From IMG/VR virus record IMGVR_UViG_3300025151_005770, positions 1 to 30,356 of that record: a stretch of DNA of 30,356 nt; one strand, 5' to 3'. The notes beneath the pieces were generated by a model. That model saw only the letters and a program-made list of their open reading frames with translations, searched no databases and was not told where the DNA came from. Of the stretch, positions 1 through 30,356 are shown piece by piece. Every line of letters starts with the position of its first letter. The stretch's first letter is position 1. The stretch comes from a virus. The translations under genes were made by a program, and so were the position numbers.

Positions 1-91
1 CGTCATCACTTTCTTCATTAATCTGTTGCATTCCATGTAAACCTCTAATTCGGTTTTTTTCTGATTCGTTTAAATTTAATATATCTTTCAT
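1..91 (-). CDS. N-terminus of an unknown protein (cut by window edge)
   Basis: The minus strand opens at an ATG (89-91) and runs off the left edge after 30 codons. The visible N-terminus begins MKDILNLNE and continues with a basic EKNRIRGLHG segment and an acidic EES stretch. No domain is recognisable. The short amphipathic, Leu/Arg/Gly-rich N-terminus followed by acidic residues loosely resembles the LAG(L/I) segments of the scaffold-like proteins elsewhere in this window, so a head-associated protein is possible. Upstream on the minus strand is an AT-rich tract with no clear Shine-Dalgarno. The frame is convincing by composition; the function is unknown. Confidence 0.55.
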   Translation of the reverse strand, partial: MKDILNLNESEKNRIRGLHGMQQINEESDD

Positions 92-121
92 AATTTATTT
101 TTTTTATAAATATCTATTACA

Positions 122-301
122 TTAAACAAAGAGAGCTGGGATAAGGTTAAGTTCTGTTAGTTTTGAATCGGCAATGTCCTCAACTTCTACATCCCCATGG
201 TAATCACTATCCTCAGTTTGTCTATCCACTTCATACATCCAAGGGTCATTTTTCGCTCTATCTTCAGCATATTCTTTATCAGACCCATAGACATCACACA
301 T
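122..301 (-). CDS. C-terminal piece of an unknown acidic protein, probably 5'-truncated
   Basis: The minus frame reads 59 codons from an ATG at 299-301 (MCDVYGSDKEYAEDRAKNDP...) to TAA at 122-124, ending NLIPALFV. It is acidic and looks like true coding sequence. The same frame stays open upstream to 349 and reads DDPPVDFTEYSTI before the ATG, which also looks coding, so the ATG may be internal and the real 5' end lost. A plus-strand structural gene that likewise lacks its start begins in the same 291-349 interval. No domain is recognised. The reading frame is supported by composition only. Confidence 0.5.
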   Translation of the reverse strand: MCDVYGSDKEYAEDRAKNDPWMYEVDRQTEDSDYHGDVEVEDIADSKLTELNLIPALFV

Positions 302-578
302 AATAGTAGAATATTCAGTAAAATCAACTGGAGGATCATCAGGAGATGGTTATAGTAGAACTGGTACATTACATATTACCGGAGATACAAATCTTAATGA
401 TGCATCAGTAAATGATACTGGTACAATACTATCAAATAACTATACGGGTACGTTTGACTTTACCGTTGCATACAATAGTGGCACATCCACAATTAGTTTA
501 TCTGGTGTAAACTCTTTAACAGATGGTACACCAAGAGCCGCAACAGTAAAATACTTAGTTAGAAAATGGCTGGGATAA
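291..578 (+). pseudogene. 5'-truncated C-terminus of a virion structural (tail/fibre-type) protein
   Basis: The plus frame is open from 291 (after a TAG at 288-290) to TAA at 576-578 and has no ATG, GTG or TTG start. It reads EYSVKSTGGSS, then GYSRTGTLHITGD, and ends KYLVRKWLG. The Gly/Ser/Thr/Asn-rich, beta-strand-like composition is typical of phage tail or fibre proteins and matches the fibre-like proteins at 25717-28561. The stop abuts the next gene directly, as in an intact operon, so the 3' end is real and the 5' end is missing. Either this is a genuinely broken gene or the contig is chimeric here. Confidence 0.6.
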
Positions 579-1031
579 TTGCTTGATAAAATAATCAATC
601 CCCAACAACGTATTTCTATATGGCGAGAGTATAAAAATGGTCGCCCATCGTTGAAAAATGTGTTACAATATGTCGATAGTATAGATACAAAACCAAGATG
701 TTTTGATTACTATACACCGAGTCAATGGCCAACACCATGGGAGATACTCGACGAAGGATTATTTTGCATGAGTGGTAAAGCAATTTTACTATACCACACT
801 TTAGCACAATTAGAATATTTAGATACAAAAAACGTTAAGTGGATTGTAGCAGAAAACAAGCAAATTTTTCATGAAGGACTTGTGTTTTTTGACGGAGTGT
901 GTTATTATAACATTTTACCGAATACAAGTGTAAATATTGAAAATTTTGATAATTACATAACAGTTAGAGAAATTATTAGACAGGAAAAACTCACAAAGCG
1001 ACATGAAAGTTACAAAGAGAGACGGCACTAA
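579..1031 (+). CDS. Conserved T4-like marine phage protein of unknown function
   Basis: A 150-residue protein that starts at a TTG placed immediately after the stop of the preceding structural gene; no ATG lies near the N-terminus, so the rare start is chosen by context. The sequence has a Trp/Tyr-rich centre (FDYYTPSQWPTPWEIL, then FCMSGKAILLYHTL) and a basic C-terminus. From memory it resembles a family of conserved hypothetical proteins next to tail genes in T4-like marine phages. The last 29 nt overlap nrdA, implying translational coupling. No enzymatic motif is visible. It has no signal peptide or clear membrane segment and is probably cytosolic or virion-associated. Confidence 0.75.
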   Translation: MLDKIINPQQRISIWREYKNGRPSLKNVLQYVDSIDTKPRCFDYYTPSQWPTPWEILDEGLFCMSGKAILLYHTLAQLEYLDTKNVKWIVAENKQIFHEGLVFFDGVCYYNILPNTSVNIENFDNYITVREIIRQEKLTKRHESYKERRH

Positions 1032-3291
1032 AGAAGACCTTAATATCGACAAATTACACAAGGTCGTGATGTATGCAGTAGAAAACCTTACTGGAGTTAG
1101 TGCATCGCAAGTAGAAATAAACAGTCAAATACAATTCTTTGATGGTATCACATCAACAGATATTCAAGAAACATTAATTAAAAGTACAGCAGATTTAATC
1201 TCAGAAGAGACACCTAACTATCAATATGTAGCAGGTAGATTAATCAACTATCATTTGCGTAAAATGGTGTACAACCAGTTCGAGCCACCATGTCTTTGTG
1301 ATATAGTACAAAAAAATATAGACGATGGATTTTATGATCCAGAGTTTGTAGAACTTTATACAAAAGAAGAAATTAATCAATTACAATCATATATTAAGCA
1401 TGACAGAGATGAAGACTTAACTTATGCGGCCATGGAACAATTCCGTGGCAAGTACCTTGTACAGAACAGAGCAACAGGCGAAATATACGAAACACCGCAA
1501 GTTGCATATATGATGATTGCGGCAACATTGTTTGCAAGATACCCAGCAAAGAAAAGAATGGCGTATGTGAAAGCATACTACGATGCTATCAGCACTTTCC
1601 GAATTTCCTTGCCTACGCCAGTTATGGCAGGTGTTAGGACACCGCAAAGACAGTTTAGTAGTTGTGTATTAATTGAAACAGATGACAGTTTAGATAGCAT
1701 TAATGCCACTGCAAGTAGCATTGTAAAATATGTTAGCCAAAAGGCAGGTATTGGTATTGGTGCAGGCAGTATTAGAGCAATAGGCTCACCTATTAGGAGT
1801 GGAGATGCAACTCACACAGGTGTTATTCCCTTCTATAAATTATTTCAATCGGCGGTTAAAAGTTGCTCCCAAGGTGGAGTAAGGGGAGGAGCCGCCACCT
1901 TATATTATCCAATTTGGCATTTAGAAGTAGAAGACTTATTAGTGTTAAAGAACAATAAAGGTACAGAAGACAATCGTGTTAGACATATGGACTACGGTGT
2001 ACAGTTTAACAAACTGATGTACGAAAGACTTATAAGTGGCGGTAACATTACATTGTTCTCACCCAAAGATGTACCTGGATTGTATGACGCCTTTTTCGCA
2101 GACCAAGACAAATTTAAAGAATTATATGAAGCGGCAGAACGTAAAACAAGTATTAGGAAGAAGTCTATTCCTGCTATCGAATTGTTTTCTGCGTTCGTTC
2201 AAGAACGTAAAGACACAGGTAGAATTTATCTAATGAATGTTGATCATGCTAACACACATGGAGCATTTATCGAAGAAGTAGCACCAATTAGACAGAGTAA
2301 TTTGTGTTGTGAAATTGACTTACCAACTAAACCTTTAACACACATCAACGATGAAGAGGGTGAGATCAGTTTATGTACATTAAGTGCTGTCAATTGGGGT
2401 GTAATCAAAGACTTTGAAGAGATGAATAAGGTATGTAAGTTAGCAGTAAGAGGGTTGGACGAACTACTTGACTATCAAAAATATCCTGTATTAGCGGCAG
2501 AACTCAGCACAATGAAGAGAAGACCGCTAGGTATTGGTATCATTAATTTAGCATTTTGGATGGCTAAAAATGACATGACATATCAAGAGCCAAACTTAGA
2601 ATTGATTGACGAATGGGCAGAAGCATGGAGTTACAGTTTGATTAAAGCAAGTAACAAACTAGCAATGGAAAAAGGAAAATGCCCTGGAACCGACGAAACA
2701 AAATATGGATTAGGCATTACACCTAACCAAACATACAAAAAAGAGTTAGATGAATTAGTTCCTCATAAAGAAAGACAAAATTGGAAAGAACTTAGAAAGA
2801 ATTTGAAGGAGCATGGTATAAGAAACTCCACATTGATGGCATTAATGCCGGCAGAAACGTCTGCTCAGATAAGTAACAGCACGAATGGAATTGAGCCACC
2901 GCGTGGTTACATCAGCATTAAGCAGAGTAAACACGGTGTACTAAAACAAGTTGTACCAGGCTTTCCATACTATAAAAACAAATATGATCTACTGTGGGAC
3001 CAAAAGTCGCCACAAGGCTATTTGAAAATAATGGCTGTACTACAAAAGTATATTGATCAGGGTATTTCGGTAAATACTTCTTACAATCCCGAACACTATG
3101 ATGATGAAAAAGTACCAATGAGTGTGCTGATTCAGGATCTCCTTATGTTTTATAAGTATGGCGGTAAGCAGTTGTATTACAATAATACATTTGACGGGCA
3201 AGGCGAGATTGATATAAACAAAGATGATAAATTACCTGACTTAGAGGCAGGCGAACTAGATGACGAAGATTGCGAGAGTTGTAAAATTTAA
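1003..3291 (+). CDS. nrdA: Class Ia ribonucleoside-diphosphate reductase, large (alpha) subunit
   Basis: Reduces ribonucleoside diphosphates to deoxyribonucleotides for phage DNA synthesis, together with NrdB. The 762 residues match E. coli NrdA (761) nearly end to end. An N-terminal ATP-cone (about 1-95, VTKRDG...) suggests allosteric control is retained. The active-site cysteine lies in QFSSCVLI (C221), followed by KYVSQ and GIG segments. The NLCCEI motif holds the catalytic Asn/Cys/Glu. The radical-transfer tyrosine pair lies in KQLYYNNT, and the C-terminal redox tail is CESCKI, which receives electrons from glutaredoxin. The start overlaps the upstream gene by 29 nt, and the stop overlaps the nrdB ATG (TAATG). 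The matching reductant gene lies about 16 kb downstream (19283). Confidence 0.98.
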   Translation: MKVTKRDGTKEDLNIDKLHKVVMYAVENLTGVSASQVEINSQIQFFDGITSTDIQETLIKSTADLISEETPNYQYVAGRLINYHLRKMVYNQFEPPCLCDIVQKNIDDGFYDPEFVELYTKEEINQLQSYIKHDRDEDLTYAAMEQFRGKYLVQNRATGEIYETPQVAYMMIAATLFARYPAKKRMAYVKAYYDAISTFRISLPTPVMAGVRTPQRQFSSCVLIETDDSLDSINATASSIVKYVSQKAGIGIGAGSIRAIGSPIRSGDATHTGVIPFYKLFQSAVKSCSQGGVRGGAATLYYPIWHLEVEDLLVLKNNKGTEDNRVRHMDYGVQFNKLMYERLISGGNITLFSPKDVPGLYDAFFADQDKFKELYEAAERKTSIRKKSIPAIELFSAFVQERKDTGRIYLMNVDHANTHGAFIEEVAPIRQSNLCCEIDLPTKPLTHINDEEGEISLCTLSAVNWGVIKDFEEMNKVCKLAVRGLDELLDYQKYPVLAAELSTMKRRPLGIGIINLAFWMAKNDMTYQEPNLELIDEWAEAWSYSLIKASNKLAMEKGKCPGTDETKYGLGITPNQTYKKELDELVPHKERQNWKELRKNLKEHGIRNSTLMALMPAETSAQISNSTNGIEPPRGYISIKQSKHGVLKQVVPGFPYYKNKYDLLWDQKSPQGYLKIMAVLQKYIDQGISVNTSYNPEHYDDEKVPMSVLIQDLLMFYKYGGKQLYYNNTFDGQGEIDINKDDKLPDLEAGELDDEDCESCKI

Positions 3292-4379
3292 TGAGTGTAC
3301 TTAATACAAAATCAAAATATACTAACAAGAGTAATATGTTCTTGTCTAACGACATGGGTGTACAAAGATTTGATGTACTAAAATATAGACAGTTTGATAA
3401 ACTAACAGAAAAGCAGTTAGGATTCTTTTGGCGACCTGAAGAAGTTGATATTCTCAAAGACGCAAAAGACTTTAAAGACCTAACGGACTTTGAGCAACAC
3501 ATCTTTACTAGTAATTTAAAAAGACAAATACTATTAGATAGTGTACAAGGACGTTCACCTAACTTGGCATTACTACCAATTGTTAGTTTACCAGAATTAG
3601 AAACATGGATTGAAACTTGGGCATTCTCAGAAACAATTCACAGTAAAAGTTATACTCACATTATTAGAAATGTGTATTCAGATCCAAGTAAGGTATTTGA
3701 TGAAATGATGAGCATCAAAGAAATTGTTGATTGTTCAGATAGTATCACAGAATACTATGACTCATTAATTGAGTATAATAGACTTAGAGAATCTGGTAGT
3801 ACCAAGTATGACGAATATGAACATAAGAAACGTATTTGGATGTGTTTGATGAGTGTAAACATATTAGAAGGTGTACGTTTTTATGTTTCATTTGCTTGTA
3901 GTTGGGCATTTGCTGAACTTAAAAAGATGGAAGGCAATGCTAAAATTATCAAACTAATTGCTAGAGATGAAAATGTTCACTTGGCAAGTACACAACAAAT
4001 GCTGAAACTTTTACCACGTGAAGATAAAGACTTTGAAAAGATTAGAGAAGAAACTTATGACGAGTGTACACAACTTTTCTTAGACGCAGTTGAACAAGAA
4101 AAGAAATGGGCAGACTATTTGTTTAAAGACGGAAGTATTATAGGGTTGAACGCAGACTTACTTAAACAGTATGTAGAATACATTGCTGGTAAAAGAATGC
4201 ATGCCGTTGGACAAAAGAAAATTTTCAATACAGGTACAAATCCATTACCTTGGACCCAAGCATGGATTACAGGTGGAGAAGTTCAAGTAGCACCACAAGA
4301 AACTGAAATTAGCAGTTATGTAATTGGTGGTACTAAGCAAGATGTAGACAAAGAAACCTTCTCCGGATTTTCACTATAA
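3291..4379 (+). CDS. nrdB: Class Ia ribonucleoside-diphosphate reductase, small (beta) subunit
   Basis: Provides the diiron-tyrosyl radical for NrdA. The 362 residues align with E. coli NrdB. The iron ligands are visible in LLDSVQG (Asp), FSETIHS (Glu and His), LEGVRFY (Glu) and RDENVHL (Glu and His). The radical tyrosine lies in SKSYTHII. The NrdA-docking C-terminus is FSGFSL. All key residues are present, so this is a classical Ia enzyme. Translation is coupled to nrdA through TAATG. A late-type promoter box begins one base after the stop codon and drives the next gene. Confidence 0.98.
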   Translation: MSVLNTKSKYTNKSNMFLSNDMGVQRFDVLKYRQFDKLTEKQLGFFWRPEEVDILKDAKDFKDLTDFEQHIFTSNLKRQILLDSVQGRSPNLALLPIVSLPELETWIETWAFSETIHSKSYTHIIRNVYSDPSKVFDEMMSIKEIVDCSDSITEYYDSLIEYNRLRESGSTKYDEYEHKKRIWMCLMSVNILEGVRFYVSFACSWAFAELKKMEGNAKIIKLIARDENVHLASTQQMLKLLPREDKDFEKIREETYDECTQLFLDAVEQEKKWADYLFKDGSIIGLNADLLKQYVEYIAGKRMHAVGQKKIFNTGTNPLPWTQAWITGGEVQVAPQETEISSYVIGGTKQDVDKETFSGFSL

Positions 4380-4387
4380 TATAAATA
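4380..4387 (+). promoter_or_regulatory. T4-type late promoter box (TATAAATA)
   Basis: A perfect TATAAATA directly after the nrdB stop. The expected start of transcription is about 6 nt downstream, leaving a roughly 15-nt leader that carries a GAGGA Shine-Dalgarno (4398-4402) before the ATG at 4408. This is one of the promoters in the window that does leave a leader. Confidence 0.75.
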
Positions 4388-4407
4388 TTCACACACAGAG
4401 GAAACAC

Positions 4408-4704
4408 ATGTTATTACAAAAACCACACGCCAAAGGCGATATTGTCACAATTAAATTAACCAGCGATACAGAAATTATTACACGTTTTATTTCACAAGAC
4501 GACAGTAGTATTACTTTTGAAAAGCCTATGGCGGTAAGTATTACACCACAAGGTTTAGGTTTAATGCCTTGGTTGTTTAGTGCTGACGCATCTAAAGAAA
4601 TTACTATTGCTAACTCTCAAGTATACTGTACTATGGATACATTAAAGGATCTTGCCGATCAATATGTAGAAGGTACTACTGGAATCACTTTAGCAAAAGC
4701 ATAA
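4408..4704 (+). CDS. Small Sm-like beta-barrel protein, conserved in marine T4-like phages
   Basis: A 98-residue protein beginning MLLQKPHAKGD. The N-terminal half (about 10-50) alternates short hydrophobic strands with turns (GDIVTIKL, EIITRFISQ, SITFEKPMAV), which suggests a small SH3/Sm-like barrel. The C-terminal half contains LGLMPWLFS and ends with a DQYVEGTTGI helix. From memory, similar short proteins are conserved in pelagiphage and cyanophage genomes, but their function is not established. RNA binding is only a guess from the fold. It has a good Shine-Dalgarno and its own late promoter. It sits between nrdB and the PAAR gene. Confidence 0.8.
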   Translation: MLLQKPHAKGDIVTIKLTSDTEIITRFISQDDSSITFEKPMAVSITPQGLGLMPWLFSADASKEITIANSQVYCTMDTLKDLADQYVEGTTGITLAKA

Positions 4705-4707
4705 ATA
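4700..4707 (+). promoter_or_regulatory. Late promoter box with TAAATA-N5-ATG spacing (PAAR gene)
   Basis: CATAAATA followed by CTATT and the ATG at 4713. The stretch TAAATACTATT matches the extended T4 late consensus TATAAATACTATT. By T4 spacing, +1 falls on the A of ATG. No Shine-Dalgarno is present, so the predicted mRNA is leaderless. The box overlaps the end of the upstream gene. Confidence 0.75.
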
Positions 4708-4712
4708 CTATT

Positions 4713-4976
4713 ATGCCAAAAGCCGCAAGAAAAGGAGCCGACTTAGCAGGTGGGCCAATTAAAGAAGGGTCAGACAATGTCAAAATTGAAGGACTTGCCG
4801 CGGCACGAAAAGGCGATGCGATTGCCGGTCACGGTGATCCGCCCCATACTAATCCTGTTATAGCAGAAGGATCGAGCAAAGTAAATATTAACGGTATTCC
4901 GGCGGCAAGGGTCGGAGATGCGGCTTCATGTAAACACGCAATTACTGGTGGTGCGAGTAAAGTTAATATCGGATGA
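4713..4976 (+). CDS. PAAR-motif spike-tip protein
   Basis: An 87-residue protein of the PAAR-repeat family, which forms the sharp metal-binding cone on top of gp5/VgrG-like central spikes and helps the tail pierce the outer membrane. Seen directly: repeated ARKGD/ARVGD turns, a GHGDPPH metal-ligand region, paired GSxxVxI(N/E)G strands, the diagnostic INGIPAARVGD, and C-terminal CKH. The length equals a bare PAAR domain with no fused effector. The start is set by the late promoter box ending 5 nt before the ATG. The stop overlaps the next gene's ATG by 4 nt (ATGA), which couples it to the PP-loop protein. Its presence implies a contractile-tail phage with a Gram-negative host. Confidence 0.93.
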   Translation: MPKAARKGADLAGGPIKEGSDNVKIEGLAAARKGDAIAGHGDPPHTNPVIAEGSSKVNINGIPAARVGDAASCKHAITGGASKVNIG

Positions 4977-6160
4977 TAGAAGATGCCAAACTAGGTATTA
5001 CTAACGAAGCAAAATTATTTAATAGTTTACCTATCACAGAAAAAGTACCATTCGGTACTGATGTTTATGATTTTAGAGGCCACTGTCTTAAAGATCAAAG
5101 ATTCATATGGGGCAATGATGTTGTTCCAAGAACTTCAGCAATACTGCCATATACCACAACAACTATACCTAAAAATCCTAAAATAGAAAATAATATAGTA
5201 GACTATGTTGATTTACATTTAAAAGAGTATCTTGAAGAAAATAATTATAACCTTTTCTTAAGTGGCGGTGTTGACAGTGAAAACATGGCAAACATTTTAC
5301 TTAAATGTAATATTAGATTTACGCCTATAATAGTAACATACAGTCATCAAAATAAAATACTAAATGACTACGACATTAAATATGCGTTTGACTATTGTAA
5401 AGAAAAAAATCTTACACCAAAAATTATAGATATAGATATTATTAACTTTTTTAATTCTGGTAAAGTTATGGAATACTGTCGTAAGTATAAATGTATTAGT
5501 CCACAGTTCGCACCAATACTACATGCTTTTAATGAAATAGATGGCAATATTTTATACTCAGGACATCACAAAATATTTACAAATTTACTTTACATAGCAA
5601 GAAAAGATTCAGTTGACTTAGAAACAATTTTAAGTAACTTTTCATACAATGGCGATTTATTACATGATATAGATTTTATGACAAAGCCTGTGTCACTATG
5701 GGTGTTTGACACCGCACTAAATGAACGCAATGATAATTCTATATCTGATTTTTATAATTGTACATCAGATATGTCATTGACCCAAACACATAACATGATA
5801 GAAAAAACGAATGTTTCGTTTGACGAACTGCTTGATTATAATGTATGGGAACATAAAGACGGCGTACTATCGCATGGGTTTGACCAAGTAAGTAACGTCA
5901 AAAATTTTAGATCATTTAAGAAAGATAAATACAACTTTAAGATAAATCACATCTACACACCAAACAACTTGTTCGCTTTACCTAGAACTAAATATACTGG
6001 CTTTGAGGGTATCAAAAAGTTCTATTCAGATAAATACTTAGGTAAAGACATGTTACTCCAAGAGTTTGACAAGTATTTTAGAGAAACAATGTTACGATCA
6101 GTATCAGTTTTTGAACAGGAGGCCGGGCAGATCGTAAATTATATATTGAAGGAAGATTAA
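4973..6160 (+). CDS. PP-loop ATP-pyrophosphatase-like protein (asparagine synthase/QueC-like fold)
   Basis: A 395-residue protein with a clear PP-loop at about 95-102 (LFLSGGVDS), the ATP-binding signature of N-type pyrophosphatases: asparagine synthase C-domain, QueC, GuaA, TilS. These enzymes adenylate a carboxyl or carbonyl group before amide, thio- or nitrile formation. Residues 85-235 look like the Rossmann-type domain (PIIVTYSHQNK, NDYDIKYAFDYC). No N-terminal glutaminase is seen: the second residue is Ile rather than Cys. The C-terminal half is unfamiliar. From memory, similar proteins in marine phages are annotated asparagine synthase-like. The substrate is unknown. It is coupled by ATGA to PAAR and is followed 1 nt later by a protease gene, so a role in tail protein modification is possible but unproven. 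Confidence 0.75.
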   Translation: MIEDAKLGITNEAKLFNSLPITEKVPFGTDVYDFRGHCLKDQRFIWGNDVVPRTSAILPYTTTTIPKNPKIENNIVDYVDLHLKEYLEENNYNLFLSGGVDSENMANILLKCNIRFTPIIVTYSHQNKILNDYDIKYAFDYCKEKNLTPKIIDIDIINFFNSGKVMEYCRKYKCISPQFAPILHAFNEIDGNILYSGHHKIFTNLLYIARKDSVDLETILSNFSYNGDLLHDIDFMTKPVSLWVFDTALNERNDNSISDFYNCTSDMSLTQTHNMIEKTNVSFDELLDYNVWEHKDGVLSHGFDQVSNVKNFRSFKKDKYNFKINHIYTPNNLFALPRTKYTGFEGIKKFYSDKYLGKDMLLQEFDKYFRETMLRSVSVFEQEAGQIVNYILKED

Positions 6161-6161
6161 T

Positions 6162-7862
6162 ATGGCAGATAAAAACTATTTCGTATCGATGAAAAACCAC
6201 TTTATTGACAGTGATGTTTCGGTAGGAGACTGGACAACAGAAGATCAAAGAGCAGAACTAGTCACAGCAGGAGCAACAATCGTAAATGAATTTGCTAATA
6301 TTGATGGCGGATTTTACGAGTTGACTATAGACGAAGCAAACATAGGTAATATTACAGGCTTAGCAAATGTTAAGGCATCAGAATTAGTAGGAGCAGGTTC
6401 AAACGTATCGACTCTTGCTATTAGCGAGTCAACAACAGAATGGCATAAGCAAAGATTAGTTACTAGAAATCTTCCTCTAAGAGATACTTTCGATCCTGTT
6501 TACGAAGGTGATAACGCAACCGTTTATATTATAGACAGTGGCATAGATGTTGATCATCCAGAACTAGCAAATGCTACAGTTCAAAAAGTTCACAATCCAA
6601 CAAACGGTGGTTACAACGATTTTATAGCAGGTGGCGGTGACGCAACAACATTTACAGTTGAAGACGATCATGGTCACGGTACAGCAATGGCAAGTTTAAT
6701 TGGCGGCGAAAACTTAGGTGTTGCCAGACATGCCAAACTTGGCGCAGTAAAAGTTAGTGGAGCAAATGGCTCTGCTGATATTTCAGACGTTGCCAAAGGT
6801 GTTAACTCTATGTTTGTACATAGAGCATGGGAAACAGCAAAAGACTCCGGTGGTACATACGCAACAGCAGTAGCATTAATGGCGTTTACATTTCCTAAAT
6901 CAGAAGCATTAGATAGACTTGTAACTTATATGTGGAATAGACGTTTTATAGTAGTTGCCGCGGCAGGTAATGCCGGTGGCGATGTTGATAATTTTTCACC
7001 AGCAGGCCTTAACAGTATTCTTACAGTAGGTGCCGCTGACAGTTCAGATAACGTACCATCATTTTCAAATGACGCAGGATCTGTAGTTGAACAAGGTACA
7101 GGACTACAAACAAATGGTGGTGAAGAAGTTGACGTATTTGCTCCAGGTGTTGGTATTAATATAGCCACAATAGCAAATAGAAATACAGGCGGTGGTTATG
7201 ACGCAGTAGCAGAAGAAGATTTAGTTGCTCAAGGATCAGGTACTAGTGCCTCAGCCGCAATAGTAGCCGGTGTAACAGCAATAGCAGTTCAAAGAAATCC
7301 AGGTTACAAGTCCGAACAAGTTAAAGACTTTGTACAATCACAATCCTTAACAGGAATGTTATTCCAAGATCCAGGATTATATAGTACAACACCAAATAAC
7401 ATTGTATATTTAGAAAATGAATATTATGCTACAGTTTGGAATACTAATCCAGGCTCATTAGGTGAAACATTAATCAGTGCCGCAAGTAGTGTTGATATTG
7501 CTTTAGACGTAGCGAACACAGTTACTGGTATTGCTAGTTCAGAGTTTGCCGCATTACCGCCAGCATTACAGTTAAGTGGTAACGCAACAGACGGTTGGAA
7601 ATTAACAGCGAATACATCAGTAACATCAACCTTAACAGAAGATAAGATTTATAACTTTATCTTAACAGCGACCAAAAACGATAACACAGAATTTAATAGG
7701 CACTTTGCTTATGCGTTCTATACAGGTACTGAAATCACAGATGACAAAAGAGATAGTGCCTCAGAAACATACTTTGTTGTTGATGGTAGTGATGTAGATG
7801 AAGTAATCTACATTAAAGGTATGCAAGCCGCATTTGGTGGTGGTAACTTCCAACTTAAATAA
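6162..7862 (+). CDS. Subtilisin-like (S8) serine protease with C-terminal Ig-like domain, probably virion-associated
   Basis: A 566-residue protein. Residues about 25-80 resemble a degenerate I9-type propeptide. The S8 catalytic core follows with all active-site elements: Asp125 in YIIDSGID, His172 in HGHGTAMAS, oxyanion Asn270 in AAAGNAGG, and Ser362 in GSGTSAS. Residues about 420-530 look like a cadherin/Ig-type beta domain common in phage surface proteins (PPALQLSG, YNFILTAT). No signal peptide is seen, so export by the virion is more likely than Sec. It sits after PAAR and the PP-loop protein and ends at a strong terminator. It could process virion proteins, degrade surface proteins during adsorption, or be an injected protein. 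Confidence 0.9.
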   Translation: MADKNYFVSMKNHFIDSDVSVGDWTTEDQRAELVTAGATIVNEFANIDGGFYELTIDEANIGNITGLANVKASELVGAGSNVSTLAISESTTEWHKQRLVTRNLPLRDTFDPVYEGDNATVYIIDSGIDVDHPELANATVQKVHNPTNGGYNDFIAGGGDATTFTVEDDHGHGTAMASLIGGENLGVARHAKLGAVKVSGANGSADISDVAKGVNSMFVHRAWETAKDSGGTYATAVALMAFTFPKSEALDRLVTYMWNRRFIVVAAAGNAGGDVDNFSPAGLNSILTVGAADSSDNVPSFSNDAGSVVEQGTGLQTNGGEEVDVFAPGVGINIATIANRNTGGGYDAVAEEDLVAQGSGTSASAAIVAGVTAIAVQRNPGYKSEQVKDFVQSQSLTGMLFQDPGLYSTTPNNIVYLENEYYATVWNTNPGSLGETLISAASSVDIALDVANTVTGIASSEFAALPPALQLSGNATDGWKLTANTSVTSTLTEDKIYNFILTATKNDNTEFNRHFAYAFYTGTEITDDKRDSASETYFVVDGSDVDEVIYIKGMQAAFGGGNFQLK

Positions 7863-7875
7863 AAATAATTTAATT

Positions 7876-7906
7876 AAAAAGTAGGCTGGTAACAGCCTAT
7901 TTTTTT
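7876..7906 (+). terminator. Intrinsic terminator after the protease gene
   Basis: A 7-bp perfect stem TAGGCTG/CAGCCTA (7882-7888 and 7893-7899) with a GTAA tetraloop is followed by seven T (7900-7906). An upstream A-tract could make it work on the other strand too. It closes the transcription unit that ends with the protease. Confidence 0.9.
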
Positions 7907-7916
7907 GACTACACAA

Positions 7917-7924
7917 AATAAATA
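7917..7924 (+). promoter_or_regulatory. Late promoter box with TAAATA-N5-ATG spacing (GNAT gene)
   Basis: AATAAATA, then CTACT, then the ATG at 7930. No Shine-Dalgarno is present. It lies 10 nt after the T-tract of the terminator, so the GNAT/radical SAM pair is probably an independent late unit with a leaderless transcript. Confidence 0.7.
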
Positions 7925-7929
7925 CTACT

Positions 7930-8406
7930 ATGGAATCAAAAACAATATCCTTTGAACAAATTACGGAAGTATGGCACAAAGAACTATGGCCTAGTAGAGT
8001 AAGTCCTATAGAAACTCATAGTGCCATGACATGGCCTTTTGATGGCAATCCAATTGAGTTTGATATGGATATATTTAATTACGAACCAACATTTTTTGGT
8101 GTATTTGATAATCAAAAATTAGTAGGTGTAAACAGCGGTCATAGAACTAAAGATAATGTATATAGAAGTAGAGGTATATGGGTAAATCCTGAATATAGGA
8201 AAAAAGGTATTTCTAAAATTCTATTCCTTATGACAGAAAGCCAAGCAATTAGAGAAGAGTGTAATTTAATTTGGAGCATACCTAGAAAAAGTGCCTTAGG
8301 TGCTTACACTAGATTTGGTTTTGAAACTGTAGGTGATTTCTTTGATGAAGGTATGGAATTTGGACCTAACATATATGTAAAAAAGGATATTAATGTCAAT
8401 TATTAA
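7930..8406 (+). CDS. GNAT-family N-acetyltransferase
   Basis: A 158-residue GCN5-related acyltransferase, using acetyl-CoA or a related acyl donor on an amine. Motif A is visible as the strand RSRGIWVNPEYR followed by the pyrophosphate-binding turn RKKGISKIL (about 80-100). Motif B is the C-terminal YTRFGFETVGDF. The length is normal for a single GNAT domain. The N-terminal third (IEFDMDIFNYEP) is acidic and probably gives acceptor specificity. The acceptor is unknown. Its end overlaps the radical SAM start by 14 nt, so the two are co-translated and may act on the same substrate. Confidence 0.87.
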   Translation: MESKTISFEQITEVWHKELWPSRVSPIETHSAMTWPFDGNPIEFDMDIFNYEPTFFGVFDNQKLVGVNSGHRTKDNVYRSRGIWVNPEYRKKGISKILFLMTESQAIREECNLIWSIPRKSALGAYTRFGFETVGDFFDEGMEFGPNIYVKKDINVNY

Positions 8407-9412
8407 GTTACACGGTCCACGGAACGACAATGAGCCAGACGACATAACAATACAATGGAGTATGGGTAACTTTTGTAACTTTAAATGTGAATACTGTCCT
8501 ACACAACTACATGACGGCAGTTTAGGTTGGCAACCAACAGACGTATATATTAATGTTATAGAAAAAATATGTACTCACTATGCCGAACAAAATAAAACAG
8601 TCAACTTTGAATTAATTGGTGGCGAAGTAACAACCATACCAGGCTTCTTAGATATATTACAAAAAATAAAAAGCCATAATGGGAGAAGTATAGTATTCAC
8701 TAATGGCAGTAGGTCACGCAACTGGTGGAGCAAAGCAAAACATTACATAGATGATTTAATTATAAGTTTCCATATTAACAGTATGCACGAAGACGACCTT
8801 ATTGAGATGGCTGATGAAATAAGCGATACTGTACCAGCAAGTTATCATTTAGCAGGCGTCAAAGATAGTTTACCGGACATAGAAATATTACAAAAAAGAT
8901 TAAGGGAAGTTTATAGAAATAATAAAGTTCAAGACTATTACGGTGTTAATATCGATATTAAAACAATGTATAAAAAATTACTTGGACCAGGCAGTAAACA
9001 AGAACCGTTTTACAACTATGACGGCAACGATTGGAGAATAATAAATCTACCTGCGTGGGAAATTGATCCAAGTCCACCACCTCCAGTTGATCCTGTAGTT
9101 TATTACCCGCCGGAAGATAACCAATCTCATTTTTTATTTACTGTTATGTCTAACGACAATACTGTGCGATATATGGAACCTGATCAAATTATGAATCAAG
9201 GACTTAACAAGTTTAAAGGTATGACATGCCACATAGGCGAACGTGGCTTTAATATTGACATGCGTGGCAATATTGTTAGCAGTTGGTGTGGTGCTAAGAC
9301 TTATGGTAATGTGTTTAATGATGAGTTTGAACTACCGACACCCGAAGGAGTTATTTGTCCACACGAGCATTGTAATAACCCAAAAGATATCGCCATTCTA
9401 AAAACTACCTAA
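8393..9412 (+). CDS. Radical SAM enzyme with SPASM/twitch-like C-terminal cysteines
   Basis: A 339-residue protein. The radical SAM CX3CX2C cluster motif is CNFKCEYC (C28, C32, C35), and the GGE motif that binds the SAM amino group is at 76-78 (LIGGEVTT). The core spans about 18-200. The C-terminus carries C279 and C299, separated by a DMRGN turn, followed by C322 and C327 (CPHEHC). This layout resembles the auxiliary Fe-S domains (SPASM/twitch) of peptide- and protein-modifying radical SAM enzymes. A Pro-rich linker (SPPPPVDP) separates the two parts. It is co-translated with the upstream GNAT. The substrate is unknown; modification of a peptide or protein is the family-based expectation. 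It is too long and has too many C-terminal cysteines for QueE. Confidence 0.88.
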   Translation: MSIIKLHGPRNDNEPDDITIQWSMGNFCNFKCEYCPTQLHDGSLGWQPTDVYINVIEKICTHYAEQNKTVNFELIGGEVTTIPGFLDILQKIKSHNGRSIVFTNGSRSRNWWSKAKHYIDDLIISFHINSMHEDDLIEMADEISDTVPASYHLAGVKDSLPDIEILQKRLREVYRNNKVQDYYGVNIDIKTMYKKLLGPGSKQEPFYNYDGNDWRIINLPAWEIDPSPPPPVDPVVYYPPEDNQSHFLFTVMSNDNTVRYMEPDQIMNQGLNKFKGMTCHIGERGFNIDMRGNIVSSWCGAKTYGNVFNDEFELPTPEGVICPHEHCNNPKDIAILKTT

Positions 9413-9437
9413 AACCCCTGCCAAATTTATAATATGA

Positions 9438-9445
9438 TATAAATA
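9438..9445 (+). promoter_or_regulatory. T4-type late promoter box (TATAAATA)
   Basis: A perfect TATAAATA 25 nt after the radical SAM stop. The expected +1 is near 9451, immediately at a hairpin (9450-9478). It may drive the small-ORF region or a short RNA. Confidence 0.6.
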
Positions 9446-9449
9446 GAAC

Positions 9450-9485
9450 GTATAAAAGAATATAAGTTTCTTTTATATTATTTTT
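9450..9485 (+). terminator. Weak AU-rich hairpin with T-rich tail, possible terminator or attenuator
   Basis: TATAAAAG (9451-9458) pairs with CTTTTATA (9470-9477) around an 11-nt loop and is followed by a T-rich run through 9485. The stem is all A/T except one G-C pair, so it is weak. It lies at the predicted start of the late transcript from 9438, so it could be a 5'-end stabilising hairpin, an attenuator, or the terminator of the GNAT/radical SAM unit. Confidence 0.35.
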
Positions 9486-9526
9486 GCCCACATTCAAGAT
9501 AAATTTACAATGATATACTAGGTTGT

Positions 9527-9628
9527 ATGTCACGTTATCCTACTTCTGGGCATAACAGTAAACAAACAAATGGAAGACTTAAGAGACAAAGCAGAATTAT
9601 TCACACTAATTTCAATATTTTTAATTAG
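9527..9628 (+). CDS. Possible 33-residue basic peptide (overlaps the next ORF)
   Basis: An ATG at 9527 opens a 33-codon frame beginning MSRYPTSGHNSKQTNG, Arg/Lys-rich in the middle (RLKRQSR), with TAG at 9626-9628. It overlaps the 28-residue membrane peptide (9570) in another frame, so at most one may be used strongly. No Shine-Dalgarno is visible. Composition is the only support. Listed because the 114-nt gap upstream has no better candidate. Confidence 0.3.
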   Translation: MSRYPTSGHNSKQTNGRLKRQSRIIHTNFNIFN

Positions 9629-9656
9629 TGTAATCGCACTAACACCGGCAACATAA
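9570..9656 (+). CDS. Possible 28-residue single-pass membrane peptide
   Basis: The frame starts MEDLRDKAE and continues into one strongly hydrophobic helix (LFTLISIFLISVIALT), ending PAT. The charged N-terminus followed by one transmembrane segment is typical of tiny phage membrane proteins. Its TAA overlaps the next ATG (TAATG, 9654-9658), which supports translation as the first member of a coupled micro-ORF chain. No Shine-Dalgarno is seen. Function unknown. Confidence 0.4.
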   Translation: MEDLRDKAELFTLISIFLISVIALTPAT

Positions 9657-9781
9657 TGAAATATACTATATGTTACTTGGTATTACTTTTTGCCGCACAA
9701 ACTGATAATATAGCAGGCATAATGCGTGGCCTAAGAGACTTTAATAATAATACATATTATTTAGAACCTAAAAATGATTAA
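9656..9781 (+). CDS. Possible 41-residue protein with signal-like N-terminus
   Basis: Translation coupled through TAATG gives MKYTICYLVLLFAAQ, a short basic start plus hydrophobic helix that could be a signal peptide or membrane anchor. It is followed by a polar tail (GLRDFNNNTYYLEPKND). It could be exported or anchored in the inner membrane. No family is recognised, and it is shorter than known spanins. It overlaps the next tiny frame at its 3' end (an ATG at 9774-9776 opens a 21-codon frame, MIKRLLKIFFKYWIQPW, to 9839, which is too short to call). Confidence 0.4.
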   Translation: MKYTICYLVLLFAAQTDNIAGIMRGLRDFNNNTYYLEPKND

Positions 9782-9820
9782 ACGTTTACTAAAAATATTT
9801 TTTAAATACTGGATACAACC

Positions 9821-10003
9821 ATGGCACCCAACACAATAAGAGAAGCAACACCTGAAGAATTTCAAGCCTGGAGAGAAACAGACTATTGGAACAAAATGGA
9901 CTTTGACCCTTTAGTAATGTTTGTAGTGATACCAACAATAGTTCAATTACTATGTATGGGCATGATGGGAGCAGTCATGCTTTTAAATCAACACATTTTT
10001 TAA
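9821..10003 (+). CDS. 60-residue membrane protein of unknown function
   Basis: Starts MAPNTIREATPEEFQAWRETDYW, an acidic amphipathic N-terminal half. The rest is one long hydrophobic segment (about 30-57) with PLVMFVVIPTIVQLL and MGMMGAVMLL. It is probably an inner-membrane protein with its N-terminus in the cytosol. No Shine-Dalgarno is evident. It ends just before a sigma70-like promoter. Size and topology would fit a lysis or host-interference peptide, but nothing in the sequence proves either. Confidence 0.6.
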   Translation: MAPNTIREATPEEFQAWRETDYWNKMDFDPLVMFVVIPTIVQLLCMGMMGAVMLLNQHIF

Positions 10004-10006
10004 TTG

Positions 10007-10039
10007 TTGACTATTATCATAATTAGTGTATAATAAATA
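10007..10039 (+). promoter_or_regulatory. Sigma70-like promoter fused to a late promoter box
   Basis: TTGACT (10007-10012), a 16-nt spacer, then TATAAT (10029-10034). Overlapping this -10 is AATAAATA (10032-10039), a late box exactly 5 nt before the ATG at 10045. The layout suggests host-type and late transcription of the same small gene, with leaders of a few nucleotides or none. Confidence 0.65.
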
Positions 10040-10044
10040 CTGTT

Positions 10045-10197
10045 ATGAAAAAGAAAAGAACAATACAAAAACCCAAGCCGCGATTCGCAAAAGAGTTGTT
10101 TACACGCGACACTCCTTACGGTCATAAAGTTCAACGTGACCGCTCCAAAACAATACCACGTAAGCAGAAGTATAAAGAAGACTTATCTGACAAATAA
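10045..10197 (+). CDS. 50-residue highly basic protein of unknown function
   Basis: Starts MKKKRTIQKPKPRFAKELF and continues TRDTPYGHKVQRDRSK and PRKQKYKEDLSDK. Very Lys/Arg-rich with no hydrophobic segment, so probably a nucleic-acid- or ribosome-associated protein. No family is recognised. The start is fixed by the promoter layout: a late box ends 5 nt before the ATG and a sigma70-like -10 ends 10 nt before it. No Shine-Dalgarno is present. An apparent host-type promoter in front of a small basic protein would fit early expression and host takeover, which is an inference. Confidence 0.6.
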   Translation: MKKKRTIQKPKPRFAKELFTRDTPYGHKVQRDRSKTIPRKQKYKEDLSDK

Positions 10198-10236
10198 GGT
10201 AAATACAAGTAACAATTTAACATAATAAAGAAATAT

Positions 10237-10398
10237 ATGTCAAGTAAAACACCTTATGAAATCCGTCTAGAACTTATCCAAGAGGCTAGACTAATACTCC
10301 AGGCGAAAGCCAATAAACCTGAATATATGCCAACGGCTGAAGAGGTTATAGAAGAAGCAGAAAAACTTAATAAGTTTGTATCCAAAAGACCAGAGTAA
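10237..10398 (+). CDS. 53-residue helical conserved phage protein
   Basis: Reads MSSKTPYEIRLELIQEAR, then LILQAKANKPEYM, then a second helix TAEEVIEEAEKLNKFVSK. It is predicted to be two amphipathic helices, acidic overall. From memory, similar short proteins starting with (S/N)KTPYEIRL occur widely in T4-like marine phages, with unknown function. A weak late-like box, GGTAAATA (10198-10205), lies upstream. The next feature is the tRNA gene. Confidence 0.7.
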   Translation: MSSKTPYEIRLELIQEARLILQAKANKPEYMPTAEEVIEEAEKLNKFVSKRPE

Positions 10399-10432
10399 TC
10401 CCTACTCTATAAAGTAAATAATATCTAAGCAA

Positions 10433-10508
10433 GCCACCGTAACTCAGTTGGTAGAGTAACTGATTTGTAATCAGTAGGTCGTCAGTTCGAGTCTGACCGG
10501 TGGCTCCA
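10433..10508 (+). tRNA. tRNA-Thr (anticodon UGU), CCA encoded
   Basis: A 76-nt cloverleaf. The acceptor stem GCCACCG pairs with CGGTGGC, the discriminator is T, and CCA is encoded (10506-10508). The D-arm has AGTTGGTAGAG-type bases, the anticodon stem CTGAT/ATCAG holds loop TTTGTAA (anticodon TGT), and the T-loop is GTTCGAGTC. All stems look intact, so it is probably functional. It reads ACA (and ACN by wobble), a codon visibly common in this AT-rich phage. It is the only tRNA seen in the window. Confidence 0.96.
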
Positions 10509-10512
10509 TTTT

Positions 10513-10520
10513 TATAAATA
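10513..10520 (+). promoter_or_regulatory. T4-type late promoter box (TATAAATA)
   Basis: A perfect box 4 nt after the tRNA CCA. The predicted transcript has a leader of about 24 nt with AGGAA (10540-10544) as Shine-Dalgarno for the ATG at 10550. Confidence 0.75.
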
Positions 10521-10549
10521 AAAAGCACACACAACTAACAGGAACACAG

Positions 10550-11638
10550 ATGGCACGGAATAAAAAACCAAGAAAGAAAAAGTACTCAGGTCCTAAGACA
10601 ACTGAACAAACTAACAACTTAGAACCAACTCAAGTTTTAGACCAAGCAAACTTAACACCTGAACAAATTCAAGCAGAAGAAATTTTGTTCAGTCTATTAG
10701 AAAGAAAAATTGAAATACCTGTAGAAGCATTTCAAGGCAAACACTTATTCATTGCCACGCCATGTTACGGCGGACAAGTAGCAGAACCCTACTTAAGAAG
10801 TTTAGTAAGACTAATTCTATTAATGAATAGATTTAATGTCGAATTTACCCTAAGCACTCTAGCAAATGAAAGTTTGATTACAAGAGGTAGAAATACACTT
10901 GTAAGTTTCTTTATGGAAAATGAAAAAGCAACACATTTGTTTTTTATTGATGCTGATATCGAATATCACCCAGAAGATGTATTAAGAATGTTAGCATACG
11001 ATAAGCCAGTAATTACAGGAGCATATCCTAAAAAAGCAATAAACTGGGACAGCATTATAAATGCCGCAAGGTCGCCTAATTTAAATGAAACAGCAGAAAC
11101 TATCGAAGGGCATAGTGCTAATTATGTTACTAACTTTGATTATCCTGTTGACGAGAACGGTGAGAAAGTTCCTAATGTACAAATAGCAGATAATTTGATT
11201 AAACTATTAGATGCTGGCACAGGCTTTATGATGATTAAAAAAGAAGTCATACAAAAAATGTTTGACTCCTATCCTGAAACAAAATATAACAACGACTTAA
11301 ACATTGATAATAAGTTTGAGCCTTTTATGTATGCTTTGTTTGATTGTATCATTGATCCGGAAAGTAGACGTTACTTGTCAGAGGACTACACTTTCTGTAG
11401 ACGTTGGCAACAAATAGGTGGCGAAATATGGTTAGATCCTAGAGTAGCACTTAACCACGTTGGACATTATACATTCCGCGGAAATGTTAGAAAAATGCTT
11501 ACCGGAGAGTCAACATCAAGTAATTATCAGTCTCCTGATCAAAGACCATTTGTAGTAGGGGCGTCGGATAAGCAAAAGGAACAAGCACCACAACCTCCGC
11601 AACAACAAAATAAAATACAATTAAGTAAAAAGAAATGA
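10550..11638 (+). CDS. Glycosyltransferase-like protein (GT-A fold, DxD)
   Basis: A 362-residue protein. It has a basic N-terminal tail (MARNKKPRKKKYSG) and a helical linker. A GT-A-like domain starts near residue 65 (LFIATPCYGGQV) with the metal-binding DxD at 134-136 (FFIDADIEY). Further family-like segments are GAYPKK, LDAGTGFMMIKKEV and LSEDYTFCRRW. The tail is Pro/Gln-rich (PQPPQQQ) with a Lys end. Such proteins transfer sugar from a nucleotide-sugar to DNA, protein or envelope glycans; the acceptor is unknown. It has its own late promoter and Shine-Dalgarno, and is coupled by ATGA to a second glycosyltransferase. The basic N-terminus and Q-rich C-terminus could be tethers to DNA or virion. 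Confidence 0.8.
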   Translation: MARNKKPRKKKYSGPKTTEQTNNLEPTQVLDQANLTPEQIQAEEILFSLLERKIEIPVEAFQGKHLFIATPCYGGQVAEPYLRSLVRLILLMNRFNVEFTLSTLANESLITRGRNTLVSFFMENEKATHLFFIDADIEYHPEDVLRMLAYDKPVITGAYPKKAINWDSIINAARSPNLNETAETIEGHSANYVTNFDYPVDENGEKVPNVQIADNLIKLLDAGTGFMMIKKEVIQKMFDSYPETKYNNDLNIDNKFEPFMYALFDCIIDPESRRYLSEDYTFCRRWQQIGGEIWLDPRVALNHVGHYTFRGNVRKMLTGESTSSNYQSPDQRPFVVGASDKQKEQAPQPPQQQNKIQLSKKK

Positions 11639-12453
11639 AGAAAATAAGTGTATTGTTGGCTACAAGAAGCCGTCCTAAAATGCTAGAAAAAAGCATTGAT
11701 AGTTTAATGACAAATGTTAGTGATTCAGGAAACGTTGAAATCATGTTAGGCATTGATAACGATGATCAAGAAACATTAGACTTTGTACAAAATGAAGAGT
11801 TTCAGAATAAATTACAAGATGAATACAACGTTGACGTTCAAGCAATTTTGTTTGATAGATTAGGATATAAAAATCTTCATCAATACATGAATCAACTTTG
11901 GGGTCAAGCACACGGCGAGTGGCTAATGCTATGGAACGACGATGCTATTATGGAAACAAAAGATTGGGATTTAGAGATTGGCAAATACGATGATCAATTT
12001 GCTTTATTAAAATTTAATCAAGTTAATCACACTCATCCGTACGCATTGTTTCCTGTAATACCCACAGACTGGTGTAGACTAATCGGTAATTTTAGTCTAA
12101 ACGCACAAAACGATGCTTGGTTAAATCTTATTGCTAAGCCATTAGGTATAATTAAAGATATACCTGTAGACGTGTTACATGATAGATTTGATTTAACAGG
12201 CAACAACGATGATGACATATTTAGAAGCAGAGAATACGCAGAAGGCAATCCTGAAGACCCAGGTGATCTAATGAATCAGGCTATGATTCAAACTCGCGAT
12301 GCTATTACACATAAAATAGCATGGTACTGCGACAGAATTGGGCAAAAAGAAACAAGCGAGTATTTTGCCAAAGTCAAGCAAGGCGAAATTGATCCTTACG
12401 AGGATTGGAAGCAAATCAGAGAAGAATCGGTAGGATTAGGCTCTGGATTATAA
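11635..12453 (+). CDS. Family 2-like glycosyltransferase
   Basis: A 272-residue protein. The N-terminus ISVLLATRSRPKMLEKSIDSL is a GT2-type nucleotide-binding start, followed by IMLGIDNDD. The acidic metal-binding region is near residues 98-105 (LWNDDAIME). The C-terminal third is helical and acidic. It probably works with the preceding gene (ATGA overlap) on the same glycan or modified base. The acceptor cannot be read from the sequence. A late promoter for the next gene begins inside its stop region (12449). Confidence 0.8.
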   Translation: MKKISVLLATRSRPKMLEKSIDSLMTNVSDSGNVEIMLGIDNDDQETLDFVQNEEFQNKLQDEYNVDVQAILFDRLGYKNLHQYMNQLWGQAHGEWLMLWNDDAIMETKDWDLEIGKYDDQFALLKFNQVNHTHPYALFPVIPTDWCRLIGNFSLNAQNDAWLNLIAKPLGIIKDIPVDVLHDRFDLTGNNDDDIFRSREYAEGNPEDPGDLMNQAMIQTRDAITHKIAWYCDRIGQKETSEYFAKVKQGEIDPYEDWKQIREESVGLGSGL

Positions 12454-12456
12454 ATA
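12449..12456 (+). promoter_or_regulatory. Late promoter box with TAAATA-N5-ATG spacing (bL33 gene)
   Basis: A perfect TATAAATA overlapping the end of the glycosyltransferase gene, then GTAGT, then the ATG at 12462. No Shine-Dalgarno; a leaderless mRNA is expected. Confidence 0.75.
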
Positions 12457-12461
12457 GTAGT

Positions 12462-12668
12462 ATGGCAACAAAAGGAAAGAAAAAGAACGTCACAGTTTAT
12501 TTAATACCAGAAGGGGAAACTAGAGATAGTCATACTTATCACTATACAGCAGTCAAAACAAAAACACTCATACAAGAAAACAGAAAACTTAAGATGAAAA
12601 AATATAATCCTGTTAAAAGAATTCATGAGATGTTTGTCGAAGCAAAACTCCCTAAACATCAGAAATAA
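12462..12668 (+). CDS. rpmG: Ribosomal protein bL33 homologue
   Basis: A 68-residue basic protein. The C-terminal half, KLKMKKYNPVKRIHEMFVEAKL (about 42-63), follows the bL33 pattern ([22 protein letters not shown] in E. coli) almost position by position. The N-terminal half, KNVTVYLIPEG...HTYHYTAVKTK, fits the bL33 strands (IKLVSSAGTGHFYTTTKNK). It is slightly longer than host bL33 (about 55), with extra residues around 34-41 and at the C-terminus, and has no zinc cysteines. bL33 binds the 50S subunit near the E site. The ATG at 12462 is chosen because the late box sits 5 nt before it; an upstream TTG in frame (12405) lies inside the preceding gene. Phage-encoded ribosomal proteins are known; this one could tune or replace the host protein. 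Confidence 0.8.
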   Translation: MATKGKKKNVTVYLIPEGETRDSHTYHYTAVKTKTLIQENRKLKMKKYNPVKRIHEMFVEAKLPKHQK

Positions 12669-12671
12669 CAG

Positions 12672-12700
12672 TTGACAACTACCATAAATAGTAGTATAAT
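12672..12700 (+). promoter_or_regulatory. Consensus sigma70 promoter with embedded late box
   Basis: TTGACA (12672-12677), a 17-nt spacer, then TATAAT (12695-12700): a perfect housekeeping consensus. Inside the spacer lies CATAAATA (12683-12690), a late box. The predicted sigma70 +1 is about 12707, 2 nt before the ATG at 12709; the late +1 is about 12696. This suggests early and late expression of the gene at 12709, with a near-leaderless early transcript. Confidence 0.85.
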
Positions 12701-12708
12701 AGGTTATT

Positions 12709-13134
12709 ATGGAAGAAAAAAGATATAAAATATTCGTATACGGTACACTGAAATCAGGCAACTCTACACGAGGTTTAGACGGCATGGGTTTTGAAGGTAT
12801 CGATATGAAAAAAGTCGGCGTAGCAGTTACCACAGAACGTAAATTCAATATGGTAGATCTAGGCTCATTTCCAGGTGTTATCATTAATGGTACACACGAC
12901 GTTTCAGGTGAAGTTTGGGAAGGTGGTAAGGACTTTTTAGAACTATGTGATAGCATAGAAGGCCATCAAGGGGACAAACTTAAAAACTTTTATCACAGAG
13001 ATTTAGTTAATACTACAGAAGGCAAAGCATTCATCTATCATTTAGATCCATGGTATTGGAGTGATTACGGAGACGATTATGAAAATGTTTCTAGTATCAC
13101 ATTATCCAATAACACTTTAACTTGGAACAGATAA
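12709..13134 (+). CDS. Gamma-glutamylcyclotransferase-like (GGCT/AIG2) protein
   Basis: A 141-residue protein. It has the family signature YGTLKSG (11-17), which binds the gamma-glutamyl group, and the FPGVI strand (54-58). The likely catalytic Glu84 lies in CDSIEGH, and the C-terminal strand KAFIYHLD closes the barrel. GGCT-like enzymes release 5-oxoproline from gamma-glutamyl amines or peptides. The exact substrate in phages is not known; glutathione turnover or gamma-glutamylamine processing are the usual options. It follows a perfect sigma70 promoter, which suggests early expression. The stop overlaps the deformylase ATG (TAATG). Confidence 0.88.
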   Translation: MEEKRYKIFVYGTLKSGNSTRGLDGMGFEGIDMKKVGVAVTTERKFNMVDLGSFPGVIINGTHDVSGEVWEGGKDFLELCDSIEGHQGDKLKNFYHRDLVNTTEGKAFIYHLDPWYWSDYGDDYENVSSITLSNNTLTWNR

Positions 13135-13679
13135 TGGAGTACGCAAACAAATGGAATACTACTTTAGTAGAACCTAAACACCCAGCATTACATAATCCTT
13201 GTACAATAGATCCATTAGAAACTGACATAGTCTGGCAAACAGTTGAACAAGAAATGTTCAAACTAATGCGTGAAAGATTAGGCATAGGATTGGCCGCACC
13301 TCAGTTAGGAAATCCTGTAAACATGTTTGTAATGACACATAGTACCGAAGGAGACATTGCTGTATACAATCCAAAAATCATAAACCAATCAGAAGAAACA
13401 AGTTGTATAGAAGAAGGTTGTTTAACATTTCCAGGCTTATTTTTCCATGTAACAAGACCAGAAGCAGTACAAGTTACATTTCAAAATAGAAAAGGCGAAG
13501 AGCAAAGCATGGAACTAACCGGCATGGATTCAAGATGCTTTCAGCATGAAACGGATCATCTTCATGGCGTTCTTAATTTGTCTTATATAAGCGACTTCAA
13601 ACTTCAACGTGCTATAAAGAAACGCGATAAACTTGTAAAGAAATTTTCTAACATGAAGAAAAGTGTTAAACGTGTATGA
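13134..13679 (+). CDS. def: Peptide deformylase
   Basis: Removes the N-formyl group from nascent proteins. The 181 residues carry all three signature motifs: GIGLAAPQ (50-57), EEGCLTFPG with metal-ligand C96, and QHETDH (137-142), whose histidines bind the metal and whose Glu is catalytic. The C-terminal helix is basic, perhaps for ribosome binding. The start is the ATG inside TAATG after the GGCT gene; a TTG 12 nt upstream is less likely. The stop overlaps the GH6 gene by 4 nt. Deformylases are known from marine cyanophages. Here it sits one gene downstream of the bL33 homologue, giving a small translation-related cluster. Confidence 0.95.
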   Translation: MEYANKWNTTLVEPKHPALHNPCTIDPLETDIVWQTVEQEMFKLMRERLGIGLAAPQLGNPVNMFVMTHSTEGDIAVYNPKIINQSEETSCIEEGCLTFPGLFFHVTRPEAVQVTFQNRKGEEQSMELTGMDSRCFQHETDHLHGVLNLSYISDFKLQRAIKKRDKLVKKFSNMKKSVKRV

Positions 13680-14530
13680 AGTATCCATTTTGGGTCTTTG
13701 ATTGGAACCGTGTAAAAGATTATCAAGACCAATATCCGCTCACAAAAGAAATATTTAAATACCCTTTAAGCCTTTGGTACGGTAACCGTAGTGCTAAACC
13801 TATTAAAAATTTACATAAAAGTTTAACTAGATTATTTAAACGTAGTGGTGATAAATTACCAATACTAGTTCTTTACAATATGCCTAATAGAGATATTGGT
13901 CAATACAGTAAAGGTGGTGCTCAAACACAAGAAGAATATTTACAATTTATTAAAGATTTCAGTATAGGTATTAAAGACCATGCTCCTATAGTAATTTTTG
14001 AACCTGATGCTATACCTCATTTAACACATCTTAACAAAAAAGAAGCAAAAGAAAGAATACAATTAATTAAAAAAGCATTAGAAATACTTTCTAAGACAAA
14101 TGCTTTAATATACATAGATGTAGGCCACAGTAATTGGTTAAGTCCTGAAGAAGTATCTAAATTCTTAAATAAAGTTACCAATCCTAGGGTAAGAGGCTTC
14201 TCAGTTAATGTAAGTAATTATAGAACAACATTAGAGTCGGCAAAGTGGGCAAATAAAATATGCGAACTAAGGCCACAGGACTATTATGTTATAGACACTA
14301 GTCGCAACGGTAATGGGCCACATGGAAACGAGTGGTGTAATCCGCCAGGTAGAGCATTAGGAGAACCACCTACTTGTGACACTGGATTAGAAAAATGCGA
14401 TGCTTACCTTTGGATTAAAATACCAGGTGAAAGTGACGGCAAAGGCAATGGCGGACCTCGTGCCGGAAGGATGTGGGGAGAGATGGCAGAAGAATTAGTT
14501 AGGAATACGGAATGGATAAAAACTTTATAG
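13676..14530 (+). CDS. Glycoside hydrolase family 6 (cellulase/cellobiohydrolase family)
   Basis: A 284-residue, catalytic-domain-only GH6 protein. The GH6 blocks appear in order: YNMPNRDIGQYSKGG (Asp73, counterpart of the pKa-modulating Asp), IFEPDAIPHL (proton donor Asp111), YIDVGHSNWL (147-155), RGFSVNVSNYR (173-183), IDTSRNGNGP (206-215), EWCNPPGRALG with PPT, and DAYLWIKIPGESDG (Asp254). These match the family closely, so hydrolysis of beta-1,4-glucan by inversion is expected if active. There is no signal peptide, no carbohydrate-binding module and no linker. It is coupled to the deformylase by ATGA and overlaps the next gene by 19 nt. It might act on host or environmental beta-glucan, on a capsule during lysis or adsorption, or on a phage-made glycan. 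Confidence 0.93.
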   Translation: MKYPFWVFDWNRVKDYQDQYPLTKEIFKYPLSLWYGNRSAKPIKNLHKSLTRLFKRSGDKLPILVLYNMPNRDIGQYSKGGAQTQEEYLQFIKDFSIGIKDHAPIVIFEPDAIPHLTHLNKKEAKERIQLIKKALEILSKTNALIYIDVGHSNWLSPEEVSKFLNKVTNPRVRGFSVNVSNYRTTLESAKWANKICELRPQDYYVIDTSRNGNGPHGNEWCNPPGRALGEPPTCDTGLEKCDAYLWIKIPGESDGKGNGGPRAGRMWGEMAEELVRNTEWIKTL

Positions 14531-15090
14531 TAATAGACAATTTTTACAATAACGTCGACGATGTTAGAGAATACGCATTAGAGCAAAATTTTCAAACAGA
14601 AGGCAATTATCCTGGCATTAGAACACTAGCAGAACCAGACCCGCAACACGGTTACTTAAAAACATTTTTTGAAAACGAAGTATTAGGAAAACCAATTTCG
14701 TATTGGCCTAGAGATTACAATACAGCATATCAATATACAACACAAGATTCTAAAACTTGGATACATCATGACGACACAGTATGGGCAGGTGTACTTTACT
14801 TAACACCTAATGCTCCTGTAGAGTCAGGAACAGCAATATACAGACATAAGCCAACAGGTATATACGAGTGGGATAGAGTTACAGATTCTCCTAGCGATTT
14901 TAACAGTTCGGATTTTTTAGGCGATAGTCACTTAGATCAATGGGAACAAATAAATTTTGTAGGCAATGTATATAATAGATTAATACTTTATAAAGGCAGT
15001 ATGTACCATCGTAGTGTACTACCTGGTTTTGGAACTGATAAATATACTGGTAGATTATTTCAAACTTTCTTTTTTGATACGGAGGATTAG
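14512..15090 (+). CDS. Fe(II)/2-oxoglutarate-type oxygenase-like protein (first of three)
   Basis: A 192-residue protein with double-stranded beta-helix features. The HxD-type iron ligands lie in WIHHDDTVWAGVLYLTP (His85/86, Asp87/88), the distal His166 in YKGSMYHRS, and Arg181 could bind 2-oxoglutarate (TGRLFQTFF). The N-terminus FIVIDNFYNNVDDVREYAL is common to this phage oxygenase type. The reaction would be hydroxylation of a protein, base or small molecule; the substrate is unknown. It overlaps the GH6 gene by 19 nt and the next oxygenase by 1 nt, so it is strongly coupled. The strand pattern is convincing, the exact subfamily is not. Confidence 0.78.
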   Translation: MDKNFIVIDNFYNNVDDVREYALEQNFQTEGNYPGIRTLAEPDPQHGYLKTFFENEVLGKPISYWPRDYNTAYQYTTQDSKTWIHHDDTVWAGVLYLTPNAPVESGTAIYRHKPTGIYEWDRVTDSPSDFNSSDFLGDSHLDQWEQINFVGNVYNRLILYKGSMYHRSVLPGFGTDKYTGRLFQTFFFDTED

Positions 15091-15770
15091 TGGACAGTTA
15101 CTGGGAATGGAATAAAGAAAATTTTCCTTGGCATTACGACCCAAGCAGTAAACAGTCTGACGTCCAGTATGTAGGTAGATTTATATCTGAACCAGAAACG
15201 TTGCTTAGAGACGGTATAAATGCGTCTAAGGACGCCTTATGCGACGAAGATGTATACGACGAAGTAAGTATCAAAGGCAAACCATATAACAAAGAAGCCG
15301 CAGAGATTATGGAAGGTTATCATAATGACCTTACTCGTGCTGGCTACACATCACATAATACAGGTGGTCGACAGACAAGAGATAAGTTACACCATGTAAT
15401 GAATTTAATGGCTGAGAGAAGTGGTTTATGGAATCCACAAATAATGTTTTTAGAACAACCGCCAGGGAAGTTTGTGCCATGGCATAGAGATAGTTACAAT
15501 AACTATAGACGTAATCATGCTAAAGTAAGCGACGACACAGAAGTAATACGTTACCTAGTACAACTAAATGACTGGAATTGGGGTCACTATGTTGCTGTAG
15601 GTAATGACGTGATACATCAATACAAAATGGGAGACATACATTGTTGGCCTGAAGGTATATATCATTGTACAGGTAATGCTGGACTATGGCCCAGATACTG
15701 TTTAACAATTACAGGTGTAGTAACACCGTCAGCATTACATCTTAACGAACCAAAAGAATTTAAAATTTAA
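15090..15770 (+). CDS. Fe(II)/2-oxoglutarate oxygenase, aspartyl/asparaginyl hydroxylase-like (second of three)
   Basis: A 226-residue protein starting at GTG (15090-15092) that overlaps the upstream TAG by one base, with a good GGAGG Shine-Dalgarno. The iron ligands are His132 and Asp134 (VPWHRDSYNNY) and the distal His192 (GIYHCTGN), with Arg202 (LWPRYCLTITG) placed to bind the 2-oxoglutarate carboxylate. The strands between them (EVIRYLVQLNDW and GHYVAVGND) fit a jelly-roll. Fold and ligand spacing resemble aspartyl/asparaginyl beta-hydroxylases. The substrate is unknown. The neighbouring ferredoxin begins one base after the stop. Confidence 0.83.
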   Translation: MDSYWEWNKENFPWHYDPSSKQSDVQYVGRFISEPETLLRDGINASKDALCDEDVYDEVSIKGKPYNKEAAEIMEGYHNDLTRAGYTSHNTGGRQTRDKLHHVMNLMAERSGLWNPQIMFLEQPPGKFVPWHRDSYNNYRRNHAKVSDDTEVIRYLVQLNDWNWGHYVAVGNDVIHQYKMGDIHCWPEGIYHCTGNAGLWPRYCLTITGVVTPSALHLNEPKEFKI

Positions 15771-15771
15771 A

Positions 15772-16101
15772 ATGGCATTTGTAGTAGGAAGTCCGTGTGT
15801 TGGCTGTAAAGATACAGCATGTGTAACAGTCTGTCCAGTAGATTGTTTTTACGAAGGTCCAGACATGTTATACATTGATCCAGACGAATGTATTGACTGT
15901 GCCTTATGCGAACCAGAATGTCCAGTTGAAGCAATATGGAGCGATGACGAATTACCAGCAGAGCAAATACCATTTATCGAAATAAATGAAAAGGGTGCTG
16001 AAAAATATCGTGATGCTAATATTGTCGATCAGCAAGAACCTAAAGCACACGCCTCGCCTTACTCAACACTTGAGGCAATTAAGGTAGTCCAAATAGATTA
16101 A
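15772..16101 (+). CDS. fdxA: 7Fe ferredoxin, FdxA type ([3Fe-4S][4Fe-4S])
   Basis: A 109-residue low-potential electron carrier. The cysteine ladder C9, C12, C17, C21, C25, C40, C43, C46, C50 is the Azotobacter FdI/FdxA pattern shifted by one residue, including VCPVDCFYEGP and ECIDCALCEPECP. The acidic C-terminal extension of about 50 residues is also as in FdxA. It follows the oxygenase by one base with no Shine-Dalgarno and no promoter of its own, so it belongs to the same message. Likely partners are iron enzymes: reduction of the oxygenases or of the radical SAM enzyme at 8393. Viral ferredoxins described in cyanophages are mostly the 2Fe-2S plant type; this one is bacterial. Confidence 0.95.
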   Translation: MAFVVGSPCVGCKDTACVTVCPVDCFYEGPDMLYIDPDECIDCALCEPECPVEAIWSDDELPAEQIPFIEINEKGAEKYRDANIVDQQEPKAHASPYSTLEAIKVVQID

Positions 16102-16110
16102 CCAAAAAGA

Positions 16111-16118
16111 GATAAATA
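16111..16118 (+). promoter_or_regulatory. Late promoter box with TAAATA-N5-ATG spacing (nucleotidyltransferase/scaffold gene)
   Basis: GATAAATA, then CTGTT, then the ATG at 16124. No Shine-Dalgarno. It drives the head-type gene pair 16124-18575. Confidence 0.75.
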
Positions 16119-16123
16119 CTGTT

Positions 16124-18163
16124 ATGAACGCAAGTGACGTAATAGTAATATACCCAGGTAGATTTCATCCTTTTCACAAAGGTCATAAAGGTGTTTATGA
16201 CTTATTAAACAAAAAGTTTAAAAATGTCTACATTGCTACATCGGATAAAGTAGAAGCGGACAAATCACCTTTTGATTTTGAAGAAAAGGTCAAAATTATG
16301 AATCTAACTGGTGTTCCAACCAGTGATGTATTAAAAGTAAAACAAACATATAACGGTAATGAATATATGTCACGTTTTAATAACAGTTACGGTTTAATAT
16401 TTGCTGTAAGTGAAAAGGATATGGACGATGATCCACGTTTTAACTTTCCAGCAAGTGGTATGAGCCTTAAGAAAAATGGTGAACCAGCATACTTACAAAA
16501 ATTTACAGATTTAGATAGTGTAGAAGATATGACTAAGCACGGATACATTATGACTGTGCCAACTACCTCATTTAAAGTAGCAGGACACGACGTAAATAGT
16601 GCTAGTCAAATAAGATCTTTGCTAGGAAGTGAAAATATAGACGATGCAAAGCAGGCATTTGTTGATTTATATGATAAATATAATGAAACAGTATTTAAAA
16701 TTATACGAAATAAATTAGGTAAGAACACAATGGAAAATATAGACTTAAACGAACTAAGAAAACTAGCAGGACTTAACGAAGTCGATGTAGATCAAGACGA
16801 CGACTATTCAGATGTTCCTGGTTTTAAAGAAAAACCTATGTTTGATCAACTAGGAAAAATTATTGACAGCGACGAAATGTCTAAAGACGGTGACGACATC
16901 AAAAACCCATTAAACTCAGTTAAAACTGATGACGGTGAAGAAGTTGAAGTAAGTGTTGGTGAAGCAAAAGCACTTAAAGATATGATGGAAATGTTATCAA
17001 GTGCTAGAATGGGTGCTGAAAAATCAGCAAGAGAAAAGTTTTTAGATTCCATACAAACTTCAGAAGGCCTTCACAGCATGTTAGAATTTGCTAGATCAAA
17101 AGGTTTAGTAAAAGAAAGCGAAGTAGACGAAGGTAACGCATTTGCTAAAAAAGTTAGAGATTTAAAAGCACAAGGTAAAAAGAAAGGCGAAAAGTTTGAA
17201 GTAGACGGCGAAGAATACGCACTAGAAGATTTAGACTTAGATGACATCAGAGCAGATTTTGGTGTCGAAGAAGGCAAGGTCAAAGACATGGCTATGGATA
17301 TGGTTGATGCTTTTTACGATAAAGTTAGTGCTATGGTAGACAACAATAATGATATAGGTAAATCAATTGTAGATGCTTGGGAAGACGGTGACGAAAATCC
17401 ACCAGAGTGGGCACTAGATGACGAAGCAAGACAAATACTTATTGATGCTGGTAAAATTGGGCCAGAGCAAGAAGAGCCTGAAATGGAAGAAGCGGCAAAG
17501 CCAGACTATATAGATTTAGACGGCGATGGCGATAGAAAAGAGTCAATGAAGAAAGCCGCCAAAGACAAAAAGAAGAAAGAAGAAAGTTTTGATCCAAGAG
17601 CAGAACAAAGTCGTGAAGACGAAGCATACGAAGAATTAATGAATGCTCTTGATAAAGGTGGCGAAGAAGCATACGCAAAAGCATGTGGTTTATCCATGGA
17701 AGAACTTGATGATGAGATGAGTGAGATTGCTAGAGAAAGAAACTTACACATGGACGATGACAGAGATGAAATTATTCAGGCTCATGCCGAAGAAACTGTA
17801 GACAACGCAGATTGGAAAGACCATGGCGAAATGGATTACGATAGAGACATGGAAGAAGATTTAGATAGAATGCGTGAATTAGCAGGCATTGAAACAGACG
17901 AATCACTCATGGCTGACCCACAATTTAAGTATAACAAAAATATGTCTCACAGCCAAAACTTTGCAATCTGGAAAAAACTAAATGACGACGAATACAGAAG
18001 AGGCAACGAACCTTATCCAGATGAAAAAGAACAAAAAGCAGAGTTTGAAAGACAATACGGTCCTTTAGATGATGAAAAAGTTTCTTCAGGGAAAGATAAG
18101 GAATCAGCATCCACATTTAAAAGATTAATGAAAGCCGGTGAACCAAGAGGTGTTTTAGACTAA
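16124..18163 (+). CDS. Nucleotidyltransferase domain fused to an acidic head-scaffold-like region
   Basis: A 679-residue two-part protein. Residues 1-200 form a cytidylyltransferase/NMNAT-like domain: PGRFHPFHKGHKG carries the (H/T)xGH nucleotide-binding motif, and SASQIRSLL (159-167) resembles the C-terminal ISxTxxR-type motif. A linker with LRKLAGLNE (211-219) leads into about 460 very acidic, helical residues typical of T4-like marine head proteins: EAKALKDMMEMLSSARM, GEKFEVDGEEYAL, an IDLDGDGDRKE turn (about 463-473) followed by Lys-rich helices, and a second RMRELAGI near 582-589. LNE at 217-219 fits the (L/I)xE cleavage rule of T4 gp21-type proteases, so the two halves may be separated in the prohead. 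The enzyme might act in NAD or nucleotide metabolism or be structural. Confidence 0.8.
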   Translation: MNASDVIVIYPGRFHPFHKGHKGVYDLLNKKFKNVYIATSDKVEADKSPFDFEEKVKIMNLTGVPTSDVLKVKQTYNGNEYMSRFNNSYGLIFAVSEKDMDDDPRFNFPASGMSLKKNGEPAYLQKFTDLDSVEDMTKHGYIMTVPTTSFKVAGHDVNSASQIRSLLGSENIDDAKQAFVDLYDKYNETVFKIIRNKLGKNTMENIDLNELRKLAGLNEVDVDQDDDYSDVPGFKEKPMFDQLGKIIDSDEMSKDGDDIKNPLNSVKTDDGEEVEVSVGEAKALKDMMEMLSSARMGAEKSAREKFLDSIQTSEGLHSMLEFARSKGLVKESEVDEGNAFAKKVRDLKAQGKKKGEKFEVDGEEYALEDLDLDDIRADFGVEEGKVKDMAMDMVDAFYDKVSAMVDNNNDIGKSIVDAWEDGDENPPEWALDDEARQILIDAGKIGPEQEEPEMEEAAKPDYIDLDGDGDRKESMKKAAKDKKKKEESFDPRAEQSREDEAYEELMNALDKGGEEAYAKACGLSMEELDDEMSEIARERNLHMDDDRDEIIQAHAEETVDNADWKDHGEMDYDRDMEEDLDRMRELAGIETDESLMADPQFKYNKNMSHSQNFAIWKKLNDDEYRRGNEPYPDEKEQKAEFERQYGPLDDEKVSSGKDKESASTFKRLMKAGEPRGVLD

Positions 18164-18164
18164 G

Positions 18165-18575
18165 ATGAGTAAAGTAAGCAAAGAAGATTTAAAAAAACTA
18201 CAAGAACTAGCAGGTATCTATACAGATACGTTAAATGAAAAAGATGCTGGTGATAGCAGTAATCCTAAATTAGCAGTAGGGCACGTTGATAACGAACGTG
18301 ACATGATTAGAAGACAACTTTATCAGATGGGAACATATACTGTCGAATTAGCAAAAATGCTAAAGGACTTGCCAGACTCTGATTTCCCAAATTGGTGGCA
18401 GTCAAAAATTACAAAAGCAGGTGTATACATAAGCGATGCTAAACACTATTTAGAAAATAGCATGGCTGTACCACCTGGGGACGACATGACTAAGGACGGT
18501 ACGCAAGGTACTGTTGACGTAGTTGACCCTGACTTCGAAAGAGACGACGTAGTAGATCCATCCGGCGTTAGTTAA
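18165..18575 (+). CDS. Small head/internal-protein-like protein
   Basis: A 136-residue acidic protein. The N-terminus carries KKLQELAGIYTDTLNE (10-25), sharing the LAG(L/I) segment of the upstream fusion protein and ending in LNE, a candidate gp21-type cleavage site. The central domain (HVDNERDMIRRQLYQMG, then FPNWWQSKITKAG and ISDAKHYLE) is a helical module that, from memory, recurs in several proteins of T4-like marine phages. The tail is Asp-rich (DVVDPDFERDD). It begins 1 nt after the previous stop, without its own promoter. A capsid-targeted internal or scaffold protein is likely. Confidence 0.75.
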   Translation: MSKVSKEDLKKLQELAGIYTDTLNEKDAGDSSNPKLAVGHVDNERDMIRRQLYQMGTYTVELAKMLKDLPDSDFPNWWQSKITKAGVYISDAKHYLENSMAVPPGDDMTKDGTQGTVDVVDPDFERDDVVDPSGVS

Positions 18576-18607
18576 ACCTTTTCTACACTACTGTAATGTT
18601 TAAGAGG

Positions 18608-18615
18608 TGTAAATA
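18608..18615 (+). promoter_or_regulatory. Late promoter box with TAAATA-N5-ATG spacing (methyltransferase gene)
   Basis: TGTAAATA, then CAACT, then the ATG at 18621. It is less perfect (TG instead of TA/GA before TAAATA) but has the same 5-nt spacing. AGAGG at 18603-18607 lies too far upstream to act as Shine-Dalgarno. Confidence 0.6.
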
Positions 18616-18620
18616 CAACT

Positions 18621-19274
18621 ATGACTGATACTACGGCGTTACAAAAAGAATATTCAAAAAAGATACAAAAGAACGGTGCTATATTGTTTGTAGGTTCCAA
18701 TAATAGAAAAAACTTTGACGAGCATTCTAAAATACATCATCGCTATTTGTTAGAACAAGGTCTAAAACCAGAGCATGTTTTTCTTGATGTTGGTTGCGGA
18801 GCATGTAGAACAGCACAAAATATAGTACCTTATTTAAATGCTAATAATTACTACGGTATAGATCGCATGCCAGAATTAATAGAATATGGTTTAAATGAAG
18901 TGTTTGATCACAATGTAGTTTTAACTAAACAGCCTAAATTTTCAGTCAATTCAGATTTTAATCTAGGCTTTGTAGACAAGCCAGTAGATTATGTTTGGTG
19001 TCAAAGTTTAATGTCTCACTTAAATATATCTGATATACAAAAATGTCTTACTAATATAAAAAATATATCAAATGAAAATACTAAAATATATTTTACATAC
19101 TTTCAACAACGCGGCAAATTCAGAGATGAAGATGCTGACAGTAATTCTAAAATAGACATAGAGTATGATCACAGAGTAATGGACGATATTGTAAGCGAAG
19201 TAGGATTAAATAAAATTTTTAACGGAACTATTGGTCATCCAAGAGGCCAATGGATGTACATTTGTAAGGTATAA
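18621..19274 (+). CDS. SAM-dependent methyltransferase (class I)
   Basis: A 217-residue protein. Motif I, FLDVGCGACRTAQ (about 54-66), binds SAM and is followed by the acidic strand YYGIDRMPEL (motif II). The VDYVWCQSLMSHL segment fits motif IV of small-molecule or protein methyltransferases rather than DNA ones (no NPPY or DPPY). The N-terminal 50 residues are basic and helical. The acceptor is unknown; sugar, lipid or small-molecule methylation are options. A late box of the TAAATA-N5-ATG type lies directly upstream, and glutaredoxin follows after 8 nt. Confidence 0.85.
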   Translation: MTDTTALQKEYSKKIQKNGAILFVGSNNRKNFDEHSKIHHRYLLEQGLKPEHVFLDVGCGACRTAQNIVPYLNANNYYGIDRMPELIEYGLNEVFDHNVVLTKQPKFSVNSDFNLGFVDKPVDYVWCQSLMSHLNISDIQKCLTNIKNISNENTKIYFTYFQQRGKFRDEDADSNSKIDIEYDHRVMDDIVSEVGLNKIFNGTIGHPRGQWMYICKV

Positions 19275-19277
19275 ATA
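19270..19277 (+). promoter_or_regulatory. Late promoter box with TAAATA-N5-ATG spacing (glutaredoxin gene)
   Basis: A perfect TATAAATA overlapping the methyltransferase stop, then AAAGC, then the ATG at 19283. No Shine-Dalgarno. Confidence 0.75.
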
Positions 19278-19282
19278 AAAGC

Positions 19283-19504
19283 ATGAAAGTTGAAATATAT
19301 AGCAAACCACAATGTCCATACTGTGATATGGCAAAAGCATTAGCAGAACAAAAAGGTCATGATTTAACAGTTAAAATGTTAGATGAAGACTTTAGCAGAG
19401 AGCAGTTAATGGAAACTTTTCCAACTGCTAGAACATTCCCACAAATAATTGTTGACGGCGAAAAGATCGGCGGATACACAGAATATAAAAAATTAGTAGG
19501 TTAA
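19283..19504 (+). CDS. Glutaredoxin
   Basis: A 73-residue single-domain glutaredoxin. The redox site CPYC is at 11-14, the cis-proline motif TFPQI at 51-55, and the glutathione-binding GGYTE at 63-67. It reduces the C-terminal cysteine pair of NrdA (CESC) and other disulphides with glutathione. The length matches NrdH/Grx-type phage proteins, and the CPYC plus GGYTE set favours glutaredoxin over NrdH. It lies 15 kb from nrdAB under a separate late box. Its stop overlaps that of the convergent gene on the other strand. Confidence 0.95.
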   Translation: MKVEIYSKPQCPYCDMAKALAEQKGHDLTVKMLDEDFSREQLMETFPTARTFPQIIVDGEKIGGYTEYKKLVG

Positions 19505-20043
19505 CATTGAGTCGCTACGAGATGTATTCTATCCTCATTGCTGAAATTTACTGCAGAATGTAAATAGTTCGTACGCATCAAGTACGCATTTCCTGTTTCT
19601 AAATTATAGTGTTTTATTGAAATATCAGTGCCTGTGTCACTTGCTACAGGTTTCTGAGTATAGAACATTAAGAAGTTTTGATCGTTTGTTATAACGGGTA
19701 TGTGTAGGCGTAAGAGGTGTTCTGTGCCGTCATGATGAACACTATAACAAGTACGTCTTGCTTTATTCATTATACGCCATCTACAGTAATTAGGTGCTAA
19801 ACTTTGTATTAATTCGCCTATATAACGGTCTTTTATGCTGTTATTGATTACAGTAAAGTCGCTTTCTTTGTGCTGTAAATCAGCAATTTTACCTATACTA
19901 CAATCCCAATCATCATTACCTGTTACACTAGTTAAACTGATTTGCTGGTTAGGCCACAGTGGTGTTAAGCCAAGTATATACTCAACATCTTGTAATAGTT
20001 GCTTTTTATCTATTTGTAATGATAGTTTGTTTATATATTCCAT
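19501..20043 (-). CDS. Fe(II)/2-oxoglutarate oxygenase, aspartyl/asparaginyl hydroxylase-like (third of three)
   Basis: A 180-residue protein. The iron ligands are His103/His104-Asp105 (YSVHHDGTEHLLRLHIP) and His162 (TNYLHSAVN), with Arg172 (EDRIHLVA) for the 2-oxoglutarate carboxylate. The LRLHIPVITN strand and LETGNAYLM turn are typical of the aspartyl/asparaginyl hydroxylase cupin. It differs clearly from the two oxygenases at 14512 and 15090, so this is not a recent duplication. It overlaps the upstream minus-strand gene by 13 nt. The substrate is unknown. It converges on glutaredoxin with overlapping stops and no terminator between. Confidence 0.83.
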   Translation of the reverse strand: MEYINKLSLQIDKKQLLQDVEYILGLTPLWPNQQISLTSVTGNDDWDCSIGKIADLQHKESDFTVINNSIKDRYIGELIQSLAPNYCRWRIMNKARRTCYSVHHDGTEHLLRLHIPVITNDQNFLMFYTQKPVASDTGTDISIKHYNLETGNAYLMRTNYLHSAVNFSNEDRIHLVATQC

Positions 20044-20663
20044 GGTACTAACTTAAACCTTTCTTTTGGTAATCCTAAGTATTTAGTGGTCCATTCGCTT
20101 TGCCCAACAAAATCTAAGTGTGCCCATTCTGATTTTTTAGCAATCTTTTGTTTAGCAAAATTGTTCCAATCAGTGTTTATTAATAATTCTTCTATTACAG
20201 ATTTCTTTTCTTCTACTTCATCTATGCTGTCACTATCCCACTCGTAGTGAAACAGTTCCATAGTATTATATCTACTGTCGTCTACATAATCTAAACTGAT
20301 ATCTATACCCCACTTAGGTTTAAGTTGAGTCATTTTGTGTATAAGATGATTACCTTCTGCCCAATGCCCTAACTGTTCTAGAGCATATCCGTGATAGCCT
20401 TTGCGTTCAAATAAGTAAGAATGATTAATATGAGGACCACTACTAGTATGTGTTTCAAACCATGGTTTTGCTATTGATCTTCTGTAACGTACAAAGTCTG
20501 CTTCGCCCATGTTTTTCTTAGCATACTCTTGCTCAAGTGGACATAAGTCATATCCGCTTTGATCAAATAAGTGTAACATGTCTGCATTAGGACAATGCAT
20601 TTGTTCTATGGCTGTACCCCAGGTACCTCGTGAATTGAATATGTGTGAAGTTCTTTCAAACAT
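20031..20663 (-). CDS. Unknown 210-residue protein
   Basis: Begins MFERTSHIFNSRGTWG and is rich in Trp, Tyr and His. Notable segments are THTSSGPHINHSYLF (about 92-106), GYALEQLGHWAEG, WGIDISLDY and SEWAHLDFVGQSEW. It has no signal peptide, transmembrane helix or known catalytic motif. It sits between a structural gene (its ATG follows that TAA directly) and the third oxygenase (13-nt overlap), so it may be a substrate or partner of that oxygenase. It is soluble, probably globular, and not recognised. Confidence 0.7.
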   Translation of the reverse strand: MFERTSHIFNSRGTWGTAIEQMHCPNADMLHLFDQSGYDLCPLEQEYAKKNMGEADFVRYRRSIAKPWFETHTSSGPHINHSYLFERKGYHGYALEQLGHWAEGNHLIHKMTQLKPKWGIDISLDYVDDSRYNTMELFHYEWDSDSIDEVEEKKSVIEELLINTDWNNFAKQKIAKKSEWAHLDFVGQSEWTTKYLGLPKERFKLVPWNI

Positions 20664-22439
20664 TTACCACTTACGGCAACTCCAGTACCTTGCTTTTGTC
20701 TTTGGTCCTGGATTATCGCAGTTGTGTCTTGCTCTGAAACTTTTTCTGGCTTTAGGATTAGACTTACGAATTTTCATAGTCTTACCTTTAGCACTACTTC
20801 CGCCATGTCCAAAGTTTACTTTTTTAACGTTTCCTGTTTTAGGATCTTTTACATAAACTTTAAACTTCTTAACATCGCCTTGCATTGGCTTATTAAGTTT
20901 AACTTTACGTCCTTGATATTCTGCTTCATCAAGGTTTTCGTCAAAATCAAATTCTTTTTGTTCTGGTTTTGTTTTAGGATCAAACGGTAGTTCTTGTTGT
21001 ACAGGCGGTTTTTTATTAAGTATTTCACCATCTGTGCCGTAACCTGTTTCTTTTTCAAATTTTATTTTTGCTATAGCGGCTTTTTGTAAATTTTTAGGAT
21101 CCTTGAAATCCATACTAAACGTACAATTATTTTCTTTACACCAATTAATAAATTTACCTGACATTGGGAAACCATTTTTTTGTATTAAATTAATTTCTTT
21201 CTTAACTTCGTCTGGTTTAGCATACATAACCATATCGCCTTCGTCAAGTCCTGCTAATTTTTTAAGTTCAGTTATTGCTTCATCTTCTGAAACAATGCCT
21301 TCTGCTATATCGTCCCAACCAACTAAAATATTTTCTCTAACAACATGTAACACTGGTACAACAATACCTTCGCCTTCTGCTGTCTCTATCATTAATTCGT
21401 CGCCTGCTTGTATTGTTTCCTTCATTGGATGTCCTGGGTTATATCCTTTAACGTTCATATTCATATCAACATAATCCTTATATGCTGTATTTATAGCAAT
21501 ATCACTGCCGTAATTGTATGCTAACATGATATCATAAAAATCTGGATAAGGTAATTTGCCACCGCTTTTATCAAACGGTTGTCCATTTAATACAATAAAT
21601 TCTATAGTTTTGCCTGTACTAGGACTTTTAATTTTTTCTACTTCTGCTCTTTCGTTCATGTTCTCTCCCATACTAGCATGTTTGGCCGCCATATGTTTTT
21701 TATATTTTGCTGAACCTTTTTTATGCGGAGACTTTCCTTCACTAGTTAATCCTGCTTTTTTCATACCTTTAGCAACAAGGCTGGCTCTTTGTGCTCTGCC
21801 CATACTAGGGTATTCATTTTTAACATACTCTAAAGTATCCCTAGGATCTTGACCGCTCATCTTTAATTGCTTGGCTGTACTGGCCGCAAAGTCTATTACT
21901 GCTTCGTCACCTGGATAGTTATCTTTTGCTTTTTGTCTTTCTGCTTGTCGCTCATCATGATCTTTAATTTCCTTCCAACTTACTGTTTCGTTATTATAAG
22001 TTAATTCTCCATCGTCGCAACCATAATTACCAAATCCATAACAGTCTTCATCGTCTTCCACATTAGGACATTCTGGACAATGGCCGTCTACAACATACTG
22101 TGCTTCAACTTTACTGCTTCGATCTAAAGCATCCTGTAAATCTTTATATGCTTGAATTCTTTCTTCGGCATCATAGTAACCATCAGGCTGACCAATCATT
22201 TTTTCGTCTGCTTCGTTAATATCTTCGTCTAACCCAACATAGTTCCACATACTGCCATTTTTTTCATAGCCTGCCATGTAATGAGCATCATCTGAATCTA
22301 TGCCATTGTCTTTGGCCCAATGTACAATATAATAAGAACGAAGTTTTGGGTCAACGTCGGCAAATTTTGCTACAATTTCTGGGTCTGCCTTTGGTGGCTG
22401 ATAATAGTTAATTGCTTCTAGTAATGACTGAATCTTCAT
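20664..22439 (-). CDS. Large mosaic head/internal-protein-like protein
   Basis: A 591-residue protein read from the ATG at 22439, chosen because the late box sits exactly 5 nt upstream; a TTG 15 nt further out lies inside that box. The N-terminus MKIQSLLEAI resembles T4 capsid-targeting sequences (MKTYQEFIAEA type), with LLE at 6-8. Modules follow: an acidic helical region, a Cys-rich patch (GHCPECP, ~119-125), SPHKKGSAKYKKHMAAKHA (237-255), a beta-rich middle, a WCKENNC segment (~433-439) and a basic Cys module ending RARHNCDNPGPK and YWSCRKW. (L/I)xE sites at 70-72, 74-76, 398-400 (after KKLAG) and 503-505 lie near module borders, as expected for a gp21-processed polyprotein. Function: probably packaged with DNA or core. 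Confidence 0.75.
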   Translation of the reverse strand: MKIQSLLEAINYYQPPKADPEIVAKFADVDPKLRSYYIVHWAKDNGIDSDDAHYMAGYEKNGSMWNYVGLDEDINEADEKMIGQPDGYYDAEERIQAYKDLQDALDRSSKVEAQYVVDGHCPECPNVEDDEDCYGFGNYGCDDGELTYNNETVSWKEIKDHDERQAERQKAKDNYPGDEAVIDFAASTAKQLKMSGQDPRDTLEYVKNEYPSMGRAQRASLVAKGMKKAGLTSEGKSPHKKGSAKYKKHMAAKHASMGENMNERAEVEKIKSPSTGKTIEFIVLNGQPFDKSGGKLPYPDFYDIMLAYNYGSDIAINTAYKDYVDMNMNVKGYNPGHPMKETIQAGDELMIETAEGEGIVVPVLHVVRENILVGWDDIAEGIVSEDEAITELKKLAGLDEGDMVMYAKPDEVKKEINLIQKNGFPMSGKFINWCKENNCTFSMDFKDPKNLQKAAIAKIKFEKETGYGTDGEILNKKPPVQQELPFDPKTKPEQKEFDFDENLDEAEYQGRKVKLNKPMQGDVKKFKVYVKDPKTGNVKKVNFGHGGSSAKGKTMKIRKSNPKARKSFRARHNCDNPGPKTKARYWSCRKW

Positions 22440-22444
22440 ACTAG

Positions 22445-22452
22445 TATTTATC
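22445..22452 (-). promoter_or_regulatory. Late promoter box with TAAATA-N5-ATG spacing (mosaic head-type gene)
   Basis: On the minus strand GATAAATA, then CTAGT, then the ATG at 22439. No Shine-Dalgarno. It fixes the start of the mosaic gene. Confidence 0.75.
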
Positions 22453-22457
22453 AAGAA

Positions 22458-22667
22458 TTATTCTTCTGAGGGGTCTTTCCAAACTAACTTAATACCGCGT
22501 CTGGTTAATTCATTACGACATTTCTGTTTGATTTTAGGTTTTTGACCATTATTGATGTAGTCAATTAATTCTTCTTTGGGAGTATTTTTAATATAAAAAT
22601 GTTTTGTTACTACATTTTTTGTACCGCGTACTAATGTTTTTTGTGTTGGCTTAAATTTAATTGGCAT
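22458..22667 (-). CDS. 69-residue conserved basic phage protein
   Basis: Reads MPIKFKPTQKTLVRGTKN, then TKHFYIKNTPKEELIDYI, and ends GIKLVWKDPSEE. Basic, mixed alpha/beta, without cysteines or a membrane segment. From memory it resembles a short conserved protein of T4-like marine phages without assigned function. A good AGGGAG Shine-Dalgarno sits inside the end of the upstream gene, and the ATG begins 1 nt after that gene's stop. It is followed by the promoter of the mosaic head-type gene. Confidence 0.72.
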   Translation of the reverse strand: MPIKFKPTQKTLVRGTKNVVTKHFYIKNTPKEELIDYINNGQKPKIKQKCRNELTRRGIKLVWKDPSEE

Positions 22668-22668
22668 A

Positions 22669-22827
22669 TTATCTCCCTTGTCCTCTGTATTTTTTATGTG
22701 ATCGTTTTTTGCTTTTATTCATAGTGGACATGCTAATCTTAACACGTCTACCACGACCGCCATTTCCTATACTGGAACATTTACGGGAACCTACATGTGC
22801 TGTTGAATATGCTTTTGATTTTGCCAT
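22669..22827 (-). CDS. 52-residue very basic protein
   Basis: Starts MAKSKAYSTAHVGSRKC and ends KKRSHKKYRGQGR. Rich in Lys, Arg, Gly and Ser, with one Cys and a GNGGRGRR loop. The basic, Gly-rich character suggests nucleic-acid binding, either a small virion DNA-binding protein or a ribosome-like protein; no family can be named. It has a strong AGGAGAGAG Shine-Dalgarno and a perfect late box (22854-22861) upstream, so it is well supported as a gene. Confidence 0.75.
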   Translation of the reverse strand: MAKSKAYSTAHVGSRKCSSIGNGGRGRRVKISMSTMNKSKKRSHKKYRGQGR

Positions 22828-22843
22828 CTCTCTCCTAGATTAA

Positions 22844-23494
22844 TTACAGAATGTATTTATATTCTGCTAAAACATGCATGCCAGTAGTTTTGGCAAGATC
22901 TCTATTTTTTAATTCAAAGCCACATTCATTAGCAACTTTAGTAATCTTTGGAAGTTCTCTAGTATTTTCTGCTAACAGTATTAAGCAGTCAGGAGCCATA
23001 TGCTCTTTTATATTTGTAAAGAATTCTCTGTGAATGTCCCAATTAGTGTCTACAGCAATTCTTTCCCAATTTTCTTTACTATGATTTGAGTAGTAAGCAT
23101 TTTTCTGCATTAATTGATATTCACAGAAGTGCGGAGGGTTACCAACTATTAAATCGTATTTGCCATCTAATGCTTGTACATTATCAGCATGTACTATAGT
23201 AGCATTATTAATACTACTGTCGTTGATAGTCTTTTGTAAAAGATTTATTGCTTTATCATATGTTTCTAAAAAAGTTATGTTGTCACAAACATCGCATGAC
23301 AACATGCCAAATCCTATAAAGCCAGGACCAGCACACCATTCTAAAGCATTATGAAATTTTTTATCTGGATAGTATTCTTTGAAGTAGTCTATGTAGTCAA
23401 TTAGGAAAAATGAACCACCGCCATTTGTTTCTTCGGTGTAATAGATAGGAATGTCGTTAGTTTTGTATACCCAGTTGAGTTCTAAGTTTTTCAC
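22844..23494 (-). CDS. SAM-dependent methyltransferase with NPPH motif
   Basis: A 216-residue class I methyltransferase starting at GTG (23492-23494), chosen because a late box ends 5 nt before it. The SAM-binding motif is LEWCAGPGFIGFG (51-63), followed by the acidic ETYDKA and HADNVQALD. The catalytic NPPH (119-122, LIVGNPPHF) places it with N-methyltransferases of the (N/D)PP(Y/H) type, such as rRNA/tRNA adenine or guanine enzymes and HemK-like protein-glutamine enzymes. There is no DNA-recognition domain, so RNA, protein or small-molecule methylation is more likely than restriction-type DNA methylation. Confidence 0.87.
   Translation of the reverse strand: MKNLELNWVYKTNDIPIYYTEETNGGGSFFLIDYIDYFKEYYPDKKFHNALEWCAGPGFIGFGMLSCDVCDNITFLETYDKAINLLQKTINDSSINNATIVHADNVQALDGKYDLIVGNPPHFCEYQLMQKNAYYSNHSKENWERIAVDTNWDIHREFFTNIKEHMAPDCLILLAENTRELPKITKVANECGFELKNRDLAKTTGMHVLAEYKYIL
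22854..22861 (-). promoter_or_regulatory. T4-type late promoter box, minus strand
   Basis: TATAAATA on the minus strand inside the 3' end of the methyltransferase gene. It leaves a leader of about 20 nt with a strong Shine-Dalgarno for the ATG at 22827. Confidence 0.65.
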
Positions 23495-23498
23495 AAAA

Positions 23499-23756
23499 CT
23501 ATTTATTTTTCTTAAGTTTTGCTACTTCTTTTTCTAAGTCTACGATTCGCTGTCCTAATAACGGATATTGTTTTAACCATTTTTCTTCGCGAGTAGCAAT
23601 TTCTAAATCATATCGCTTTGCTACCCACTCCATGGCATTATCCATTTTGACTTGGAACCATACGCCCATCTTAGTATTTTTAAACCACTGATAAAAACTA
23701 CTGCCTATAATACTTGATAGTATAGCCTTTAGTGATAAAATTATTAACCAATTCAT
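23499..23756 (-). CDS. 85-residue membrane-anchored coiled-coil protein
   Basis: The N-terminus is one hydrophobic helix (NWLIILSLKAILSSIIG, 2-18), followed by SFYQWFKNTKMG, a middle amphipathic part and a C-terminal heptad stretch (LGQRIVDLEKEVAKLKK). Expected topology is an inner-membrane anchor with a cytosolic coiled coil. From memory, similar proteins are conserved in T4-like marine phages without a known role. AAGGAAA upstream is a suitable Shine-Dalgarno. The stop codon overlaps the late box of the next gene. Confidence 0.75.
   Translation of the reverse strand: MNWLIILSLKAILSSIIGSSFYQWFKNTKMGVWFQVKMDNAMEWVAKRYDLEIATREEKWLKQYPLLGQRIVDLEKEVAKLKKNK
23500..23507 (-). promoter_or_regulatory. 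Late promoter box with TAAATA-N5-GTG spacing (NPPH methyltransferase)
   Basis: On the minus strand AATAAATA, then GTTTT, then the GTG at 23494. It shows that the 5-nt spacing also holds for a non-ATG start, and it overlaps the end of the upstream gene. Confidence 0.68.
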
Positions 23757-24470
23757 TTATTTTCCTTTTGTATTACTCACGTTCTTGGCTTTACCACGTC
23801 TATTTTTATTAGGGTCTTGCCTACGTTTTTTACTTACTGCGGCACCTATTGCCTTCTTGCCACCTTTTGCTCTTAACTTTGCGGCTTTTGATTTACTTAA
23901 ACACTTAGGTTTGCCTTCACCTTTTTTGCTGTCGCCACACTTACCAATTCTTTCACCTTTGGTATTGTAACGGTCCCAGCCTCCGCCTCCAGCACCACCG
24001 TCTTTGCCTTTGCCAAACCAGTCACGTAGATTCTCATCTATTTGATTATCAAGTGCTTGACGTATAGTTTTTACATTTGATCCAACTTCTCTAGCAATAT
24101 ATCTAATTACCAATTTATCAAACGCATCTAAACTGTCATCTTTGCCTGCCTCTTTTGCTTTTCTAATAAAGTCGCCGTAATCACCATATTTTTTAAGGAA
24201 TGTTGCAACCATTTTAACATCTTTTGGTTCCATATCGGCCGTACTTAAAAATTTCCCGCCTGCTGGGGCTCTTTGTGCATAATAGAACTCTGTATCATTG
24301 TGTATTAAAAAATGTACTAAACCTACATCCACACCGTTTATTTCACTTTCTAATTGTACATCTTCATTCTTAACACAATTAGGCACACGTTTTCCGAACA
24401 TGGTTTTCATGCCCTTCTTCTTGTAGCCTTTCCAGCAACGGGTTCCTTCTGTAATTTCGTTTATTAACAT
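23757..24470 (-). CDS. Mosaic internal-protein-like protein with basic C-terminal module
   Basis: A 237-residue protein. The N-terminus MLINEITEGTRCWKGYKKKG contains ITE (6-8), a candidate capsid-targeting and gp21-type cleavage site, followed by a Cys/Lys module (RCWKGYKKKG, MFGKRVPNCVK). A central helical domain (about 55-145) follows, with HNDTEFYYAQRAP and KLVIRYIAREVG. The C-terminus (from about 148) is a Gly/Lys/Arg-rich module: WFGKGKDGG, GGGGWDRYN, KCLSKSKAAKL, KKRRQDPNKN. From memory, both the N- and C-terminal modules recur in other marine phage proteins. The basic C-terminus probably binds packaged DNA. It is coupled to the upstream gene by TAATG. Confidence 0.72.
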   Translation of the reverse strand: MLINEITEGTRCWKGYKKKGMKTMFGKRVPNCVKNEDVQLESEINGVDVGLVHFLIHNDTEFYYAQRAPAGGKFLSTADMEPKDVKMVATFLKKYGDYGDFIRKAKEAGKDDSLDAFDKLVIRYIAREVGSNVKTIRQALDNQIDENLRDWFGKGKDGGAGGGGWDRYNTKGERIGKCGDSKKGEGKPKCLSKSKAAKLRAKGGKKAIGAAVSKKRRQDPNKNRRGKAKNVSNTKGK

Positions 24471-24847
24471 TATTTTGCCCTGTCTATTTTATCTTTAAGA
24501 TCTTCCATATCTGCTTCTATATCGTAAAGTCTAAATTTATTTACTTTGTCTTCGACATGTTTTAATTCTGGATGGAATTTCATTGTTACTATTTTAGCAT
24601 CTTTTTTGATTGATTTGCCGTCAACTAAAACTTCTACTTCAAACGGTACATGTTTCTCATACCAGTATGCCATATCGTAACCACCGTCCTCTAAAAGTGT
24701 TACTAGTAAACCTCTATCATAATCTTTATCTTCTGCTTTCAGCACCTTCATATCTCCACGTGGAAGATACAATGCTATGTTACGATCTCCTGATGTTGGT
24801 TTTTCTTTTTCTTCTGAAACGTTGTTGTAAAATTCGAATAATCGCAT
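24470..24847 (-). CDS. 125-residue protein with capsid-targeting-like N-terminus
   Basis: Begins MRLFEFYNNVSEEKEK, an N-terminus (M-R/K-L-F-E-F) that, from memory, is shared by unrelated hypothetical proteins in T4-like marine phages and looks like a sorting peptide. The rest is a mixed alpha/beta domain (NIALYLPRGDMKVLK, GLLVTLLEDGGYDMAYWYEKH) with a C-terminal acidic coiled coil (DIEADMEDLKDKIDRAK). No catalytic motif. It lies in a run of head-type genes and has no Shine-Dalgarno of note. Its stop overlaps the next ATG. Confidence 0.7.
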   Translation of the reverse strand: MRLFEFYNNVSEEKEKPTSGDRNIALYLPRGDMKVLKAEDKDYDRGLLVTLLEDGGYDMAYWYEKHVPFEVEVLVDGKSIKKDAKIVTMKFHPELKHVEDKVNKFRLYDIEADMEDLKDKIDRAK

Positions 24848-24855
24848 TTTTACTA

Positions 24856-25599
24856 CTAAGATTTATTACCCCAGTTCTTAGCACCTTTCTTACGACACTG
24901 AACTAGAGCACCTGAGGCATAAGCACTGGGCCAAACATCATATCTTGCTTTGACTTTGTGATAACAAGCATCTTTCTTTTCTGCTAGTCTATCAAATTCT
25001 GCTTCTGTAATTGGTTGACCAACTGACTCTTCTAATGATTCAAAAGAAGTTTTAGGCTTAATGCCTTTTGCTTGATTTCTTTCTTTTTCGTCATCAAATG
25101 CTGAACTAACTGTAGGAACTTTATTAGGCTCTTGCCTTCTCATAGTTTTTTCTTGACTATATTCTCTTTGAAGTGACGGGAATTTTTGTTTTACTTGGCC
25201 TAATGTTATATTAGGATATTTTTCCATTGCCCAAGCATAAAAGTTACCAATAGCAAATTCTTTATTTACAGCCTGATCTCTTTTAGCGGCACGCCTTAAT
25301 TCTGGATTATTGTACATTCCTTCGTCGTCTGCTTCGCCTACAAATTTACCTCTATTAATATTAGGTGATTCATGTCCTGTACTAGGCTTAACTTTTTTAG
25401 TTACTTTTGATTTGGCTTTTAAGTGATTGGGTTTATCTTCGCCCAGTTTACTAAGATCAATATTCATTGGTCCTCTTCGCTTACGAACGTTGCTATTCTT
25501 TTTGCCTGGCTTGATTTCTTTAATTCTTTTAGGCTTAGTAACACGAGGCATCTCGCCACCTAAATTGCTTAAACCTTGTAGTACTTCGTTAATATTCAT
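24856..25599 (-). CDS. Mosaic internal-protein-like protein with Cys/Trp C-terminal module
   Basis: A 247-residue protein. The basic, disordered-looking N-terminus begins MNINEVLQGLSNLGGEMP with Lys/Arg-rich stretches (RIKEIKPGKKNSNVRKRRG). The helical centre (about 100-160) includes NFYAWAMEKYPNI. The acidic linker carries SLEE, PITEAEFD and RLAE, three (L/I)xE candidates for gp21-type cleavage, immediately before a C-terminal module with CYHKVKARYDVWPSAYAS, VQCRKKG and NWGNK. That module is, from memory, common at the ends of marine phage proteins. The leader has AGGA as Shine-Dalgarno downstream of a late box. Probably a packaged or core protein. Confidence 0.72.
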   Translation of the reverse strand: MNINEVLQGLSNLGGEMPRVTKPKRIKEIKPGKKNSNVRKRRGPMNIDLSKLGEDKPNHLKAKSKVTKKVKPSTGHESPNINRGKFVGEADDEGMYNNPELRRAAKRDQAVNKEFAIGNFYAWAMEKYPNITLGQVKQKFPSLQREYSQEKTMRRQEPNKVPTVSSAFDDEKERNQAKGIKPKTSFESLEESVGQPITEAEFDRLAEKKDACYHKVKARYDVWPSAYASGALVQCRKKGAKNWGNKS

Positions 25600-25626
25600 A
25601 TTGGTCCTGTAAAATAATTATATTTG

Positions 25627-25634
25627 TATTTATC
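25627..25634 (-). promoter_or_regulatory. T4-type late promoter box, minus strand
   Basis: GATAAATA on the minus strand between the terminator (25658-25684) and the ATG at 25599. The leader is about 20 nt with an AGGA Shine-Dalgarno. It begins the minus-strand head-type operon. Confidence 0.72.
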
Positions 25635-25657
25635 AAAATATGTAAGATTTTCCAGCC

Positions 25658-25684
25658 AAAAAAAATCCCCCTATAATGGGGGAT
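25658..25684 (-). terminator. Strong intrinsic terminator of the fibre genes
   Basis: On the minus strand the stem ATCCCCC/GGGGGAT (7 bp, five G-C pairs) has a 6-nt loop and is followed by eight T. It ends the unit 28561-25717. An A/T-rich stretch on the other side could give weaker termination from the plus strand. Confidence 0.93.
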
Positions 25685-25716
25685 CTAAAAAATGTTTTTT
25701 TAATTATTGGTTACAA

Positions 25717-26694
25717 TTATACTGAACCTGAATCTGTTACTAATCCGTAGTCTACAGGTTGTATTGTTCCTCTGGTTTCTATTTCTACTGATACTCTCGC
25801 AGTTCCGGCTGATGCCGCACCTTGAATAACTTCAGCACATATAGTTACGTCGCTTGTACTAGGCCAAATATAGTGAAAATCTGATCTATATTGTCCAGCA
25901 ACTGTGAGGTCTATGTCACTTGCCTTAAATAGTAAATCTTTATCACCTGTCGTTCCTACAGTAATCGCTGTAGTATTATTAGCATTAGTCCATGCTGTGT
26001 CGACTTCGACTATTACTGCCGATGCTCTTACTGCCGATGAAACGTCTAGTATATTCTGTGTACCACTATCGTATGCCACGTTAGCAGTCGCAAATACTAA
26101 ACCATTTGCGCCGGAAGCCGCTCCAACACCTTTTGTACCTACATATTGGTGAGCAACTAAAAATACGTTACTACTAATACCACTTGGTACGGTGTTTGGG
26201 AAGTGTAAAACACCTGCCGCGTAATCAAATACCCACTCGTTGTTAGTAGTCAAAGCATTCATTTTATTTGAATCGCCCTTAGCATCTGATTCACTAGTGT
26301 AAACCTTTGCTAAGTATGTACTACCAATTGAAGGTGGTATAAAGTCTCTTAGTCTATTAGCACTACCTGGTACAACATTGCCAGTAACATCCGCTACAGC
26401 AAGCCACGTTTTATTGCCTGATACAGTTGGGTCAGCAATCATTCTAATTGGTTGCTTAACAAAGTCACTGCTATCACTTGTATGCCCGTAATATTTTACA
26501 GGTGTTGCGGCACTAGTGCCTGGTGCTGTTGCTGGGATATCTGAAGATTTCTGCCAAACGTCTTGTGCTAGAGTAAGTGTTTCACTCTTATAAATTTCGT
26601 TTGGACCTTCCTTACCGTCAATATCTGTCTCGGTAACACCATAAACAACTTTCTTCCAAAGGAAATCTAATTTATCGCTATCTGAAATTGCCAT
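25717..26694 (-). CDS. Virion structural protein, tail-fibre/baseplate type
   Basis: A 325-residue protein. The N-terminus SDSDKLDFLWKKVVYGVTETD looks like an attachment domain that, from memory, occurs in marine T4-like fibre proteins. The middle has a VFDYAAGVLHFPNTVP segment typical of phage fibre repeats. The rest is Ala/Gly/Ser/Thr-rich beta sequence (LVFATANVAYDSGTQ, ASAVIVEVDTAW). No enzymatic motif. The Shine-Dalgarno AAGGAG is strong. It follows the 617-residue fibre protein by 13 nt and ends at the intrinsic terminator, so the two form one late unit. Confidence 0.82.
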   Translation of the reverse strand: MAISDSDKLDFLWKKVVYGVTETDIDGKEGPNEIYKSETLTLAQDVWQKSSDIPATAPGTSAATPVKYYGHTSDSSDFVKQPIRMIADPTVSGNKTWLAVADVTGNVVPGSANRLRDFIPPSIGSTYLAKVYTSESDAKGDSNKMNALTTNNEWVFDYAAGVLHFPNTVPSGISSNVFLVAHQYVGTKGVGAASGANGLVFATANVAYDSGTQNILDVSSAVRASAVIVEVDTAWTNANNTTAITVGTTGDKDLLFKASDIDLTVAGQYRSDFHYIWPSTSDVTICAEVIQGAASAGTARVSVEIETRGTIQPVDYGLVTDSGSV

Positions 26695-26707
26695 TATTCA
26701 TTTCTCC

Positions 26708-28561
26708 TTAAGATACGCTCAGTGCTAGAGTATTACCATCGCTTGTTGCGTATTTAATTCTTACTAACACTACGTTATTAGTGGCATTGGTTGTACTTTC
26801 TGTGCCTAATGTAATCGAAACTGAGCCGGAACTCCCACTTGCGACTGTACCATTGGCGCAACCTGCACCGTTACCCGTACCACCTGGGTTACCTGAGCCA
26901 TCGTATAACGTAAATGCGTCATACCATGCTCCGCCTGTTGCGTTAGGTGATGTGCTATTGTTATCACTAACTCCAGGCAATCCTATAAACAAGCCACTAT
27001 ATGAACCTGTAATAGATATGCTAAATGTACTCAAAGCACTTTTTGCAAAATAGAATGTCATATACTGAGTAGAATCTTTTCCACTGTAGTCTATGGTATT
27101 CGCACTTGGCAAGTACCCTGAGGTGTAATCAGTTTGATCGGCACTCAACCTTCCGCCGACTACCGTTGCTTCATGCTTGTAGCCTGTTGCTGATAAGTCT
27201 TGGTTGCTGTCCCATGTTAAACTACTACTTGGTAGGTTACCTGCGCCTAAAGGTGTATCACCTGTAGCACTTGAACCTAAGTATACTCTATTACCGCCAG
27301 TCGCTCCTGATGGTATAGAGATGTTCTGTTCGTCAATATCACTTGATCGGGCAGTACCCGCCTTAAGTAATACAGTTTTGTTCGGAGAACCGAACTGAGT
27401 CTGTGTTCCAGACCCGTTTACGTTTGTGCCAGTTGCAATTATTGTCCCTAACGTATGTCTGTTAGTTCCATTAATATTAACTGTCATGTCGCTCAATGAT
27501 TGAGCACTTGTTGTTTGTCTGGCTATCGGTGTTGATATGCCGACGTCTGAATATGAAAAAGTTTGGGTGCTAATAACACCGTCTTCTGCCGTAATACTAA
27601 TAGGATTACCATTATAGTATGTTTCTCCTGCCAAATTGGTCATTGTCATATTCCCAATAGTTATAGTACCACCTGTAGCAAAATGCTCAATACCTGAACT
27701 TTTTGCTGATGATCCTGCACTATTTGCTGTAACATCTCCAGAAGCAAGTGCCGGTGATGCCGTTAAGTCATCTACAACAAAGTAAGCAGTATTTGTATCA
27801 CTTGCTTCGTCGTGCGTCATTTGTATTCTGTTCCAACCTGAACTTAACGCAGATGCTACTCTTACTTGAGCATCACTTGCCGTATAAAATCCTGGTGTGT
27901 CACTTGGGAAATCCTGGTATCCACTTACTCTTAATGATGACGTAGTACCGTCCTTGTCTGTACCGTCAAAGGTTACAGCACCTGCGGCACTATTATTAAT
28001 CATTACAGTTAGTGTACCTGAGTCTGATCTAAAGTTATCAATTTGATTAGCATTTGGTGTCGTATCAGTAACACGAGTAACACTTGCGCCAGCACTTGCT
28101 GGTAATGTGCCACCCGAAGTTCTATCTGGTACGGTTCCACCAGCAAGATAAGGCGAACTTCCTACACTAGAAAAACTTAACGTTTCGCTATTTGGGAAGT
28201 CTCCGGGTGCTGTTGGTACTAACAATCCTAAAGTTTCATTTAGTGTATCGATCGCACTTGAAATTTTAGTACTGTCTGTTAGTGCTATAGCACCTCCGGC
28301 ATAACTTCCGTCACCATGTTGTGTAACGTCTCCCAAACTAATTTGGAAACCATCAGCACTTCCTGATAGACCTGCGTCTAACTGTGCCTTTGTTACAAAG
28401 TGACTAGAAGCACTACCGTTTGCTCCTGCTATTGTGGCTAATGCTCCAGCGGTAGTCTTAAGAATAACGTTTCCGCTATTGCTTTCGATCGTATTACCCC
28501 TTTTGCCTAATTCAATATTCGCGCCTACACCTGCAATTCCGTAATTCTTAGTGTCTGCCAT
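26708..28561 (-). CDS. Large virion structural protein, tail-fibre type
   Basis: A 617-residue, Gly/Ser/Thr/Asn-rich, low-charge protein with almost no Cys, as expected for fibres. The N-terminus (NYGIAGVGANIELGKRG) looks like a virion attachment segment and is followed by SHFVTKAQLDA, a usual T4-like fibre phrase. About ten beta-sandwich-like stretches follow, for example SSLRVSGYQDFPSDTPG, GETYYNGNPISITAEDG and YMTFYFAKSALSTFSI. Adhesin or receptor-binding role is likely, at the tip or as a whisker or side fibre. It has a GGAG Shine-Dalgarno and is the first gene of the minus-strand fibre unit. Confidence 0.83.
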   Translation of the reverse strand: MADTKNYGIAGVGANIELGKRGNTIESNSGNVILKTTAGALATIAGANGSASSHFVTKAQLDAGLSGSADGFQISLGDVTQHGDGSYAGGAIALTDSTKISSAIDTLNETLGLLVPTAPGDFPNSETLSFSSVGSSPYLAGGTVPDRTSGGTLPASAGASVTRVTDTTPNANQIDNFRSDSGTLTVMINNSAAGAVTFDGTDKDGTTSSLRVSGYQDFPSDTPGFYTASDAQVRVASALSSGWNRIQMTHDEASDTNTAYFVVDDLTASPALASGDVTANSAGSSAKSSGIEHFATGGTITIGNMTMTNLAGETYYNGNPISITAEDGVISTQTFSYSDVGISTPIARQTTSAQSLSDMTVNINGTNRHTLGTIIATGTNVNGSGTQTQFGSPNKTVLLKAGTARSSDIDEQNISIPSGATGGNRVYLGSSATGDTPLGAGNLPSSSLTWDSNQDLSATGYKHEATVVGGRLSADQTDYTSGYLPSANTIDYSGKDSTQYMTFYFAKSALSTFSISITGSYSGLFIGLPGVSDNNSTSPNATGGAWYDAFTLYDGSGNPGGTGNGAGCANGTVASGSSGSVSITLGTESTTNATNNVVLVRIKYATSDGNTLALSVS

Positions 28562-28699
28562 TATATTTTCTCCACTTTATATATTTTTAACCGGTTATAG
28601 TATATGTGTGTTGTATTGGTTAAAGCATCTAAGATACTTTTGATAAAAGTATTTATCGCATTCGGTGAATAACTGTACGGTAAGAGATTAAATACTACT
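28562..28699. other. Divergent intergenic region with palindrome and two late boxes
   Basis: This 138-nt interval separates the minus-strand fibre unit from the plus-strand unit at 28700. It holds an 8-bp inverted repeat, ATACTTTT/AAAAGTAT (28634-28652, 3-nt loop). A minus-strand GATAAATA (28650-28657) overlaps the repeat's right arm and would give the fibre mRNA a leader of about 80 nt. A plus-strand ATTAAATA (28687-28694) has the usual 5-nt gap to the ATG. No ORF is seen. Confidence 0.6.
28687..28694 (+). promoter_or_regulatory. Late promoter box with TAAATA-N5-ATG spacing (348-residue protein)
   Basis: ATTAAATA, then CTACT, then the ATG at 28700, the same 13-nt tail (TAAATACTACT) as upstream of the GNAT gene. 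No Shine-Dalgarno. Confidence 0.65.
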
Positions 28700-29746
28700 A
28701 TGGAATATTCTGAAGGGCAATATTGGGATCAATTGAATGACGAGAACCGTATGAGACTACAAGCGGGCCTTCGCGACAGGGGCCTTATTAGTTGGCAAGA
28801 TCTTAACTTGCCTAAAGAGATGGAAGATATTAAACAAAGCGACTTAGACAAGTGGGTCGTATTGTGTGAAGAAAAAGGAGTAGACCCACAACGTGTAGTA
28901 GTCGACGACAATAACTTAAACTACAAATGGGTAACTGAAAATTACGATTTCAAAGCAGTATATTGTCCTAACGAACTTTACAAATGCCAAGGAAAATTAG
29001 TTAAGCCGTGCGTACATAAAATACCTGAAACTACTTTAAATTTTATGGCAGGAAATTATGGTTTTAGTAGGTGGCGTCTATTACAAAACTTATGGAAAAA
29101 TAATTTACTAACGGACAGTACAAAATTATTTTGGTCAGCATACAGGACCTGGGAGCAAGATGACATCGACGCACCTGAATGTTTTACCAATGAGTTCTTA
29201 GAGTTCATGAAACAAAATGTTCCACGTACATTTATGGGCGATACATTTTATAATAAGTATCCTGAAGATATAAATTTAGGCACATTTGAGCAACGGTATA
29301 TTACAGACTTTAATAATCAAGATACATGGATATATGAAAACTCACTTATATCTGTTGTTGTAGATACATTTTCTAATTGGCCCAAATTAAATGAAGATCC
29401 TAAAGACAGATTTCCAAATGTGTATACTACGCCCAAAACATTCAAAGCAATAAAACATAAAAGACCATTTATATTAACAATAGGAAAACAACAAGGCGAA
29501 TTAGAAATGTTTCGTAACTTAGGATTTGAAACATTTAGTGGTGTTTGGGACGAAACATATGATATAGATTCTTTCCATAAAACAGTTGACCATATAGGAG
29601 ACTTGTGCTATAATTTATCTAATGAAAACATTACTGAACTATACTATGCTACCGCTGATATATGCGAACATAACTACAACGTGCTTATGAACACAGATTG
29701 GGTAGCATGGTACTTAAACGAGTTAGATAAACAATATGGCCTTTAA
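28700..29746 (+). CDS. Unknown 348-residue protein
   Basis: Begins MEYSEGQYWDQLNDENR. It is soluble, acidic and Trp/Tyr/Asn-rich. The most distinctive part is near 240-290: TPKTFKAIKHKRPFILTIG, then GELEMFRNLGFETFSG and WDETYD. From memory this KTFKxIxxKxPFI...LRxLGFxTF phrase is shared with hypothetical proteins of other marine phages and some bacterial polysaccharide loci, with no known function. The N-terminal half contains LVKPCVHKIPETTLNF and WRLLQNLWKNN. No catalytic motif is assigned. It overlaps the UvdE gene by 11 nt. Confidence 0.75.
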   Translation: MEYSEGQYWDQLNDENRMRLQAGLRDRGLISWQDLNLPKEMEDIKQSDLDKWVVLCEEKGVDPQRVVVDDNNLNYKWVTENYDFKAVYCPNELYKCQGKLVKPCVHKIPETTLNFMAGNYGFSRWRLLQNLWKNNLLTDSTKLFWSAYRTWEQDDIDAPECFTNEFLEFMKQNVPRTFMGDTFYNKYPEDINLGTFEQRYITDFNNQDTWIYENSLISVVVDTFSNWPKLNEDPKDRFPNVYTTPKTFKAIKHKRPFILTIGKQQGELEMFRNLGFETFSGVWDETYDIDSFHKTVDHIGDLCYNLSNENITELYYATADICEHNYNVLMNTDWVAWYLNELDKQYGL

Positions 29747-30356
29747 CAACGCAGTTAAGAGAATTGGTTTTTGCTGTAAATACTTAGACGCAGATCAAAC
29801 ACAAAAACCTAAAGTATTAAAAGAAATACAACAACAATATACCGAGAAAGGTACAACTGTTGCGTGGTGTAACAGACAAGAAAAAAGTGTTGCTGAACAA
29901 AAACTACTAGACATAGTTGAGCACAACATGAAGAGTGCCTACAACCTCGTTGATTACGCCGGCAGTTTACCCGCTGGTAGGAGAATGGTTAGACTAGGTA
30001 GTAACCAAATACCAATGGCTACTGAACCTAGTTGGAGATATGTTTTCGAAGATAAAACAGTTCGCAAGGAACTTGAACGTGGATTCAGAAGAGTTGGTGA
30101 TCATGCTCGTGAGTGTGATGTTAGGATCAGTTTTCATCCTGGTCAGTTTTGTGTCCTTGCTTCGGACAATGATGACGTAGTAGAACGTAGCATTGACGAA
30201 TTCGAGTATCATGCTGATATGGCCAGATGGATGGGTTACGGTCAAGAGTTCATGGACATGAAACTTAACGTACACATATCAGGTAGACGCGGATATCAGG
30301 GTATCATAGATGTATTACCTAGGCTTTCCCCTGAGGCTAGAAACACTATTGCTATT
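29736..30356 (+). CDS. uvdE: UV-damage endonuclease, UvdE/UVDE family (cut by window edge)
   Basis: 207 codons are visible; the C-terminus lies beyond the window. UvdE is a TIM-barrel, metal-dependent endonuclease that nicks DNA 5' of UV photoproducts. Seen: RIGFCCKYL (N-terminal barrel strand), VRLGSNQIP, VRISFHPGQFCVLAS (SFHPGQ is the hallmark and carries a metal-ligand His), SIDEFEYHADMARWMG with another ligand His, and LNVHISGRRG (VHxSG strand). The start is the ATG inside the end of the upstream gene (11-nt overlap). A photoproduct repair enzyme fits a phage of sunlit surface water. Confidence 0.92.
   Translation, partial: MAFNNAVKRIGFCCKYLDADQTQKPKVLKEIQQQYTEKGTTVAWCNRQEKSVAEQKLLDIVEHNMKSAYNLVDYAGSLPAGRRMVRLGSNQIPMATEPSWRYVFEDKTVRKELERGFRRVGDHARECDVRISFHPGQFCVLASDNDDVVERSIDEFEYHADMARWMGYGQEFMDMKLNVHISGRRGYQGIIDVLPRLSPEARNTIAI

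Follow-up and report, generated by a model that had tools for sequence, protein, structure and literature searches.

Enzymes of glycoside hydrolase family 6 (GH6) are familiar as secreted cellulases, of which Mycobacterium tuberculosis (Mtb) Cel6 (1up0) and T. fusca Cel6A (1tml) are the closest to the protein described here. In viruses, the open-licence literature searched contains one report of GH6, on viral scaffolds from the Mariana Trench, where the gene was presented as an auxiliary metabolic gene (AMG) transferred from bacteria (PMC8725595). The cellulases gp094 and gp095 of Erwinia phage S6 belong to GH48/GH5, are multidomain proteins and have been proposed to sit on the particle, and a phage can meet bacterial cellulose both as a genuine barrier and as its receptor (PMC9544554). 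The present analysis concerns a GH6 gene in a 30,356-nucleotide stretch of DNA (hereinafter, the window), positions 1 to 30,356 of the IMG/VR virus record IMGVR_UViG_3300025151_005770.

The open reading frame at 13,676–14,530 (plus strand, ATG start, 284 aa), a bare, unsignalled catalytic domain of the endoglucanase type, matches Pfam PF01341 (Glyco_hydro_6) with E=3.1e-52 and 178.7 bits, far above the cut-off of 27, the alignment covering residues 21–258 against positions 16–298 of the 305-position profile. A search of PDB sequences with this protein retrieves 1up0 (E=1.9e-53) and T. fusca Cel6A (3.8e-50), and the AlphaFold model, for which the input alignment consisted of 51 phage sequences (pLDDT 86.3, pTM 0.89), has 1up0 as its top Foldseek match (TM 0.86, E=1.5e-26). 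Ranks 1–46 of the Foldseek search are all GH6 enzymes or GH6-derived engineered scaffolds, with scores falling steeply beyond them, and resemblance by chance is ruled out. The longer cellobiohydrolases fit the model less well than endoglucanases do; by length and best matches, the phage protein is predicted to be of the latter kind, presumably with an open cleft. The four catalytic aspartates, Asp73 (codon 13,892–13,894), the acid Asp111 (14,006–14,008), Asp148 (14,117–14,119) and Asp254 (14,435–14,437), are the equivalents of T. fusca D79, D117, D156 and D265 (for the roles of the acid and the water-wire Asp in GH6, see PMC6091422) and are invariant in all 63 distinct phage sequences. The residues matching T. 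fusca Y73, R78, W41, W162, N190, W231, K259 and E263 are likewise invariant, and the H159 equivalent is conserved in 62. The absence of a catalytic-water serine at K79 (S85 in T. fusca) was considered and set aside as a distinctive feature, given that other GH6 also have A, G, K or H in this column; a serine is retained one position before it. Because the catalytic residues are conserved, the protein is predicted to be catalytically intact and active on beta-1,4-glucan, and the conserved subsite residues point to beta-1,4-glucan as the probable class of host substrate. The complete GH6 domain with its catalytic aspartates, recognized in the first-pass annotation, was borne out by the profile search, by the alignment, in which no catalytic aspartate is missing from any of the 63 sequences, and by the predicted fold.

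It had also been noted that the domain is bare and lacks a secretion signal, and here too the annotation holds. No signal peptide was detected in the GH6 protein, which starts at the catalytic domain and has no upstream coding room: an in-frame TAA (13,667–13,669) lies three codons upstream of the ATG, and at most nine open codons precede the start in 24 related loci. Nor was a carbohydrate-binding module (CBM), a tail domain or a fusion to a tail protein found. The two disulfides of the T. fusca structure join C80 to C125 and C232 to C267, and cellular GH6 have the corresponding cysteine pairs. The equivalent of C80 is lost in all 63 phage sequences, that of C125 in 62 and that of C267 in 48, with a cysteine near C125 in one sequence and near C267 in 15, whereas nearly all of the cellular GH6 sequences checked retain the cysteines at C80, C125 and C267; C221 (the equivalent of C232) and a new cysteine, C241, occur in every phage sequence. 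Judging from these alignments, phage GH6 lacks one or both disulfides of its secreted relatives, and most members lack both, so that neither of the traits of secreted bacterial GH6, the signal peptide and the two structural disulfides, is found in full. Such loss would suit folding in a reducing compartment, although folding in the cytoplasm does not prove that the enzyme acts there.

Two scans of IMG/VR located GH6 relatives on at least about 80 contigs, at 48–90% identity, and 76 loci were compared. These relatives are bare domains of ~280 aa, with a short extension in a few; no family for the protein was found in PHROGs or NCBIfam and no GH6 among the BFVD viral structures. The longest relative, G003, comprises 339,794 bases and encodes a T4-type head module, gp20-gp21-gp22-gp23, in which gp23 matches PF07068 with E=2e-81; its major capsid protein and portal are 70% and 53% identical, respectively, to those of Pseudomonas jumbo phage PA5oct and related Arenbergviridae. 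Because the window contains no head genes, its own placement in this clade rests on shared gene order. The clade is presumably of aquatic origin, judging by the sample numbers, and the tRNAs gave no help toward the identity of the host. To assess whether GH6 is a core gene, contigs of the clade were retrieved independently via the marker f3, a cytidylyltransferase-like gene. GH6 is present in 48 of 60 clade loci and the other 12 stop 0–1.9 kb past f3, where GH6 begins in relatives; the gene is present in all 48 whose sequence clearly extends across the locus, and the 60 f3-marked loci include no clear counter-example, that is, a spanning clade contig without GH6. By this count, GH6 would seem to belong to the core genes of these uncultured T4-like jumbo phages, and the dN/dS values of 0.04–0.13 between close GH6 pairs indicate strong purifying selection.

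The phylogeny of 50 phage representatives and 25 other GH6, the cellular ones mainly from Actinomycetota along with plasmid-borne genes, separates the 50 phage representatives from the others by one branch of length 1.31 (SH-aLRT 100), so that the tree proposed in the first-pass annotation does recover the phage members as a clade of their own. With respect to an origin from a host gene, what is seen is this single phage clade on a long branch, against a cellular sampling drawn mainly from Actinomycetota and plasmids. The GH6 of Streptomyces phage Gilgamesh and of MT836874 group among the cellular sequences. Among 50,697 phage records, GH6 matches are confined to Gilgamesh (two records) and a faecal contig, and hence no isolated T4-like phage there carries the gene; relatives of these two GH6 are few in IMG/VR, seven for Gilgamesh and one for the faecal contig. 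A GTDB scan confined to phage-derived patterns matched Glycomyces alone.

The first gene of the operon encodes a gamma-glutamyl cyclotransferase-like protein (GGACT, PF06094; 12,709–13,134, plus strand), and is followed by peptide deformylase (PDF, PF01327; 13,134–13,679, plus strand; ATG at 13,134, with a longer frame from TTG at 13,122), the stop of which overlaps the GH6 start in the ATGA at 13,676–13,679. The GGACT, PDF and GH6 frames overlap, and the window has no terminator-like site between them. The next gene (14,512–15,090, plus strand), encoding a DUF6445 protein with a match to the PHROG 'minor coat protein', overlaps the GH6 stop and is probably on the same transcript; it is followed by f14 (15,090–15,770, plus strand), a conserved protein with no family match. 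The overlaps behind the translational coupling of GH6 claimed in the first-pass annotation are real with respect to PDF and the gene at 14,512, but the 'oxygenases' were not confirmed, the downstream frames being the DUF6445 gene and f14. A clear Asp/Arg hydroxylase, also aspartyl/asparaginyl hydroxylase-like, is encoded at 19,501–20,043 on the minus strand, and proteins of uncertain target, this one and those of the DUF6445 region (14,512–15,770), flank GH6. Upstream lie two conserved neighbours, a GT-B glycosyltransferase-like gene (PHROG 1574; 10,550–11,638, plus strand), which is likely transcribed separately from GH6, and a GT-A glycosyltransferase-like gene (11,635–12,453, plus strand). 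Across the 76 loci, one PDF family is found on 65 contigs, mostly directly upstream of GH6, and two glycosyltransferase-like families on ~50. Elsewhere in the clade, the operon partners are an Rv2179c-like 3'-5' exonuclease, an ATP-dependent DNA ligase, SprT and an HD-domain protein, all of which are early-type.

Several other features of these neighbourhoods deserve mention. A tRNA-Thr (TGT) at 10,433–10,508 directly precedes the glycosyltransferase genes, and the same tRNA is close to GH6 in G003 and G001. The window also encodes a PAAR-motif protein (PF05488; 4,713–4,976), a probable tail spike tip, near ribonucleotide reductase genes; a subtilase-family protease of 566 aa (6,162–7,862; PF00082, E=4.5e-30); and the UV-endonuclease UvdE (PF03851; 29,736–30,356), interrupted by the window end. 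Two adjacent fatty-acid-desaturase-like genes are near GH6 in G003 (L117:16932-18508), and in the L066 lineage a desaturase (PF00487) is upstream of it; a possible role of these enzymes is membrane remodelling. The motif [LI]RKLAG[IL], or close variants, occurs in the window neighbours at 16,124–18,163, 18,165–18,575 and 20,664–22,454, in L122:10962-12074 and C-terminally in the putative gp22-like scaffold protein of G003 (five proteins, against 1.2 in shuffles), and may be a prohead-core targeting signal. Targeting of GH6 to the virion by LRKLAG[IL] was considered and rejected: the motif is in f3, f1 and the scaffold protein and absent from GH6.

The operon is headed by a perfect sigma-70 promoter (TTGACA-17 nt-TATAAT; 12,672–12,700, plus strand), 1.0 kb before GH6, and a promoter is conserved ahead of the GGACT gene in relatives. 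Forty-five representatives extend far enough upstream to be assessed. A sigma-70 site with no more than one mismatch lies on the same strand within 2.6 kb upstream in 38 of them and is perfect in 29, as against four on the opposite strand (none perfect), about four in shuffled sequence and one or two before the neighbouring control families f1, f3 and f4. The late promoters appear to be of a different kind. The T4 consensus TATAAATA was rejected as the late promoter of these phages, being rare, the enriched motif instead being GATAAATA, which occurs before genes in G003 38 times against 2.5 expected; because it is enriched and precedes structural genes (portal, sheath-like, tube-like and fibre-like), we regard it as marking late promoters. 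The window has a copy at 15,037, ahead of f14. Late-type motifs precede GH6 in three of 76 loci and PDF in eight of 66, compared with 27 of 62 for f3 and 28 of 47 for f7. Given the sigma-70 sites, the scarcity of late motifs and the early-type partners, GH6 is predicted to belong to an early operon in the majority of lineages. The L044 group departs from this pattern, lacking a sigma-70 site close by and having a late-like motif 4.9 kb upstream, and in the window a late-like CATAAATA (12,683–12,690) lies in the spacer of the sigma-70 promoter; both allow for late or continued expression, and promoters 1–2.5 kb upstream do not prove co-transcription with GH6. The contrast between sigma-70 sites and GATAAATA offers a means of timing genes in these uncultured jumbo phages.

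So what could such an enzyme be doing? The hypothesis that we tentatively put forward as the best explanation, at somewhat less than an even chance, is that it is an early, cytoplasmic, inverting GH6 endo-beta-1,4-glucanase with a core function, which cuts a host beta-1,4-glucan and is freed at lysis. The enzyme would be produced in the host cytoplasm, and fold there, from early infection on, and would cleave a beta-1,4-linked glucan on the cytoplasmic side, the likeliest target being a nascent or lipid-linked surface polysaccharide, or a cello-oligosaccharide. The synthesis of envelope or matrix glucan by the host might then be dismantled while the phage glycosyltransferases and other envelope-acting enzymes are at work, and lysis would finally release the enzyme onto the neighbouring matrix. 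We infer the activity, the cleavage on the cytoplasmic side and the release onto the matrix alike, and we know of no cytoplasmic substrate for a GH6 of this kind. The alternative closest to this scenario, which we regard as unlikely but worth serious consideration, is that the protein merely builds up in the cytoplasm and, after lysis, cuts a cellulose-like matrix or capsule, allowing virions to spread. Such a matrix degrader would need no signal peptide, would retain the substrate-binding residues and would have a purpose where cellulose acts as phage barrier and receptor (PMC9544554), and the promoter in the window does include the late-like motif; yet one would look for a late motif ahead of an enzyme needed solely at lysis, whereas early promoters are conserved and late motifs few ahead of PDF-GH6, and the loss of stabilizing disulfides is odd for an extracellular enzyme. 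The lysis role suggested in the first-pass annotation is accordingly possible insofar as the protein would be set free at lysis whatever its role, but late control of the operon is not a consistent feature.

The two other roles in that annotation fare worse. An AMG that would convert cello-oligosaccharides imported by the host into sugars fuelling phage replication is improbable, notwithstanding the cytoplasmic, early character that metabolic takeover predicts and the earlier AMG label of a viral-scaffold GH6 (PMC8725595): patchiness would be expected, and the gene is instead an apparent core gene, present in 48 of 48 spanning contigs, in a clade separated by a long branch from the sampled cellular GH6. 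No GH1 or GH3 beta-glucosidase, the two partner families searched for, was found in 20 long contigs. This also counts against an AMG, as does the fact that GH6 endoglucanases yield oligosaccharides, not glucose. Even less probable is a virion-associated depolymerase that clears a way through the capsule or matrix of the host at entry, the precedents being the location of the CBM-bearing Gilgamesh GH6 in a tail module and the proposed place of the S6 cellulases on the particle (PMC9544554). Such a depolymerase would be expected to be fused to or clustered with tail proteins and expressed late; the phage GH6 is bare and without an anchor, has early-type neighbours and sigma-70 early promoters, and rarely has the late motif ahead of it. 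At the bottom of the scale, we would put a catalytically idle GH6 kept for another role, for example, glycan or protein binding: the active-site loops of the model (residues 76–78 and 212–220) are of low confidence, as this reading might have it, but the catalytic and subsite residues are all invariant in the 63 sequences. Overall, the observation in the first-pass annotation is confirmed and its interpretation partly supported.

A bolder proposition, on which we would stake somewhat less, is that the aquatic hosts make or keep a cytoplasmic or membrane-face beta-1,4-glucan that the phage must cut early, GH6 having thereby turned into an obligate intracellular takeover protein. The data suggest that glucan cutting is a basic step of infection and not a borrowed extra. 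That a clade keeps an unsignalled GH6 under early promoters, as an apparent core gene with most of the usual disulfides lost, points to an undescribed step involving beta-1,4-glucan in the infection of aquatic bacteria, and it cautions that not every viral glycoside hydrolase is an AMG.

How, then, does this lineage compare with the known systems? The open-licence papers searched describe no GH6 lineage that is specific to phages, lies in an early operon and is without the usual disulfides, and the present one appears to be undescribed. No GH6 was found in PA5oct, which is among the closest isolated phages to G003, and the cellulases of Erwinia phage S6 also target beta-1,4-glucan but belong to other GH families. 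The Mariana Trench GH6 is likewise in viral DNA; it can be set against the phage clade by its description only. Gilgamesh gp72 is also a phage-encoded GH6, but it is a 444-aa protein with a CBM_4_9, encoded beside minor tail proteins, and by its tree position among cellular GH6 is best regarded as an independent capture. The closest likeness is to Mtb Cel6 and T. fusca Cel6A, with which the phage enzyme has in common the fold (TM 0.86 and 0.83, respectively), the catalytic aspartates, the subsite tryptophans and a similar length, at ~33–37% identity, and from which it differs in having no signal peptide, in lacking one or both disulfides and in forming a separate clade.
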